NCBI RefSeq assembly: GCF_023161665.1
Contig: NZ_JALNTW010000002.1
Span: 372,001 to 436,000, forward strand
Source of the DNA: Shewanella sp. 1CM18E
GTDB taxonomy: Bacteria > Pseudomonadota > Gammaproteobacteria > Enterobacterales > Shewanellaceae
Direction of reading: 5' to 3'
DNA: 64,000 bases
Position 1 is the first letter of the stretch. Each line of letters starts with the position of its first letter. The position numbers and the translations under genes are program-made. Under the pieces are notes generated by a model. That model was not told the origin of the DNA. It made no database searches and saw only the letters and a list, made by a program, of their open reading frames with translations. Positions 1 to 64,000 of this stretch are shown here, piece after piece.

Positions 1-1134
1 TTAGAAAAAAGTGGTGCGGCTATTACCATGGCAGATGTGGTGATTAAAGTGCTAGGCAAACGCTTCCCGACCCTCACCATGTCAATCATTGGTTATATCG
101 TATCTATTCCAGTATTTTGCGACTCAGGCTTTGTGATCTTAAACTCACTCAAACAATCAATGGCTAACCGCATGAAAGTATCAAGCGTGTCAATGAGCGT
201 TGCGCTAGCAACCGGTCTATACGCAACTCATACCTTTGTGCCACCAACACCGGGCCCAATCGCTGCAGCGGGTAACCTAGGCCTTGAATCAAATCTTGGT
301 TTAGTGATTTTTGTCGGTATTTTTGTGGCCGCATTTGCCGCGTTAGCAGGCACATTATGGGCAAACCGCTTTGCCAATACTCAACCAGATGGTGAAGGCG
401 CAGAAGAGCTACTTAATCAGCAAGACGAATTTGATAACCTGAAAAAAGCGTACGGCACATTACCTAGCCCAACTCGTGCATTTGCCCCTATTTTTGTGCC
501 TATCTTACTTATCTGTTTAGGGTCAATTGCTAACTTCCCATCTGCACCAGTCGGTGATGGTGTAATGTTTGATATTCTAGCGTTTCTAGGTCAGCCAGTT
601 AATGCTTTGATGATTGGTTTGTTCCTGTCGCTATCACTGCTTAAGAGCAACGATAAAGTAAAAGAGTTTAGTGATCGCATTAGCCAAGGTTTAGTTGTTG
701 CTGCGCCAATCCTATTAATCACAGGTGCTGGCGGCGCATTTGGTGCCATTCTTAAAGCAACCGATATTGGTACCTTCTTAGGCGAGTCATTATCAGCACT
801 GGGCATTGGTATTTTTATGCCGTTTGTTGTGGCTGCTGCACTAAAGTCTGCGCAGGGTTCATCAACAGTGGCACTAGTCGCAACTTCTGCATTAGTTGCG
901 CCTATGCTTGGCGATATTGGCTTAGCAAGCGATATGGGCCGTGTATTAACAGTGATGGCGATTGGTGCTGGCGCGATGACCGTTTCTCATGCAAACGACA
1001 GCTTCTTCTGGGTAGTGACTCAATTTAGCCGCATGAGCGTTAAACAAGCCTATAAAGCGCAAACAATGGCAACACTTATCCAAGGTATCACCGCGATGGC
1101 GTTAGTTTACTTGCTAAGCTTGGTCATGCTTTAA
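1..1134 (+). CDS. GntP-family permease, probably a glycerate transporter (5' end outside the window)
   Basis: The reading frame is open from base 1, so the N-terminus lies upstream; about 377 residues are visible of a family usually near 440-450. The protein is a run of hydrophobic segments with the GntP hallmark around residues 40-60 of the visible part (PVFCDSGFVIL) and a conserved THTFVPPTPGP stretch. It is an inner-membrane secondary transporter for sugar acids. The glycerate kinase gene follows 135 bp downstream on the same strand, which points to glycerate rather than gluconate as substrate. The substrate is inferred from context; the family is clear. Confidence 0.9.
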   Translation, partial: LEKSGAAITMADVVIKVLGKRFPTLTMSIIGYIVSIPVFCDSGFVILNSLKQSMANRMKVSSVSMSVALATGLYATHTFVPPTPGPIAAAGNLGLESNLGLVIFVGIFVAAFAALAGTLWANRFANTQPDGEGAEELLNQQDEFDNLKKAYGTLPSPTRAFAPIFVPILLICLGSIANFPSAPVGDGVMFDILAFLGQPVNALMIGLFLSLSLLKSNDKVKEFSDRISQGLVVAAPILLITGAGGAFGAILKATDIGTFLGESLSALGIGIFMPFVVAAALKSAQGSSTVALVATSALVAPMLGDIGLASDMGRVLTVMAIGAGAMTVSHANDSFFWVVTQFSRMSVKQAYKAQTMATLIQGITAMALVYLLSLVML

Positions 1135-1150
1135 GCGTTAATCACACGTT

Positions 1151-1191
1151 GAATTAGACGAGCATTACACTAAAAGCTGCTCGTCTAATTC
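1151..1191. repeat. Perfect 14-bp inverted repeat between permease and glycerate kinase
   Basis: GAATTAGACGAGCA at 1151-1164 and its exact reverse complement at 1178-1191 are separated by 13 bp. No T-run follows, so it is not a classical intrinsic terminator for the upstream gene. It could be an mRNA-stabilising or processing hairpin between two cotranscribed genes, or an operator for the downstream gene. Confidence 0.7.
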
Positions 1192-1269
1192 TCGCAGTTC
1201 ACTCATCAAATCTAAACGCAAGTCTGCTTCATTCTTTGGAACCAGCCACACTTCGCTATAGGAAAACCC

Positions 1270-2424
1270 ATGAAAATTGTGATAGCCCCAGACTCATTCA
1301 AAGAAAGCCTGACGGCGATGGAAGTGGCCAACGAAATTGAGCGTGGATTTCGTACAGCCTTACCGAATGCTGAATATATTAAAGTACCGGTTGCCGATGG
1401 CGGCGAAGGCACGGTGCAGTCTATGGTTGATGCCACTCAAGGCCACATAGTCAAACTGCATGTCACAGGACCTTTAGGCAATAAAGTACAAGCATTTTAT
1501 GGCATTTTAGGTGCTGGTTATCAAGGTAATAAAAAAACAGCTGTTATTGAAATGGCTGCGGCATCGGGGCTGCATTTAGCCGCCGAACACGCTAGAAACC
1601 CTTTGCTAACCACCAGCTATGGCACCGGCGAGCTAATTGTCGATGCATTAAACCGCGGTATTGAGCATATTATTATCGGCCTTGGCGGCAGCGCAACGAA
1701 CGATGGTGGCGCAGGCATGGCACAGGCTATTGGTGCTCACTTACTTGACGCTTCAGGTAAAGCCATTGCGACTGGCGGCGCTGCATTGACTCAGTTGGCA
1801 ACAATTGACTTAAAAGACTTGCATCCACTAATAGCAAAATGCAGCTTTGAGGTTGCCTGCGATGTTAATAACCCCCTATGTGGCGACAAAGGTGCCTCCG
1901 CTATTTTTGGTCCACAAAAAGGCGCGACACCGCAAATGGTAGAGCAATTAGACGCAGCCCTAGGCCATTACGCAAATATTATTGCGCAAACAGGTATTGA
2001 GGATAATCGAGATTATCCGGGTGTTGGCGCAGCCGGGGGCATGGGCTTAGGCGTTATGGCGTTTTTAGGCGCGCAGTTAAAGCCTGGCATCGAGATTGTT
2101 ATGCAAACCGTTAATTTGGCAGAGTCCGTTAAAGGTGCTGACTTAGTGATTACCGGTGAAGGACGTCTTGACAGCCAAACCTTACATGGTAAAACCCCGA
2201 TGGGTGTGGCAGGTGTAGCTAAAGCGCAAAATATTAAGGTTATTGCTATTGCAGGATGTGTCAGTGATGATGCCAATGTATTACTTGACCATGGTATAGA
2301 TGCGCTATTTTCAATTACGCCAAGAGCACTGCCACTAGCCGAAGTATTGGCAAGTGCTAAACATAACCTCTACTGTACATCTAAGAATATCGCCAATTTG
2401 TACGCATTAGCGGCAAAAGGTTAA
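1270..2424 (+). CDS. garK: Glycerate kinase (GarK/GlxK family)
   Basis: A 384-residue protein starting MKIVIAPDSFKESLTA, the standard N-terminus of glycerate kinase type 1, with the glycine-rich GLGGSATNDGGAG motif near residue 140 and an ITGEGRLDSQT motif near residue 297. Length matches the family. It phosphorylates D-glycerate with ATP and feeds lower glycolysis in the cytoplasm. It sits directly downstream of a GntP-type permease, forming an uptake-plus-kinase pair. The ATG is preceded by a purine-rich ATAGGAAAACCC stretch. A strong intrinsic terminator follows. Confidence 0.95.
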   Translation: MKIVIAPDSFKESLTAMEVANEIERGFRTALPNAEYIKVPVADGGEGTVQSMVDATQGHIVKLHVTGPLGNKVQAFYGILGAGYQGNKKTAVIEMAAASGLHLAAEHARNPLLTTSYGTGELIVDALNRGIEHIIIGLGGSATNDGGAGMAQAIGAHLLDASGKAIATGGAALTQLATIDLKDLHPLIAKCSFEVACDVNNPLCGDKGASAIFGPQKGATPQMVEQLDAALGHYANIIAQTGIEDNRDYPGVGAAGGMGLGVMAFLGAQLKPGIEIVMQTVNLAESVKGADLVITGEGRLDSQTLHGKTPMGVAGVAKAQNIKVIAIAGCVSDDANVLLDHGIDALFSITPRALPLAEVLASAKHNLYCTSKNIANLYALAAKG

Positions 2425-2475
2425 CGCGATTAAAGCAGTAGAAGCTAAAATTCCAAACTGAACTCCAAGCGAAAT

Positions 2476-2503
2476 AAAGGGCGCAACTATGCGCCCTTTA
2501 CCT
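2476..2503 (+). terminator. Intrinsic terminator after garK
   Basis: The stem AAAGGGCGCA / TGCGCCCTTT (2476-2485 and 2490-2499) has a 4-nt loop. The stem ends in TTT and is followed by a T-rich stretch, 50 bp past the garK stop. Confidence 0.8.
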
Positions 2504-2728
2504 TTATTGACTGCCTAGTCACAACGTCCTCCCCTCCTCTATAGAACTGTACCCCCTTAAACGACAAATTTTGACTCTGACGTTATCTGCGTTAGTCTGT
2601 GCCCTATACTAGCCAAAAGTATAAGGCTGGCCATTTTTATGCTTGAAGCGTAAAAGCGCATAAAGTAAAGTGGCTTCCCATTTTGAAAGGCTGTCGTAAC
2701 AGCGTGATAAGTAGAGATTGTTAGTCCA
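2504..2728. other. Intergenic region upstream of the PLP decarboxylase
   Basis: Together with the preceding terminator this makes a gap of about 300 bp. I see no gene. The region must hold the promoter of the decarboxylase, but I cannot pick a convincing -35/-10 pair. Confidence 0.4.
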
Positions 2729-4375
2729 ATGACACCAAGAAAAGCAACCGCTTCAGAAGAGGCATTACTGCGGATTTTTACGGTTCCAGAAGCTCCTGAT
2801 TCAACCCTTAGTGTGATTGAACAAAATATCTCGCAGAATTTAATGGGATTTTTGCAAGAAAGCGTTGTTGCTGTAGAAAAACCACTTTCAGAAGTCGAGT
2901 TAGATTTTCAGCAATACCATATTCCTTCTGCGCCGCAATTTGTGTCTGATTATGCCGATAATATGATGCAAACATTAGTGGCGCACTCAGTACACACCTC
3001 TGCCCCAAGCTTTATTGGCCACATGACCTCGGCCTTGCCCTATTTTGTTTTACCACTATCAAAAATGATGGTTGGCCTGAATCAAAACTTGGTCAAAATA
3101 GAAACGTCAAAGGCCTTTACGCCGCTTGAGCGCCAAGTGCTCGGCATGATGCATCATTTGGTTTATGACCAAGATGAAGGCTTTTACCAAAGTTGGATGC
3201 ACAGCGCTAATGTCTCTCTCGGTGCATTTTGCTCAGGCGGCACAGTAGCAAACATTACCGCACTATGGACTGCGCGTAACCAACTACTAAAAGCAGATGG
3301 TGATTTTAAGGGTGTTGCTAAACAAGGATTAATTAAAGGTCTACGCCATTATGGCTATGATGATTTAGCCATTTTAGTCTCTGAACGTGGTCACTACTCT
3401 TTAGCCAAAACCGCCGATCTGCTCGGTGTTGGCCGTGAAAATATCATTCAAGTGCCAACATCAAATGACAACAAAGTTGATGTCGCTAAGATGCGGGAAA
3501 TCGCTGCAAAACTTCACGCTGACAACATCAAAGTCATGGCCATTGTCGGCGTTGCAGGCACCACAGAAACGGGCAATATTGACCCACTTAATGAACTTGC
3601 AGATTTAGCGACTGAGCTTAACTGTCATTTCCATGTGGATGCAGCGTGGGGCGGCGCCAGTTTATTATCAAACAAATATCGTCATCTTCTTGCGGGTATT
3701 GAGCGCGCAGATTCAGTGACGATTGATGCCCACAAGCAGATGTATGTGCCTATGGGCGCAGGTATGGTGATTTTCAAAGATCCGACTTTTGCCAATGCGA
3801 TTAAACATCATGCCGAGTATATTTTACGTCAGGGCTCAAAAGATTTAGGTAGCCAAACCCTTGAAGGCTCTCGCCCAGGTATGGCAATGCTAGTACACGC
3901 CTGCTTACAAGTGATTGGCCGCGAAGGTTATGAGATTTTAATTAATAACAGCCTTGAAAAAGCCCGTTATTTTGCTGATTTAATTACTGCAGAAGCAGAT
4001 TTTGAATTGGTATCAGAACCAGAGCTTTGTTTATTAACCTACCGCTATGTGCCGCAATCGGTACAGCTAGCAATGGCGAACGCCCGTGAAACAGGTGATA
4101 CCGAAACCCTCAAGCAGTTTAATACGTTACTTGATGGCTTAACTAAATTTGTGCAAAAAACACAACGTGAACAAGGGACTTCTTTTGTTTCTCGTACCCG
4201 TATCAATCCAGAAAGCCACCAGCTAATGGACATCAAAGCGGTTGTGTTTAGAGTGGTTTTGGCTAACCCACTCACGACTCATGAGATCTTACAGCAAGTG
4301 CTTACCGAACAAACTCAAATAGCTAATAGCGATACGCGTTTCTTACCTAAGCTGCTAGAGCTCGCGCAAAGCTAA
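2729..4375 (+). CDS. panP: PLP-dependent amino acid decarboxylase, PanP-type aspartate 1-decarboxylase / GAD family
   Basis: A 548-residue group II PLP decarboxylase. The Schiff-base lysine is in the DAHKQMYVPMG motif (Lys336) and the cofactor-binding HVDAAWGGA motif lies about 30 residues before it. In vibrios and shewanellae this subfamily, often annotated as glutamate decarboxylase, makes beta-alanine for pantothenate synthesis in place of PanD. Substrate assignment is by family resemblance only. It is a single gene between two terminator-like hairpins. Confidence 0.85.
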   Translation: MTPRKATASEEALLRIFTVPEAPDSTLSVIEQNISQNLMGFLQESVVAVEKPLSEVELDFQQYHIPSAPQFVSDYADNMMQTLVAHSVHTSAPSFIGHMTSALPYFVLPLSKMMVGLNQNLVKIETSKAFTPLERQVLGMMHHLVYDQDEGFYQSWMHSANVSLGAFCSGGTVANITALWTARNQLLKADGDFKGVAKQGLIKGLRHYGYDDLAILVSERGHYSLAKTADLLGVGRENIIQVPTSNDNKVDVAKMREIAAKLHADNIKVMAIVGVAGTTETGNIDPLNELADLATELNCHFHVDAAWGGASLLSNKYRHLLAGIERADSVTIDAHKQMYVPMGAGMVIFKDPTFANAIKHHAEYILRQGSKDLGSQTLEGSRPGMAMLVHACLQVIGREGYEILINNSLEKARYFADLITAEADFELVSEPELCLLTYRYVPQSVQLAMANARETGDTETLKQFNTLLDGLTKFVQKTQREQGTSFVSRTRINPESHQLMDIKAVVFRVVLANPLTTHEILQQVLTEQTQIANSDTRFLPKLLELAQS

Positions 4376-4384
4376 ATCTATAAA

Positions 4385-4424
4385 CAGCAGACTCGATTAA
4401 AATATTCGCTATCGAGTCTAGCTG
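4385..4424. terminator. Convergent hairpin between panP and the sigma factor gene
   Basis: CAGC.GACTCGAT at 4385-4397 pairs with ATCGAGTC..GCTG at 4411-4424. It lies between two converging genes. There is no clear T-run, so bidirectional termination is likely but not certain. Confidence 0.5.
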
Positions 4425-4438
4425 TAAAAGGTTACACA

Positions 4439-4981
4439 TTAACAGCCCTTACAATTGCCATTTTTAGGATCAAACTCAACAACATTTCCTTGTTTATCCA
4501 GCGACAAATGGCAGCACTCTTCATACAGGCCCCGCAGGCGCTCACGAGACTTTTGCACTCGGGACTTAAGTGTTGAATAACTAATACCATGTTCTGCGGC
4601 ATAGTCTTTTTGTGATTGACCATGGAGATCAATTGCAGTTAGTAAAGCAGAGCTATCTTCAGGTAAAGCGTTGATAAAAGGCTCTATACAGCGAGAAAGC
4701 GCCTGCTCGGTGCTTTGCTCACTTTGTTCATACCATAACTCTTCACCCTCAATTAGCGACGCACGACCGCGCTTACGGTAAAAGTCGATGATGGCGTTAT
4801 TGGCGACTTGATAAAGCCAAGACTTAATTTTTGCCTCAGACTGTACCGAGTGCAGATTATCAAAAGTCTTAATCAAAATTTCTTGCAAGAGATCATCAAC
4901 ATCATCTGGATTTGACACTTTTGCATGAAGAAATGCTTTAATCTTATTTCGGTATTCTTGCCAAACAGTTTCTATATTCAT
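4439..4981 (-). CDS. ECF-type RNA polymerase sigma factor, SigZ family
   Basis: A 180-residue protein with a sigma-70 region 2 (residues about 10-75, DDLLQEILIKTFDNL and SWLYQVANNAIIDFYR) and a region 4 helix-turn-helix (about 115-155, SQKDYAAEHGISYSTLKSRVQ). It ends in a cysteine-bearing tail (ECC near residue 156 and CKGC at the end), typical of the SigZ family, whose tail may bind metal or sense redox. It lies 73 bp downstream of a rhodanese gene on the same strand and is probably cotranscribed with it. No anti-sigma gene is adjacent. A second SigZ-like gene lies at 7100-7633. Confidence 0.85.
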   Translation of the reverse strand: MNIETVWQEYRNKIKAFLHAKVSNPDDVDDLLQEILIKTFDNLHSVQSEAKIKSWLYQVANNAIIDFYRKRGRASLIEGEELWYEQSEQSTEQALSRCIEPFINALPEDSSALLTAIDLHGQSQKDYAAEHGISYSTLKSRVQKSRERLRGLYEECCHLSLDKQGNVVEFDPKNGNCKGC

Positions 4982-5054
4982 TAACGATTATCAATCTATT
5001 ATAATTCAAATGTTTTTTGCTCAGCATTAATCCATTAACAATAGAATCATGCAG

Positions 5055-5456
5055 CTATTCAGTGCGCGTTTCGATTTCGCCTTGCTCATTTTGCCAAGCA
5101 GCAAAACCACCAGCTAGATTCAGCACTGGCTTTAAGCCCATATCATGCGCTTGCTTAGCAGCGTAAAGTGACCTTAACCCATGGGCACAATAAAACACAT
5201 AAGTTTTATCTTGATTAAATATAGGATTATGTACCGGACAATTAGGATCAATTAAAAACTCTAGCATGCCACGCGGACAAGTAAACGCCCCAGGAATAAC
5301 GCCAAGCTTGTCTCGCTCAGCGCCCTCTCTCACATCAACAAAAACGTAATCATCATTTTGATAGAGGGCCTTTGCTTCCTCAATACTGATATCTTTAACC
5401 ACTTCACGAGCTTCAGCTGCTATCGCTTGAATGCCCTTAATAATGTTTTGAGCCAT
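5055..5456 (-). CDS. Rhodanese-like sulfurtransferase domain protein
   Basis: A 133-residue single-domain rhodanese. The YVFVDVREGAE motif lies near residue 38-47. The active-site loop has Cys90 in the sequence FYCAHGLRS. It has no signal peptide, so it is cytoplasmic. It probably carries a persulfide on Cys90 and moves sulfane sulfur. It is followed by a SigZ-type sigma factor gene on the same strand, suggesting a link between sulfur or redox stress and that regulator; this link is inference. The ATG is preceded by AGGAGAATACAA, a good ribosome binding site. Confidence 0.85.
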   Translation of the reverse strand: MAQNIIKGIQAIAAEAREVVKDISIEEAKALYQNDDYVFVDVREGAERDKLGVIPGAFTCPRGMLEFLIDPNCPVHNPIFNQDKTYVFYCAHGLRSLYAAKQAHDMGLKPVLNLAGGFAAWQNEQGEIETRTE

Positions 5457-5642
5457 TTGTATTCTCCTCTCTCGCTAATTAAAACCAAACGAGTTAAGTC
5501 GATTGGACAATTAGCAAAATAATTATTAAATTCTTTAACTTTCATCGGGCCATGCTAAAACGTGAATAACACAAATGCTGCAGAGACTGCGTTATAACAC
5601 TTAACTGCCCACACAGAGCTAATATACGGGTCTGTTGAATAT

Positions 5643-6821
5643 TTAGTTTTGTAACTGACTGATTGCGCTCTTAAGTAATTCAAATGACGCTTGGATCTGC
5701 TCGAGTGGCGCAGCAAAATTGAGTCTATAAAAATTTTCATCACTTTCGCCAAACCATGTACCAGGTGTTAACGCCAACTTCGCTTTTTGAGTCAATAAAC
5801 TTTTTAGCTCCGCAGAATCGAGTTGTAAGCCGCTAAAGTCGAGCCAAATTTGGTTAGTGCCTTCTGGCAGATAGAATTTAACCTGTGGCAATTGCGCAGT
5901 TAAATACTCAGCGATCCAATCTCGGTTAGCTTGAGTGTAATCCAAAAACGCCTCAAACCACGACATACCCTGCTGGTATGCTGCAATCGTTGCATAAGTC
6001 GTAAAGGCATTGCCGTGATCTAACGACATAGAGCTCACCGTAGAGTTAATTTGCTCCTTTAACTCAAGGTTGTCGCTGTAGATATAGCCATTTGAAATAC
6101 TGTTCAAACCAAAGTTTTTTGCTGGCGAACCAATAATCGAAATACTCTGCTCATAGCCCAACTCGGTAATGCTAGTGAACTCATTACCTGCAAAAATAAT
6201 ATCGGCATGCACTTCATCGCTGATGATCAAAGTTTGGTACTTTTTAGCGATAGCGACTAACTGCTCAAGCTCAGCTTTTTGCCATACACGGCCGACCGGA
6301 TTATGGGGATTACATAGCAATACAATTTTTACATCGCCTTGCTTTAACTTGTTTTCAAAATCTTCAAAATCCACCACATAACGACCATTTTCAATCTTTA
6401 AGCTGTTAGGTACTGCCGTTCTTCCAGCGGACTCAATTAAACGGCGGAACTGGTGATACACAGGAGTTTGAATCAGCACGCCATCGCCCTTTTGTGAAAA
6501 CTCACGGATAAGCAAAGCAATTGCACTTAGCACACCAGGCACTTGCACAAAGTTATCTGGGTTAAGCGTTAATTGATGTCGCAGCTTGTTCCAGTCACTT
6601 ATTGCATTAAATACAGTTTTTGAATCAAACTCATAAGAGTAAGTTTGTCTATCAACTAGCTTTTGCATAGCGTCAGTGATAGGAGCGGCTATTGGAAACT
6701 CCATATCCGCAATCCAATACGGCACAACATCATCGGTACCATAAACCTGATTGAGCATTTGGCTATCGCTCTTAATAAACTTGTGGCCAATTGATTTGTT
6801 ATTTACTGCTGAACTGAACAT
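5643..6821 (-). CDS. MalY/PatB-type aminotransferase-fold C-S lyase (cystathionine beta-lyase-like)
   Basis: A fold-type I PLP enzyme of 392 residues. The PLP lysine is Lys235 in SPAKNFGL, with CNPHNPVGR at about 170-178 and SDEVHAD near 201-207, all typical of the MalY/PatB group. These enzymes cleave C-S bonds in cystathionine or cysteine conjugates. I chose the ATG at 6821 because TTGGAGAAAACC immediately before it is a strong ribosome binding site; an in-frame TTG 12 nt upstream overlaps that site. A 9-bp tandem repeat lies about 180 bp upstream. Confidence 0.85.
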   Translation of the reverse strand: MFSSAVNNKSIGHKFIKSDSQMLNQVYGTDDVVPYWIADMEFPIAAPITDAMQKLVDRQTYSYEFDSKTVFNAISDWNKLRHQLTLNPDNFVQVPGVLSAIALLIREFSQKGDGVLIQTPVYHQFRRLIESAGRTAVPNSLKIENGRYVVDFEDFENKLKQGDVKIVLLCNPHNPVGRVWQKAELEQLVAIAKKYQTLIISDEVHADIIFAGNEFTSITELGYEQSISIIGSPAKNFGLNSISNGYIYSDNLELKEQINSTVSSMSLDHGNAFTTYATIAAYQQGMSWFEAFLDYTQANRDWIAEYLTAQLPQVKFYLPEGTNQIWLDFSGLQLDSAELKSLLTQKAKLALTPGTWFGESDENFYRLNFAAPLEQIQASFELLKSAISQLQN

Positions 6822-7000
6822 GGTTTTCTCCAACCGAAATAGTCTGTTTGCAAATAAGACGTTTAGTTAGCAAAAAAGACGCAAAATATATCGATTAATT
6901 CCGAAATATTTTTAAATACATGGAAAATTGAGCAAGTTCCCATCGGTATAGTTAAGAATCGACGGAAATGAAACGGCTAAAAATGCTGGAAATACTGGAA

Positions 7001-7054
7001 GTGGTAGAAGTAGTAGAAGTGGTAGAAGTGGTAGAAGTGGTAGAAGTGGTAGAA
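7001..7054. repeat. Tandem array of six 9-bp units
   Basis: Six consecutive copies of GTGGTAGAA (the second copy reads GTAGTAGAA) run from 7001 to 7054, with degenerate GGAA-containing units just before. The array is noncoding, between the upstream region of the C-S lyase gene and the 3' end of the second SigZ gene. Arrays like this can change copy number by slippage. Confidence 0.9.
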
Positions 7055-7099
7055 GTTTAAACAGCGAACAGTTAAAACTCAGCGTTCAATACCTCTTGT

Positions 7100-7633
7100 C
7101 TAACAAGCCAAATGTCGGCATTCAATCTTAGGCTTAAAATCCACCACACCTTGCTGATCTATTTCGATATCACAATAGGTCATCAACACAGACTTAAATT
7201 TAACCCTGCCACGTTGAATACGACTCTTAGCACCAGACAAGGAGATCCCTAAACGATCTGCGACCTCTTGTTGCGACAAACCATCAACTTCAGACCAAAT
7301 CATCGCCATGTGATATTTCTCGGGCAAGCAATCAAACATTGGCCGCAAACATTGCGCCATTTTATCCAACGCTTGCTCCTCTTCAACATCATCAATTAAG
7401 TTGTCTGACAACTCATCATAGATTTCGCGGCTACGATAAAAGTCCATCATCACATTGTGAGTAATCCGGTATAACCAACTCTTTAAACTATCCTGAGATT
7501 TCAACTGGTGCAGATGACTACTAGCTTTGATATAGACCTCTTGCAATATGTCGTCAACGACATCTACATCGTCGATATTTTTTAGCACGTAATGCCTAAG
7601 TTGCTCTTTATGATTAAGCCAATCAGCTAGCAT
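7100..7633 (-). CDS. ECF-type RNA polymerase sigma factor, SigZ-like (second copy)
   Basis: A 177-residue sigma factor with region 2 (VDDILQEVYIKASSHL, SWLYRITHNVMMDFYR) and region 4 (LSQQEVADRLGISLSGAKSRIQRGR). Its C-terminal tail again carries cysteines (YCDIEIDQQGVVDF, then CRHLAC at the end). The tail matches the layout of the SigZ-type gene at 4439-4981 (CHLSLDKQGNVVEF), so the two are probably paralogues or members of the same subfamily. No anti-sigma gene adjoins it. Confidence 0.85.
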   Translation of the reverse strand: MLADWLNHKEQLRHYVLKNIDDVDVVDDILQEVYIKASSHLHQLKSQDSLKSWLYRITHNVMMDFYRSREIYDELSDNLIDDVEEEQALDKMAQCLRPMFDCLPEKYHMAMIWSEVDGLSQQEVADRLGISLSGAKSRIQRGRVKFKSVLMTYCDIEIDQQGVVDFKPKIECRHLAC

Positions 7634-7823
7634 AGTAATCTCATCTCAGGTTAAACCGGGGTTAGCCGTATCGATGTGATTATAATTCGATAAAACCGGA
7701 AATACAATATTACTAATTTTAACACGACTCGCTTAAGTTATTATTCGCCAAAATGATGTCAATAACAGGCGCCAATAGCTGACGCTAACAAACCAATGTC
7801 ATATTCTAAATAACAGTTTGTCA

Positions 7824-8474
7824 TCAACAGCTTAGTTTACAGATTAAAATCTCGACCCGTTTATCAACCATATCGCCGGTATTACTCACACCATGCTCAA
7901 TATGTTGCTGCTGTTCTATAACCGTAAAGCCTACTTGCTCAAGTAAGTTACTGACACTTTGTGCGTCATAAAGCTCAAAACCATAGGCAGTAAATGGTAA
8001 ATCTTGCATAAAGTCACGATGGCCAAAGGCAATACCAAAAAGTCCTGACGGTTGCAGCACTCTTTTTATCTCAGCTAAGTGCTGAATGGGGTTTTCCCAA
8101 AAGTAGAGCGTATGCACGGTAAACACTTTATCAAACTGATTATTTTGATAAATTTGCTTCGCAGAGTTACCTTGTTGAAATTGCGCCTTACCAGATCCAA
8201 TTAAATGCTGATTAATACGTAGCGCTTCATCAACCATTTCTCGTGACCAATCTAGGCCGAAATAGCGAATATTTTCTGCGGCATTAACAACATCTTCAGC
8301 AAAAGCGCCATTACCCGGGCCAATCTCTAATACTTTATCGCCCGCCTTTAACTGCAAAAGTGCAATACACTTTTGATTAAGGCCCAAATTGGCTTTATTC
8401 ATCTGCTTTGCAACGTCAATTGCTTGTTCACCATTAGGGCAACGCAACTGCGCTGCGACTTGTTTAGCTTCCAT
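7824..8474 (-). CDS. SAM-dependent methyltransferase (class I, type 11)
   Basis: A 216-residue cytoplasmic protein with SAM-binding motif I VLEIGPGNGAF at about residues 48-58, an acidic residue after strand beta-2 (YFGLDWSREM), and the post-motif FTVHTLYFWENP. The fold is class I methyltransferase; the substrate is not evident. The start at 8474 is preceded by AAGGAAGATAAA, a clear ribosome binding site, although the frame stays open upstream to 8603 without one. Confidence 0.8.
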   Translation of the reverse strand: MEAKQVAAQLRCPNGEQAIDVAKQMNKANLGLNQKCIALLQLKAGDKVLEIGPGNGAFAEDVVNAAENIRYFGLDWSREMVDEALRINQHLIGSGKAQFQQGNSAKQIYQNNQFDKVFTVHTLYFWENPIQHLAEIKRVLQPSGLFGIAFGHRDFMQDLPFTAYGFELYDAQSVSNLLEQVGFTVIEQQQHIEHGVSNTGDMVDKRVEILICKLSC

Positions 8475-8733
8475 TTTATCTTCCTTGATAGTTAAGTTAT
8501 TGCTCTGAAAACACAGTAACTGATCAGGCCGCAGCATTCTACCTTGCAAAAAACGATGGAATAAGATGCCTAGCTTTGTCAGAACAGAACCTACAAATAG
8601 CAACGCCTTGGCCTGCGACTTATTGTGCTTTTGGATTTAAATTTATTCCAATACAGGCAATCGGAAAAACCATTCCAAATGTGGTTTAACAATCTGTTAG
8701 ACTAAGGCAAATACCGATAAAAATAGAAATGTC

Positions 8734-9552
8734 ATGCTTGGAACGTTAAGAAAAATGCGCAGCCACTTAGATGAGAATAATGTGGTGCAATATCAGCTGC
8801 CTGTAGGCGATGAATTACTGGACTTAAATCCACTAATTGGTAGTCAGCTTACCCTTACTCATACGGGTAAAATCCTGTGTTGTAACTGCGGTAAAAAAAC
8901 TAAGAAAAGTTACTCTCAAGGCCATTGTTATGTGTGTATGCAAAAGCTAGCAAGCTGCGATATGTGCATAATGAAGCCTGAAACTTGCCACTTTGCTGCT
9001 GGTACGTGCCGAGAGCCATCATGGGGTGAGGCAAACTGCTTTGTGCCACATTATGTTTATTTGTCTAATACCTCTGGCGTAAAGGTTGGCATTACTCGCC
9101 ACACTCAACTTCCAACCCGCTGGATAGATCAAGGTGCAACCCAAGGTTTACCGATCTTTAAAGTAGAGACTCGTTTGCTTTCAGGTTTAGTCGAAACGGC
9201 ACTTGCAGAATTGATTGCAGATAAAACCAATTGGCGCACCATGCTAAAAGGTAATGCAGATGATCTTGACCTAAAAGCGCAAGCCGCAACGCTGGTACCA
9301 CAAATTGCAGCAAGGCTAAAAGAGATCACAGCTGAACACGGTGAGTTTGCTGTCACTGAGCTTGATGAAGAGATCCAACCGATTAATTATCCAGTAGATG
9401 CTTTTCCAACTAAGATAAGCTCACACAATTTTGATAAAAACCCGGAAGTATCAGGCATTTTACAAGGCATAAAAGGCCAGTACCTTATTTTTGATACTGG
9501 CGTCATCAATATGCGAAAATTTGGTTCTTACGAGATAAGCGTAAGCCTATAA
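8734..9552 (+). CDS. DUF2797 protein
   Basis: A 272-residue protein with a cysteine cluster at about residues 49-91 (CCNCGKK, CYVCM, CDMC, CHF, GTC), probably a zinc site, followed by a segment reading VYLSNTSGVKVGITR that resembles a GIY-YIG-like core. The arrangement is that of DUF2797 proteins of gammaproteobacteria. The function is unknown. It is a single gene, with converging genes and a long hairpin downstream. Confidence 0.75.
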   Translation: MLGTLRKMRSHLDENNVVQYQLPVGDELLDLNPLIGSQLTLTHTGKILCCNCGKKTKKSYSQGHCYVCMQKLASCDMCIMKPETCHFAAGTCREPSWGEANCFVPHYVYLSNTSGVKVGITRHTQLPTRWIDQGATQGLPIFKVETRLLSGLVETALAELIADKTNWRTMLKGNADDLDLKAQAATLVPQIAARLKEITAEHGEFAVTELDEEIQPINYPVDAFPTKISSHNFDKNPEVSGILQGIKGQYLIFDTGVINMRKFGSYEISVSL

Positions 9553-9575
9553 TTAGCTGACGTAGAAAGACCTTA

Positions 9576-9625
9576 TCGGCTCGTTTAATTGAAGTTGTCA
9601 CAAAGCAGCCAATTTAACGAGTCGA
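9576..9625. terminator. Long hairpin between convergent genes
   Basis: TCGGCTCGTTTAATTG at 9576-9591 and CAATTTAACGAGTCGA at 9610-9625 are inverted repeats matching at about 14 of 16 positions. On the plus strand they are followed by TTTTACTTTT. The hairpin probably terminates the DUF2797 gene and may also act on the opposing gene. Confidence 0.65.
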
Positions 9626-9627
9626 TT

Positions 9628-10035
9628 TTACTTTTGTGCTTCTTTAGCCATTACCTGTAATTTGGCTTTTTTGGTAGCACCAACCACTCCCAAAGTTTGG
9701 CTACCTACACTGTCATAGGTCAGCTCGATAGATTTTAAGTCTCCACTTGGCACACTCATACTGCGACTTGAAAGCCCTTTAGTTAACACACCAAGATTAT
9801 TGACCTTTTTATTGCTGCCATCGGCCATATTAAAAACCACTTGGTCTAAGTTTACCGTGCCTTGGATACACTTAAGCTTAATGTGACTAATCTGCTGTTG
9901 CGCTTTTTTCACCTTAACTTTATCGGTTTCAGTTTTATAGTTAACGGTTTTCTCTGCAATTTGTAGCCAATCATCGGCAACAACTTGATTAATACTGAGC
10001 GCCAATAGTAGTGCTGTAAGGTTAATCCATTTCAT
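9628..10035 (-). CDS. Periplasmic protein, DUF2541-like
   Basis: A 135-residue protein with an N-terminal signal peptide (hydrophobic ALLLALSINQVVA, cleavage probably after VVA). The mature part is beta-rich and lysine-rich and ends in LQVMAKEAQK. It resembles DUF2541 proteins (E. coli YaaI type) in size, single conserved Cys and layout. No enzymatic motif is visible. Function unknown. Confidence 0.6.
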   Translation of the reverse strand: MKWINLTALLLALSINQVVADDWLQIAEKTVNYKTETDKVKVKKAQQQISHIKLKCIQGTVNLDQVVFNMADGSNKKVNNLGVLTKGLSSRSMSVPSGDLKSIELTYDSVGSQTLGVVGATKKAKLQVMAKEAQK

Positions 10036-10098
10036 CTTTGTTTCCTTAGTGATTTTGTATCGATACCGCTAAAGAAAATATAGCACTGATAAACAGAG

Positions 10099-10668
10099 TT
10101 AACGCACTGGCACTGGTTTTAGCATACTTGATAGTAACTGCTCAAAGCGCTGTTCTCTCTGCTCAGGTGTTTTATCTAACTCAGTAAAGCCTTGCGCTAA
10201 AACGCGCCATACTGGCATAGGACTAGTTGGATTAAATAACGCAACTAAAACTGAGCCTTTTTCGTACTTGTCGTCAACCCCTTCTGTAGATAAGCCAGCC
10301 ACCAGCCCCGCTTTCTTTAAAATCTCTTTGTCGCTCATTTCAGATTCTAGCGCTAAGCCATAACCCACCAAAATGCTCGGCTTTTCATTCAAACTTGCTA
10401 AGTGATAGCCTTTATTTTGCATCACCTGAGTGAGCGCCGATTGCATATGCTGGCTCACCATAGCTTCATCGACTTCATCATTTGCATGGACTGCAAACAT
10501 AGTTGGATGCCATGCAAAAGCGGTTGAGCCGTTATTAAGCGAGCTTAAATCACCGCTAATTACCATAGTTGTGCGCGTTGCTGCTATTTCTTGTTCACTG
10601 CCTGTTGAGCTACAAGCTGTTAGCAGTATTAAGCTAAGCATCGCTACCCAGAATGTTTTATTTATCAT
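10099..10668 (-). CDS. DUF4136-like lipoprotein
   Basis: A 189-residue protein with a lipoprotein signal (lipobox LLTACSS). The body contains FAWHPTM and a late segment on rounding up subunits (EQREQRFEQLLSSML) like DUF4136 envelope lipoproteins. I chose the ATG at 10668 because it begins the signal peptide; the open frame extends 25 codons further upstream without a ribosome binding site. Probably anchored in the outer membrane. Function unknown. Confidence 0.65.
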   Translation of the reverse strand: MINKTFWVAMLSLILLTACSSTGSEQEIAATRTTMVISGDLSSLNNGSTAFAWHPTMFAVHANDEVDEAMVSQHMQSALTQVMQNKGYHLASLNEKPSILVGYGLALESEMSDKEILKKAGLVAGLSTEGVDDKYEKGSVLVALFNPTSPMPVWRVLAQGFTELDKTPEQREQRFEQLLSSMLKPVPVR

Positions 10669-10833
10669 AAGTCTAAAAATCCCTCTTATTGCCTTTATCA
10701 CCTGAATTAATATCAATCCATATAAGGCTATCACCTTACACATTAACCTAACCTGACTTGAGCTTACTGTCGACTACCTCAAGTGCCATTAGAATAAATG
10801 TGACTATTATTGGCATGGTCTTATACCAATCCA

Positions 10834-10864
10834 CAAAAAAACCGGCGCCTAAGCACCGGTTTTA
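10834..10864 (-). terminator. Intrinsic terminator after the collagenase gene
   Basis: On the minus strand AAAACCGGTGC, a short loop, then GCGCCGG and seven T residues, 30 bp past the collagenase stop codon. Confidence 0.85.
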
Positions 10865-10889
10865 TCTAGTTTCTATATTTGCTAGTAAG

Positions 10890-13805
10890 CTACTTTATAT
10901 CAACCACTAGGCTTGCACCTGTGCTCGATGGTGCGCCATCAGCGCTGATATAATACCAACCTTCGCTTGGTGTATTGATCGTTAAGCTTTCAACGTTACC
11001 TTGATTTTCAGACTTAACTTCAAACGAATCAGGTCCCGCCCAAGTTTGGCTATTACCGTATAGGTTTACATCGCCACTACCGTGACCACTTGCTACATTC
11101 ACCTCAGCAGTACCCGCTGGCACATAGAAGTAATAGCTTGAGTGACCGTCAGCAATACAAATTGCTTCACCAAACTCAACGCCACCATAACTATATGGTG
11201 ATTGTGTTGCGCACGCATCAGCTACTGCAACAGGTTGCGTCCCGCTATCACCGCCATCCGTTAGGCTTACGCTCAGACTGACTCCGTCATACTCTGCACT
11301 CGCCACTAAGCTAATATAGACCCAACCACGGTTTGCTATAACATTAAGCTGTTCGTTATTACCTGCTGTGGCAGATTTGGCAGTATAAGCAGATGGTTTA
11401 GCCCAAATACTTTGGTTGAAATACACGTCTACATCACCATTACCACCATCGGTGTTGATATAAAGTGGTGTATTATCTTCATCAATATAAGTGTAGAAAT
11501 AGTTGATATTAGTGCCAGCAACACACTCTAGCTGATCTTTAGTGAGATTACCGTCTGTAATCGTTGCTACGCCGCAATGCTCAACAGGGATAACTGGGCC
11601 GTCAGTATCAGCGTTATCACCTATGCCATCACCGTCAGAGTCAGCCCATTCTGTTGGGTCGTTCGGGAAAACATCTGAGTTATCGCCATAGCCATCGCCG
11701 TCTGTATCTGTCGTCTCTGTAGCATCGTTAGGGAATGCATCAGCGTTATCGCCGACTCCATCGCCATCAGTGTCTTGAGTTTCGGTTGGATCATTCGGGA
11801 ATGCATCTAGATGATCTGCAACACCGTCACCATCGGAGTCCACTGGCGCAACAATACCCGGATCAATTGTTTCGTCATTACTGGTTACTGACGCCAACCA
11901 AGTATTCCACTCGCTGTTATAGTTCTGACCAATCGTATTGTCGATATAAGCCAGCCAACCCGCGGCATCACCACCACGCGCAAGCACTAGTAGCGCATCA
12001 ACATCGGCACGATGATTTTCAAACAAGAAGCGCACAGCCAAATAGCCCCAGCTATACACTCGCTCTGAACCACTGTTATAAGTATTAGATAGGATCTCAC
12101 TTAAGCTATAAGCCTGTGACCGACCTAATTCAATTGCGCCGTCATTACGGTTTTGCTTAGAAATATATTCAGCTAAACCTTCAGACCACCACACCGACTT
12201 ACCGGTATCGATATCAAAATAGTTAAACGCGCCATATAAATTGAAGCGACCATCAAGATAATGCACATATTCATGCTTAAGGTTCCAAACAAGGATATCC
12301 TCAGTCCACGTTGCTTCATGCGCAATAAATCTTGCTTGATTACCCTCTTGTGATGGCGTGCCCTCTAAATACATACCGCCGTTATCTGTGCTAATACCAA
12401 AAATAACTCCTGCATATTGGGCATAATCATCATAACTATCAAAAATGTTTACTTCTAAACTCTCGTTTAAGTCATCTGCCACAGGCTGATAACCCGTTGC
12501 CAATACATTGTGGAATAGCGTTTCTTCAGCGCCCATTAGATCGCACGAATCTTGTAACTCGGTATTGCTTAACTGTTGTGCACGAATATAAATGGTGTCG
12601 CTACAGTTGTAATTAATAGGTAGTGCCGTTTGCTCAAGCTCGGCTTCCCAGCCACAAATACCAAACAACTCACAGTCGCCAGGATTATAATAGTCTAGAT
12701 AACCTGCACCATCGGCCCATTCGGCAGACATGCGCTCGAACTTGCTCATGTATAATTGCACACCATCATTTAGGCGAGTTTTAAAACTTTCAGGCAAGTT
12801 CCAGTACTGCTGATATTCATAAAAACGACCAAACTCATGAAACGCATCGGTTGACTCATATTGATAAGCAGAGTTGATAATATAATCACTAGTCGCGATA
12901 TTAAGCAGCGCGTCAATCAAGTCACCATGCTCTAGGGCTTTCTTGTTGTAGTCTTCTTCCCAGCTACCGTAGTAAAGCGTGGTTAACGCACTTGTGAGCG
13001 CGGCGCGATGACGGTTACTCGCTAAAAAGTCGGCATTAAATCGCTGCAAATAATCGGTGATCACCGGTACGCTTTCTAAAATATGATCGGCACTAGACCA
13101 AGAGGTGAAAAACTCAGATAAGGTATCGCCAGCATCTTGGCTGAGATCAAATAGGTGAGGATTTTTTGCATATTCAAGCAAAACTGAATACACAGCATCG
13201 GCAGCTTGAGTATCGTTATAAGTCAAATCGTCGTTATAGAACTCGATATAAAATGCGCCACGAAGAAAGTAAAACAAATTACGCATCTCTGTGCCATTGC
13301 GGCTATCGTAACTAGCGGCAATATTCTTGGCTTGATTAGCAACAGAAACGACATTTTCCACCTGATAAGCAGCTACTGACGCGGCGTCATTTCTTGAGTA
13401 AAGCTCTGAAATACATGAGATATCAGCTTGTCTGACAAAATCAAATAACGCCTGACCAGTCAAATCGGCAAGCTCACTGCTGCATACATTAGCTTCAGTC
13501 TCAGCTGCCGGCCCAACAGTCCCCATAGGGCCTTCAATCTTTTTTGCAGGCTTACTCTTTGGTGCTTGTTGACGCTTGTTAGTATCAACGCCTTTTTGCT
13601 GACCGGGGATATTAGCGCCTTTTTCAAAACGCTTTTTCTTGTTAGCTACGCCATGAGCAGGTTTTGCAGCCTCAGCCACTTTAGCGGTTTCAGTGCTGTG
13701 AGCCAATGCTGAGTTAGGTAGCAAAATTGCCGAGCAAGCGAGTGCTATGGCATGCATTTTAAACTGACTTTTGTTAAGCCATACATTCGATGATTTGATT
13801 GACAT
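10890..13805 (-). CDS. Secreted M9-family collagenase-like metalloprotease with calcium-binding repeats
   Basis: A 971-residue protein with a signal peptide ending near PNSALA. The zinc motif is HEYVH beginning at residue 511, with the downstream glutamate in EGLAEYI about 30 residues later, as in microbial collagenases of peptidase family M9. Residues about 640-735 hold four thrombospondin type 3-like repeats (DSDGDGVADHLDAFPNDPTE and similar). The C-terminus has two bacterial pre-peptidase (PPC) beta-sandwich domains. It is secreted and degrades collagen-like matrix. The ATG at 13805 follows TTGGAGTTACAC, a good ribosome binding site; an in-frame TTG 12 nt upstream overlaps that site. Confidence 0.88.
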   Translation of the reverse strand: MSIKSSNVWLNKSQFKMHAIALACSAILLPNSALAHSTETAKVAEAAKPAHGVANKKKRFEKGANIPGQQKGVDTNKRQQAPKSKPAKKIEGPMGTVGPAAETEANVCSSELADLTGQALFDFVRQADISCISELYSRNDAASVAAYQVENVVSVANQAKNIAASYDSRNGTEMRNLFYFLRGAFYIEFYNDDLTYNDTQAADAVYSVLLEYAKNPHLFDLSQDAGDTLSEFFTSWSSADHILESVPVITDYLQRFNADFLASNRHRAALTSALTTLYYGSWEEDYNKKALEHGDLIDALLNIATSDYIINSAYQYESTDAFHEFGRFYEYQQYWNLPESFKTRLNDGVQLYMSKFERMSAEWADGAGYLDYYNPGDCELFGICGWEAELEQTALPINYNCSDTIYIRAQQLSNTELQDSCDLMGAEETLFHNVLATGYQPVADDLNESLEVNIFDSYDDYAQYAGVIFGISTDNGGMYLEGTPSQEGNQARFIAHEATWTEDILVWNLKHEYVHYLDGRFNLYGAFNYFDIDTGKSVWWSEGLAEYISKQNRNDGAIELGRSQAYSLSEILSNTYNSGSERVYSWGYLAVRFLFENHRADVDALLVLARGGDAAGWLAYIDNTIGQNYNSEWNTWLASVTSNDETIDPGIVAPVDSDGDGVADHLDAFPNDPTETQDTDGDGVGDNADAFPNDATETTDTDGDGYGDNSDVFPNDPTEWADSDGDGIGDNADTDGPVIPVEHCGVATITDGNLTKDQLECVAGTNINYFYTYIDEDNTPLYINTDGGNGDVDVYFNQSIWAKPSAYTAKSATAGNNEQLNVIANRGWVYISLVASAEYDGVSLSVSLTDGGDSGTQPVAVADACATQSPYSYGGVEFGEAICIADGHSSYYFYVPAGTAEVNVASGHGSGDVNLYGNSQTWAGPDSFEVKSENQGNVESLTINTPSEGWYYISADGAPSSTGASLVVDIK

Positions 13806-14646
13806 GTGTAACTCCAATTATTCACGGCTACATGGCTAAATCACCTAATGCTTAAAAGTGATAAATGCTGCTTGCAGCATTGCTTACCGTGTTTTGACTG
13901 TAATATTTTTATAATTGTTAATCTTTTGTTAAAAAGACTTTTAAGTTTATAATTTATACAATATCCACAATCAAGTATTAAAAACCGACTTTGTTGTCAT
14001 CTTTGCGTAAGCTTGTTGTGGTAAGTGAATGAAGATTCACCAGTCAAAAAAGTGGCACCTCCTATCGACTTATAGCGATAAATCAAATTGGAGTCAGGTT
14101 ATCTTAGGATTTATAACTAGGTAAATTTGCTTATTAAGTCGTGCTATCACATGGAGAAATTCTGCATTAATAAGCAACGATAATCAGGGGGCTGTTAATT
14201 AGGTGGTATGTAAAGGCTAACTTAAGCGGATAAGGCTAACTCAATGCCTATACGTCAATTTTTAAATGCAAACTTTACTTAAGCTTAGTTGAATGAGTTT
14301 GCCATTCATCAATGGGATCTGTGCTTTATTCTGCGACTTAGAATTAACGACTAACGCTTTGACATAATAGCTGCAGCAAACAAGCAAAAACCAATACGTC
14401 AAAAATTTTCTCCGTTAGTCATCACCAAGCAGATAACCAGCAAAACCAAGTGAAAAAGTGACTAAATATGCATCTATAATTTATTTAATAGTGCATATAA
14501 CAAAAAGGAATGTCTTATTACTACGAAAGCTTGGTATTAGAAGATAAAACACTATTAATCTCATTTGGCTAACAGGTTAGAATGCTTAACGCTAAATACG
14601 GCAAAAGTTCAGCATCTTTTTATTCCCAACTTTTGAGTTACGCTTT
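13806..14646. other. Long AT-rich intergenic region without recognisable genes
   Basis: About 840 bp between the divergent collagenase and LysE genes. It is AT-rich with no plausible ORF. It must contain the two divergent promoters. I see no strong repeat or RNA gene. Confidence 0.5.
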
Positions 14647-15240
14647 ATGGAACTGATTTTAACCATCGCACTGTTCGCCTTTTCTTCAGGCATAACTCCC
14701 GGCCCTAATAATATAATGCTGATGTCATCTGGAGTGAACTTTGGGATAAAACGTAGCCTGCCGCACTTGTTAGGGATCTGTATTGGATTTCCGACTATGG
14801 TGCTTGCCATTGGCCTAGGTTTAAGCGCTGTATTTCAAGCTTATCCCATATTACATAGCATCATAAAATATGTTGGTATTGCTTACTTATTGTATTTGGC
14901 TTGGCTAATTGCCAGCAGCAGCGCAAAAATGAACGGCAAAGACACGGCAAGCCCACTTAGCTTTATCCAAGCGGCAGCATTCCAATGGGTTAACCCTAAA
15001 GCTTGGATTATGGGGATCGGTGCTATTGCGACTTTCACCACCATGAACCAAGCTCTCGCACCACAAGTATTAACCATTGCATTGGTGTTCTTTTTTGTCG
15101 CACTGCCGAGTGCTTTTGTTTGGTTAGGCTTTGGGGTTGCATTAAAGCGATTACTAAAGAACCAAAGGCAACAAAAGGTATTTAATGTCACTATGGCGCT
15201 CTTGCTTGTACTGTCGATCCTGCCTATGATCCGCCCATAA
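14647..15240 (+). CDS. LysE/RhtB-family amino acid exporter
   Basis: A 197-residue inner-membrane protein with about six hydrophobic segments. The family signature SGITPGPNNIMLMSSG is at residues 14-29, and the mid-protein QWVNPKAWIMG motif is present. LysE/RhtB proteins export amino acids such as lysine, homoserine or threonine. The substrate cannot be read from sequence. DUF1415 follows 20 bp downstream, so the two may be cotranscribed. Confidence 0.88.
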   Translation: MELILTIALFAFSSGITPGPNNIMLMSSGVNFGIKRSLPHLLGICIGFPTMVLAIGLGLSAVFQAYPILHSIIKYVGIAYLLYLAWLIASSSAKMNGKDTASPLSFIQAAAFQWVNPKAWIMGIGAIATFTTMNQALAPQVLTIALVFFFVALPSAFVWLGFGVALKRLLKNQRQQKVFNVTMALLLVLSILPMIRP

Positions 15241-15259
15241 CTCTTCAAAGGCCATTCTC

Positions 15260-15826
15260 ATGACTCAGGTAATCCCACCCGAATTACAACCGTACGCAAC
15301 AGAAACCGAAAACTGGGTCAAGCAAGTGATTATGAAATATAACATTTGCCCTTTTGCTAGACGCGAAGTTGAGCGCGCCAGTATTCGCTACGCCGTGATT
15401 GACGAGTCACGTTTGCAAGATGTACTGCAAGCCCTCATCGACGAGTGCGTTTACTTAGATAAAAATAAAGAAATTGAAACTACCTTATTTATTTTACCTC
15501 GTGGGTTTGAAGGCTTTTACCTGTATTTAGATTTGGTTGATATCGCCAATGACCTGCTTATTGAACAAGGCTATGAAGGCGAATATCAATTAGCCAGTTT
15601 TCACCCAGACTACTGTTTTGAAGACGAGCTACAAGACTCTGCCGCAAATTACACTAATCGCGCTCCTTACCCAACTCTGCATATTATTCGTGAAGCGAGT
15701 ATGGAGCTGGCGCTATCGACTTACGATGAACCAGAAACCATCCCTGAGCGCAACATCGCTTTTGCCGAACGTAAAGGTACTCAGTTTTTCGTGGACTTAT
15801 TAGCTAACTGCAAAAAAGCTCAGTAA
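15260..15826 (+). CDS. DUF1415 protein
   Basis: A 188-residue soluble protein with the conserved NICPFARREVE segment near residue 29 and SFHPDYCFEDE near 113, both features of DUF1415. The pattern of conserved Cys, His and Arg suggests a catalytic or metal-binding site, but no function is established. It starts 20 bp after the LysE-type exporter. Confidence 0.75.
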   Translation: MTQVIPPELQPYATETENWVKQVIMKYNICPFARREVERASIRYAVIDESRLQDVLQALIDECVYLDKNKEIETTLFILPRGFEGFYLYLDLVDIANDLLIEQGYEGEYQLASFHPDYCFEDELQDSAANYTNRAPYPTLHIIREASMELALSTYDEPETIPERNIAFAERKGTQFFVDLLANCKKAQ

Positions 15827-15897
15827 TTTTAATTTACCGCCTTTTTATATCAATGGCGACAACGCCATTATTTAACCAAATTTAGGATCTACGCCTT

Positions 15898-16671
15898 ATG
15901 GCTAAAAAGTATTATGTTGTGTGGGCCGGGCGTGAAACCGGTATTTTTACCAGCTGGGATTACACCAAAAAACAAGTGGATAAGTTTCCACAAGCAAAAT
16001 ACAAGTCATTCCCAACGGAAGCTGAGGCTAAGGCCGCTTTTGCTAACGCGCCAAGCTATGGCTCGAACTTTGGCGCTGGAGCTAAAAAAACTGCCTCTGC
16101 AAGCAAGACTAAAACAGCGGCTAAAGCCAGTTTAGATATCGATTTAACTCGCTGCGATGTTTCAATTTTTACCGATGGTGGCTGTGAGCCCAACCCAGGT
16201 AAAGCAGGTTCTGGTGTAGCTGTTTATCTCAATGCTGAATTAACCGAACTTTACTATGGCCTTTATAACGCTAACGGTACGAATAACTCTGCCGAGCTAA
16301 ATGCACTGCATCAAGCCCTGTTAATTGCAGATAAATCGCTAAAACAAGGGCTGAGCGTGCAGATTTTAAGTGACTCTCAGTATTCAATTAACTGTATTAC
16401 CAACTGGGCTTATGGCTGGAAAACCAAGGGCTGGAAACGCAAAGTTGCAGGCGATATTAAGAACTTAGATATCATCCAGCAATCTCATGAGCTCTATGAT
16501 TCAATTAAAGATAAGCTCAACATTCTGCACGTTGCTGCGCATGTGGGGATTGAGGGTAACGAGTTAGCTGACCGCATGTCAATTTACGCCATTGACCAAA
16601 AAGATCCGACGTTTTGCCGCTATCCAGAGCCTATAGTATTAAGCGAAATATTGAGTTTACGCGCAGGCTAG
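15898..16671 (+). CDS. Ribonuclease HI with N-terminal viroplasmin domain
   Basis: A 257-residue protein. Residues 1-45 (MAKKYYVVWAGRETGIFTSW) form a caulimovirus viroplasmin-type domain, which binds RNA-DNA hybrids. A lysine/alanine linker follows, and residues about 85-235 form an RNase HI domain. Its acidic residues are visible in TDGGCEPNPG, NSAELNAL, SDSQYSIN and GNELAD. It probably removes RNA from RNA-DNA hybrids. Confidence 0.85.
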   Translation: MAKKYYVVWAGRETGIFTSWDYTKKQVDKFPQAKYKSFPTEAEAKAAFANAPSYGSNFGAGAKKTASASKTKTAAKASLDIDLTRCDVSIFTDGGCEPNPGKAGSGVAVYLNAELTELYYGLYNANGTNNSAELNALHQALLIADKSLKQGLSVQILSDSQYSINCITNWAYGWKTKGWKRKVAGDIKNLDIIQQSHELYDSIKDKLNILHVAAHVGIEGNELADRMSIYAIDQKDPTFCRYPEPIVLSEILSLRAG

Positions 16672-16782
16672 TTTCTCTAGTTCCTCGCAAAGTGCTGATA
16701 TACAAAGCAGTTGACACTTTTTTACCTTTTTATGCCCGCTTGAGGTTAGGTTTAATGTGTCGACTGTGGCACAATCGCCGCC

Positions 16783-17193
16783 ATGAAAATCTACATCCAC
16801 CTACATAAAGCCCCTATTCGCGTTATCCGTATTGGAAGACGTCGTTTTTGGCTGCGCCTAAAGCGCGATATGTTGGTGTTAAAAGATGCGCTTGCTCAAG
16901 AAAAGCAAGAGACTAAAGATATGTTAGTCACCTATAAGCGTTATACCTGCAGACAAGCTTCAAAAGAAGAACTAACTGAAGCCAATAAACAGTTTGCTGA
17001 TCTTTTAAAAGGTCTAGGTTTAGGCATGTTTGCGGTTCTGCCTTTTGCGCCAATTACCATTCCTTTGGTAGTCAAACTTGGGCAAATGGTTGGCGTTGAT
17101 GTATTACCTAGCTCGTTTAACAATATGTCAGAACGCAAAGCCAATATGATGCGTATTGCAAGTAAAGCTAACCTTGAGTCTAACGCAGACTAA
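16783..17193 (+). CDS. LETM1-like small protein
   Basis: A 136-residue protein with a basic N-terminal half and a C-terminal hydrophobic segment followed by a conserved stretch (LLKGLGLGMFAVLPFAPIT, then LGQMVGVDVLPSSF). This resembles the ribosome-binding/membrane segment of LETM1 proteins, where a similar proline-rich hydrophobic run precedes LPSTF. Bacterial LETM1-like proteins are poorly characterised. The hydrophobic run could be a membrane anchor. Family assignment is by eye. Confidence 0.6.
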   Translation: MKIYIHLHKAPIRVIRIGRRRFWLRLKRDMLVLKDALAQEKQETKDMLVTYKRYTCRQASKEELTEANKQFADLLKGLGLGMFAVLPFAPITIPLVVKLGQMVGVDVLPSSFNNMSERKANMMRIASKANLESNAD

Positions 17194-17350
17194 ATTGTTT
17201 TTAGACAGTAATTTATTCATCCTAACCTGCCCTATTACACCCTCTTACCTCTTAGTAAAATAAACGCCTACAACCTTTCTACCCAATCCAAGGCCTGATA
17301 CTCTATTAGCCAAGCAATTCTCATTATTGATAACAAATACGAGTCCCTAC

Positions 17351-18709
17351 ATGAGCAACCTTATTATTTCTGGTGCTTCAGGCATCCCACTATTCATTTT
17401 TAATAACGACGCATATGCCAAATGGCGCGAGCAGCAAGCCCCACGAGTTAATAACTGGCTAAATAACACTAAGTTTAGTGGCAGCGGCGCAAGCTTAATC
17501 CCAAATGCAGACGGCGAATTAGAGCAAGTTATCTTTGTTAGCAACAGTGATGATTCATACTGGTTGTGTGGCGATCTAGTCAACCAATTGCCAGCAGGTC
17601 AATATGAGTTGCGCGCGCCAGAGCAACAAATCAATACCGCTGCTTTTAGCTGGGGCTTAGGCGCTTATAAGTTCGATCGATACAAAGAAAATACTAAAGA
17701 GTTACCAGTACTGATTGTGCCAACTCAAGCACAGGCCGATGAAGCTAACAAATTTATCCGTTCAGTCTCTTTAGTACGCGATTTAGTCAACACGCCTGCC
17801 GCCGATATGATGCCCCAGCACCTTGGCGATACCATGACAGAAATGGCCACTGAGTTTGGCGCAGAGATAAAACAAATTGTCGGTGATGAATTGCTTGAGC
17901 AAAATTATCCGACAATTCATATGGTTGGCCGCGCGAGCGAAAACTTACCGCGATTAATCGACCTGACTTGGGGTGATGAATCAGCCCCTAAGCTGACATT
18001 AGTGGGTAAAGGTGTGTGTTTTGATTCTGGTGGATTAGATTTAAAACCAGGTTCAGGTATGCGCTTAATGAAAAAAGACATGGGCGGCGCAGCACATGTT
18101 ATTGGTTTAGCTCAGCTAATCATGGCGCACAAACTTCCGGTAAGATTACGCGTACTAGTGCCTGCAGTTGAAAACGCCGTATCAGCCAATGCCTTTAGAC
18201 CCGGCGATGTTATTACCACGCGCAAAGGCATTACCGTTGAGATTGACAACACCGATGCAGAAGGCCGTTTGGTCTTATGCGATGCATTAGCTGAAGCCAA
18301 TAACGATAAACCAGAGTTAGTTATCGATTTTGCTACGCTAACTGGCGCCATGCGTATCGCACTCGGTACTGAACTACCGGGCTTTTTCAGTAACGATGAA
18401 GAAGTTGCCGCAGGCTTTACCGCATCAGGCCTTAAAGTTGATGACCCAGTTTGGCGTATGCCATTACACAGACCGTATCTTGATTTAACGGGTAGCGATA
18501 TTGCTGACCTAGCCAACTGCGCTAAAACGCCATTTGGCGGCGCAATCACAGCAGCACTTTATTTAGAAGAATTTGTTGATAAAGGCATTAGCTGGAGCCA
18601 TTTTGACGTTATGGCATACAACGTGCGCAAATTACCAGGCCGCCCTGTAGGCGGTGAAGCATTTGGTATTCGCGCGGTGTTTGATTACCTACAAAACCGC
18701 TTTAAATAG
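17351..18709 (+). CDS. M17 leucyl aminopeptidase family protein
   Basis: A 452-residue M17 peptidase. The metal-binding and catalytic residues are in GVCFDSGGLDLKPG, MKKDMGGAAHV and NTDAEGRLVLCDAL. It is a two-zinc cytosolic exopeptidase removing N-terminal residues. The N-terminal domain is shorter and different from PepA, as in the PepB-like group. I start it at the ATG at 17351; the open frame begins at a TTG 24 nt upstream. Confidence 0.88.
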   Translation: MSNLIISGASGIPLFIFNNDAYAKWREQQAPRVNNWLNNTKFSGSGASLIPNADGELEQVIFVSNSDDSYWLCGDLVNQLPAGQYELRAPEQQINTAAFSWGLGAYKFDRYKENTKELPVLIVPTQAQADEANKFIRSVSLVRDLVNTPAADMMPQHLGDTMTEMATEFGAEIKQIVGDELLEQNYPTIHMVGRASENLPRLIDLTWGDESAPKLTLVGKGVCFDSGGLDLKPGSGMRLMKKDMGGAAHVIGLAQLIMAHKLPVRLRVLVPAVENAVSANAFRPGDVITTRKGITVEIDNTDAEGRLVLCDALAEANNDKPELVIDFATLTGAMRIALGTELPGFFSNDEEVAAGFTASGLKVDDPVWRMPLHRPYLDLTGSDIADLANCAKTPFGGAITAALYLEEFVDKGISWSHFDVMAYNVRKLPGRPVGGEAFGIRAVFDYLQNRFK

Positions 18710-18735
18710 TTATTAAACTATTGCTCGTTAATCCT

Positions 18736-18765
18736 ATAAGGCCCATTTATGGGTCTTATTTTTAT
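18736..18765 (+). terminator. Intrinsic terminator after the M17 peptidase
   Basis: ATAAGGCCCAT / ATGGGTCTTAT around a 2-nt loop, followed by TTTTTATT, 26 bp past the stop codon. Confidence 0.75.
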
Positions 18766-19225
18766 TCGTTTCAATTCCATAGAATCAAATTCGCTTTAAG
18801 CTCCAACTACAAATAGTCCGCCAAACTTCCCAAGACAAATCGTAAGAAAAATGACACTAAAGGGCTAACAGCGTTTTGCAATGTGTTATCAAAGCCTTTT
18901 TACCCCTCATCCGAGCGAGTTCCTTTCAACCAAAAACAGGTTAAAACTCCAGCAAAAAATATATTGATGTTTTTTAAAAACAGTAAAAATTCATTTTATA
19001 AAAGTTCTGCGACAACCTAGATAATAACTAAAAATCTTTAATCGATTACTTTTACTACAGACAAATTAATTAAAAGCTATCTAAAGTATCATCTAGCTCA
19101 CAGTATTAAATAATCGATACTTTATCGCTGCTGTGATTGCGTATTCAGTCACAACATCCGAAAAAAATATAGATACTATTCCTGCCCTAAATCCAATGTC
19201 GGATTTCATTTAGCGAGAATAAAAA
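18766..19225. other. Promoter region of the porin gene
   Basis: About 460 bp of AT-rich noncoding DNA. I see no ORF. A TGTGA and a TCACA lie near 19130-19165 but are 12 bp apart instead of 6, so they do not form a good CRP site. Confidence 0.4.
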
Positions 19226-20392
19226 GTGAAAAAGTTAAAGTTATCGATTCTAATTGGTGCATTACTTGCTGCGCCTACTGTTGCTATGGCTGACGATTTT
19301 CAACCTTCTGTTGAATTAGGTGGCGCACTAAAGGTTAAGTATTTTGTTGATGATGCTAACCAAGCCTCTAAATCAAATGGCGGTGAATTTGCGTTTGATG
19401 CATTGGAATTAGATATCGATAGTCAAATTAGTGAAAACTGGACTGCTAGCGCAAAGTACATTTTCAAAAACTCTTCAAGCAACCATTTCGTTAAATACGC
19501 TTATGCTGCATACAATGGTGTTGAAGATTGGCAATTCCAAGGCGGTATCATTGGTAAGCCTTTTGGTAACAAGAGCTTTATTTCTCACAGCTGGTGGGAA
19601 AGTATCAACTACTACATGGGCTTTGAAGACGATTACGATCTAGGTGCTAAAGCAATTTATAACTCTGGCGCTTGGACTTCTGAAATCGCATTCTTCAAAA
19701 ACAGCGAATACGCTGCTAATGATACTCGTAGCTACGCTGCAGATACCTTCTCAGGTGACATTTGCGTAGCAACTGATGCTCAAGGAAACTGTACAAAGAC
19801 AAATACTTACAACAACGAAGAAACTAACACTTTCAACATTCGTCAGTCTTACGTTTTAGACTTCGATAAGTTAACAGTACAACTTGGCGCATCGCTAGAA
19901 TACGGTCAAATTTACGACTCACTACATGATGACAATGGCACGTCTACTGCTTATGCAGTGCATTTAGATGCGCAGTACAGTGGCTACCAGTTACAGCTAC
20001 AAATGGTTGATTACGACTACGACCAGTTTGATAGCGAAGGCAAAGACGGCCTATACGCGATGAAGATGGGTGAAGGCGCTTATGAAGTTGCCGCTAAAGG
20101 TCAAATTTTTGCAGCAAACATCGCTAAGTCTATCGGTTATGACTGGGGAACTGTAACTGTTTACAACGACTACAGCCACTTGACTCCAGATACAGACGTT
20201 AATGCTGACTTAAATGACTCTGTAATTAACACTACAGGTGTTAGCATTGCCGTTTCTGACTTCTTCATCTTCGTTGACCACATTTATGGTAAAAACGCAG
20301 TATGGATTGGTGGTCAATCAGGTTTAGGCATCGAAAACCAAGATGATGACTTCCACTCACTATTCAACATCAGCGTTAGTTACTACTTCTAA
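19226..20392 (+). CDS. Outer-membrane porin, OprO/OprP-like beta-barrel
   Basis: A 388-residue protein with a signal peptide (AAPTVAMA, then DDFQPSVELG). The mature part alternates short amphipathic strands with aromatic girdles, and the C-terminus is SVSYYF with a terminal phenylalanine, as required for barrel assembly. The start is GTG at 19226, preceded by AGCGAGAAT. The general layout fits phosphate/anion-selective OprO/OprP-type porins; the solute is unknown. The 460-bp upstream region and downstream terminator indicate a single-gene unit. Confidence 0.8.
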   Translation: MKKLKLSILIGALLAAPTVAMADDFQPSVELGGALKVKYFVDDANQASKSNGGEFAFDALELDIDSQISENWTASAKYIFKNSSSNHFVKYAYAAYNGVEDWQFQGGIIGKPFGNKSFISHSWWESINYYMGFEDDYDLGAKAIYNSGAWTSEIAFFKNSEYAANDTRSYAADTFSGDICVATDAQGNCTKTNTYNNEETNTFNIRQSYVLDFDKLTVQLGASLEYGQIYDSLHDDNGTSTAYAVHLDAQYSGYQLQLQMVDYDYDQFDSEGKDGLYAMKMGEGAYEVAAKGQIFAANIAKSIGYDWGTVTVYNDYSHLTPDTDVNADLNDSVINTTGVSIAVSDFFIFVDHIYGKNAVWIGGQSGLGIENQDDDFHSLFNISVSYYF

Positions 20393-20470
20393 TACTGATG
20401 CTATTCCAACTTAATTGCTAGTGAGTTTAGATATTAGCTAGTTAACTGATTAAGTCGAATATCTCAAATT

Positions 20471-20498
20471 AAGGCCTGTCTATGACAGGCCTTTTTGC
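20471..20498 (+). terminator. Intrinsic terminator after the porin gene
   Basis: AAGGCCTGTC / GACAGGCCTT hairpin with loop TAT followed by TTT; a strong terminator 80 bp after the stop. Confidence 0.85.
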
Positions 20499-20554
20499 TA
20501 TCTATTGGACAACACTATAATCTAAAACCAATATCGAACGTTAAAGTTGTAAAT

Positions 20555-20827
20555 ATGATGACCTGTAATCAGTATGACTATATAGAGTTGGTATGCTTAT
20601 ACCGCTTTCCTATTAAACTCACTTTAAAAAGCGGTGAAATAATTAGCGGCATCGCGGTTGATACATGCCGAAATACATTGAATCAGCACTGTATAAAACT
20701 GATTTCAGAAACGAATTCTCAGCAAGATTCTTCAGAACAAGCTGGCCACTTAGTTGAGCTAGATAATATTTCCCATATGCATGTTTGTATTGATAACCCA
20801 CACGTACGCGATATTAGTTTCGATTAG
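20555..20827 (+). CDS. rof: Rho-binding antiterminator (Rof-like)
   Basis: A protein of about 90 residues with MTCNQYDYIELVCLYRFPIK near the start, then LTLKSGEIISGIAVDT and a closing LVELDNISHM. This matches the Rof/YaeO layout, an Sm-like barrel that binds Rho and blocks transcription termination. I use the ATG pair at 20555; the open frame extends 20 codons upstream to a TTG inside the preceding terminator, which is not credible. No strong ribosome binding site is visible. Confidence 0.75.
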   Translation: MMTCNQYDYIELVCLYRFPIKLTLKSGEIISGIAVDTCRNTLNQHCIKLISETNSQQDSSEQAGHLVELDNISHMHVCIDNPHVRDISFD

Positions 20828-21185
20828 ATTGAATAATTTTTAGCTATAAGAGGAGTAATGCAGTGTTAGTGCGTCGCTATGATGAGATTAGCCGACGAAA
20901 CTAAAGTTAGTAGCGGAGTTAAAACTTGGACTAAATAAGAAACACTAATACTTAGACTAACGAGTTCTTTAAATTCATTTTGTCGTTCTTTGCCATTAAC
21001 TATGTCACCACAAACCTCGTTAACATTAAAGCTGTCTAAAGCCTCTTAGATTCAAAGACTACAAACACACATCGAAAATATGCATTTTATCTTTAAGCTC
21101 TTAATTTTATTTGCTATTGCACATACAGCCCTAATCAATCACTCTTAGCATTACAGACTTTATACTCAGCTGCAGGACCTTGATA
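20828..21185. other. Intergenic region between rof and the DUF2059 gene
   Basis: About 360 bp. An AGAGGAGTA box at 20850 is followed by only very short reading frames (for example GTG TTA GTG, 13 codons), so I do not call a gene. It presumably carries the promoter of the DUF2059 gene. Confidence 0.4.
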
Positions 21186-21623
21186 ATGAAACTTGCCCTA
21201 CTTCCTTTTTTAACTGTATTTGCTTTCTCATCTCCAGCATTTGCCGAGCAAGCCTCTGCAGAAAGTGTTAAACAATTAATGCAAAAAACCGGTGCGGGAG
21301 AGCTCGGCGTTCAGGCAATGAAACAAATGCTTCCCGCGCTGAAGAATATTATCCCTGATGCACCTGAAAGCTTTTGGACAGATTATATGGCCGAGTTTAA
21401 TCCTGAAGATTTAGTTGAAATGACTGTGCCTATTTATCAGAAATATTTAACTGAGGAGGAAGTACAAGCGCTAAATGCATTTTATGATACGCCGGCAGGT
21501 AAGAAGCTGATAAAAGTACAACCGCGTATTATGCAAGAATCTATGATGGCAGGTCAGCAGTGGGGGCAAACAGTTGCACAAGATGTGATGCAAAAATACC
21601 AAAGCCAAACTCACAATCATTAA
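21186..21623 (+). CDS. Periplasmic DUF2059 protein
   Basis: A 145-residue protein with a signal peptide (LLPFLTVFAFSSPAFA) and the DUF2059 core: ESVKQLMQKTGAGE near the start, LTEEEVQALNAFYDTPAGKK in the centre, and an all-helical layout. The family is periplasmic with unknown function. The ATG at 21186 is used; the frame opens at a TTG two codons earlier. Confidence 0.75.
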   Translation: MKLALLPFLTVFAFSSPAFAEQASAESVKQLMQKTGAGELGVQAMKQMLPALKNIIPDAPESFWTDYMAEFNPEDLVEMTVPIYQKYLTEEEVQALNAFYDTPAGKKLIKVQPRIMQESMMAGQQWGQTVAQDVMQKYQSQTHNH

Positions 21624-21668
21624 GATTTTGGTTTAGCAAACCACTGCTCGATATTGAGTTTAAAAATG

Positions 21669-21695
21669 AAAAAAGAGCAGCTGAGCTGCTCTTTT
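21669..21695. terminator. Bidirectional terminator
   Basis: AAAAGAGCAGCTGAGCTGCTCTTTT is nearly a perfect palindrome, with A-run and T-run on either side. It lies between the DUF2059 gene and the converging nucleoside transporter gene. Confidence 0.85.
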
Positions 21696-21722
21696 GGCTT
21701 TTAAAGCTTGTAAAAATATACA

Positions 21723-22934
21723 CTATAGACTAATAAAAATACCCGCCAACGCAGCACTCATTAAGTTAGCTAAAGTAGCAGCTAATACCGCTTTTAAACC
21801 AAGGTTTGCCACTTCACTGCGACGCTCAGGTGCCATCACCCCGATACTGCCTAACTGAATAGCGATAGAACCAATATTGGCAAAGCCACATAAAGCAAAC
21901 GTAATAATGACTTGTGAGTGCTGTGAAAGCTGATCTTTAATCGTGGTGAAGTCCATAAAGGCAACAAACTCATTAAGAATCAATTTTTGGCCAATAAAGC
22001 TACCAGCAAGCATCATCTCACTGACAGGTACACCAATCAAAAATGCCACTGGCGCAAACAGATAGCCAAGAAGGCTTTGCATTGTCACGCCTTCATAGTT
22101 AAACCAACTACCTGCGAGCTCAAGGCCTGCATTAAACATGGCTATCACGCTGATAAACGCAAGTAACATAGTACCAATTGCAACCGCAACTCGCATACCA
22201 TTCATTGCACCAGAGGCAAGCGCATCAATCACGTTACCGTGTTCACTTTTGCTCATATCAATTTCTTGCTGATGGGTAATGTTACTGGTCTCAGGTACTA
22301 ACATTTTAGCCATCATCAGGCTACCAGGTGCCGCCATAAAACTTGCTGCAATCAGGTACTTTAACTCAACACCTAAGCCAGCATAGCCACCAAGTACACT
22401 CCCGGCAACCGATGCCATACCACCTGTCATTACCGCAAATAGCTCTGAGCGAGTCATTTTAGGTAAAAAAGGTTTAACGAGTAGCGGCGATTCACCTTGG
22501 CTTAAAAAGATATTGCCCGTAGTCACTAAAGATTCTGCACGGCTGATCCCAAGTACCTTTTGTAAACCACCGCCGATAATTTTAATCACCCACTGCATAA
22601 TACCGAAGTAATACAGCATCGAAATAAGCGCACTAATGAAGATAACAAGCGGAAGTACACGAATAGCAAATACAAAGCTGTTGGTTGCAAGATCGCCAAA
22701 CAGGAATTTAATCCCTTCGTCAGCAAAGCTTAATACTGAGGCAACGCCTTGGCTCACGGCGCCCAAAATATTTTGCCCCATCGGCACATATAAAACTAAT
22801 GCAGCTAACGCGGCTTGCAGCGCAAATGCTCCCGCTACAGTACGCCAATTAATGGCATTTCGATTTTCTGAGAAAATCCATCCACACAGAATTAAAAAAC
22901 CAATTCCTAGAAAGCTAATAAACAACGACATCAT
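21723..22934 (-). CDS. NupC-family concentrative nucleoside transporter
   Basis: A 403-residue inner-membrane protein. It carries the CNT family motifs GNIFLSQGESPLLVKPF (residues about 141-157), the gate domain motif AAPGSLMMAKMLVPE, and ALCGFANIGSIAIQLG near the C-terminus. It couples nucleoside uptake to a proton or sodium gradient. The start is an ATG-ATG pair after GGGATAA. A leader of about 270 nt with extensive inverted repeats lies upstream and may control it. Confidence 0.9.
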   Translation of the reverse strand: MMSLFISFLGIGFLILCGWIFSENRNAINWRTVAGAFALQAALAALVLYVPMGQNILGAVSQGVASVLSFADEGIKFLFGDLATNSFVFAIRVLPLVIFISALISMLYYFGIMQWVIKIIGGGLQKVLGISRAESLVTTGNIFLSQGESPLLVKPFLPKMTRSELFAVMTGGMASVAGSVLGGYAGLGVELKYLIAASFMAAPGSLMMAKMLVPETSNITHQQEIDMSKSEHGNVIDALASGAMNGMRVAVAIGTMLLAFISVIAMFNAGLELAGSWFNYEGVTMQSLLGYLFAPVAFLIGVPVSEMMLAGSFIGQKLILNEFVAFMDFTTIKDQLSQHSQVIITFALCGFANIGSIAIQLGSIGVMAPERRSEVANLGLKAVLAATLANLMSAALAGIFISL

Positions 22935-23204
22935 TTATCCCTAATAGAGCTAAAAAGGTAAGTTGCTAGTACTTTATTGGGTCTTGGCGCAGAGGTGCTT
23001 TGAAAAAAGCGACATTTGACGTCAGGCTACATCATCTAATGCTAGAAAATGATAGTAGTCGAGCGATTTGAGTTTTCCGGCCATTGATACAAATAAAGTA
23101 TCTAAAACTTACATAAGTTTTGCCGGTCCAGCTCCGTGGGTTGGTCACTTGTCCATGTATCGGCTTGCATTAATGTGGCAATGAGCGAGACGCTCTAGCC
23201 GGAA
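22935..23204 (-). promoter_or_regulatory. Structured leader of the nucleoside transporter gene (candidate cis-regulatory RNA)
   Basis: Read on the minus strand, a perfect -10 box TATAAT (23208-23213) would start transcription near 23204. The RNA would begin with a three-way junction closed by CGGC/GCCG (23161-23202) holding hairpin GAGCG-TCT-CGCTC and a TTGC/GCAA hairpin. A second junction closed by CCGGC/GCCGG (23077-23126) holds AAAACTTA/TAAGTTTT and GATAC/GTATC. Near 23003-23025 a weak hairpin followed by TTTTTT could act as an attenuator. I do not recognise a known riboswitch class. Confidence 0.45.
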
Positions 23205-23458
23205 CGGAATTATACAAATGCCAATGAACATTAAAAGCGGTTAATCTAATTTAGTTACACAATGTGCTGACAAAGCGATCTACAAACCACACCAACGAGA
23301 TCTTGATCACGTAAGTTAATAACGCAATACGCACATTTTATAGCTTTACCTTGTTAGTCAATGTGATTATCTTGTCAGCTAGGCTAAGTAGTAAACCGTT
23401 GCTACTTAGCCTGTCTCTGTTGCAGATAGTAAGTTGTGGGTAGTAAAGTCATTGATGA

Positions 23459-23890
23459 TTAACTATCGCCAAAATATTTTACTGCTCGCTCAATTTCAGC
23501 TTGGCTCGGTTTGTAAACAGTCCATTCGTCAGACTCGTTTTTCTTATAACGAACTTCCTTGTTTTCTAAATCCAATTCATAAAAAGGGAATACTTCGCGA
23601 AGATTAAAAAACATCGCTGGTGCAAAAAATAGAATATCAGCCGCTAAATAACCACCATTAAATTTTAGCGGCATTAAGCCATACATTGGCTCATAACCTT
23701 CAGATTCAGCTTTAAAGCGATATTGACCAAAACTGGTCGTAGAGTATGTGTGCTCCACGCTCGGCTCAATAACAAACTCTTGATATTTGTTGATGGTAAT
23801 TGAAACGTCCGGCTGCACAGTTTGCAAATGTGTTGATGCACTGCAAGCGGTAACAAGGGCAATCATTGGAACTAATAGTAGTTTTTTCAT
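23459..23890 (-). CDS. Small lipoprotein of unknown function
   Basis: A 143-residue protein with a lipoprotein signal (MKKLLLVPMIALVTAC, lipobox VTAC). A hydrophobic stretch occurs mid-protein (AADILFFAPAMFFNLRE), and a charged C-terminus follows. I do not recognise the family. Probably a membrane-anchored envelope protein. A single gene with no obvious partners. Confidence 0.6.
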   Translation of the reverse strand: MKKLLLVPMIALVTACSASTHLQTVQPDVSITINKYQEFVIEPSVEHTYSTTSFGQYRFKAESEGYEPMYGLMPLKFNGGYLAADILFFAPAMFFNLREVFPFYELDLENKEVRYKKNESDEWTVYKPSQAEIERAVKYFGDS

Positions 23891-24088
23891 GTATTTTCAG
23901 CATGTAATAAGAGTGACAAGCTCAAACTCTAAACAATTAAATGACTTTAAGTAAGCTGATTTAGTTTAAAAAATTTGATCTAAAACATGATGAATAAAGA
24001 TATCCATCTGTTAGCAGGAGTACACTTACTCATTCTGACATTAAAAACTTAGCTAATATTTACCTAAAGGTGGGCGTAGATAGCAAAA

Positions 24089-24112
24089 AAGGATTAGCTG
24101 CTGCTAATCCTC
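24089..24112 (-). terminator. Intrinsic terminator after the VOC gene
   Basis: On the minus strand GGATTAGC-AGCA-GCTAATCC is followed by TTTTTTGC, 40 bp past the stop codon. Confidence 0.85.
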
Positions 24113-24152
24113 TATCGTTTTACTGCCAGCCATTTAACGGCTTAGCAATTAA

Positions 24153-24638
24153 CTATTCGTAATCTGACGCGTAGGTTTCTTCATAAGTATGTGAATAAAG
24201 CTCAAATAAATTACCAAATGGATCTTCTAGATAAACCATTTTCGCTTGCTTACTCTCATCCTCTGGATGATAACGCATAATATCCATTCTAACCTTACCG
24301 CCAAACTCTTCTGTACGCTTAATAGCGCCTTCAAAGTCATCTGTTTGCAATGAGAAGTGAAAAATGCCAATGCGAGAGAAATCCACTTCATGGCGCTCTT
24401 GACGATCAACCATTTCAAACAATTCAACACCAATGCCATCGGTTGTGACTAAATGTGCAATGTTAAAACCTTTAAAGCCTTCACCGAATACGGCGATACA
24501 CATTCTCCCAATGGCGGTTTCACGCTCTTCAACCACTTTGGTATTATCCATAACCAGTTTTAAGCCCAGAGCTTTGGTGTAAAACTCAACGGCTTTGTCC
24601 ATATCGCCAACCATAATACCTACATGACTCATCTTCAT
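24153..24638 (-). CDS. VOC-family (glyoxalase/dioxygenase superfamily) protein
   Basis: A 161-residue protein with a vicinal oxygen chelate fold. The N-terminal half starts MSHVGIMVGDMDKAVEFYTK (His as first metal ligand). Later come FHFSLQTDDF and the closing LEDPFGNLFELYSH with the last glutamate ligand. It is cytosolic and metal-dependent; the substrate is unknown. It lies just beyond the distal end of the integron array and has its own terminator, so I regard it as chromosomal rather than a cassette. Confidence 0.8.
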   Translation of the reverse strand: MKMSHVGIMVGDMDKAVEFYTKALGLKLVMDNTKVVEERETAIGRMCIAVFGEGFKGFNIAHLVTTDGIGVELFEMVDRQERHEVDFSRIGIFHFSLQTDDFEGAIKRTEEFGGKVRMDIMRYHPEDESKQAKMVYLEDPFGNLFELYSHTYEETYASDYE

Positions 24639-24881
24639 AATCTTGCTCCACTATTCATTTTGTAATGGGTTACTCGTTTCGATGGAGAGATTATAGGTAT
24701 CGCTAACAAGAACTAAAAATTATCATTAATTATAAAAATGATAATTTTTATTTATACCTGTAATTCTGTAACTGGTTTGATGCTTGTCGATTAATAGGCG
24801 TTAGTCGTTATTAGCATTGAGAGAGTTAACTCAATTTAGGACAAATAATGGTTAGAGTAAAAGCAGTGGTAGTGAGGAGCG

Positions 24882-24976
24882 GTATAACGCCGCGTTAAGC
24901 GGACAAAAATAGTGGGTAAAAATGTGTAGCGAAGCGAAACCGAGCAAACAGTTAGCAGTCCCGCTTTAAATTCTTG
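24882..24976 (-). other. attC site, major part, separated from its other end by the IS
   Basis: GTATAAC at 24882-24888 is the simple-site end. The CCGCGTTAAGCGG region pairs with CCGCTTTAAAT at 24961-24971. Joined to 26182-26187 (the rest of the GTTATGT core) it makes a 101-bp attC, matching the 100-102 bp of most other sites here. This attC belongs to the DUF2695 cassette and marks the distal end of the array. Confidence 0.75.
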
Positions 24977-25029
24977 TATGGATAATAAACCCACCTGATT
25001 TACAAATACTACCCAGTTTCGGGTAATGT

Positions 25030-25169
25030 GAGACCCAGGCTTTAGCTGCAACTAAAGCTTTCCTTGTCGCAGTTCGATTAAATGATGGCTCCTCAGTTGA
25101 GAGACCGATAACAAGAACGAACGCGACAAAGGACTCCAAGCAAAATACTCAAATAGTCTACTGGGTCTC
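25030..25169 (+). ncRNA. Candidate guide RNA (bridge RNA/seekRNA) of the IS110-family element
   Basis: The closing stem GAGACCCAG (25030-25038) / CTGGGTCTC (25161-25169) is a perfect 9-bp match. Inside are a small hairpin TTTAGCTGCAACTAAA (25041-25056) and a second long stem CCTTGTCGCAGTTCG (25062-25076) / CGAACGCGACAAAGG (25118-25132). In its loop, ATAACAAGAA (25108-25117) is identical to the reconstructed attC target across the insertion point. AGAGAC (25100-25105) also occurs at the element's right end. The existence of such guide RNAs in this family is established; this assignment is inferred from the fold and the match. Confidence 0.6.
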
Positions 25170-25202
25170 GAACCCGCATTTGCAAGCAAGAGTTAGCTTA
25201 TT

Positions 25203-26159
25203 ATGAATTCAAAAACTAATCAAAACATTAACGTAGGTGTAGATACTGGCAAGTTTCAGCTGGATATTTATATCCGTCCAATCGGTCATTTTTTTAGCGT
25301 AACTAATGATGATAAAGGGATAAAAGAAGCCGTTAAACAACTGAAAACGTATCAACTCGAACGGATTGTGATTGAAGCGACGGGTCGGTTAGAAATGCCT
25401 TTTATAATGGCCTGCGCTGAATCAAAGTTACCGTTTGTCATCGCTAACCCAATTCATGTTAAACGCTTTGCAGGTGCTATTGGTCAGCGAGCAAAAACAG
25501 ACAAGTTAGATGCTCAACTTATTGCTCATTATGGTGAAGCTATTAAGCCTCCCTTATCAACCTTAAAGCCCGACATAATGCGCTCAATGAGCGATTTAGT
25601 TGCAAGACGTAACCAATTACTAGCCATGCAAACAATGGAGAAAAACCGTCTTCAAATTCTACCTAAAGAACTGGCTATGACAATAAAGCCTGTCTTAACT
25701 GCGTTCAAGATTCAGATTGAAAAGATAGAGGCAAAGATAGTTAAACTCATAGAGTCATGTCCAGACTATCAAGCTAAAAACACCATTCTCCAAAGCATGA
25801 AAGGGATCGGAAAAATAGCCGCAGCTTCTATTATTAGTAATCTACCTGAACTGGGTTATATCAATAGTAAACAGGCTAGCGCCTTGGTAGGCGTTGCCCC
25901 AATGAATAAAGAAAGTGGACGGTTTAAAGGGATGCGAAAAATTCAAGGAGGAAGACATCAAGTTAGAACCGTTTTATACATGGCTATGATGTCTGCAATT
26001 CAATCTAATCCTATTTTTAAAGAAACTTATCAACGATTGGTAGCAGCTGGAAAACCAAAGAAAGTGGCTATAATTGCCTGCGTCAGAAAGATGGTTGTAA
26101 CGTTAAACTCAATGCTAAGAGATGGTGTAATGTGGGAAGCGCCAAAAGCTCAAATTTAG
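25203..26159 (+). CDS. IS110/IS1111-family transposase (DEDD recombinase)
   Basis: A 318-residue protein with an N-terminal RuvC-like DEDD domain: VGVDTGKFQLDI (first Asp), IVIEATGR (Glu), KTDKLDAQLIA (Asp pair). A C-terminal Transposase_20 domain follows, with GIGKIAAASIISNLPELG and VGVAPMNKESGRFKG, the latter carrying the conserved serine. Length is typical. It ends about 22 bp before the element's right boundary, so nearly all noncoding DNA is at the 5' side. It appears intact. Confidence 0.9.
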   Translation: MNSKTNQNINVGVDTGKFQLDIYIRPIGHFFSVTNDDKGIKEAVKQLKTYQLERIVIEATGRLEMPFIMACAESKLPFVIANPIHVKRFAGAIGQRAKTDKLDAQLIAHYGEAIKPPLSTLKPDIMRSMSDLVARRNQLLAMQTMEKNRLQILPKELAMTIKPVLTAFKIQIEKIEAKIVKLIESCPDYQAKNTILQSMKGIGKIAAASIISNLPELGYINSKQASALVGVAPMNKESGRFKGMRKIQGGRHQVRTVLYMAMMSAIQSNPIFKETYQRLVAAGKPKKVAIIACVRKMVVTLNSMLRDGVMWEAPKAQI

Positions 26160-26181
26160 CTATTGACGCCATAGTCTCTTG

Positions 26182-26496
26182 TTATGTGTTTTTAATAATT
26201 TCGCTTTCCCAACTTTCTTCTACGTTTGCCAGCACCTCACAATCGCAACCACCGCCAGAATCAGCAAGCCAAGATAGTATTACTTCTTGGTTCAAATTAC
26301 GTTTAGCTAAATAATTTGATGTTAATTTGGCTGAGTGATCACAACCATGCTCACCTAATTTCACATCTAAGAAATCAAACAAACTTCCGAGTTCTTTAAG
26401 AGAAATTGGCATTTCTGCGATGGCACGTTTAGTATCCTCATCAACGATTGCTTGAACTAAAGCTGCACGTCGTCTTTTTTCTTCCTTAGATGCCAC
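26182..26496 (-). CDS. Cassette protein, DUF2695
   Basis: A 104-residue protein with a charged N-terminus (MASKEEKRRRAALV) and the DUF2695 core CDHSAKLTSNYL and WLADSGGGCDCEVLANVEE. The conserved Cys/His residues may bind metal. Function unknown. It is the last cassette of the array. Its stop codon TAA lies in the ACATAAC core of its own attC, which is interrupted by the IS immediately after. Confidence 0.8.
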   Translation of the reverse strand: MASKEEKRRRAALVQAIVDEDTKRAIAEMPISLKELGSLFDFLDVKLGEHGCDHSAKLTSNYLAKRNLNQEVILSWLADSGGGCDCEVLANVEESWESEIIKNT

Positions 26497-26516
26497 AACT
26501 ACTCCCTACGAGAAAC

Positions 26517-26617
26517 ACATAACGCCTGCCTAACAGGCGAAAAATGCTTGGCTAAAATTAGGAACGAAGTGACGCAAGCCAAGCTTTTTACGTCCTTTGT
26601 TGAGGCACTAGTTAGGC
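26517..26617 (-). other. attC site (101 bp)
   Basis: Bounded by ACATAAC (26517-26523) and GTTAGGC (26611-26617) on the plus strand. The arms pair as AACGCCTGCC / GGCACTAGTT and TGCTTGGCT / AGCCAAGC. The interior shares GGCTAAAATTAG with two other sites in the array. Confidence 0.85.
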
Positions 26618-26626
26618 ATTTTTAAA

Positions 26627-27115
26627 CTATTTCTTGGTTTTCCACCAAATATAGGGCCCACCAATTAAAAAGAGAGCTAGAATAAAAGGCATAAGCAAGT
26701 TATCTGACTTCCAAGCCTTTTCAGTTTCTGCATAAGAACGAACAACATTATCACCTACCTTAATGTCAAACACATCATGAAACTCTTTATCAGTATATAT
26801 TGGCTTTGTACCTTCTCTAGGCTCAAAGAGTACCTCTACTCTTTGAGCCTTTGAATTAAGTAAAGAATCATAAACAATACCTTGGCCGTCAGATTTCGAG
26901 GGATAATTGAAATTATACTCGTCATCTACAAACGCAAAGCGAACCCCATATTCATATTCCTGAACCCAATCAACAAAGCCTTCGCGTTTAGCTAGATCTT
27001 CTTTATAAGGAAAACCACCGTTTACTTGAGTTAATTGAACATACCCAATGGATACACCAAGAAACAAGCAAACAATGGCTAATATAAGATTTCTATAATA
27101 TGTAAACTTGGACAT
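26627..27115 (-). CDS. Cassette-encoded membrane protein, unknown
   Basis: A 162-residue protein with a transmembrane helix at each end (residues about 9-28 and 142-157) and a soluble loop of roughly 110 residues between them. The topology resembles DUF3592 proteins, but I see no diagnostic motif. The function is unknown. It is a single gene within an integron cassette between attC sites at 26517-26617 and 27124-27225. Confidence 0.65.
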   Translation of the reverse strand: MSKFTYYRNLILAIVCLFLGVSIGYVQLTQVNGGFPYKEDLAKREGFVDWVQEYEYGVRFAFVDDEYNFNYPSKSDGQGIVYDSLLNSKAQRVEVLFEPREGTKPIYTDKEFHDVFDIKVGDNVVRSYAETEKAWKSDNLLMPFILALFLIGGPYIWWKTKK

Positions 27116-27123
27116 GAGTGAAT

Positions 27124-27225
27124 GCCTAACGCTTGCCTAACCGGCGCAAAATAACAGGCTAAAATTAGCGACAAAGGAGCGCAAGCCTGCTGTTTTGCGT
27201 CCTTTGGTTTAGGCACTTGTTAGGC
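27124..27225 (-). other. attC site (102 bp)
   Basis: Bounded by GCCTAAC (27124-27130) and GTTAGGC (27219-27225). It shares GGCTAAAATTAGCGAC and GGAGCGCAAGCC with the site at 29072. It supplies the TAA stop codon of the preceding cassette gene at 27220-27222. Confidence 0.9.
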
Positions 27226-27813
27226 ATCCTGTTTGGTAAAAGAAATATGCGTTGGAGCTTGCTTTCTAGACCCCATTTGGAAAAGTTGAAAATCACTTTC
27301 TCCTACAAATTGGATACTAAAAGAATTAAGCAGCGCCATAATGTCATTCAGCCACTTTGGCAACTCACTCCTATAATACCCATAATCTATTTTCGAGCCA
27401 TAAGGGTTGTCTGCATGCATAATAGCCCCGCACTTTTTATACACCTTCAAAAATTTAACTTTAGTCAGATAGTTATCATCAGTTTTATTGTCAATATGCA
27501 TGATACCATTTCGTCGGATTTGTGTTACGGGTTGGGGATAGAAGTTACTATTTACCCTTTCCATATCACGCAACATTATTTCGGCATTCCAAAACTTAGC
27601 AAAATTTTCATACTGAGATTTGTAAAGCTCACTATTGGAAACCAAAGATGCGAATGCAATCAATTCAAGAATTTTCCGTATTTGTAGGCATGCATATTCG
27701 ATCTGAGTTTCACAATATTTACTTTCACCTAAAATATCTAAGTTACCAATTACAATCAGTCTCCCCTTGATCTCACTTAATAACTCTAAACATCGACTGA
27801 TATTATTTTCCAT
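27220..27813 (-). CDS. Cassette protein of unknown function, possibly HEPN-like
   Basis: A 197-residue mostly helical protein. The N-terminal half includes EYACLQIRKILELIAFASL. An RNGIMH sequence near residue 105 fits the R-x4-H pattern of HEPN ribonucleases, and CGAIMHADNPYG follows. HEPN identity is a weak inference from one short motif and helical character. No partner antitoxin gene is in the cassette. The stop codon lies inside the attC core. Confidence 0.55.
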   Translation of the reverse strand: MENNISRCLELLSEIKGRLIVIGNLDILGESKYCETQIEYACLQIRKILELIAFASLVSNSELYKSQYENFAKFWNAEIMLRDMERVNSNFYPQPVTQIRRNGIMHIDNKTDDNYLTKVKFLKVYKKCGAIMHADNPYGSKIDYGYYRSELPKWLNDIMALLNSFSIQFVGESDFQLFQMGSRKQAPTHISFTKQDA

Positions 27814-27841
27814 ATATTCTTATCCTCTACAGACTAAAGGT

Positions 27842-27918
27842 GCCTAACGCTACGCTAAAATAAGCGACGCAGGAGCAAAAACTAACTGTAGTTTGTCCTG
27901 TTGAGCGCCTTGTTATAC
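27842..27918 (-). other. attC site (77 bp, shortest in the array)
   Basis: Bounded by GCCTAAC (27842-27848) and GTTATAC (27912-27918). Inner arms AACGCTACGCT / GAGCGCCTTGTT pair imperfectly. It belongs to a different length class from the 100-102 bp neighbours. Confidence 0.75.
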
Positions 27919-27920
27919 GT

Positions 27921-28205
27921 TTATTCTCCACTACTAATTTGGTAATGTCTTTCTACGTTTTTAGTTATTTCAACCCATTTAGATGACTTAACTCTGGCTT
28001 GGTGATTATCGAAAGCAGTCTGATCTACGAACTCTTCGTAAACACTAAATTTATGCGGATTAACTTCATCGGGTGTTACTGTAAAAGTTAAGCAACCAGC
28101 CTCTTTTAAAGTAAGCTTTTTATGGATAATCAACTCACTTTTAACAACCTCAAGATCTGAATCTGGTACGACTATAAATCCTTGTAATATAACCTTAGCC
28201 AACAC
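27921..28205 (-). CDS. Cassette-encoded antibiotic biosynthesis monooxygenase (ABM)-domain protein
   Basis: A 94-residue protein with the small ferredoxin-like ABM layout: VILQGFIVVPDSDLEVVKSE, then AGCLTFTVTPDE, then FSVYEEFVDQTAFDNHQAR. This is the signature of YgiN/quinol monooxygenase-type proteins, which act as homodimers on quinols or polyketides without a cofactor. The substrate here is unknown. It is a complete cassette gene with its stop 3 nt outside the attC core. Confidence 0.8.
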   Translation of the reverse strand: MLAKVILQGFIVVPDSDLEVVKSELIIHKKLTLKEAGCLTFTVTPDEVNPHKFSVYEEFVDQTAFDNHQARVKSSKWVEITKNVERHYQISSGE

Positions 28206-28219
28206 TGAACTCCTGGAAC

Positions 28220-28320
28220 GTATAACGCCCTGCTAATAAGTGAGCCATGTGCTGGCGGGCGATTTGCTCAGAAAATGGCATGACAGCCTTGGTGAATCTG
28301 AATTTAGCAGCTTGTTATAA
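28220..28320 (-). other. attC site (101 bp)
   Basis: Bounded by GTATAAC (28220-28226) and GTTATAA (28314-28320). The arms pair as TATAACGCCCTGCTAA / TTTAGCAGCTTGTTATA. The interior differs from the GGCTAAAATTAG class. Confidence 0.75.
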
Positions 28321-28323
28321 GCA

Positions 28324-28605
28324 TTATTCCACTTCGGCACCACATTTATGACAGTTATCTTGTGGCCAACGTAACGAGAAAATACTGATACCACGAAATA
28401 CTTGTCTGGCTCCACATTGGTTGCAACCTAGTCGAAGTGCATACACAAAAATAAAGGTTCCCCAGGACATTCCGAGCCAAAAAGTCCAGTTTGAAATGTG
28501 GTAAAAGTTTGTTTCATCGAATCTATTAGGCATTCCTTTATGAATGACCGTAATGATTAACTGGATGCATAAGATCACAACGAGTCTCAATTTGTATTTA
28601 TTCAT
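28324..28605 (-). CDS. Cassette-encoded membrane protein with a zinc-ribbon-like Cys cluster
   Basis: A 93-residue protein with two hydrophobic helices (residues about 5-22 and 38-57) and a C-terminal CNQCG plus CHKCG pair, which can form a zinc ribbon. Function unknown. It is a complete cassette gene between attC sites at 28220-28320 and 28627-28728. Confidence 0.65.
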   Translation of the reverse strand: MNKYKLRLVVILCIQLIITVIHKGMPNRFDETNFYHISNWTFWLGMSWGTFIFVYALRLGCNQCGARQVFRGISIFSLRWPQDNCHKCGAEVE

Positions 28606-28626
28606 ACACCACCGATGAGATTTAGC

Positions 28627-28728
28627 TTATAACGCCCGCCTAACACGCAATGTGTTGGCATGGCTTTTTGCGTTGTTTGCCAAAATCATGACAACTTTAC
28701 ATTGTCGGAGTTTAGGCGTTTGTTAGGT
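28627..28728 (-). other. attC site (102 bp)
   Basis: Bounded by TTATAAC (28627-28633) and GTTAGGT (28722-28728). Inner arms CGCCCGCCTAA / TTTAGGCG pair. The preceding cassette gene reads through this site to a stop at 28686. Confidence 0.8.
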
Positions 28729-29057
28729 TTACTTTTATAAATAAATCCAAAGACTAGTGCTAAATGAGTCAGTAACAGCCCAAATAAAATAAAATCGTAA
28801 GAACTGTAAAACTCAATTGTTGAATCTAAAACATCGGTATTTTTATATTGATCTGACTTAATATCCTCAAGCATCATTTTGGTTAAGCTTATTAGAGTTT
28901 CAGCATCAGCTGAATCTAAGCTGGCTTCTACCTCAGCTAATTTGGAATAATCAACTGGAATGTTTGTCGCATCTTTTACCATCGTTGGTAAATGCAATGA
29001 AAAAAGAGAATAACCAACCAGAGATAAACTAGAGATTAAGATTAACCATTTATGCAT
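28686..29057 (-). CDS. Cassette-encoded small membrane protein, C-terminus encoded by its attC
   Basis: A 123-residue protein with a signal-anchor-like N-terminus (WLILISSLSLVGYSLFSL) and a second helix at about residues 92-109 (FILFGLLLTHLALVFGFIY). The last 13 residues or so, PNKRLNSDNVKLS, are translated from the attC site. Function unknown. Confidence 0.65.
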   Translation of the reverse strand: MHKWLILISSLSLVGYSLFSLHLPTMVKDATNIPVDYSKLAEVEASLDSADAETLISLTKMMLEDIKSDQYKNTDVLDSTIEFYSSYDFILFGLLLTHLALVFGFIYKSKPNKRLNSDNVKLS

Positions 29058-29071
29058 GACACTTCCTGTAA

Positions 29072-29171
29072 ACCTAACGCCTTACTAATGGGCGCATAAA
29101 TGCTTGGCTAAAATTAGCGACGAAGGAGCGCAAGCCAAGCGTTTTGCGTCCTTTTGAGTAACTTGTTAAGT
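29072..29171 (-). other. attC site (100 bp) of the first cassette
   Basis: Bounded by ACCTAAC (29072-29078) and GTTAAGT (29165-29171). The inner arms are AACGCC..TGGGCGC / GCGTCC and TGCTTGGCT / AGCCAAGC. Its core gives the TAA stop of the MreB-like gene. Confidence 0.9.
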
Positions 29172-29657
29172 GGCTGATACTCTTGACTTTACTGTATCAA
29201 AGCTTTCAACGTTAGTGTTGATTTTAGAGCCTAAATATATAACGACTTCACGAGCACCTGCTCCGATTGCTAACTCGCGCAAAACTCTTTCTTCTATATC
29301 AGTCAATCCACCTTCGGTTTTTTCCAATTGGTGAACAATGACGCGAGGGGAAGGTTTTATTTTTGACTTATGAATGGTGTACATACCATGCTGCAATATT
29401 TTTTCGGCACACATAAAATCAGCGACAAATGAACGATTGTGCTTAAAGGGGTTAAGTACTCTAACATTTGGAGCAGAAAGAGATTTAGCTTCCGTTCCGA
29501 TTGCTTTTATCACTTCACCTTTCTTAGTGTTTTCTATAGCAATATAAGGCTCTTCCTCGAAGGACATATTGGAAGAAAAAGCTTTAATAGAAAGTTTGTT
29601 TTCACTTAATTCAAAAAGTAAATCATGTGAAAAAAGGCTTCTTATAAATGTGAACAA
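29166..29657 (-). CDS. Truncated MreB-like protein encoded in the first integron cassette
   Basis: About 163 residues that align by eye with the first ~145 residues of MreB: MFTFIRSLFSHDLLFEL (MreB MFSNDLSIDLG), FVADFMCAEKILQHG (IADFFVTEKMLQH), KPSPRVIVH (RPSPRVLV) and AIGAGAREVVI (AQGAGAREVFL). It stops just before the EEPMAAAIGAG segment and lacks the second half of the actin fold. The phosphate-1 motif DLGT is replaced by ELSE, so nucleotide binding is doubtful. I prefer the TTG start at 29657, nine bases after a perfect AGGAGG; a GTG at 29678 lies in the recombination core. It is the cassette nearest attI. Confidence 0.7.
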   Translation of the reverse strand: MFTFIRSLFSHDLLFELSENKLSIKAFSSNMSFEEEPYIAIENTKKGEVIKAIGTEAKSLSAPNVRVLNPFKHNRSFVADFMCAEKILQHGMYTIHKSKIKPSPRVIVHQLEKTEGGLTDIEERVLRELAIGAGAREVVIYLGSKINTNVESFDTVKSRVSAT

Positions 29658-29676
29658 TACTCTGGGCCTCCTAGCC

Positions 29677-29745
29677 ACTTAACAGTATATTAGGCTGAAT
29701 TCCGAATAAGAACAGACAGCCTAGCGATTTAAATATTAACAGGCT
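29677..29745 (-). other. Putative attI site and attI/cassette junction
   Basis: ACTTAAC at 29677-29683 (minus GTTAAGT) is a core site at the start of the first cassette. It lies about 320 bp from the divergent intI start, where attI is expected. The outer limit of the site is a guess. Confidence 0.5.
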
Positions 29746-29963
29746 AACCTTAAAAATTTTCAAATTCAACACCTTACACCATCATCGCCTGTACTTATAC
29801 TAGCTCTTGTCATGGTGAAACTCAGAATTTGCATATTTGTGACGTATTGAAAGTTAACCACTATGGATAGTTGTTTTTAAACAGTCACTTATAAACATCC
29901 TACTTAAAATACCTTCCTTGTTTGTTCTCAAATAATGGCAAAAATGTCCAACAATCATTATGA
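29746..29963. other. Noncoding region between attI and the intI promoter
   Basis: AT-rich. By analogy with other integrons it should carry the cassette promoter reading toward the minus-strand genes. TTGAAA (minus strand, near 29760) could be a -35 element but no well-spaced -10 is convincing. Confidence 0.3.
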
Positions 29964-29979
29964 CTGTATATATAAACAG
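29964..29979 (+). promoter_or_regulatory. LexA (SOS) box upstream of the truncated integrase
   Basis: CTGTATATATAAACAG fits the CTGT-N8-ACAG consensus exactly, with the AT-rich centre typical of LexA sites. It ends 20 bp before the intI start codon. SOS control of integron integrases is established. Confidence 0.85.
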
Positions 29980-29998
29980 TATCGATAAGTGAGGAGCT

Positions 29999-30280
29999 AT
30001 GCCATCGTCTTTTATTGAATCCATTCGGCAAGTGTTAAGAACTAAACATTACAGTTTGAGAACAGAGAAAAACTATCTGTATTGGGTACGTTATTTCATT
30101 AGATTTCATCAGTATATGCCCCCAAAAGATACGCAAGGCTGTCATATCGAGCAATTTCTTACATTTCTTGGGTGTCTTCATGGTGTCACTGACTTAATTA
30201 ACGCAAACTTCAACTTTTTACTGATTTTAAAACACCTACAATTCCCACAAAATAATAACAATATAATTTTATGTGCATAA
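29999..30280 (+). pseudogene. intI: Truncated integron integrase (intI remnant)
   Basis: The first 58 or so residues match IntI: SSFIESIRQVLRTKHYSLRT, then EKNYLYWVRYFIRFHQ and IEQFLTFLG. After that the frame runs into unrelated residues and stops at 93 codons, whereas IntI is about 320. The catalytic domain with the RHR-Y residues is missing, so the product cannot recombine. The start follows GTGAGGAGCT, a good ribosome binding site, and the LexA box is intact. The rest of the gene appears deleted, not merely frameshifted, since no later IntI motif is visible downstream. Confidence 0.85.
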
Positions 30281-30300
30281 CTAAGTTCTGGGAGGGGATT

Positions 30301-31455
30301 ATGTTGCGTGTTTTGGGAATTGTTTCAACGATAACTGTATTAACGGCATGTGGTGGTTCATCTGATAACGATAATGAAACTCCTCCGCCGACAAACGAAG
30401 TGATCACACCCATTTTTAGCGATATTTCAAAAAGCTCTTACCAGCAATCCAAACATGGAATCGCCATACGAAGCATCATTCCGTTAGAAGCATTTCAAGC
30501 GACTCGTGCCTACTCTGACTTTTCTAAGCAAGGCAATATTGATCTTTTTTCAGCTGAGATGATTTATTCTTCAGCCAATAATCTTAACCCATCACTGCTT
30601 CATTTTTGGCGCTGGCAAGAATATAGTTTTGAAATGTATGACTGGCAACCGCTAGACGTCACGATTCATAATCGTGACGATGCCTGTGTTGTACCGCGAA
30701 AGTCCTTGGTAGCAGATATCAATTCAGATGGCCTTGATGATATTTTTGTAGCTTGTACTGGGTATGATGAAGAGCCTTTCCCTGGTGAGTATCCTATGAT
30801 TTTAATACAAGAGCCAGATCATAGTTTTACCGTCACTCGCGCAAAAGACATTGGAGTTGGCTACTGGCACGGTGCCTCAATGGTAGATATGACAGGAAAT
30901 GGCGCTCCTGATCTCATGCTAGCTAACAGTAATAATCACGATTAAGCTATACAAATATTCCATAACGATGGCCAAGGAAATTTTACCGAAGTCGCTAATG
31001 GCCCAATACTAGAACGCTATAGCAATTTTTATACTGTTGAAATGATTGATATCAATGACGATGGAATCGCTGACTTAGTCGCTGGAGGTCACGATACAGA
31101 AAATGCACCGGTTAGTATTTGGCTCAACCCAGGAAATTACTCCTTTAACGATGTAGAACCTGTAACTTTTGATTACATCAAAAACTTTGAAGTGGTTTTA
31201 GATTTCTACTGGCATGAAGCAACAAAAGAGCTTTATGTTTTAAGGACCTCTGGCGGTGAGGATGTTAGCTACTTTTATGATGGAACCTTACTACAGAAAT
31301 TAGACTGGCAAACTCAAGCGAGTAGCATTGTGTTTGAGCATGTCATCTGGGATGGTGATTGGACACCCTGGGTGACCCCTTTTGAAAAGGACGGTAAAAC
31401 AATTTTAGCCAGTGACGATATCGGCAAACCTTTATATTTGGAATTAGATAATTAA
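30301..31455 (+). pseudogene. FG-GAP/VCBS-repeat lipoprotein interrupted by one stop codon
   Basis: The product starts MLRVLGIVSTITVLTACGGS (lipobox LTAC) after GGGAGGGGATT, a strong ribosome binding site. FG-GAP/VCBS-like repeats follow (ADINSDGLDDIFVACTG, VDMTGNGAPDLMLAN, IDINDDGIADLVAGG). A TAA at 30943-30945 breaks the frame, which then continues in the same frame to 31455 (AIQIFHNDGQGNFTEVANG directly after the stop). Total length would be about 384 codons. The simplest reading is a recent nonsense mutation; a sequencing error or readthrough is possible. Confidence 0.7.
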
Positions 31456-31496
31456 TACCAATTATTACCAACAACTCAGATTTTACCGAGACACAA

Positions 31497-31524
31497 AAAA
31501 GCCCGATTTCTCGGGCTTTTATTT
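31497..31524. terminator. Bidirectional terminator
   Basis: AAAAGCCCGA-TTTC-TCGGGCTTTT, with A-run before and T-run after, between the lipoprotein pseudogene and the convergent ybiT. Confidence 0.85.
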
Positions 31525-31549
31525 ATAACTTTCAATTATTGAAGGTTAA

Positions 31550-33142
31550 TTAACCTTCAATACCTTTGCTCGCTAGGAACTCATCGTAAGTGCCTTTGAA
31601 ATCATTCACGCCGTTTGGTGTGATCTCAAGGATACGGTTCGCTAGTGATGATACGAATGCACGGTCATGACTGACGAACAGTAATGTACCTTCGTACATT
31701 TCAAGTGCGTTGTTTAATGACTCGATTGATTCCATATCCATGTGGTTGGTTGGTTCATCAAGTAATAGGATATTTGGCTTTTGCATAATTAGCTTACCAA
31801 ACAACATACGACCCTTTTCACCACCAGAAAGCACTTTTACAGACTTCTTAATGTCGTCAGAACCAAACAGCATACGGCCTAAGTAACCGCGAACTGATTG
31901 ATCGTCATCTTCTGGTTTACGCCACTGGCTCATCCACTCAAACAATGTCATGTCATTAGCGAAATCTGACTCATGATCCTGCGCGTAGTAACCAATCGCA
32001 GAGTTTTCAGACCATTGAATAGTACCGCTGTCTTGTGGGATATCGTGTACTAATGTACGTAGTAGTGTCGTTTTACCCACACCGTTATCACCCAAAATTG
32101 CAATACGCTCGCCAACTTCAGCAATGATGTTCAGATCTTTAAATAGGTTGTGATCAAAACCTTTTGCTAAATCTTCTACCACTAATGCGTTACGGAACAA
32201 TTTCTTCTCTTGTTCGAAACGGATGAATGGGTTAACACGGCTAGATGCTTTAACTTCATCAAGTTTAATCTTGTCGATTAGCTTAGCACGTGATGTTGCT
32301 TGCTTAGCTTTAGAAGCGTTAGCAGAGAAACGCGCAACGAAGCCTTGAAGCTCAGCAATTTGTGCTTTCTTCTTAGCATTGTCAGACATTAAACGCTCAC
32401 GCGCTTGCTGTGCTGCCATCATGTACTCATCGTAGTTACCAGGGAATACACGTAGTTCACCGTAATCCAAGTCAGCCATATGAGTACAAACAGAGTTCAA
32501 GAAATATCTATCGTGCGAGATGATAATCATGGTGCTGTTACGTTGGTTTAGCATCTCTTGTAACCAACGAATGGTATCGATGTCCAAGTTGTTGGTTGGT
32601 TCGTCAAGTAGCAGTACGTCTGGATCTGAGAACAATGCTTGTGCCAAAAGTACACGTAACTTAAAGCCTGGTGCGATTTCGCTCATTAGGCCAAAGTGTT
32701 GCTCAACACCGATACCTACGCCCATTAGCAGTTCGCCAGCGCGAGATTCAGCGGTATAACCGTCCATCTCAGCGAATTCCATTTCAAGATCCGCAACCTT
32801 GATACCGTCTTCTTCAGACATTTCTGGTAGTGAGTAGATACGGTCACGCTCTTGCTTCACTTTCCAAAGCTCTGCGTGGCCCATAATTACAGTATCTACA
32901 ACACTGTATTCTTCATAACCAAATTGGTTCTGGCTAAGCTTACCTAAACGCTCATTCACGTCTAATGAAACGTTACCTGCAGTAGGCTCTAAATCACCAG
33001 CAAGGATTTTCATGAAGGTTGATTTACCACAACCGTTAGCGCCGATCAGACCGTATCTGTTTCCGCCGCCAAACTTAATTGAGATGTTTTCAAACAGTGG
33101 CTTAGCGCCAAACTGCATGGTGATATTAGCTGTAGTAATCAA
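31550..33142 (-). CDS. ybiT: ABC-F family ATPase YbiT
   Basis: A 530-residue soluble protein with two ABC ATPase domains and no membrane part. Walker A motifs are [12 protein letters not shown] (near residue 34) and [10 protein letters not shown] (near 350). Signature and Walker B regions appear in each half ([38 protein letters not shown]). The linker of about 80 charged residues between domains is the ABC-F P-site tRNA interaction motif. It matches YbiT closely. ABC-F proteins act on the ribosomal E site. Confidence 0.93.
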
Positions 33143-33453
33143 AGTGACAATTCCGCTTTTGGTTATATGATTAACGTCATCATAGATAAAACAAAAGCCA
33201 GTAAGTCCTGAACAGGGAGATAGCCCTATTCTGACCGACTGGCCGTAGGTTGACGCCGCTTGGCATCACGCCCGTAAAATTAAGCGCGATACTATAGCAT
33301 TTTAGCCTAATTTATCAACTGGCAATGGGCGTTTGAGGTGACATTTAGATGAATTTTGCGCTCATTGCGCTCGCTATAGATTATTGCTCTGCTGCAGGCT
33401 AGCAATGTCTGCAATCCAAAGACATTGCCTTTACCTTTTAAAGCCCCGCCGCT
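33143..33453. other. Intergenic region upstream of ybiT
   Basis: About 310 bp holding the ybiT promoter. I see no ORF or clear repeat apart from short inverted repeats near 33210-33245. Confidence 0.35.
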
Positions 33454-34311
33454 TTAGTCTATATCGCTGTCACAAGTTTGCACTTGATGTTCGAAATAGG
33501 CTTGGATGATGTTACTCAGCCCCGTGGTATCGTTAAGATCATTAATCTTAAATTTAATCTGCTTTGTTGCTTCACGATACGGCATCAATTCAAAACCCGC
33601 TTTTGTAACGAGGTGATCGTATTCTTTATCGGGCAGCTTGATTTCAACTATCGCAGCACCTTTACGTGGGATCAAGAAAATATAATTGGCACCAAACCTG
33701 ATATAACTTTTGGTAAAGCGCGCAACCGTGCTTTGATCAAAACCCTTTACCAATGCCTCAATCGTCTCCACATGCGCTACTGCAGTGCTCCTATAGTCAC
33801 AGCCCTGCCAACTTTCCAGACTCGGTTTAAAATATTCTTGCTCAGCTTGCTCTTCGATTAATTCTAGCTGATGAGTACTATCAAATACCTTAGTAAACTG
33901 CAGACTAACACCACCTTGGTTCTCGAATGCAGCAACTTGCAACACTATGATTGGCATAGAGACAAGGTTGAGTATGTTGTAAAAGCGGTTAGTGACATCT
34001 TCCGCTATCAAAACACATACATGTTGATAATGGTTACCGTAGAGGCTTTGCTCATGCTGGGTATATTCTATGCCGCGAAATAGATGGTCTGGGTCGAGTT
34101 TACCCACCATCACTTCCACACAATAACGGGTGTCATTATTCTGTAGCAGGATATCTAAGCGACCGTACTTTTGTACTCTTTCTTTATCTTTCAGCGTAAG
34201 AGCTCCAAGACCAAGTATGGACGGAAGGTCACATATCGCATCTTGCAGCCAATATTCATTTAATTCGGTGTTTGATTTTAAATCGATTCGATTTGCTTGG
34301 ATCACTCTCAT
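33454..34311 (-). CDS. PD-(D/E)XK nuclease-like protein with C-terminal DUF5655-like domain
   Basis: A 285-residue protein. Residues about 45-100 read RVQKYGRLDILLQNNDTRYCVEVMVGKLDPD, in pieces resembling the NucS-type PD-(D/E)XK core (G-R-x-D, then E in VEVM and K in GKL), followed by DHLFRGIEYTQHEQ like the helix after it. The spacing of Glu and Lys is longer than the usual ExK, so activity is uncertain. Residues about 195-280 resemble DUF5655, often fused to such nucleases. Family calls are by eye. Confidence 0.5.
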   Translation of the reverse strand: MRVIQANRIDLKSNTELNEYWLQDAICDLPSILGLGALTLKDKERVQKYGRLDILLQNNDTRYCVEVMVGKLDPDHLFRGIEYTQHEQSLYGNHYQHVCVLIAEDVTNRFYNILNLVSMPIIVLQVAAFENQGGVSLQFTKVFDSTHQLELIEEQAEQEYFKPSLESWQGCDYRSTAVAHVETIEALVKGFDQSTVARFTKSYIRFGANYIFLIPRKGAAIVEIKLPDKEYDHLVTKAGFELMPYREATKQIKFKINDLNDTTGLSNIIQAYFEHQVQTCDSDID

Positions 34312-34409
34312 TGTGCGCTCTTACTTAGGGGCCATCTATACGCTAGACGTTAACATTTACTTTGCGGGGTCGCGGAGTATACAAGGGTTTTTAGTGACAG
34401 AAAATACGA

Positions 34410-34440
34410 GTCATAAAAATAAGGAGCCATTGGCTCCTTA
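34410..34440 (-). terminator. Intrinsic terminator after copA
   Basis: On the minus strand AAGGAGCCA / TGGCTCCTT is followed by ATTTTTATG, 29 bp past the copA stop. Confidence 0.8.
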
Positions 34441-34468
34441 TAGATATTACAGCTTGTTTTACCGCCAC

Positions 34469-36709
34469 TTATGATAACGAAAGCCTACGTAAGCGGTTGG
34501 CATTGGTCACCACAGTAAGTGAAGATAACGCCATCGCTGCGCCCGCAACAACAGGGCTTAACAGCATACCTGTAAACGGGAACAATAAGCCTGCCGCCAC
34601 CGGAATGCCCAAAGTGTTATAGATAAACGCGCCAAATAAGTTTTGCTTGATGTTATTCATGCTCGCTTTTGATAGTGCCAAGGTGTCGTTAATCACCATT
34701 AAGCGCGATGACAACAAGGTAAAGTCGGCACTTTCAATCGCAATATCTGTCCCCTCGCCCATCGCAAAACCCACATCGGCGCTGACTAGCGCTGGCGCAT
34801 CATTAATGCCATCCCCCACCATAGCAACGACTTCACCAGCTTGTTGTAACTCCTGCACTTTAGCTTGTTTCTGTTCTGGCAATACATTAGCAACAACAGT
34901 ATCAATCCCTACTTTTTGCGCCACAGCATTAGCGGTAATTTGGTTATCACCTGTGAGCATCACCACTTTTAAACCCTTGGCCTTCATGGCACTAATGGCC
35001 GCTAGCGCATCGGTTTTAATCGGATCTGCAATCGCCATTATTGCTACCAGTTGTTTATCTACTGCGACAAATATTGGCGTTTTTGCTTGGCTTGCAAAAT
35101 CGTTACTTAGCTGCTCACAATTTACCGTTCCAGCAATTTGGAGCTGCTGCATTAAACTGACATTACCGACGCTGTATCGCTGACCATTAACTTGGCCGCT
35201 AATACCCTTGCCTTGGTAATTGGTAAAGCGCTCCGGCTCGACCAATACTAGGCCATCTGCTTTGGCTTTACTGATGATAGCGCTTGCTAGCGGATGCTCA
35301 GAATGTTGCTCCAACGAGGCGACATTTTTTAAAAGTTCAGCTTTATTAACGGGTTCTGCTAATCCCGATTCGCTTAACATCAGTATATCGGTTAACTCCG
35401 GCGCGCCTTGGGTCACAGTGCCTGTTTTATCGAGTACTACAGTGGTGACTTTACTGGCAGTTTGTAGCGCCTCACCGTTACGGACTAACACGCCTAACTT
35501 TGCTGCGCGGCCAACCGACACCATAATCGACATAGGCGTTGCTAAACCGAGTGCACAAGGGCACGCGATAATAAGCACGCTAGTGAGTACGACTAATGCA
35601 TGAGAAAGCGCAGGCTCTGGACCAAAGTTATACCAAACTAGCGAGCTGATAATCGCAATCATCACCACAACCGGTACAAAGTAGGCAGAGACTTTATCGG
35701 TTAAGCGCCCTATCGGCATTTTTGAAATTTGTGCCTGCTGCACCAACTCGATAATTTTGGCTAACTTAGTATCGGTTGCTTTGGCTGTTACCTTATAAAT
35801 CAAGCTACCATTTGCATTAACTGTACCGGCATTCACTTTATCACCTTGCGCTTTAGCGACAGGGATCGGCTCTCCAGTTAACATCGACTCATTAATCAAG
35901 CTCTGACCGCTTTCTACTTCACCATCGAGTGCAACTTTATCACCCGGACGTAAGCGTAATCTGTCACCTAGTTGCAACTGCTCAATAGGCACTTCCTCAT
36001 CACCATTGTCGGTAATACGAATCGCAGTGCTTGCCTGCAGACCGAGTAAAGCTTGTACCGCTTCGCTGGTTTTACCGCGGGCGCGTAGCTCTAATGCATG
36101 GCCTAAGTTAATTAAACCCAAAATCATTACGCTGGCTTCAAAATACACATGGCGGGTATCGGCTGGGAACCAGTCTGGCGCTACAACCACCATCATAGAG
36201 TATATCCATGCGGCACTCGTGCCGAGGGCAATTAAAGTGTCCATGTTGGCGCTTTTCGCTTTAATTGCGCGCCACATACCTTGATAAAAATGGCGTCCCG
36301 TTAGCAGCATGACTAGCAGAGTCAGCACACCTACAGTGCCCCATGCCCATTGCTGAGCTTGGTTATTAACCATCATCTCACCGCCAAGCAAGCCCCAAAG
36401 CATTAAAGGCACGCCAAGGCCTAAACCAACTGCCGCTTGCATCATTCGCAGCCGATACTCTTTAGCTTCATCCGCTGCTTTTTGCTCTGCCGCTATTTTT
36501 GCGTCAATCACTAACTCACCATCAAAGCCGACACTTTTAATGATCTCAAGCGCTGTATCGCTGGCAATATCACCCGATACCAATACTAATTTGTCAGCAA
36601 GATTGACCGTAGCCGATACCGATTTAGCGGATTGACCAAATGCTTTCTCAATCTTTGCTACACAACTGGCGCAGCCCATTTTAGGTACATACAGATTGAA
36701 ATTAGCCAT
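34469..36709 (-). CDS. copA: Copper-exporting P1B-type ATPase CopA
   Basis: A 746-residue inner-membrane ATPase. One N-terminal heavy-metal domain carries GCASC near residue 12. The CPC motif is in IIACPCALGLATP, the phosphorylated Asp in DKTGTVTQG, the HP motif in EHPLASA, and the hinge in MVGDGINDAPAL. It pumps Cu(I) out of the cytoplasm. The gene is divergent from cueR, with a MerR-type promoter between them. Confidence 0.93.
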   Translation of the reverse strand: MANFNLYVPKMGCASCVAKIEKAFGQSAKSVSATVNLADKLVLVSGDIASDTALEIIKSVGFDGELVIDAKIAAEQKAADEAKEYRLRMMQAAVGLGLGVPLMLWGLLGGEMMVNNQAQQWAWGTVGVLTLLVMLLTGRHFYQGMWRAIKAKSANMDTLIALGTSAAWIYSMMVVVAPDWFPADTRHVYFEASVMILGLINLGHALELRARGKTSEAVQALLGLQASTAIRITDNGDEEVPIEQLQLGDRLRLRPGDKVALDGEVESGQSLINESMLTGEPIPVAKAQGDKVNAGTVNANGSLIYKVTAKATDTKLAKIIELVQQAQISKMPIGRLTDKVSAYFVPVVVMIAIISSLVWYNFGPEPALSHALVVLTSVLIIACPCALGLATPMSIMVSVGRAAKLGVLVRNGEALQTASKVTTVVLDKTGTVTQGAPELTDILMLSESGLAEPVNKAELLKNVASLEQHSEHPLASAIISKAKADGLVLVEPERFTNYQGKGISGQVNGQRYSVGNVSLMQQLQIAGTVNCEQLSNDFASQAKTPIFVAVDKQLVAIMAIADPIKTDALAAISAMKAKGLKVVMLTGDNQITANAVAQKVGIDTVVANVLPEQKQAKVQELQQAGEVVAMVGDGINDAPALVSADVGFAMGEGTDIAIESADFTLLSSRLMVINDTLALSKASMNNIKQNLFGAFIYNTLGIPVAAGLLFPFTGMLLSPVVAGAAMALSSLTVVTNANRLRRLSLS

Positions 36710-36829
36710 TAGATTTTCCTTAAATAATTGGTTTTATATCCCAGCTCGAAACATTCAACCGGTGTTGTTCGAGGCAGCGAGCATCCGAGTTGAGATATAA
36801 AAGGCTTTAACCCTGTATAAGATAGATTT

Positions 36830-36860
36830 ATGCTAATGTCTCCCATAAGGGGAGAGTCAA
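36830..36860 (-). promoter_or_regulatory. CueR-controlled copA promoter with operator dyad
   Basis: On the minus strand TTGACT (36855-36860) and TAGCAT (36830-36835) are separated by exactly 19 bp, the overlong spacer of MerR-activated promoters. The spacer holds the perfect dyad CTCCC-ATAAG-GGGAG at 36840-36854 (plus strand). Confidence 0.85.
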
Positions 36861-36891
36861 ACTGTAATTAGCATTGTTTGAGGAAAGTGTG

Positions 36892-37293
36892 ATGAAGATT
36901 GGCGAAGTGGCTAAATTAACAGGGCTTTCAGTTAAGAGTATTCGTTATTACCATGATATTGGTTTAGTGGTCGGCCAACGTGGTGACAATGGCTATCGTG
37001 AATACAATCAAAAGTCGGTTGAATCATTAGAGTTTATTCAACATTGCCGTGCCTTGGGTTTCACTTTAGACGATAGTAAGGCGCTGCTCGAGCTGCAAAA
37101 TAATACCGCTCGTAACGCGGCAGATGTAAAAGCCTTAGCGGAACATCATTTACAGGATATTGAAACCCGCATTAGCCAGTTAACTGAGCTGAAATTACAA
37201 TTAGCGTCGTTAATCCATGACTGCCAAGGCGGCAATCAGCCTGATTGCGCGATTTTAAGCGGCCTTAGTCAACACGCATGCAAAAAGTGCTGA
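36892..37293 (+). CDS. cueR: CueR-type MerR-family copper-responsive regulator
   Basis: A 133-residue MerR protein with the N-terminal helix-turn-helix MKIGEVAKLTGLSVKSIRYY and a coiled-coil dimerisation helix. The C-terminal metal-binding loop has two conserved cysteines (CQGGNQPDC) and the tail is CKKC. It likely binds Cu(I) and untwists the copA promoter. The ATG at 36892 follows GAGGAAAGTGTG, a good ribosome binding site; the frame is open to a TTG 18 nt upstream. Confidence 0.9.
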   Translation: MKIGEVAKLTGLSVKSIRYYHDIGLVVGQRGDNGYREYNQKSVESLEFIQHCRALGFTLDDSKALLELQNNTARNAADVKALAEHHLQDIETRISQLTELKLQLASLIHDCQGGNQPDCAILSGLSQHACKKC

Positions 37294-37321
37294 TCCCAAG
37301 CAAAATACTACTTATACGAGC

Positions 37322-39355
37322 TTAACGCCTGCGTAAGTGCTCAATATTTTCAATCGCTAAAGCAGGCAGACTGCCTGCAGGCGTAAAGCCAAAGATTTGC
37401 CCATAAAACGACAATTCGGCTTCAAGCGCCTGTTTTTTGCTTTCAGGTGACACACGATTAGCGGCGTCATCGCTAAAGGCTAGATAGGTTACTGGCACTC
37501 CCTTTCGTTTGACCGCTTCATAAATTATCAAAGACTGCTCGGCTGGGATCAGTGAATCATTGACTCCTTGAATTAATAACAATGGCTCATTAACCCCTTT
37601 TAAATTGGCCATTGCTGAGCGCTGCCGGTAGTTTTCAACACTACCGAGCAAACGTAATAAATAGTGCGACTCAAACTTATGAGAGTGACGTTTAAACTCT
37701 TCCATATCGCTGATCCCTGAGTAACTCACGCCAGCGCCAAAGGTACTGTAATTAGCAACCGCTGATAATGCAGTAAAGCCACCAGCACGATTACCTCTAA
37801 TCGCCAATTTACGCCCATCAACATCGCCGCGGTTTACAAGAAAACCTGCTGCACGCACGGCATCTTCAACATCAGACTTGCCCCAATTACCATATAAGCT
37901 ATTACGGTAGTCACGACCAAAACCGGTACTGCCACGATAATTAACATCAAATACGGCAAAACCACGGCTGGTCCAATACTGAATATCTCGCCTAAAGGCG
38001 CGACTCGCTTTTGCGGTAGGCCCTGGGTGCATCATCAACACTAATGGCGGCTCTTTATTAGTAGGGCCAGTATAGTTAGGGTTCTTAGGTGGATAAAGAT
38101 AACCGTGAGCTGTCTCATCATTGCCGGTTCGGTAGCTTAAGCTTTGAGGGCGTGAAATAAAATTAGGATCCATTACCGACAGGTTTGGCGCATAAACTAA
38201 CTGGGCTGCGCGGCCTTGGATTTTATAAATGCCCTTTTCAGGCGTTTCTTTTGCTCCCACAAACAGCACATCGTTACCATTTTGAGTGACATAGTTTATT
38301 TCAGCAAAATCAACCGCAATAGGTTCGGTCACGCCACTATGAGTATCAATGCGTATAAGCTGCGCTAAACCATCGTGATTATAACTGGCAACCATTCTAT
38401 GTTCATTTTCAAAAGCATAATTATATTTGCCGACTTGCCAGTCAGCGTCTGCAAAATCTGCTTGCTTTTCTAGGACGATTTCAGGCACTAATTGCGGATC
38501 AAGGCGGTAGATATTCCACCAATTATTAAAGTCCGCAATAAAGTAAAGCTGCCCTGTAGGGCTAAATAATGGCTGAGTTATTGAGCCTTTTTGTTGAGTT
38601 TCTATCTTGCGTGGATTTTGGATAACGCCTTTAGTATCAAGATCGGCCAACCAAAGCTCTGTTTGATCCCACGGCATATTTGGATGGTTCCATGCAATCC
38701 AAGCGAGCTGACTCTGATCCGGTGACAACACCGGCATACTATAAAAGTCGGCACCGCTAGCTAAAGTTTCCCCTTCATCGGCATAACTTAAGTTTATGCC
38801 AACAAGGCTATGAACGGGTTCACCTTTAACGCGATGATCTTCGCGCACGCAAATAAGTCGCGACGCTTTAGGGTTAGAGATACAACCAGCATGGCGAGTC
38901 CCATTGGGCGTTAGCGCAAATGGCGCTTGGTTAGGCGCAATACGATAAAGAATTTGATCAGAAAATTTGGTAGCAAACAAACTGTTGCCAATTGCAGCAT
39001 AAGGGGCACCGCCATATTCGTGCACACGACTACGAATATTAAAGTTAGATGACACAACTTTGGTTACACCACCGTCAATATCAAACCGATATACGCCTTT
39101 CTTGCCCTCGTTATTAGCATTACTTTGGACAAAGTAAATACCTTGAGTTGTAGCACGAACATCGCTGATATCATCTGCTAGATCATAAACATCTTCAGGT
39201 GTCACAGGTGAAGCCCAACTGCCGTACTCTGCGATATATGCACCATCGACCTGTGGAGTGGCAGGTTCAAGCTCCGTCACTTTAGCAGCATAATCACAGC
39301 CAGTTAGCAAAAGCGGGCTAATAAATGCCAGTAATGTCGTTATTATCAGTCTCAT
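37322..39355 (-). CDS. S9-family prolyl oligopeptidase-like lipoprotein lacking catalytic Ser and His
   Basis: A 677-residue protein with a lipoprotein signal (lipobox LLTGC), an N-terminal beta-propeller (residues about 40-400) and a C-terminal alpha/beta-hydrolase domain. The nucleophile elbow, usually RGGSAGG, reads RGNRAGGFT with Arg523 in place of Ser. The Asp is present in QGVNDSLIP. The His region, usually GEGHGF, reads DDAANRV. The rest of the fold is well kept, including the NYRGSTGFG motif. It is therefore probably a pseudo-peptidase, possibly binding peptides without cleaving them. Confidence 0.85.
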   Translation of the reverse strand: MRLIITTLLAFISPLLLTGCDYAAKVTELEPATPQVDGAYIAEYGSWASPVTPEDVYDLADDISDVRATTQGIYFVQSNANNEGKKGVYRFDIDGGVTKVVSSNFNIRSRVHEYGGAPYAAIGNSLFATKFSDQILYRIAPNQAPFALTPNGTRHAGCISNPKASRLICVREDHRVKGEPVHSLVGINLSYADEGETLASGADFYSMPVLSPDQSQLAWIAWNHPNMPWDQTELWLADLDTKGVIQNPRKIETQQKGSITQPLFSPTGQLYFIADFNNWWNIYRLDPQLVPEIVLEKQADFADADWQVGKYNYAFENEHRMVASYNHDGLAQLIRIDTHSGVTEPIAVDFAEINYVTQNGNDVLFVGAKETPEKGIYKIQGRAAQLVYAPNLSVMDPNFISRPQSLSYRTGNDETAHGYLYPPKNPNYTGPTNKEPPLVLMMHPGPTAKASRAFRRDIQYWTSRGFAVFDVNYRGSTGFGRDYRNSLYGNWGKSDVEDAVRAAGFLVNRGDVDGRKLAIRGNRAGGFTALSAVANYSTFGAGVSYSGISDMEEFKRHSHKFESHYLLRLLGSVENYRQRSAMANLKGVNEPLLLIQGVNDSLIPAEQSLIIYEAVKRKGVPVTYLAFSDDAANRVSPESKKQALEAELSFYGQIFGFTPAGSLPALAIENIEHLRRR

Positions 39356-39414
39356 TCTTTACCTAAGGCTCAACCCTAAAAAGCGTAGTTATTTTGTTGG
39401 CTGTATTATCACGA

Positions 39415-39645
39415 CTAAGGCTTACGGCGCCACTTATTAACAAACCAGTGGATCACACCAATTTGCTTATGCCGACTTAAGCCAAAGTAGATGCAAACCC
39501 AAGGTGAAAGTAAAATATACCAAGGAATTGCCGCAGTACTTCTACCTGTAAACATTAGATAGAAAAAACCGAAATAGATCACCACCAGACCGACACAGCC
39601 CACAACCAACATCATTATTTTTGTCGCTCTTTCAAGCTTATCCAT
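39415..39645 (-). CDS. Small membrane protein of unknown function
   Basis: About 76 residues with two hydrophobic helices (MMLVVGCVGLVVIYFGFFYL, then AIPWYILLSPWVCIYFG) and a basic C-terminus (FVNKWRRKP). No family recognised. The start at the ATG at 39645 is chosen over an upstream TTG. Confidence 0.5.
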   Translation of the reverse strand: MDKLERATKIMMLVVGCVGLVVIYFGFFYLMFTGRSTAAIPWYILLSPWVCIYFGLSRHKQIGVIHWFVNKWRRKP

Positions 39646-39723
39646 TTCGCTTCCATACTCCTTTAACAATCATACTATTATGACCCATAGCTTGGTCGAT
39701 ATTCAAACTCTGACTATCAGGCA

Positions 39724-39752
39724 TAAAAAAACGGGCTACTGCCCGTTTTTAA
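39724..39752 (-). terminator. Hairpin upstream of the decayed duplicate
   Basis: AAAACGGGC-TACT-GCCCGTTTT with flanking A-run and T-run. It probably ends the degradation operon transcript on the minus strand (followed by TTTTTTTATGCC). Confidence 0.75.
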
Positions 39753-39779
39753 CAACATAACTGTATTGAAACATATAAA

Positions 39780-39906
39780 CTAATGCCGCCGTCAATTTCA
39801 AATACACAGCCGTTGACCTAGCCTTTATATCGTCATTTTCAATGATGAAACGTATAGTCGAAGCAATCTCTTCAGCTTGACCTAAACGTCCTCACTGTTG
39901 ACACCA
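39780..39906 (-). pseudogene. Decayed duplicate of the 3' end of the adjacent SDR gene
   Basis: This stretch repeats the last ~125 bp of the SDR gene at 39928, for example GTCGAAGCAATCTCTTCAGC and TTGACCTAAACGTCC occur in both. Several substitutions, plus a diverged end at CTCACTGTTGAC, show the downstream copy is decaying. The two copies are head to tail about 150 bp apart. Confidence 0.85.
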
Positions 39907-39927
39907 TTTTTTGTATTCGCTGTATGT

Positions 39928-40686
39928 TTACAGACGAATACCGCCGTCAATTTCAAATACGCGGCCGTTAACGTAGTCATTCTCAATGATAAAACGTACT
40001 GTCGAAGCAATCTCTTCAGCTTGACCTAAACGTCCAACAGGCACCATCTTTTCTAAACGCTCTAGTGCTTCAGGCTTCATTGCTGCAGTCATTTCTGTTT
40101 CAATTACACCCGGTGCGACTGCTGCGCTACGAATGTTGTAACGAGCAAGCTCTTTAGCCCATCCAACACTCATTGCAGCCACGCCCGCTTTAGACGCTGC
40201 GTAGTTTGACTGGCCCATGTTACCGGCTTTAGCAAGACTCGAGATATTGATAATCACGCCTTGCTGGCCAGTTTCAATCATAGCGGCAGCCGCTTCACGA
40301 CCACACAGGAATGAACCAGTTAAGTTAACATTGATTACAGACTGGAATTGATCGAATGACATACGGTCATACACTTGGCCTTCTTTGGCTTTAAGCAGTA
40401 AACCATCGCGTAAAATACCGGCGTTGTTTACCAACACATTCACCTGACCAAAATCTTCTTTAATATATTGGAACGTAGCAAATACATCTTCTTCATCAGT
40501 AATATCGACTGCGTAACCTTGTACCTCTGTAGTTGCACCAATGTTTGCACAGGCTTTTTCCAACTTCTCTTGGTCAACGTCGATAAGTGCTAACTTAGCC
40601 CCTGCAGCCGCTAAATTTTCCGCCATCGCGTAACCTAGCCCACCAGCACCGCCAGTAATAACAACAACCTTATCTTTTAAATCCAT
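39928..40686 (-). CDS. ivdG: SDR dehydrogenase, probable 3-hydroxy-2-methylbutyryl-CoA dehydrogenase
   Basis: A 252-residue short-chain dehydrogenase with TGGAGGLG (residues about 11-18), NNAG, catalytic Ser in NISS and YAASK. All catalytic residues are intact. It is last in a seven-gene branched-chain amino acid degradation operon, where it fits the isoleucine branch. FabG-like activity cannot be excluded from sequence alone. The gene name follows the Shewanella ivd naming from memory. Confidence 0.8.
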   Translation of the reverse strand: MDLKDKVVVITGGAGGLGYAMAENLAAAGAKLALIDVDQEKLEKACANIGATTEVQGYAVDITDEEDVFATFQYIKEDFGQVNVLVNNAGILRDGLLLKAKEGQVYDRMSFDQFQSVINVNLTGSFLCGREAAAAMIETGQQGVIINISSLAKAGNMGQSNYAASKAGVAAMSVGWAKELARYNIRSAAVAPGVIETEMTAAMKPEALERLEKMVPVGRLGQAEEIASTVRFIIENDYVNGRVFEIDGGIRL

Positions 40687-40697
40687 TGGATCACCCT

Positions 40698-41606
40698 TTA
40701 TTTATTCTGTTCTGAATTAGCAAATTGCTCAAAAATACTTGAAAAATCACGCTTACCATTACCTTGCTTAGCATGATTAACATAAAGACTACGCGCCAAC
40801 GCGCCCATCGGTGTGCTCGAATTAGATAGTAGCGCCGCTTCTTGCGACAAACCTAAATCCTTCACCATCAAGTCGACCATAAAGCCGCCTTGGTAATCGT
40901 TTGATGAAGGCACAGACTCCATCACATCTGGACATGGATTATATTTATCTAAGGTCCAGTTTCCACCACTGCTGACTTTCATAATGTCAGACAGCACTTT
41001 CGGATCGAGCCCGTGATCGATACCCATCTGTAATGACTCAGATGTAGCAACCATTAATACCGACAGCAGCATATTATTACATATTTTAGCGACTTGCCCA
41101 GCACCGGGACCACCAGCATGGAAGATATTGCCGCCCATGGCGTTAAGTGCACCTTGGGCTTGTTCAAATGCTGTATCGCTACCACCACAAATAAAGGTTA
41201 ATGTACCAGCAGCTGCGCCTGCTGTACCGCCTGATACTGGCGCATCAATAAACTCTAGGCCTTTATCAGCGGCATGTTTTGCTACAAAACGTGCACTATC
41301 GGCATCAATCGTTGAGCAATCAATTAGCAAGGTGCCCGGTGCAACCACATCGATTAAACCTTTGCTGGTGTCATCTGTGACATACAGGCCACGCACATGC
41401 TTACCCGCTGGCAACATAGTTACCACTATGTCTGCCCCTGCCGCAGCGCCACAAGCACTTGTAGCAGTCAGTGCGCCTTGCTCAGCCAGTGACTGCATTG
41501 CTGCAGGAACTAAATCAAATACTTTTACGGTAAAACCCGCTTTAATCAGGTTGACCGCCATCGGCCCGCCCATGTTTCCTAAACCAATAAATGCAACTGT
41601 ACTCAT
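40698..41606 (-). CDS. mmsB: 3-hydroxyisobutyrate dehydrogenase
   Basis: A 302-residue beta-hydroxyacid dehydrogenase with the NAD-binding GLGNMGGPMA at residues 7-16, the substrate-binding DAPVSGGTAGA, and the catalytic Lys in GQVAKICNN. It oxidises 3-hydroxyisobutyrate to methylmalonate semialdehyde in valine breakdown. It is 11 bp upstream of the SDR gene and belongs to the same operon. Confidence 0.93.
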   Translation of the reverse strand: MSTVAFIGLGNMGGPMAVNLIKAGFTVKVFDLVPAAMQSLAEQGALTATSACGAAAGADIVVTMLPAGKHVRGLYVTDDTSKGLIDVVAPGTLLIDCSTIDADSARFVAKHAADKGLEFIDAPVSGGTAGAAAGTLTFICGGSDTAFEQAQGALNAMGGNIFHAGGPGAGQVAKICNNMLLSVLMVATSESLQMGIDHGLDPKVLSDIMKVSSGGNWTLDKYNPCPDVMESVPSSNDYQGGFMVDLMVKDLGLSQEAALLSNSSTPMGALARSLYVNHAKQGNGKRDFSSIFEQFANSEQNK

Positions 41607-41728
41607 GTTTCACTCCGGTTCTCGTTTGTGAGTGTTTGAACCTTATTCAGCTCTCTAATCGCGGCCAATACCACTCACCGCAGCGCTTTACTGTTATTGG
41701 TGAGTTTAAAACCCACCAGATGAATCAC

Positions 41729-42898
41729 TTAGTGCAAATCCTTTAGTGGGTGCACATTATCAGCCCAAGGTGATTGCATTAACGATTGCGCAAAGCCTTC
41801 AGGGATTGATGCAACATCGCTAAATTGCCACTTAGGGTTGCGGTCTTTGTCGATAAGCAAGGCTCGCACACCCTCACTAAAATCAGCTTTGGCGCAGCAG
41901 TTAACGCTTAAACTAAGTTCTAATTTAAAGCACTCAGCAAGGCTAAGCTCACGACTTAGTAGTGATTGTAGATACACTAAATTCAAGCTAACCGGACTAC
42001 CGGCTTGCATGGTCTTTACCGCTTTAGCTAACCAAGGGTTGGCTTCTAACGTGCTTGATTCAATTTGACTGACGTTAACTAACACCTCATCGAGTGAACC
42101 TGTCATCAACTCATCTATTAATAGCTGATTTTGCTCAAGTACGCTGTGAGAAGCTGGTGTTGCACATGCCGCACTCATGGTACTTAACATGTCACTTAGC
42201 AGTTGATGGTTTGCATCTTGGTTATCGCCCCAAGGCAATAATGTGATTTGCTTGAACAAGGCTGCCTTATCATCAGCGTTAAGATAGTGATTACCTATGC
42301 CCACATATAAGGCGTCACTACCTGACATGTTGTAAGCCGTCATTCCTAAGAACAGACCACTTTTACCTGGCATACGATTTAAGAAATAACTGCCGCCAAC
42401 ATCTGGGTATAAACCGATAGTCACTTCAGGCATAGCGACGCGTGAGCGCTCAGTAACGATGCGATGACTTGCACCAATCATTAAACCTAGACCACCGCCC
42501 ATCACAATACCGTCGCCCCAGACAATGACAGGTTTACCAAATGTATGTAGCAAATAATCTAGCTGATACTCTTGGCTAAAAAACTCAGTTGCAGACTCTG
42601 TAACTTCACCCGGAGTGGCAACTGATGCTTGGTGAATTGCTCGTACATCACCGCCAGCGCAAAAGGCTTTTTCTCCAGCGCCATCAAGTATAATCGCAGC
42701 GATATTGCTATCACTTTGCCAAACCGTTAACTGCTCTGTTAATGCCTGCACCATATTAAGATTTAGCGCATTCAGTGCCTTTTCGATGTTTAATGTGGCA
42801 ACACCGACTTGCATACCTGAATCTGTGATTAGCGTGCTAAATAGCACTTGCTCATTGTTTGTTAGCATATTGCTTGTTTTCGTATTTAGCTCACTCAT
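41729..42898 (-). CDS. ivdE: 3-hydroxyisobutyryl-CoA hydrolase
   Basis: A 389-residue crotonase-superfamily protein, longer than enoyl-CoA hydratases, with AFCAGGDVRAIHQ and GDGIVMGGGLGLMIGA and the later TVIGLYPDVGGSYFLNR-type stretch (EVTIGLYPDVGGSYF). These features mark HIBYL-CoA hydrolases, which release 3-hydroxyisobutyrate from its CoA ester. The ATG overlaps the TAA of the upstream gene by one base, indicating translational coupling. Confidence 0.88.
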   Translation of the reverse strand: MSELNTKTSNMLTNNEQVLFSTLITDSGMQVGVATLNIEKALNALNLNMVQALTEQLTVWQSDSNIAAIILDGAGEKAFCAGGDVRAIHQASVATPGEVTESATEFFSQEYQLDYLLHTFGKPVIVWGDGIVMGGGLGLMIGASHRIVTERSRVAMPEVTIGLYPDVGGSYFLNRMPGKSGLFLGMTAYNMSGSDALYVGIGNHYLNADDKAALFKQITLLPWGDNQDANHQLLSDMLSTMSAACATPASHSVLEQNQLLIDELMTGSLDEVLVNVSQIESSTLEANPWLAKAVKTMQAGSPVSLNLVYLQSLLSRELSLAECFKLELSLSVNCCAKADFSEGVRALLIDKDRNPKWQFSDVASIPEGFAQSLMQSPWADNVHPLKDLH

Positions 42899-43686
42899 TA
42901 GCCGTTCTTCCAGTTAGCTTTGCGCTTGTTCAAAAAAGCATTAACCCCTTCGGCTTGATCTTCAGTATCAAACAGCTCAACAAACAGTTCTCGCTCTAAT
43001 GGCAACGCTTGTGAACGCGGCATACTGCGGCCAGCTTGCACTAAGGTTTTACAAGCTTTTACGCTGCTTGGACTTTGATTAGCGACCTTTTCAGCAAGAC
43101 CCATCGCGGCATTAAACGCATTACCTTGCTCTACGACTTCTTCCACTAAACCAATTTGCTCTGCTTTTGCTGCAGTGATGCGCTCACCGCATAAAATCAT
43201 ACGTTTTGCCCAACCTTCGCCGACTAGCGCAGTTAAGTTTTGGGTGCCGCCCGCACATGGCAATAAACCCACTGTCGCTTCTGGCAGTGCCAGCTGCGCT
43301 TGTTCTTCACAAATACGTAAGTCACATGCTAATGCCACTTCTAGACCACCGCCCATGGCATAACCATTAATTGCCGCAATTGACACACCACGAAATGCAC
43401 TTAAGGTTTCAAACGCTTCACCAAAATAGCGCGCCATTTCGGCTGCGTTTTGCTTATCGCCATCGGCAAACAGCTTTAAATCGGCGCCAGCTGAGAAGAA
43501 TTTTTGCCCTTCACCAGTGATCACTAAGGCGTAAACATCTTTATTTTCATTCAGCGCTAAAACTTTATGTTTTAGCTCCTGTAAGCTTTCGGCCGTCCAG
43601 GTATTGGCAGGCGGATTATTCATGCTGATCACCGCAGTATTGCCGACGATGCGCTCGATTAATAAAGACTGTTGTTGGTTTGACAT
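42898..43686 (-). CDS. ivdD: Enoyl-CoA hydratase
   Basis: A 262-residue crotonase with the oxyanion-hole loops FFSAGADLKLF and NGYAMGGGLEVALACD, and the catalytic Glu of LPEATVGLLPCAGGTQ. It hydrates methacrylyl-CoA or tiglyl-CoA. It overlaps the next gene by one base. Confidence 0.9.
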   Translation of the reverse strand: MSNQQQSLLIERIVGNTAVISMNNPPANTWTAESLQELKHKVLALNENKDVYALVITGEGQKFFSAGADLKLFADGDKQNAAEMARYFGEAFETLSAFRGVSIAAINGYAMGGGLEVALACDLRICEEQAQLALPEATVGLLPCAGGTQNLTALVGEGWAKRMILCGERITAAKAEQIGLVEEVVEQGNAFNAAMGLAEKVANQSPSSVKACKTLVQAGRSMPRSQALPLERELFVELFDTEDQAEGVNAFLNKRKANWKNG

Positions 43687-43737
43687 GGTAACTCCCTATA
43701 CAAAACTGAAATCATTTGAATGCTGGTAAAAATCGGC

Positions 43738-44895
43738 CTATAAAATCGCAGCGGCGTTTTCATCTAATAAACGACGCGAAATAATTAAGCGCATGATTTC
43801 GTTAGTTCCCTCTAAAATTTGGTGCACTCGTACATCACGCATATGGCGCTCTAATGGGTATTCACGAATGTAGCCGTAACCACCGTGGATCTGCAGAGCC
43901 TCGTCACACACCTTAAAACCTATATCAGTAGCAAAACGTTTAGCCATAGCACAATAGGCTGTGGCTTCAGGATCTTGAACATCTAACTTAAACGCCGCTA
44001 AACGCACTAATTGACGAGCAGCCACTAGCTCAGTTGCCATATCGGCAAGCTTAAATTGCAACGCTTGAAAGGCCGCTAACGGTTTGCCGAACTGCTTACG
44101 CTCGTTCATATATTCTGTCGCGCGCTCAAGTGCCGCCTGCGCTGTACCAATTGAACAAGTGGCGATATTGATGCGACCACCATCAAGGCCTTTCATGGCA
44201 AAGGTAAAACCTTGACCTTCTTCGCCCAGAAGATATGCCACTGGCACGCGTACATTTTCAAAAGTGATTTGACGAGTTGGCTGAGCATTCCAGCCCATTT
44301 TATCTTCCGCTTTTCCGTAAATAACCCCTGCAGCATCTGCGGGTACCGCAATGGCTGAAATGCCTTTTGGCCCGGCTTCGCCTGTGCGGCACATCACCAC
44401 TAACATCTCAGTTGCGCCCGCACCTGAAATAAACACTTTAGAGCCAGAAATAACGTACTCATCACCTTCACGTACCGCTTTGGTTTGCAATGATGCCGCA
44501 TCACTACCCGCGCCTGGTTCAGTTAAGCAATATGAGGCAAGCTTTTCACCTGTGGTTAATGATTCTGACCACTCTTGACGCAATACTTCAGAGCCAAAGC
44601 TAGTGATCATCCACGTTGCCATATTATGGATAGTTAACATCGCGGTTGTAGCGGTGCAGCCCATGGATAGCTGCTCAAAAATAATCGATGAATCTAAACG
44701 AGACAGCCCCATACCGCCCTCTGACTCTGGCGAATATAAAGAGCAAAAACCAAGCTCACCGGCTTTTTGAATCACATCTTTTGGAAAGTGATGTTCTTCA
44801 TCCCATTTAGCTGCAAACGGCGCTAGCTCTTCAGCAGCAAATTGCTGGGCTAAATCGGCGAATTGACGTTGGTCTTCATTGAGGTTGAAATCCAT
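43738..44895 (-). CDS. ivdC: Acyl-CoA dehydrogenase (isobutyryl-CoA type)
   Basis: A 385-residue FAD enzyme with YCLTEPGAGSDAAS, the FAD-binding RKQFGKPLAAFQ, and the catalytic Glu in LEGTNEIMRLIISRRL. It introduces the double bond into isobutyryl-CoA or 2-methylbutyryl-CoA. Substrate inferred from the operon. Confidence 0.9.
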   Translation of the reverse strand: MDFNLNEDQRQFADLAQQFAAEELAPFAAKWDEEHHFPKDVIQKAGELGFCSLYSPESEGGMGLSRLDSSIIFEQLSMGCTATTAMLTIHNMATWMITSFGSEVLRQEWSESLTTGEKLASYCLTEPGAGSDAASLQTKAVREGDEYVISGSKVFISGAGATEMLVVMCRTGEAGPKGISAIAVPADAAGVIYGKAEDKMGWNAQPTRQITFENVRVPVAYLLGEEGQGFTFAMKGLDGGRINIATCSIGTAQAALERATEYMNERKQFGKPLAAFQALQFKLADMATELVAARQLVRLAAFKLDVQDPEATAYCAMAKRFATDIGFKVCDEALQIHGGYGYIREYPLERHMRDVRVHQILEGTNEIMRLIISRRLLDENAAAIL

Positions 44896-45046
44896 TAGGG
44901 TACTCCTATTTGTTCTGTCTAATGCCTTAACAGCGTATTTAGCGCTAGGCGTTGGGTCTTTTTATTGCGGCTTTATCTCGCAGCACAGACCTCTATTCGT
45001 TATTAATTTGTGATATTTGCTTGTTGAAATCTTATCGTCACCAAAA

Positions 45047-45074
45047 CCTCGCCACCTGCTTAGATGGCGAGGTA
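45047..45074 (-). terminator. Hairpin inside the degradation operon
   Basis: CCTCGCCA / TGGCGAGG (45047-45072), followed on the minus strand by GTTTTGG. It lies between mmsA and the acyl-CoA dehydrogenase gene and may partly terminate or stabilise the transcript. Confidence 0.55.
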
Positions 45075-45078
45075 ATGT

Positions 45079-46578
45079 TTACTTAAGATCAATCGTCATA
45101 TTGGGTGCAGACGCTACGGCAATATCAGACTCGAACCAGCGAGCTGTAATGGTTTTGGTTTCAGTGTAAAAACGCACAGCTTGCTTACCATAAGCATGTT
45201 GGTCGCCATAGAAACTGCCTTTCCAACCGGTGAACGAGAAGAAAGGTAATGGCACTGGAATAGGCACGTTAATGCCGACTTGACCGACTTCAATTTCGTG
45301 CTGATACTTACGTGCGGCCGCGCCACTGGCGGTAAAGATTGATGTGCCGTTGCCGTAAGGGCTGTCGTTCACAATCGCAATTGCATCTTCTAAGGTTTCA
45401 GCATTCATGCAGCAAAGCACTGGACCAAAAATTTCCTCTTTATAAATGCTCATATCAGTAGTGACTTTGTCGAACATGGTGGGGCCAACCCAGTTGCCTG
45501 ACTCATATCCTTCAACCGTAAAGTCAGTACCATCTAGCAAGCAATCTGCGCCCTCTTCCTTACCTTGAGCAATTAAGCTCACCACACGTTGTTTAGCTGC
45601 AGGGCTAATAACAGGGCCATAAGCGGCGTCTTTATCGTCCCAAAGGCCTGGCTTAACTTTGGCAATCGCTTCTTTTAGCTCAGGGATCCACTCTTTCGCT
45701 GCGCCAACAAATACCGCAACTGACAGCGCCATACAACGCTGACCGGCCGCACCGACCGATGCCCCCACTAAGTTATTAATCACTTGCTGTTTATTTGCGT
45801 CAGGCATAATCACGCAGTGGTTTTTAGCACCCGCAAAGGCTTGCACACGTTTTAAGTTATCGGTACCGGTTTTGTAAATGTACTGACCAACATTCACCGA
45901 ACCGACAAATGAGATGGCTTTAATATCAGGATGAGTTAATAGGATATCAACAGCGGTTTTATCACCATGAACCAGCTGCACCACACCTTTTGGCGCGCCA
46001 GCTTGTTCAAACAGCTCAATCAAGCGCTGCGGCGTCATTGGGTCTTGCTCTGATGGCTTAAGAACGAATGTGTTACCGCACGCAATCGCCAGTGGGAACA
46101 TCCACAGTGGGATCATCGCTGGGAAGTTAAATGGAGTAATACCTGCACAAACACCAAGTGGTTGAGTGTAGCTGTAGGTGTCGATTGAACGAGCCACGTT
46201 TTCAACGGTTTCACCCATCATCATCGATGCGATATTACAAGCGTGTTCAGCGACCTCAATTCCACGCCAAACATCGCCTTTTGCATCATCAAATGTTTTA
46301 CCGGTTTCTTGCGCAAGAATGGTGGCAATCTCGTCATGATGCTCTTTCAGCAGGTGTTGATACTTAAGCATAACCCTTGCACGCTCTGAAACAGGCACTT
46401 CTTTCCAGCTTTGAAAAGCGGTTTTAGCGCTAGCAATAGCGCTAAGTACTTCGGCATCGTTTGCTGCATTAACAACGGCAATGGTTTCGTTGTTTGCTGG
46501 GTTGGTCACGGCTATTTGCTTGTCGCCTTGGCCCAGTACCCATTCACCGTTGATGTAATGCTTCACTTGAGTTGTCAT
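45079..46578 (-). CDS. mmsA: Methylmalonate-semialdehyde dehydrogenase (acylating)
   Basis: A 499-residue aldehyde dehydrogenase with the catalytic Cys in [11 protein letters not shown], the N-terminal YINGEWVLG, and [15 protein letters not shown], a stretch typical of MmsA. It makes propionyl-CoA or acetyl-CoA from the semialdehyde. Confidence 0.93.
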
Positions 46579-46752
46579 ATCGCTTCCTACTTTGGCAATG
46601 TCGTTACTGACGTTTGCAAAATGATGAACCCGCTTGGCCTTTTATTATGTGGCTATAATTGCCTTGGCTATGTACGGGTCCGGTCTTGTTGATTGTGATT
46701 GTTACTTCTAATTGCTGGTATCAGCCTTACTGAATACTAGCTCTAGCGCTTT

Positions 46753-47943
46753 TTACAGCTCAATCGCCATAGCAGTGGCCTCACCGCCGCCAATACAAAG
46801 TGACGCCACACCGCGCTTAAGACCGCGAGCTTTTAGGGCATAAATTAGGGTCACTAATAAACGCGCACCTGAGCAACCAATTGGGTGACCTAAGGCGCAA
46901 GCGCCGCCGTTAACATTGACTTTATTGGCATCGAGTCCAAGTTCTGAAATCGCCAGCATGGTGACCATGGCAAAGGCTTCGTTGATCTCATACAGATCCA
47001 CGTCTTCTTTAGCCCAGTTCACTTTATCAAGTAGCTTGTTCATGGCACCGACCGGTGCAGTGGTAAACATTGATGGCTCTTGCGCGTGGGTGGTGTGGCC
47101 TTTAATGGTTGCGAGTACTTCAATGCCTAAATCTTTAGCCTGACTACGAGTCATTAGCATTAATGCGGCAGCGCCATCTGAAATTGAGCTGGAGTTGGCG
47201 GCAGTAATGGTGCCATCTTTAGCAAAGGCTGGACGCAGTGTTGGGATTTTATCTGGGCGGGCATTACCCGGCTGCTCATCGGTATCAACTACAACATCAC
47301 CACGTCGATTAGCAACAGTAACCGGTGTAATTTCATCGCTAAAAGCACCTGAATTAATTGCTGTATTTGCTTTTTCAAGTGAGCTTAGTGCAAAACTGTC
47401 CATCTGCTCACGAGTAAGCTTAAAGTCATCTGCAGTGTTTTGCGCAAATGTGCCCATAGCGCCGCCGGTATAAGCATCCTCTAAACCATCAAGGAACATA
47501 TGATCTAGCACTTTGCCATGCCCCATACGCATGCCACCGCGAGCTTTATCCAGTAAATATGGCGCTTGGCTCATGCTTTCCATACCACCAGCCACGACAA
47601 CATTGGCGCTACCTGCTTTAATTAAATCATGGGCGAGCATCACAGTTTTCATACCTGAACCACAGACTTTATTCACTGTGGTTGCACCAACTGATAATGG
47701 CAGCTCAGCACCTAAAGTTGCTTGACGCGCAGGCGCTTGACCAAGGCCTGCTGGAAGCACACACCCCATCAAAACTTCATCAACCTGCTCACCGGCTAGA
47801 CCACTTTGCTGCATCAACCCTTTAATTGCTGTAGCTGCAAGTTTTGGTGACGCCACACTTGATAGTGCGCCTTGGAATCCGCCCATAGGCGTGCGCTTTG
47901 CTGCAACAATAACAATATCTTGATCTAACTGAACTGAACTCAT
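46753..47943 (-). CDS. ivdA: Acetyl-CoA acyltransferase (thiolase)
   Basis: A 396-residue thiolase with the acyl-binding Cys in NKVCGSGMKTVM (near residue 92), the His in GGACALGHPIGCSGAR and the second Cys in SLCIGGGEATAM. All three catalytic residues are intact. As the first gene of the operon it fits cleavage of 2-methylacetoacetyl-CoA. Confidence 0.92.
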   Translation of the reverse strand: MSSVQLDQDIVIVAAKRTPMGGFQGALSSVASPKLAATAIKGLMQQSGLAGEQVDEVLMGCVLPAGLGQAPARQATLGAELPLSVGATTVNKVCGSGMKTVMLAHDLIKAGSANVVVAGGMESMSQAPYLLDKARGGMRMGHGKVLDHMFLDGLEDAYTGGAMGTFAQNTADDFKLTREQMDSFALSSLEKANTAINSGAFSDEITPVTVANRRGDVVVDTDEQPGNARPDKIPTLRPAFAKDGTITAANSSSISDGAAALMLMTRSQAKDLGIEVLATIKGHTTHAQEPSMFTTAPVGAMNKLLDKVNWAKEDVDLYEINEAFAMVTMLAISELGLDANKVNVNGGACALGHPIGCSGARLLVTLIYALKARGLKRGVASLCIGGGEATAMAIEL

Positions 47944-48623
47944 AATTACTCCGCGAATACGCTAGTTAACCTTTTATTTAAACTGCTCTAAAACCTTGTA
48001 AAAATGGGGTGAAAGGCTTTAGTTGCTGAGCTGTTCGGAGGTTATTCTCTAGCTAATATAAATGTGATCTTGCTCAATATTTACCACTCTGACGTTTACG
48101 CGAACGTAAAGCAAGTGCTCATTGGTCAAATTTATACCAAAGTATGGCTTGCAGTTGTCACTTAAAATTTACAACCAACAAACCTGCCTGACAGTTCAAA
48201 AATAGAAAAGCGCTTATTAAGGAGTAGGCTTATAAAAATAGCCCTTAGCTAGGATGAACACTCATATTTGTAGTGAATTGAAGTATAGAAAAATGAGCGG
48301 TAAAACAGTTCAAGAAGTTAACTTAAAGAGCTATTTAAAATAGCTTTTAAAACAAACATAGGTTAACCATGGTTCTGTCGATTAGAGCGCTATTATCAAG
48401 GTTTCGAACCACTATATAAAAATTATTAATTTAGATTCGAAGTGCTAGAAAAATATGCTAGGAAAAGTATTAAACAAGAATAAATAACTTAGTTTCATAG
48501 GGCTTATAGCATTACAAAATTTAATAACATATTAGTGAGCAGTATCAAAGAATTCTTTATTTTAAAGTGACTAAATATGCCAATATCGTATGAAGAACTA
48601 AATTATAGTTCAAGGAATGAGAT
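47944..48623. other. Divergent promoter region of the degradation operon and the LuxR regulator gene
   Basis: About 680 bp of noncoding, increasingly AT-rich DNA. The half next to the thiolase gene holds the palindrome listed separately. An IR TTGGT..ACCAA lies near 48122-48140. I see no gene. Confidence 0.5.
48095..48110. promoter_or_regulatory. LiuR-like palindrome upstream of the degradation operon
   Basis: TTTACGCGAACGTAAA (48095-48110) is a TTTACG/CGTAAA palindrome with a 4-bp centre, about 150 bp upstream of the thiolase start. LiuR, a MerR-family repressor, controls branched-chain degradation in this group. Its motif is similar as I remember it, but I cannot verify the match. Confidence 0.5.
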
Positions 48624-49265
48624 ATGAGCGTCCCAAAAGAGCAGCTTATCTATTTAGTGTCGACAAATAACGCATGGAAAGCGATAGTATTGGCAATGTT
48701 ATTATCGAGAGGTGACTCCAAAGCTAATATTAAGCAAAGAACGCTTGATAACCTATCTCAGGTATCAGCAGAGGCTATTGTAATACTTGATAAATCTTGC
48801 ATCACCTCGTCAATATTAACTGAAATATCTCCTACTCAGCGTGGCGGTCTATGGCTTATCGTCAATGCCGAACAGGATGACGAAGCTAATATCGCTAACA
48901 TCATTTCTCTCGGCTTCTCGGGCTTAATCACCACCGAGTTTACCTTAGAAATGTTAGCTAGAGCCTTGCGTACCATTCAAAATAAACAACTGTGGTTTAG
49001 TCGTGACGCCATGTCTACAGCGTTAAAGATTTTAGTAAACTCAACTGACGCTTGCCACACCTCTTTAAATGACTTGGGAACTAAGTACACACTCTCTTGC
49101 AGAGAAAGACAGGTCTTTTCGCATTTAATAAACGGCTATAGCAATAAAGAAATAGCCCAGCGATTACACCTAAGTCCAAGCACAGTAAAATGCCATGTAT
49201 CCAGTATTTTATTTAAAACAGGCAAACGCAGTCGTTCGCAAATCAACACACTACTGATGGATTAA
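48624..49265 (+). CDS. LuxR/CsgD/EcpR-like transcriptional regulator
   Basis: A 213-residue protein with a C-terminal LuxR helix-turn-helix (residues about 152-208: LSCRERQVFSHLINGYSNKE then IAQRLHLSPSTVKCHVSSIL). The N-terminal half resembles a degenerate receiver (ILDKSCITSSIL, WLIVNAEQDDEANI) without a clear phosphorylation site, like CsgD or EcpR. It precedes a fimbrial operon, as ecpR does in the ECP locus, and probably controls it. Confidence 0.8.
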   Translation: MSVPKEQLIYLVSTNNAWKAIVLAMLLSRGDSKANIKQRTLDNLSQVSAEAIVILDKSCITSSILTEISPTQRGGLWLIVNAEQDDEANIANIISLGFSGLITTEFTLEMLARALRTIQNKQLWFSRDAMSTALKILVNSTDACHTSLNDLGTKYTLSCRERQVFSHLINGYSNKEIAQRLHLSPSTVKCHVSSILFKTGKRSRSQINTLLMD

Positions 49266-49393
49266 ATCGACATTTGCTATTAGGTCTAAATTAGTTCCTT
49301 AACTGACGCTAACTAGCCCAATGGTCGATACTAAAACTTTATTAAAATTATTATCTTTTATTCGCCAGAGCCTATAACCCTTCGGAGAATAAA

Positions 49394-49921
49394 ATGAAAA
49401 CTTTAATTGGCGGTTTCGCGGTAGCCTTGCTTTTTTCTGCTGGAGTTGCTGCAAATAATTGGTCTAGTCATCCTGATGAACATCCTGACGGTGCCACACA
49501 ATTCTATGTCAATTTAACGGGCGAGATCCCTCAACGCTGTTACATGCGTACGACACAAGATCTTTCAATTGAACTAGATGTAAAAACACCTTATGAAACA
49601 GCAAGTGAGTTTAAGTTTCAAGCTTGGTGCAATAACGATAATTCAAAAGGTACTCTAGTTGTTGGCGCCCAGGCATTCAAAAATAGTAATGGAATTGACG
49701 TCATTCCACTTGAAGTCTCATTTAACGGTACCTCAGGCATGATTGATGCTGATAATAACGCAAGCAATAGCCATGCATTAGAAGTTGGAATGGATGTGAG
49801 TAATAGCACTGATGGCCATTTAAGTGCTAACAACATACTTAAAATTAAACCCGTTATTAATGGTTGGGAAAAAGCCGGCGATTATAAAACGTCAATGTAC
49901 GTGTCTCTTTATCCAAGATAA
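49394..49921 (+). CDS. Fimbrial major subunit (CS1/ECP-like alpha-fimbria)
   Basis: A 175-residue secreted protein with a signal peptide (ALLFSAGVAANN) and two cysteines in the N-terminal half (QRCYMR, AWCNND). It is beta-rich, with VIPLEVSFNG in the middle and AGDYKTSMYVSLYPR at the end. This is the layout of CS1-type pilins (IPVSVNFAG, AGQYQGLVSI). It is probably the major pilin. It is 60 bp upstream of the chaperone gene. Confidence 0.7.
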   Translation: MKTLIGGFAVALLFSAGVAANNWSSHPDEHPDGATQFYVNLTGEIPQRCYMRTTQDLSIELDVKTPYETASEFKFQAWCNNDNSKGTLVVGAQAFKNSNGIDVIPLEVSFNGTSGMIDADNNASNSHALEVGMDVSNSTDGHLSANNILKIKPVINGWEKAGDYKTSMYVSLYPR

Positions 49922-49981
49922 AAGTGCGTTTTAATAAAAATATTCAATAAACCTGGGGCCTACAGGCCCCTTTGAGGACTT

Positions 49982-50680
49982 ATGCGAATAATCATATTGT
50001 CGTTATTCATACTGCTACTATTTCCTCCACTTACTTATGCCTTTGAACTATTTCCTATGGTGAGTTTTTTCTCTGCTCAAGGCAGCAAAAGTGAGCAGTT
50101 TTTCCAAGTTAATAACACTACACAGCAACCCTTACCGATAGAGATTTTTGTAAAACAACGGCAAATAGCAAATAGCAACCTTGAAAAGCTTATCGATACT
50201 GAGGATTTTTTTGTTTTCCCACCCCAAGTACTTATTCCACCAAATAGTACTCAGATGGTAAAAGTAAAATACATAGGAGATAGAGTCGATACATCCAGAT
50301 CTTATCGTGTGGTATTTAGCCAACTACCTATTAAAGACGATGTGCGAGAAAGCAGTATTAAAATGCTGTTTCAAATTGGCGCACTGGTGTTTGTATCACC
50401 AGATAATGCTGTTAACACAATGACCGCTGATATCCATTACCAAGACTCAAACCCTAAAAGCATGCAGCTAGCCAATATAGGTAATGGGGTAGTTATTATT
50501 CCGCAGCTGGCATTTTCAGTAAAAAGTTCTTATACGACTCATAGTTGGAAATGGCAAGATATTCAACACCTGCTACAGCAACAATATTTAGTCCCAGGAG
50601 AGTCGGTCAATATTGCAGTAGAGAGTCTACTTACATCTAAAGATAAGCAAGCTAAGGTGGATATAAAGGAACAACGGTGA
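49982..50680 (+). CDS. Periplasmic fimbrial chaperone (PapD-like, alpha clade)
   Basis: A 232-residue protein with signal peptide (LFPPLTYA) and two immunoglobulin-like domains; segments such as FVFPPQVLIPPNSTQMVKV and RSYRVVFSQLPI match the chaperone G1/F strand region. It binds subunits in the periplasm for delivery to the usher. Its end overlaps the usher start by 4 bp. Confidence 0.8.
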   Translation: MRIIILSLFILLLFPPLTYAFELFPMVSFFSAQGSKSEQFFQVNNTTQQPLPIEIFVKQRQIANSNLEKLIDTEDFFVFPPQVLIPPNSTQMVKVKYIGDRVDTSRSYRVVFSQLPIKDDVRESSIKMLFQIGALVFVSPDNAVNTMTADIHYQDSNPKSMQLANIGNGVVIIPQLAFSVKSSYTTHSWKWQDIQHLLQQQYLVPGESVNIAVESLLTSKDKQAKVDIKEQR

Positions 50681-53115
50681 CAAATGTTACTGCACGACTA
50701 TTATGGATAGGTTTTTCATTCGCCTTGTTATTGCCATTTCAAAGCAATGCTATGAGCTTTTCCTTACCAGTTGAAATAGAAGGGAAAAGATTAGGTAACA
50801 TCCCCGTCACTCTCAATAATTTAGAAGTAGAGTCTGTTTCCTTAGGTACTTTAAAATCACTTCTTGGTTCGCGAGTCGCTGACAATATCTGGCAACAGCT
50901 ATCACTTACAGGCAAAGCCAACAACCAAATGATTTCACTGGCAGCCTTATCGCAAAAGGGACTTAACTTAACATTCAACTCATCAACGTTAACTTTAGAT
51001 CTGAACATAGCTCCAGAGTCTTTTGGTCAATATGATGTGGACTTTAACGAGCAACTTAACCCATTTATTCCCTCACAAAGTGGTACATTCAGTTGGTTAA
51101 ACAGTATCAACTTTACTCATACCGAAAGCTGGAAGTCCAAAACTGACAGTCGCTTTTCTACTGCTGACTGGTTAGCTCAAATGAATTTTGGCGGAGCTGG
51201 TGGCCTAAATGTTACTTTAACAAATCACCTTGAAATCAATGACAGCGAAACCAAGTTGCTACGTGGGGAATGGACCGCTTTTTACGATAAACCCAGCGAG
51301 CCCTTAAGATTATCAATTGGCGACATAGACTCAGGTTCTAGCTCTGCAGGGCACTTATCAACCATTAGCCTAGGCGGAATTTCGATAAAAAGCGATTATG
51401 CAGAGCTGCAACCAGAAAGGATTATTGGCCCCAATAATAGTCAGGAATTAATTTTAAAAGAAAGCGCAGAAGTGGAGGTCGTAATCAATGGACAAATTAT
51501 CTTCAGTGGCCGCCAAGAAGCCGGACGTTTTAACTTAAATAATTTACCCATGACCAACGGCGCCAATGACATCATAGTGAATGTGACTTACCTTTCAGGA
51601 AAGTCCGAGCGGTTTGTATTTAGCCAATTTTATAATAACAAACTGCTGAACCAAGATATGTTGAACTACGGTGTCACCGCTGGTGCACCATCTATCTATG
51701 CTGATGATGGCGTTGAATATTTAGATACTTGGTCAGTATCCAGTTTTGCTGAATACGGCCTCTTCTCTTGGCTAACGGTTGGTGTTAATGCCGCCGCAGC
51801 TAAATATGGCCAGATGTTTGGAGCCACCGCCACATTAGGCACAGCTTGGGGCAACTTATCGAGTAGAGCCTCTTTAAGCAATCTAGAAGATACAGGTTTG
51901 GGCAACGTCGTATCTTTTACCTTTGAAAGCACCATTGCCGGAAATGCTAATAACTCCCCAAACCTAAGGCTGAGCGCCGATTTTGCCAATGAGTTTTCTG
52001 CAACGCCTTGGGATAAAGAGGTATTAGCCACTTCCTATGAGCGCTACCTCGCTAATTATGTCTGGGTATTTAACAACGCTTGGGATACGACAGTTTCGGG
52101 CTCTTACTATAAAGACACTCATAATGATGAACAAACTAGTTTATCTATAACTCTGAACTACCGAGTAGGCGATTGGACCTTAGGTTCAGGGGTTAATTAC
52201 AACAATATCAACACTGAAAATAATTCAGATCTAGAGTATTTCGTAACCTTAGATTGGAGACGTTCAAATACACAAAGTCGCCTTAATCTTGCAGCCAACT
52301 ATAACAGCAGTAATAACTACGGCAGGCTAGAAGCCAGTAAAACCAGTAATGATAGAGTTGGCAGTATTGGCTACCGCGCCCAGGCTGAATATGAAGACGG
52401 TCGCGATAAGCAAAATGTACAATTCGATTACACAGCAAATCGCCTGAGAGTTGAATTAGAAGTAGAACGCGCTAACAGTAATACCTCAGACAATAATACC
52501 TCCTATTCAACTTCAATAAGAGGCAATACCGCTATCGGAATTATAGATGGCCAAGTTGGTTGGGGGCGAGCAAAAGACGGGCCTTTTATCATTTCAAAGC
52601 TACATCCGTCACTATCGCAGCAGCAAGTATTATTAGGTATAGATCAAAAACAACAATATCAAGCTTCCGGCACTTCTAATATAGGCGCACTCATTCCGTT
52701 AGAAGTCGCTTACATTGACAACATTGTTGACCTCAACGTTCCTGATGCGCCAATAGGCTACGACTGGGGAGAAAGTCGACTAACCATTTCACCCGGTGCC
52801 ACTACAGGCCATTTTTTCATGGTTGGTTCAAATAGTTCATACACAGCTAGAGGCGTTTTAAAAACAAGTGATGGTAGACCCATCTCCTATTTACAAGGCT
52901 CGATGACAGGTAATGGAGTAACCCTACCTTTCTTTACCAATAAGTCTGGCAGGTTTTATCTCCAAGGTATCGGCCCAGGTAAATACATGCTCACCATTTC
53001 AAGTAATAGCTATAAACCAAAAGCTATTGTCATAACACAGGGCAATAGTCACTTAATCGAGCTTGGCACACTCGATATTACATGTATTAGGGAGACCTGC
53101 GATGAACGTCTATAG
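50677..53115 (+). CDS. Outer-membrane fimbrial usher
   Basis: An 812-residue usher with a signal peptide (PFQSNA). It has an N-terminal periplasmic domain, a long beta-barrel with repeated short strands (about 140-650), and a C-terminal carboxypeptidase-like domain (RGVLKTSDGRPISYLQGSM, GRFYLQGIGPGKYMLTI). It starts with GTG overlapping the chaperone stop (GTGA), preceded by AAGGAACAAC, so the two are translationally coupled. It is close in size to ECP and CS1 ushers. Confidence 0.85.
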   Translation: MTNVTARLLWIGFSFALLLPFQSNAMSFSLPVEIEGKRLGNIPVTLNNLEVESVSLGTLKSLLGSRVADNIWQQLSLTGKANNQMISLAALSQKGLNLTFNSSTLTLDLNIAPESFGQYDVDFNEQLNPFIPSQSGTFSWLNSINFTHTESWKSKTDSRFSTADWLAQMNFGGAGGLNVTLTNHLEINDSETKLLRGEWTAFYDKPSEPLRLSIGDIDSGSSSAGHLSTISLGGISIKSDYAELQPERIIGPNNSQELILKESAEVEVVINGQIIFSGRQEAGRFNLNNLPMTNGANDIIVNVTYLSGKSERFVFSQFYNNKLLNQDMLNYGVTAGAPSIYADDGVEYLDTWSVSSFAEYGLFSWLTVGVNAAAAKYGQMFGATATLGTAWGNLSSRASLSNLEDTGLGNVVSFTFESTIAGNANNSPNLRLSADFANEFSATPWDKEVLATSYERYLANYVWVFNNAWDTTVSGSYYKDTHNDEQTSLSITLNYRVGDWTLGSGVNYNNINTENNSDLEYFVTLDWRRSNTQSRLNLAANYNSSNNYGRLEASKTSNDRVGSIGYRAQAEYEDGRDKQNVQFDYTANRLRVELEVERANSNTSDNNTSYSTSIRGNTAIGIIDGQVGWGRAKDGPFIISKLHPSLSQQQVLLGIDQKQQYQASGTSNIGALIPLEVAYIDNIVDLNVPDAPIGYDWGESRLTISPGATTGHFFMVGSNSSYTARGVLKTSDGRPISYLQGSMTGNGVTLPFFTNKSGRFYLQGIGPGKYMLTISSNSYKPKAIVITQGNSHLIELGTLDITCIRETCDERL

Positions 53116-53995
53116 AACAAAAAAAGAATACTTAATTCTGGCGATAATCTGCATTGGCTTTGCCGGTTTTTCACATGCAGAATCCAATCAAGGTCCGCCT
53201 TTATGTAACGGTCATTGGCATGTTCAACTAAAAACACAATCTGCAACTTCAGAAGAAAAAGGCCAACGAGGAGTTTGGATCCCAGGTACTATTTACCTAG
53301 ATAGAGCATTGTCTTTATGCGCCAAAAACATAGTCATCAAACAACCCCAAGGCGGTGAACCAATGCTTAAAGGCTTGGCGTCACAGCATAGATATGAACT
53401 GAAAAATACTTCTCGCCAGTCAATAACAACAACAGGGAGAAATGATTATGTTTTACCCATTTTAGGCCAACGTAAAATTAATTTTTGGGCTTATGTTCCA
53501 AACGGTAATGACTTTTACCCCGGTGGATACCAAGGCATATTAGAAATTGAACTTAAAAATAATACGCTTATATCAACCAATAGTTATGCTTTTAGTTACC
53601 AAGTAAAACCTTATGTCCGCGCTAAAATTGCCAATAGCAACAATAGCTGGATGCCAGCAACCGGTACATCAGTCAGGGTCAACTTGGGAAACTTAACCCA
53701 GAAAAATAGCAAAGAATTACCCATCTTCATCGAAAGTAACAGCTACGTGGGGGTATCCATGTCATCAGAAAATAATGGCTATCTTGTTAACCTAACTAAT
53801 AAAAATAACAAGGTCCCTTATAAATTGCAGTTTCTCGGTCAACAGCTCAACTTAGCTAACAATGTGGAATTCAATATCACTAACCGCCTTTTAAATGGAC
53901 AAAAAATGGCAATTATTTTTCAAAACACACCGATGCCTTTTGCCCGAGCAGGTCAGTATGAAGATATTATTACTATCAACTTATTTGCAAGATAA
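53102..53995 (+). CDS. Putative fimbrial tip adhesin / minor subunit
   Basis: A 297-residue secreted protein (signal ending FSHA) with a Cys pair (LCNGHW, LCAKN) and a beta-rich body containing YVLPILGQRKINFWAYVPNG. It is the last gene of the locus, in the position of CooD or EcpD. The ATG at 53102 follows GGGAGACCTGCG and overlaps the usher end by 14 bp. The adhesin role is inferred from position and size. Confidence 0.65.
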   Translation: MNVYRTKKEYLILAIICIGFAGFSHAESNQGPPLCNGHWHVQLKTQSATSEEKGQRGVWIPGTIYLDRALSLCAKNIVIKQPQGGEPMLKGLASQHRYELKNTSRQSITTTGRNDYVLPILGQRKINFWAYVPNGNDFYPGGYQGILEIELKNNTLISTNSYAFSYQVKPYVRAKIANSNNSWMPATGTSVRVNLGNLTQKNSKELPIFIESNSYVGVSMSSENNGYLVNLTNKNNKVPYKLQFLGQQLNLANNVEFNITNRLLNGQKMAIIFQNTPMPFARAGQYEDIITINLFAR

Positions 53996-54021
53996 GCTTT
54001 ATGAAAATATTCCTAAATGAA

Positions 54022-54053
54022 AAATGCCAATGTAAATATAAACATTGGCATTT
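54022..54053. terminator. Long hairpin between fimbrial operon and metA
   Basis: AAATGCCAATGT / ACATTGGCATTT, perfect 12-bp arms with an 8-nt loop, between converging genes. Confidence 0.8.
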
Positions 54054-54072
54054 ATGACTCGTTATTATGGCT

Positions 54073-55011
54073 CTATGACTCCCACGGCGTTATGCCGCTC
54101 ATGTCATCAAGGTTATATGGAGTTAGCTGGTAAACATAATAGTTAAGCCAGTTACTGACTAATAAGCTGCCATGACTGTGCCAACGAGCGATGGGTGATT
54201 TTTCAGGATCGTTATCGCTAAAGTAGTTTTGCGGAATATCAGGGGTAAGCCCCTGCGATAAATCACGCAAATACTCATCTTTTAAGGTCGACTTTTGATA
54301 CTCAGGGTGCCCCATCACAAACAAATTACGGTTACTCTTACTCAGCACCATGTAGGCGCCCGCTGTGTCAGACTCTGTCAGCACTTGCAGCTCAGGGTGA
54401 GCTCTCAGTAACTCAACGTCCATCTCTGCAAAGCGGGAATGTGGCGCAAAAAACTCATCATCAAAGCCACGCAGTAGTGGATAATGTTTAGTGGTTCGTT
54501 TGTGATTAAATACGCCTGAACGCTTGCTTGAAAGTAACTTGCGATTTAACCCATATAGATGAAACAACGCCGCGTGCGCGGCCCAACATAAGAACAGCAC
54601 CGAAGTAACATGTAATTGTGACCAATCAATAATCTCCCGAATATGGTCCCAATAAGACACATCTTCAAATTCAACCTGACCTAATGGTGCCCCGGTAATA
54701 ATCAGTCCATCGTAATTTTTGTGGCGAACTTGCTCAAAATCACGATAAAAGTTATTCATATGATCGATAGATACATGCTTTGATTCTTTGTCGTGAATAC
54801 GCAATAAATCAACATCGACTTGCAAAGGAGTGTTACCTAAAAGGCGCAGCAACTGAGTTTCGGTTTCGATCTTATTCGGCATTAAATTAAGTATTAATAC
54901 CTTCATAGGACGAATATCTTGATTTGCAGCTCGAGTTTCTGACATCACAAAGATGTTTTCAGACTCTAAGATTTCAGCCGCTGGAAGATTATCAGGAATT
55001 TTAACCGGCAT
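54073..55011 (-). CDS. metA: Homoserine O-succinyltransferase
   Basis: A 312-residue protein with the class I glutamine amidotransferase-like fold. The acyl-accepting Cys is in [10 protein letters not shown] and the His in GHPEYQ. The N-terminus [15 protein letters not shown] is typical. It catalyses the first committed step of methionine synthesis. The upstream neighbour on the same strand is a lipoprotein gene with a MetJ-like operator before it. Confidence 0.95.
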
Positions 55012-55086
55012 ATCGCGCCTCTTTTCTAATTTGAGTGACCAACCAGAAAGAGACGCACCAGACTAGCTAAGACCTAGCTATTTTGG

Positions 55087-55488
55087 TTAGCGTGCAACTC
55101 TCTGCACTAAAACTGACATAGGCTCAACTGAGTCCAAATCAATTCGGTAAGCTTGGGTATTAATAAACATCAATTGATCGTTAAGAGTAATGCGCGCACC
55201 TATGTTGTAGGTGTGGCCAGGTTCAAATTGATCTCTATTAATTAAAAATTGAAACGGAACAGGCGTACTTACATCGTTACGTTCAAACTCTGCAATCACT
55301 TCAGCGGGTGCATCTGCTAGCGATACGTCCTGAACTTGCACGGTAATCACTGCATCTTCAGGTAGCATCATGCGCTCCTTGTACCAAACCTCACCATGGA
55401 TCTCCACCACAGCATTAGATGTTGCACAACCGGTCAGCATGCTGGCTACAACTGCTAAAGGTAATAAAGGTTTAAACCACTGTTTCAT
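55087..55488 (-). CDS. YbaY-family lipoprotein
   Basis: A 133-residue protein with a lipoprotein signal (lipobox MLTGC) and a YbaY-like beta-sandwich: VVEIHGEVWYKERMMLPEDA, VPFQFLINRDQFEPGH. A paralogue lies at 60124-60522. Its role is unknown. It sits 75 bp upstream of metA on the same strand, and a MetJ box lies 25 bp upstream of its start, so the two genes probably share control. Confidence 0.75.
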   Translation of the reverse strand: MKQWFKPLLPLAVVASMLTGCATSNAVVEIHGEVWYKERMMLPEDAVITVQVQDVSLADAPAEVIAEFERNDVSTPVPFQFLINRDQFEPGHTYNIGARITLNDQLMFINTQAYRIDLDSVEPMSVLVQRVAR

Positions 55489-55512
55489 ATTTATGCTCCT
55501 AATAATACATTA

Positions 55513-55536
55513 AGACTTCTAGAAGTCTATATGTCC
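55513..55536 (-). promoter_or_regulatory. MetJ operator (two to three met boxes)
   Basis: AGACTTCT at 55513-55520 and AGAAGTCT at 55521-55528 are adjacent 8-bp met boxes (consensus AGACGTCT), with a weaker third (ATATGTCC). It lies upstream of the lipoprotein-metA pair. Confidence 0.8.
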
Positions 55537-55762
55537 AACTTGAATTTTATATTAGTTAACGATCAAATAATTAGTACTTACCCATTTGCACAGCGCATTG
55601 GGTTACAACATGCGGATAACTCAAGTAAATCAGATTTCGTTGGTGCAATTTACACACTCGGTATTCATTCTCACTATCCGCGTCACAGCAAGCGACAATT
55701 AATCTTGTTCTAATACACATATCTTTCTATGATAAGTTACCTATTCGAAGTCGAATACCCAT

Positions 55763-56536
55763 ATGACACAAGCAACTGCAATAATTGTGGGCGCTAGCTC
55801 ATTACTTAGCCGTGAAATTGCAAAACAACTTGCAGAGGACGGCGTTGAACTGGCCCTATTAGCACAAGATCCACAATCGCTTACCGAGTTTAGTCAATCA
55901 TTGCCGACTAAGGCGCAAGTTTTTCCTTTGCAAATTGATGATCCTCAAGCGGTAATCGCAAGCCTAAATGCCGTATGGCAATCATTAGGTGGCGCCCACC
56001 TTATTTTGGTCAATACGGGTCTTACCCACTATGATCCAGAATTACCTTGGCTGCCAGAGCAAGATATCATCACAGTTAATGTGCAAGGCTTCTCGGCTGT
56101 TTGCAATACGGCCTTTAGGCTATTTAGAGACCAAGGTTACGGTCAATTAGCTGCGATTAACTCTATTGCCGGTTTGCGCGGCGGTCCAAGTGTTGCCTAC
56201 CATGCCTCTAAAGCCTATGCGCAAAATTATCTTGAAGGTTTAAGCATGCATGCTCAGCGCTTAAAACTGCCGATTACTATTACTGATATTCAGCTAGGCA
56301 TGTTAGATAAAGCGGCTATGCAGCAAAACCGTTTATGGTTATCGCCACCTAATGTCGTCGCCCAGCAAGTGATTAAGGCGATGAAAGCCGGTAAACGCAA
56401 AGCTTATGTAACTAAGCGCTGGCGTTTAGTAGCTTGGTTAACTAAAGGCCTACCCGAGTTTGTTTACAATACTCGCCACTGGAAAACCAAAGAGCAGAAA
56501 AAAGCAGAGCGCGCAGCTAAGAAAGAGTCGAAGTAA
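55763..56536 (+). CDS. Short-chain dehydrogenase/reductase of unknown substrate
   Basis: A 257-residue SDR with a modified cofactor motif (VGASSLLSREIA instead of TGxxxGIG) and NTG in place of NNAG. The active site is intact (Ser in INSIAG, YHASK). The C-terminus is strongly basic (KEQKKAERAAKKESK). The substrate cannot be read. A terminator follows. Confidence 0.75.
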   Translation: MTQATAIIVGASSLLSREIAKQLAEDGVELALLAQDPQSLTEFSQSLPTKAQVFPLQIDDPQAVIASLNAVWQSLGGAHLILVNTGLTHYDPELPWLPEQDIITVNVQGFSAVCNTAFRLFRDQGYGQLAAINSIAGLRGGPSVAYHASKAYAQNYLEGLSMHAQRLKLPITITDIQLGMLDKAAMQQNRLWLSPPNVVAQQVIKAMKAGKRKAYVTKRWRLVAWLTKGLPEFVYNTRHWKTKEQKKAERAAKKESK

Positions 56537-56567
56537 AGCTAAGTCAAAAGATGTATAGCTTGAATGT

Positions 56568-56593
56568 AAAAGGAGCCAAACGGCTCCTTTTTC
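56568..56593. terminator. Bidirectional terminator between SDR and ompW
   Basis: AAAAGGAGCC / GGCTCCTTTTT hairpin (AAAC loop) between converging genes. Confidence 0.8.
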
Positions 56594-56624
56594 ATGGGTG
56601 GGATATGTCCAACTTAACGCAAAA

Positions 56625-57269
56625 TTAGAATGTGTAACCAACACTCACCATATAAACCCATGGGTCGATATCAGTTTCAACATTTTGTGCTTCACCCGCT
56701 AGGTTGAATTTCACATCAGTGCTGATTTGCGCATACCAAACAGAAGCGTTAACTAACCAGCTGTCGTTAATTTTATAATCTAAACCAACTTGAGCTGCAA
56801 CGCCCCAAGAATTAGACATGCTCAAATCGGTTAATGCACCATCTAAATCGTTGGTAAATTCATTGTCATAAAAATTAGTAAAGTTAACACCAGCGCCAAT
56901 GTAAGGACGTAGTTTTGAATTCGCATCGCCAAAGTAATACTGAGCAACTAAGGTTGGTGGTAAGTGCTTAGTTTCAGCAATCTTACCTAATGAACCTAGT
57001 GAAACATCGTGACTAAATGGTGTTGCTGCTAATAACTCAATACCAATGTTATCAGTGATCATATAACCAAAGTTTAGACCTACTTGCGTATTATCATCAA
57101 CACTAAACTCAGCAACATCAGCAACAACCGGACTAGATTCATTTGGTGCAACCACTACCGCACCAACACGAACGATAATGTCACCAGCTTGATGAGCAAG
57201 CACTGAAGATGTGAAACCTGTGGTTAAAAGCGCTGTAGCAACCAGACCTGAAACGATACTTTTTCTCAT
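56625..57269 (-). CDS. ompW: Outer membrane protein OmpW
   Basis: A 214-residue 8-stranded barrel with a signal peptide (FTSSVLA, then HQAGDIIVRVGAVVVAP). LRPYIGAGVNFTNFYDN and the terminal MVSVGYTF are OmpW hallmarks. It forms a small hydrophobic channel. A perfect FNR/EtrA-type box lies about 95 bp upstream of its ATG. Confidence 0.93.
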   Translation of the reverse strand: MRKSIVSGLVATALLTTGFTSSVLAHQAGDIIVRVGAVVVAPNESSPVVADVAEFSVDDNTQVGLNFGYMITDNIGIELLAATPFSHDVSLGSLGKIAETKHLPPTLVAQYYFGDANSKLRPYIGAGVNFTNFYDNEFTNDLDGALTDLSMSNSWGVAAQVGLDYKINDSWLVNASVWYAQISTDVKFNLAGEAQNVETDIDPWVYMVSVGYTF

Positions 57270-57363
57270 TATAATACTCCATAATTTACAACACGATATA
57301 GCGCGTTATTTATCAATATCCTTACATTTGCGTGCATCCTGACAGATTAAGCAGCACTAAAAA

Positions 57364-57377
57364 TTGATCTAAATCAA
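57364..57377. promoter_or_regulatory. FNR/EtrA-type box upstream of ompW
   Basis: TTGATCTAAATCAA fits the FNR consensus TTGAT-N4-ATCAA exactly. It is centred about 100 bp before the ompW start. FNR control of ompW is known in E. coli. Confidence 0.75.
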
Positions 57378-57721
57378 TTTCAATCGCAGATACCCATTTT
57401 GATATATATTTAACCGATCTCGATCACAAAAACATCGATCATATCACTGTTAATAACATGCATTTTGTGACCCCTGCACACATTGATCAGTAAGCACTCA
57501 AACCTAAGCCGCCTATGTAGTAACAAAAAAACAACAAAACTAAGTGGAAGCCATAAAGTAACTAAAGAAGTAAAGTGAGTGAGTGGCATGAGTAGCGCGA
57601 ATATGATGAGTTGAATCACTCTGATGGAATAAAGATAAATCTAAAGTGGCTGTGTTGAAATCAACTAGATAACAGTAAAGATGCAACCTTCATAAGGACA
57701 ATTGAAAGCAGGAGTGGCTAA
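57378..57721. other. Intergenic region beyond the FNR box of ompW
   Basis: About 340 bp with several GATC/ATCGATC runs near 57417-57445 and no plausible gene. A short open frame on the minus strand (57410-57619) has no ribosome binding site or family features. Confidence 0.4.
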
Positions 57722-58045
57722 TCACCACACAAATAACTTAAAACTCATTAAGATAATAAATACTAGCACGAGTCCAGCCCAACCTAGGCAGCGGGTGACT
57801 ATTTCTGGAGATTGCTGATTAAAGTGAGGGAACAAAACTGCGCAGACTGATACCGCAGGGACTAAGCCATATAGCAGGCCCATTTTACTTGAGGTTGCTG
57901 TAGCAAAAGGTGGCATAAACAGATAAACCAGAATATAAATGCCGTATAACCCCAAAGCAAGATACGCTTCTATCGGTGAGATTTCACTTTCTTTTGACCA
58001 AAAGTAGAAAACTACAATCGCGCTAAACACCAGCAAATTAATCAA
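57722..58045 (-). CDS. Small inner-membrane protein
   Basis: A 107-residue protein with about three transmembrane helices (LLVFSAIVVFYFW, AYLALGLYGIYILVYLFM, GLVPAVSVCAVLF) and a C-terminal hydrophobic helix. No family recognised. Confidence 0.6.
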   Translation of the reverse strand: MINLLVFSAIVVFYFWSKESEISPIEAYLALGLYGIYILVYLFMPPFATATSSKMGLLYGLVPAVSVCAVLFPHFNQQSPEIVTRCLGWAGLVLVFIILMSFKLFVW

Positions 58046-58245
58046 GTTAGACCTACTACATTAAATAATACTAATCAGCATAAGACTGACGTTATAAAAA
58101 CTGCCTTTGCTAAAATTAGCGGCAATGATAAATCAATCGCCCACAGCTCTGGCCGCCGGACTTTTATTTAGTCTTGCTTGGAGATATCCTCAGGTATTGT
58201 GGCGCTCATCTCGTTAACTATTTTGGCGCTAAACTCTTTATACGC

Positions 58246-58416
58246 TTAGCTATTTCTACGCTTAACAATCGCCACGCTTAAAAAGGCTATGAAAAACAGA
58301 GAAAATGCGACTGCTCCAAATATATCCTGTTCAATCAGGTTATAAACTATACCTAGAAGCATGATCGCCGAACCAATAAAGTATTCTTTCGATGTCGACA
58401 ATAAATTTGTGTTCAT
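58246..58416 (-). CDS. Very small two-helix membrane protein
   Basis: About 56 residues, with hydrophobic stretches FIGSAIMLLGIVYNL and FGAVAFSLFFIAFLSVAIV and a basic end (KRRNS). The ATG at 58416 follows AAGGATATTT, a good ribosome binding site. No family recognised. Confidence 0.5.
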   Translation of the reverse strand: MNTNLLSTSKEYFIGSAIMLLGIVYNLIEQDIFGAVAFSLFFIAFLSVAIVKRRNS

Positions 58417-58500
58417 AAATATCCTTTTCAATGTAACTCCATGTCACTAACTACTAAAACATTTCCTTGCCTAACCAATCTAAACAGAAACGACTCCAGC

Positions 58501-59223
58501 TCAACTTGGGTATTTGTGAGAGATAGGATCGGTAATCACGATGGTATCGCCCCTGAGCATATAATTGCCGCCGTGCAAATCCATCACGCCGTGTTCATCT
58601 ACAAAGCTAAGCACATCAAATAGCGTTTTAAGTAGCTCTTCATGATCATCAATAATTTGATCGTCTATCACGACAGGTTTGCGCTCATCCGTACTCATAT
58701 AGAAATGCGATCTAGGCTCTTGGATCTGTTCAACAAACTCATCGGCTGTTTGTACTTGGTCGTTAAAAGGCTTTTTAGGATCGGCAAACGGCAAGGTCAT
58801 AGTACGTAGTGTTCCCCACAACTTACCAAAATCATAATCATGAAAATGGCTAGGACGGGTCGGCTCGGTGCCGTCATCACTAATATCTTCTAGTCGCTCC
58901 ATCACATAAAAGCGCACAACTCGGCCGCTACTGAGCTCAACGGTGTCTTCTCGATGGATAGTTGGAACATGGGGGTTATCTTGATTTTCAGGACGCATGC
59001 ACCAGCGTGCAAATAGGTAGTAGCCATCAATTTTGCTGTTGCACAGCTTAACGACTTTATCTGGCTCACCGGGCATTTCATATACTTCGGCATAGATCCC
59101 AGTAGCGATTAAATCAAGCTCGCTAAAACGCTCTAAATATATTGATACATCGTCAACCCGATGGATCTCTTCTGCGTTTGCTAATTCTTTAATCTCTTTA
59201 ATCGCATCAAGATAAGGTTCCAT
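58501..59223 (-). CDS. Protein kinase-fold protein
   Basis: A 240-residue protein. Residues about 39-60 resemble a kinase glycine loop and Lys (IATGIYAEVYEM, VVKLC, Lys59). The catalytic loop is DLHGGNYML from Asp215 and the metal-binding Asp lies in ITDP (near residue 232), so the catalytic residues look intact. The layout is that of small phage-like or aminoglycoside-kinase-like kinases. The substrate is unknown. Confidence 0.7.
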   Translation of the reverse strand: MEPYLDAIKEIKELANAEEIHRVDDVSIYLERFSELDLIATGIYAEVYEMPGEPDKVVKLCNSKIDGYYLFARWCMRPENQDNPHVPTIHREDTVELSSGRVVRFYVMERLEDISDDGTEPTRPSHFHDYDFGKLWGTLRTMTLPFADPKKPFNDQVQTADEFVEQIQEPRSHFYMSTDERKPVVIDDQIIDDHEELLKTLFDVLSFVDEHGVMDLHGGNYMLRGDTIVITDPISHKYPS

Positions 59224-59327
59224 CGATTGGCCACCATTTACAACAAGTACAAATTTAGAACTATTGGTAGTCGCAAGCTAAAACAGCTTGTAAGCAAACC
59301 AACAACGAGCATCAAGCGCTCATAAGT

Positions 59328-59978
59328 TCACCATTTGTCATTATCTCGCAGCTTGGGGTAGGTTTGCAACCAACGCTTATTTTTTACACGCTGCTTAAAC
59401 AGAGAGCGACAAGCTTTGGGGTTTTGCTGTAGCGACAAATCGAATAAACAGCTCAATCCAAAACTGCAGTGTAAAATCAACTCTGTTGAAGAGACTGATC
59501 CCGATTCAGAACCGGAGCCAAAACCGCTAGCCGAAAGACGACTAAATTGACTACTGACTGCAACCGCGGTTTGCTTTTCAGGCCAATAACTCATGGCATC
59601 AAGACATGAGCAGTATTGCGGATGCTCATTACGTAGATGCATTCTAGCTTGGTTCTTCACTGACCATGGAAACGTTGGCGCGATACGTTTTAATTCAGCT
59701 TCAATCGCTCTGTCACGCTCAATAGATAAATCACTTAAATCAAAGTAAATAAGGTCAATATCATTCAGCGGTGTTTGCAGGCCATGTAATTTATCCCAGA
59801 CTAAGTTACGGACAAAACCCGCCGCTAACATCCAATCATTAAGCTGCATTTGTTGAGCCGCAAGCAAAGCATGACAACGCTGCTCATCTTCAAGTAACCA
59901 TTTGATGATTAACTTTTGAAAATCGTATTCATCTAGCTGTAAAAGGTTAAGTGCTATGGCGTCAGTCATATCGCCCAT
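59328..59978 (-). CDS. Nucleotidyltransferase-family protein (DUF925-like)
   Basis: A 216-residue protein with the DUF925-like core GFVRNLVWDKLHG and NDIDLIYFDLSD (two acidic metal ligands), similar to the nucleotidyltransferase fold. A low-complexity insert rich in Ser and Gly lies at about residues 149-166 (SASGFGSGSESGSVSSTE). Start at the ATG at 59978 after GAGGCGATACA. Substrate unknown. Confidence 0.7.
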   Translation of the reverse strand: MGDMTDAIALNLLQLDEYDFQKLIIKWLLEDEQRCHALLAAQQMQLNDWMLAAGFVRNLVWDKLHGLQTPLNDIDLIYFDLSDLSIERDRAIEAELKRIAPTFPWSVKNQARMHLRNEHPQYCSCLDAMSYWPEKQTAVAVSSQFSRLSASGFGSGSESGSVSSTELILHCSFGLSCLFDLSLQQNPKACRSLFKQRVKNKRWLQTYPKLRDNDKW

Positions 59979-60049
59979 TGTATCGCCTCGTTAATTCAAC
60001 TCGCTCAGCAATCGATAAAGGTAAACAGAGCCTAACTTGATAATAAAAA

Positions 60050-60066
60050 AGGAGCCTAAGCTCCTA
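60050..60066 (-). terminator. Intrinsic terminator after the YbaY-like lipoprotein gene
   Basis: AGGAGC-CTAA-GCTCCT, followed on the minus strand by TTTTTTATTATC, 60 bp past the stop. Confidence 0.8.
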
Positions 60067-60123
60067 ATTTATTTACCTTGATGCTTATACCTAATCAAGG
60101 ATAGCTGTAACAACAAACTCAAG

Positions 60124-60522
60124 TTAAGGCGCAGGTACAGCCTTCATCAATACTTCAGTAGTGTACTTGTCGTTGTTAATCACAGGAAAGCGATCATAAG
60201 TTTGGAAGATCACTTGTCCTTGATATTGGATCATCGCCACCACACCGTAATTGACGCTGCTATCAATACTATCGGCCGGTAATAAAAATTTAAACGGCAC
60301 AGGCGCTCTTACAATATCAAAACTTTTTTGCGCAATAATCGAACCTGGTGTATCCAAGTCGATAATCGCAATGGTAATAGCGCTTCCTTGAGGTAAGGCT
60401 AATCTTTCTAGGTAACCTGCCGCACCATTAACCACAACAGGCGGTTTTTCTTCCACGGTTACACAAGCAGTTAGTACCATTAAACATAACAGCGCTACGC
60501 TTTTTTTCATCATTGAAATCAT
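60124..60522 (-). CDS. YbaY-family lipoprotein (second copy)
   Basis: A 132-residue lipoprotein (lipobox LTACV) with the same beta-sandwich pattern as the copy at 55087-55488 (YLERLALPQGSAITIAIIDL, APVPFKFLLPADSI). Function unknown. It lies 55 bp downstream of tesB on the same strand. Confidence 0.75.
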   Translation of the reverse strand: MISMMKKSVALLCLMVLTACVTVEEKPPVVVNGAAGYLERLALPQGSAITIAIIDLDTPGSIIAQKSFDIVRAPVPFKFLLPADSIDSSVNYGVVAMIQYQGQVIFQTYDRFPVINNDKYTTEVLMKAVPAP

Positions 60523-60576
60523 TGCTTTGATCCTTTATTGCCACATTAATTTTATATTTTTCATATCAAACAGACG

Positions 60577-61443
60577 CTAATCTTTGTTGGTCATTCTGAT
60601 AAGACCTTCTTGTGTTGCAGAAGCAACTAGCTCGCCCTGTTGATTGAAAAACTGGCCTTTAACAAACCCACGCCCACCACTAGCATTTGGGCTTTCAATG
60701 CTATAAAGCAGCCACTGACTGAAATCGAACGGGCGATGAAACCACATTGCATGATCTATAGTTGCCATGCGCATACCCGGAGTTAAAAACGATACACCAT
60801 GTGGCTGAGCAGCGGTCACTAGAAAGTTAAAATCTGACGCGTAAGCAAGTAGATAGTCATGAACACACAGGTTATCTGGCACTTGACCATTCGCGCGGAT
60901 CCAAACATGTCTAACCGGTTCACTTGCTTTCGGCGCAATCGGGTCGCTTGGATTAACAAGGCGCATTTCAATTGGCGTATCTGCCATAAACTTTTCAAGT
61001 ACTTTTGACGGCACTTTGTCGCGCAAAGTCATAGCTAACTCTTGCTGATTCAGTAAGCCCTCTGGCCCAGGAACATCCGGCATCACGGCTTGATGCTCGA
61101 AACCTGCTTCCTCTGTTTGGAACGAGCAAGTCATGTAAAAAATAGGTCGGCCTTTTTGAATAGCCTTAACCCTACGAGCACTAAAACTGCCGCCATCGCG
61201 CATAATTTCTACGTCATAGACGATAGGTAATTTTTCATCGCCTGCACGTAAAAAATAAGAGTGTAATGAGTGCACTTTACGATCAGGGCTAACAGTCTGT
61301 TTGGCAGCACTTAACGCCTGCCCCATAACTTGGCCACCAAAAACATGGCCAAAACCCAAATCTTGGCTTTGACCACGAAACAAACCTTCTTCTATTTGTT
61401 CTAAAGAAAGTAACGCGAGTAAATCATCTAATACTTGGCTCAT
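60577..61443 (-). CDS. tesB: Acyl-CoA thioesterase II
   Basis: A 288-residue double-hotdog thioesterase with [13 protein letters not shown] near the N-terminus, [12 protein letters not shown] and the C-terminal [18 protein letters not shown]. It hydrolyses acyl-CoA in the cytoplasm. Confidence 0.93.
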
Positions 61444-61666
61444 TGCAACCTAACACTCAACTAAATATGCAATAAGCTTAACCCAAGAGCAGCTGCTGCC
61501 GCTAGCTTTAAACCCTGATGCTTGAGTGCTGCTGTAATGTAGAGCTTATGGATCTAATTAAGCTTGCTAAATATTGGTGGTGGTTCAACAAGCTATGTTT
61601 AACATAATAAGCCCTACTCGCACCTCATTTACATAAAGAGCTGAAGCTAAATTACCTGTGCTGATT

Positions 61667-62602
61667 TTACTCAAGCGTAATATGACGTTTTTCAGCTGAG
61701 GCTTTGGCCCAAGCTAAAACCTGCGCTTCACCGCTACGATGCGCAGTAACAGGCTTAGCTTTATAAATATCGCCCCAACGCTCAGTTATCACTTCTGGTG
61801 TGCACTCTTCTGCTTTAAATCGGCTTGGTGAAAACTCGACCATTGCAGCGTGACTTATGCCACCAGCAGCCGCAAGCAAATGCTGACCTGAAGGGCTTTT
61901 AGAACTGCATAAATACAGCATAGTTGCTGTAACTGTGGTTTTAGAAAACAACGGTCTTACCGATGGTGCTAGATGAGCTGCAGTCATGCCTGTTACCGCG
62001 TGAGGGATAATACTATTTACCGCTATGCCATGTTCTTCGCCTTCAAGGTGTAGGCTATTAACAAGACCTATCACCGCCATTTTGCTCGCGCTAAAGCTGG
62101 TTTCATGCATATCGCCATACACAGAGCTTGCACCGCTCATCACAATGCGACCATAGCCTTGGCGCGTCATATATGGCCAAACAGCTTTGGTCATATAAAA
62201 AGTCCCATTCAGATCGACATCTAATTGGTGCTTCCAGCTGACTTCGCTCATCTGTTCAAAAGCACATGGACGATGAACGCCAGCATTGTTTATTAGAATA
62301 TCTACCCTACCCCAGCGCTCAATCACGCAATCGACCATACTGCCAATATCTTGTGAACAAGTGACGTCTAAGCTAAATGGCTGACATTCACCGCCGATCG
62401 CTTTAATGGCATCACAACAAGATTTCAGCCCAGATCCCGGCGAAAGATCGATCACAGGCTTGCAACTAACATCCTCTGTTTTTGCGACCTCGTTATCAAC
62501 GAGTACCACTCTTGCTCCGCGCTCAGCTAAGGCGATAGCATAAGCTCTTCCTAAGCCTGATGCTGCACCGGTAACTATGGCGACTTGTCCCTCAAAACGC
62601 AT
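61667..62602 (-). CDS. SDR-fold protein with the catalytic Tyr replaced by Phe
   Basis: A 311-residue MFE-2-like SDR with TGAASGLGRAYAIALAERGA, NNAGVHRP and SGASSVYGD. The active site YxxxK reads FSASK (codon TTT), so the catalytic Tyr is Phe and reductase activity is doubtful. The rest of the fold is intact. It may have lost activity or act on an unusual substrate. Confidence 0.75.
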   Translation of the reverse strand: MRFEGQVAIVTGAASGLGRAYAIALAERGARVVLVDNEVAKTEDVSCKPVIDLSPGSGLKSCCDAIKAIGGECQPFSLDVTCSQDIGSMVDCVIERWGRVDILINNAGVHRPCAFEQMSEVSWKHQLDVDLNGTFYMTKAVWPYMTRQGYGRIVMSGASSVYGDMHETSFSASKMAVIGLVNSLHLEGEEHGIAVNSIIPHAVTGMTAAHLAPSVRPLFSKTTVTATMLYLCSSKSPSGQHLLAAAGGISHAAMVEFSPSRFKAEECTPEVITERWGDIYKAKPVTAHRSGEAQVLAWAKASAEKRHITLE

Positions 62603-62933
62603 AGTGCTTGACCTCTAAACAAACCTTGTTTGATGAATGGTGACGGTGCAAAAAGTGCACAGCCCTATGACTAAGCAAATGGTGAAATTGTGTTAACTAA
62701 AAACTTACAGATGCAATATTGCATACACTACTGCCTATCAATGTGCGCTAGGTCAAATTTATTAAACCATAATAATGAAAAATAATTCACGCTAAGCAAA
62801 TTGTTAAGCTGGACACTTTTTCAGCAGTAAAATCCACTTTTTAGAAGTTGTTAAATTTGCTATGCTATAGGCAATTCTTTTTATCTTTATGTCATCCCTC
62901 TTTGACGTAAACCTCTGTAAGTAAATATAAACC
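62603..62933. other. Divergent promoter region of the SDR gene and menA
   Basis: About 330 bp without a plausible gene. It contains a TGCAATATTGCA palindrome (near 62712-62723) of unknown meaning. Confidence 0.45.
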
Positions 62934-63818
62934 ATGAATCCTTGGATACTTGCCATACGCCCACGCACCTTGCCTGCGGCGATTGGACCACTGCTGGTTG
63001 GTAATGTGCTCGCACTACAACTGGAGCAGTTCAGCATGTTCATTGCTGTGATCTCAATGTTGTGTGCACTGCTATTACAAATCGCAGTAAATTTAGCCAA
63101 TGACTACTTCGACTTTAAAAGCGGTGTAGATACCGAAGAACGCCTTGGTCCTGTGCGCGTAACCCAAAGTGGAATGCTTAGCCCAACGGCTGTGCGTAAT
63201 GCGATGGCTCTATGTTTGGTATTAGCGTTAATCGTCGGCTCATTTTTGATCTACCACGGCGGCATTGTGATTGCCTTTTTAGCGGCAGCGGCAATACTCG
63301 GAGCCTTAGGGTATAGCGGCGGCCCTTACCCGCTTGCCTCCCATGGTTTAGGCGAAGTAGCCGCGTTTGTATTTTTTGGGCTGGTTGCGGTTGTGGGAAG
63401 TTATTTTCTACAAGCAGGAGAAACAGCTACAAGTGCATGGCTACTAGGCTCTGCTATTGGCTTTTTAAATGCGGCTATTATGTTAGTTAATAACACCCGT
63501 GATATGGAAACAGACATTAAAGCTGGTAAAAAGACCTTAGCGGTAAGAATGGGACTCGAGCAATCGCGTATTTTCTACCAAAGCTTCGTGTTTTTGCCAT
63601 TTGCCATCATTATTGCCGGTTTCTTTATGGGTGCATTACCAGGCTTACCAGTGCTGTTAGCTGGCCTTGCATTTATTATGGCAAGAAATCTAAGCCGTGA
63701 TTTTAATGAAGTGAAAGGCGCAGCATTAAACCCATTACTGGGCCGCACTGCAAAATTAACCATGATATTTAGCGCACTATTTAGTGCCGGTTTATTGCTT
63801 AATATCTTTATTGGCTAA
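62934..63818 (+). CDS. menA: 1,4-dihydroxy-2-naphthoate octaprenyltransferase
   Basis: A 294-residue membrane prenyltransferase with the metal-binding motif NLANDYFDFKSGVDTEERLG, the second aspartate motif in NNTRDMETDI, and a multi-helix membrane fold. It attaches the prenyl chain in menaquinone synthesis, needed for anaerobic respiration. Confidence 0.93.
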   Translation: MNPWILAIRPRTLPAAIGPLLVGNVLALQLEQFSMFIAVISMLCALLLQIAVNLANDYFDFKSGVDTEERLGPVRVTQSGMLSPTAVRNAMALCLVLALIVGSFLIYHGGIVIAFLAAAAILGALGYSGGPYPLASHGLGEVAAFVFFGLVAVVGSYFLQAGETATSAWLLGSAIGFLNAAIMLVNNTRDMETDIKAGKKTLAVRMGLEQSRIFYQSFVFLPFAIIIAGFFMGALPGLPVLLAGLAFIMARNLSRDFNEVKGAALNPLLGRTAKLTMIFSALFSAGLLLNIFIG

Positions 63819-63841
63819 CCGATGTTACAGAGCTAAAACCA

Positions 63842-63872
63842 AAAAAAGCCTATCAAATGATAGGCTTTTTTG
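63842..63872. terminator. Bidirectional terminator between menA and gnd
   Basis: AAAAGCCTATCA / TGATAGGCTTTTTT hairpin between two converging genes. Confidence 0.85.
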
Positions 63873-63888
63873 TATCTGCACTTTTCAG

Positions 63889-64000
63889 TTAGACCTTATG
63901 TAAACTGCGATCGCTGCTCCAGTTTAAGTGGTATTTTTCACCTGCTGGCTTATCTGTTAGCTCAAACGTATGAGCGCCAAAATAATCACGCTGGCCTTGC
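63889..64000 (-). CDS. gnd: 6-phosphogluconate dehydrogenase, C-terminal end (rest outside the window)
   Basis: The minus-strand frame from base 64000 to the TAA at 63889-63891 reads QGQRDYFGAHTFELTD, then KPAGEKYHLNWSSD. The QRDYFGAHT signature is the C-terminus of Gnd. Only about 36 residues are in the window. Confidence 0.85.
   Translation of the reverse strand, partial: QGQRDYFGAHTFELTDKPAGEKYHLNWSSDRSLHKV

What the first reader, a model, noticed from the sequence alone, without database searches (positions are those of the whole stretch)
25030..25169. Candidate IS110-family guide RNA carrying a 10-nt copy of the attC target
The noncoding left end of the element forms nested stems (9-bp closing stem, then a ~14-bp inner stem). 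In the inner loop, ATAACAAGAA at 25108-25117 equals the attC sequence across the reconstructed insertion point (ATAAC core plus AAGAA). That would explain how this IS1111-type element targets attC sites. Established: IS110-family elements use a structured RNA with target- and donor-binding loops. Inferred: this RNA and these loop identities.
Basis: partly seen in the sequence, partly recalled or inferred. Interest (0 to 1): 0.8.

Follow-up and report, generated by a model that had tools for sequence, protein, structure and literature searches.

The report
Bridge RNA aimed at integron sites
A mobile DNA element in a Shewanella genome sits inside a likely attC, the kind of recombination site that integrons use to swap genes; ahead of its enzyme gene it carries a stretch predicted to make a guide RNA that would lead it to such sites, and across its relatives the predicted guide letters tend to change together with the sites where the elements sit.

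Summary
The element (24973-26177) interrupts the outermost attC-like site of a cassette array. It belongs to the IS110 group near IS621, not IS1111: its only solved relatives are IS621 and ISCro4, its noncoding region is upstream, and no 12-bp subterminal repeat was found. The given stretch is the middle of a larger predicted bridge RNA (about 24993-25199); the 32-pair consensus of 78 relatives is 97.5% paired with 195 compensatory cells. All four guides can be placed. The missing LTG is 25078-25086. Guides follow targets: LTG 5.20 of 7 matches against 4.13 under genus-stratified shuffling, 0/5000; RTG-RT 86/92; LDG-LD 94/97. Of 87 sites, 50 have an attC R'-type motif upstream, against 6% of random windows. 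RNA-guided attC targeting is already known for IS1111 elements (ISKpn4, ISPst6). What appears new is an IS621-type lineage with the same target. Transcription and activity are untested.

The parts
24973..26177 (+). IS110-group element, 1205 bp counting one copy of the CT core
   Evidence: Ends placed by comparison of flanks with relatives
25203..26159 (+). DEDD recombinase, 318 aa (PF01548 + PF02371); residues D14, E58, D100, D103, S238 invariant in 12 relatives
24882..24974 (-). Larger part of the interrupted attC-like site (R' side, L' and L'' arms, LT and core)
   Evidence: Aligns with five attC-like sites of the array; folds no better than shuffles
26178..26186 (-). Remaining end of the same attC-like site (core and R'' side, CTTGTTATG on the + strand)
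24966..24972 (+). Left target (LT) TTAAATT
26180..26184 (+). Right target (RT) TGTTA
24975..24979 (+). Right donor (RD) TGTAT
26171..26177 (+). Left donor (LD) ATAGTCT
26163..26168 (+). -35 box TTGACG of the predicted circle-junction promoter
   Evidence: promoter pattern at the rejoined ends in 82 of 91 elements (six duplicate records not removed)
24981..24986 (+). -10 box GATAAT of the same predicted promoter, 17 bp from the -35 box in the circle
24993..25199 (+). Predicted bridge RNA (ends inferred, not mapped)
25039..25058 (+). Conserved hairpin GCUUUAG...CUAAAGC
   Evidence: 5 of 7 pairs with changes on both sides, 98.4% of cells paired
25064..25129 (+). Target-binding loop, basal stem 25064-25070/25123-25129
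   Evidence: 6 of 7 basal pairs with changes on both sides
25078..25086 (+). Left target guide (LTG) UUAAAUGAU, 7 of 9 identical to the target's TTAAATTCT
25109..25115 (+). Right target guide (RTG) UAACAAG, complement of CTTGTTA
25116..25117 (+). Handshake position AA; first base complements donor position 7
   Evidence: 79 of 92; the second base is mostly mismatched
25138..25199 (+). Donor-binding loop
25153..25159 (+). Left donor guide (LDG) AUAGUCU
   Evidence: Equals LD in 94 of 97, five states
25178..25186 (+). Right donor guide (RDG) AUUUGCAAG, placed by likeness to the IS621 RDG (A157-G165)
   Evidence: no covariation test possible

Best explanation
The noncoding left end of this IS110-group (IS621-type) element is predicted to make a bridge RNA of about 200 nt whose target-binding loop would pair with the two strands of an attC end (LTG with the left bottom strand, RTG UAACAAG with CTTGTTA), likely steering the recombinase to insert at the L''/R'' boundary of attC sites. 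Shown from sequence: the element interrupts an attC-like site; guides of its relatives covary with their insertion sites; the RNA structure is conserved with compensatory changes; the rejoined ends form a sigma-70-type promoter sequence. Inferred: the excised circle transcribes the RNA; the donor-binding loop (LDG, RDG) holds the circle junction; top strands are cut after the CT core and exchanged, handshake bases pairing with the incoming strand as in IS621; and guides have been tuned to the attC types of the hosts.
For: Only PDB relatives at E<=0.001 are IS621 (7e-30) and ISCro4 (6e-29). Consensus structure of 78 relatives: 32 pairs, 12 with changes on both sides, 97.5% of cells paired, 195 compensatory cells against 52 in shuffles. 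LTG against left target, 86 distinct elements: 5.20 of 7 against 4.13 (sd 0.11) genus-stratified, 0/5000; one element per distinct LTG (38): 5.26 against 3.41, 0/5000; eight 9/9 matches. RTG-RT exact in 86/92, core in 89/92. LDG-LD in 94/97, five states. Circle-junction promoter in 82/91. 50 of 87 sites have an R'-type motif upstream against 424 of 7081 random windows.
Against: No transcript or activity data. The reconstructed attC does not fold better than shuffles. Arm-pairing tests for attC were weak: 9 of 87 and 32 of 87 against 14 of 120 controls. 37 of 87 sites lack the R' motif. LTG signal is weak in Vibrio (100/5000), other Vibrionaceae (240/5000), Pseudoalteromonas (453/5000) and Psychromonas (412/5000), and two registers one base apart are needed. 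The permutations are stratified by genus but not phylogeny-aware; agreement between positions inside the element (LDG-LD, handshake) may be partly inherited. Window LTG is 7/9.
Confidence: 0.85

Rival explanations
1. It is an IS1111-attC element like ISKpn4 or ISPst6 using a seekRNA.
For: Same kind of target (PMC11187229). A few IS1111 members have an upstream NCR.
Against: No 12-bp sTIR, best 5 bp; NCR upstream; IS110 guide order; IS621 and ISCro4 as the solved relatives.
Confidence: 0.05
2. The protein or the attC hairpin itself selects the site; the RNA is needed but its loop match is secondary.
For: Many sites are attC-like.
Against: Guides follow sequence, also at sites without the R' motif, such as L051 (LTG CTAACAGCT and RTG UAAUAAG at CTAACAGCTTATTA).
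Confidence: 0.06
3. The upstream region is only a leader or regulator of the recombinase gene, with alternative pairings (25030-25038/25161-25169 against the two hairpins) acting as a switch.
For: Both the closing stem (92.7%) and the donor-loop hairpin (98.1%) are kept and exclude each other.
Against: Does not explain guide-target covariation outside the element. A switch could exist in addition.
Confidence: 0.02
4. The 10-nt match is chance.
For: As a whole 10-mer it holds in only 3 of 80 elements.
Against: The 7-nt part recurs throughout and changes with the target in single CGTTA and TATTA cases; its structural setting is conserved.
Confidence: 0.02

Closest known systems
IS621 and ISCro4 (IS110 group) with bridge RNA in the left end
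   Same: Recombinase family, left-end RNA, circle-junction promoter, CT core, 14-base target and donor scheme, LTG-RTG and LDG-RDG order, RDG AUUUGCAAG (IS621 details from PMC11208158 and PMC11208160, passages)
   Different: Guides match attC ends; an extra conserved hairpin stands before the target-binding loop; the target is often an integron attC
ISKpn4, ISPst6, ISPa25 (IS1111 family) with seekRNA
   Different: IS1111: sTIR, NCR usually downstream, top-strand guide first. Exact insertion position relative to ours was not compared
Class C-attC group II introns
   Same: Mobile elements that invade attC (mentioned in PMC9229058, passages only)
   Different: Retroelements; unrelated mechanism (recalled)

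Membership tests
IS110 group (IS621-type) | DEDD recombinase with PF01548 and PF02371 and the catalytic serine | tested here: met
   residues invariant in 12 relatives
IS110 group (IS621-type) | Long noncoding left end with TBL and DBL bridge RNA | tested here: met
   Predicted from sequence and covariation; RNA itself not seen
IS110 group (IS621-type) | Circle-junction sigma-70 promoter | tested here: met
   Sequence pattern in 82 of 91; activity not tested
IS110 group (IS621-type) | Placement within the IS110 clade of a transposase tree | not tested
   No certified IS1111 outgroup was obtained
IS110 group (IS621-type) | RNA binds the recombinase and directs recombination | not testable with these tools
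   -
IS1111 family | Subterminal inverted repeats, usually 11-13 bp | tested here: not met
   No 12-mer pair with 11 or more matches; best perfect pair 5 bp TATGG/CCATA
IS1111 family | Long NCR downstream of tnp (a few exceptions known) | tested here: not met
   NCR is upstream; about 20 nt follow the stop codon
IS1111 family | Top-strand guide 5' of bottom-strand guide | tested here: not met
   LTG (bottom strand) is 5' of RTG (top strand)
attC site (target) | R and L boxes between cassettes of an array next to an integron integrase | tested here: met
   Aligns with five other sites of the array; IntI N-terminal remnant at 29999-30280
attC site (target) | Folds into a hairpin as a single strand | tested here: inconclusive
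   Reconstructed site z -0.02 and +0.57; five intact neighbours z -1.6 to -3.7

The most novel reading that the evidence does not exclude
An IS621-type lineage spread through marine Gammaproteobacteria has, independently of IS1111 elements, made integron attC sites its home by evolving bridge-RNA guides that track the attC types of each host, now and then switching to other sites by guide change: a natural record of bridge-RNA reprogramming in which even the handshake base covaries.
Probability: 0.6. Interest if true: 0.65.

Novelty: new variant of a known kind. Interest (0 to 1): 0.55.

Why it matters
It points to a second, separate arrival of an RNA-guided element at the same integron site, and gives about 90 natural guide-target pairs for testing the rules of bridge-RNA targeting: register shifts, handshake bases, tolerance on the left side. 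It also bears on integron stability, since an insertion at the L''/R'' boundary would be expected to disable an attC without breaking a cassette gene.

Tried and rejected
Rfam at gathering threshold: no match in the window. Promoter and terminator scan of the linear element: 3 promoter-like sites against 3.2 in shuffles, 2 terminator-like against 1.3, as expected if the promoter exists only in the circle. A strict attC arm test gave 9 of 87 sites at p<=0.05; a looser one 32 of 87 against 14 of 120 control TTGTTA sites. I judged both too weak and then counted an R'-type motif, chosen after seeing those lists; all three are reported. I fetched seven plasmid loci, six of them in the hope of outgroups including an IS1111 member and one (L137) a close Vibrio relative that I did not use further. 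A 12-mer repeat test on the six found an 11-of-12 pair in one, L133; none could be certified as IS1111, so no tree was built. LDG searches were spoilt by a bad regular expression and redone. Folding the reconstructed attC on either strand gave no signal.

Rows dropped: of 119 loci, 14 had no RNA anchor. Of 106 anchor hits, 20 were left out of the LTG test as duplicates by flank and guide or for lack of a readable left flank. 8 had no readable right end, and 6 duplicate records were removed; the counts still include such duplicates. Of 81 distinct left ends I gave 78 to the alignment: L108 has an unrelated 5' part; L050 and L110 were left out without good reason. L046 and L075, with a damaged donor loop, were kept. 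The genome-contig scan kept the best 80 of 289 relatives.

Full report
What is there. The window lies in a genome of the genus Shewanella: a 98%-identical copy in a same-genus genome, G101, has the contig length and coordinates of NZ_BPET01000047.1, Shewanella sp. MBTL60-007. At 25203-26159 is a 318-aa recombinase with PF01548 and PF02371. Its only PDB relatives at E<=0.001 are IS621 (7e-30) and ISCro4 (5.7e-29). To its right lie cassette genes on the minus strand separated by attC-like sites, and at 29999-30280 the N-terminal remnant of an integron integrase. A 57-residue piece of that remnant finds no other match in the genome. Relatives at E<=1e-60 occur in 23 of 129 same-genus genomes searched, this one included, and in 19 plasmid records.

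Boundaries. Comparing flanks with relatives places the ends at TTAAATT-CT-TGTAT on the left and ATAGTCT-CT-TGTTA on the right. This fits the 14-base scheme of IS621 with the core at positions 8-9 (PMC11208158, passages). Rejoining the flanks gives a site that aligns with five attC-like sites of the array and three elsewhere in the genome; four of the five also end in CTTGTTA. It does not fold better than shuffles, whereas the five neighbours have z from -1.6 to -3.7. Rejoining the element ends gives TTGACG, 17 bp, GATAAT; such a promoter pattern is found in 82 of 91 elements. IS621 expresses its RNA from a circle-junction promoter (PMC11208158 and PMC11208160, passages). No 12-bp subterminal repeat was found; the best perfect pair is 5 bp.

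The RNA. 78 distinct left ends were aligned. Their consensus has 32 pairs, 12 with changes on both sides. 97.5% of cells pair; 195 cells are compensatory against 52 in shuffles, and slid controls pair at 28-45%. The layout is a conserved hairpin, a target-binding loop (basal stem 25064-25070/25123-25129) and a donor-binding loop up to about 25199. It cannot coexist with the donor-loop hairpin 25163-25166/25172-25175 (98.1%, 20 compensatory cells at one pair). Both may be real as alternatives; I have no test between them.

Guides. RTG: 86 of 92 elements carry the exact complement of target positions 10-14, including single CGTTA and TATTA cases, and 89 of 92 match the right-end core. The next base complements donor position 7 in 79 of 92 but target position 7 in 21 of 83, which is what the IS621 handshake predicts; both positions lie inside the element, so clade history may inflate the agreement, and the second handshake base is mostly mismatched. 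With one element per distinct LTG (38) it is 5.26 against 3.41, 0 of 5000. Shewanella (31) and the mixed group (13) reach 0 of 5000 and Alteromonas (8) 3 of 5000; Vibrio (20) gives 100, other Vibrionaceae (5) 240, Psychromonas (4) 412 and Pseudoalteromonas (5) 453. Eight elements match 9 of 9, three of them copies of one Alteromonas gracilis element at different sites; this element matches 7 of 9. Two registers one base apart are both in use. LDG equals the left donor in 94 of 97, in five states. The RDG AUUUGCAAG is placed by likeness to IS621 A157-G165 as described in PMC11208158; two of its letters there are my inference from the pairing.

Targets. Of 87 distinct sites, 50 have an R'-type [TC]AACGC motif 36-135 nt upstream, against 424 of 7081 random windows of the same loci. 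37 lack it; some of these look like attC to the eye, others do not, and L009 by my reading of its flank lies in a coding sequence. In the window's genome the pattern TTNARNNNCTTGTTA, which I drew up after seeing the guides, occurs 11 times, 7 of them with an AACGC motif 55-80 nt upstream, four of these in this array; the reversed control pattern occurs 8 times. Many Vibrio elements carry UAACAAA guides beside TTTGTTA, and most Shewanella ones carry UAACAAG beside CTTGTTA. That these are the prevailing attC ends of the two genera is inference and recalled knowledge of VCR repeats.

Compared with what is known. RNA guidance of attC-targeting elements was shown for ISKpn4 and ISPst6 of the IS1111 family (PMC11187229; outline, three of nine parts and two sections read). 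Bridge RNAs of the IS110 group were shown for IS621 (PMC11208160 and PMC11208158, passages). I found no report of an IS110-group, non-IS1111 element guided to attC. Searches: IS1111+attC; seekRNA+IS1111; bridge RNA+IS110+IS1111; IS110+attC+integron+cassette; IS110+superintegron; bridge RNA+integron; bridge RNA+IS110; insertion sequence+attC+target site+superintegron+Vibrio; IS110+attC+Shewanella. I saw listings and abstracts for most hits. The library holds open-access papers only; PMC2447020 (Tetu and Holmes 2008) is not held, and ISfinder was not available. A blaGES-5 integron study reports 'IS110' in attC, but names the element ISPa21 of the IS1111 group (PMC11616780, passages). A 2022 survey of Shewanella integrons saw IS110 elements in arrays but detected no IS interrupting attC (PMC9229058, passages).

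Verdict. Transcript, binding and activity remain predictions.

Noticed in passing
L037, L038, L039 (genome G046): Three copies at different sites share one disrupted recombinase reading frame and differ from each other at 7 to 18 of 965 positions; perhaps moved in trans by the intact copies of the same genome.
   Followed up: partly
L002 (G000:C22:229669-229785): A remnant of a second element in the window's genome: 39 residues at 85% identity with one stop, next to a right end preceded by GCTAACAAG.
   Followed up: no
window 29999-30280: Integron integrase reduced to an N-terminal piece (PF13495 at residues 5-57) followed by unrelated sequence; no second match to that piece in the genome. A divergent integrase elsewhere would have been missed.
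   Followed up: partly
window 25021-25036 and 25163-25175: Two hairpins (GGGU...ACCC twice) compete with the 9-bp stem 25030-25038/25161-25169; all are conserved, so a switch or loop-loop contact is possible.
   Followed up: partly
L051 (Colwellia MAG): A relative with both guides changed, LTG CTAACAGCT and RTG UAAUAAG, sitting at CTAACAGCTTATTA without the R'-type motif: looks like natural retargeting.
   Followed up: partly
window 29166-29678: A 170-aa minus-strand gene next to the integrase remnant matches part of MreB/Mbl (PF06723, 2.3e-09).
   Followed up: no
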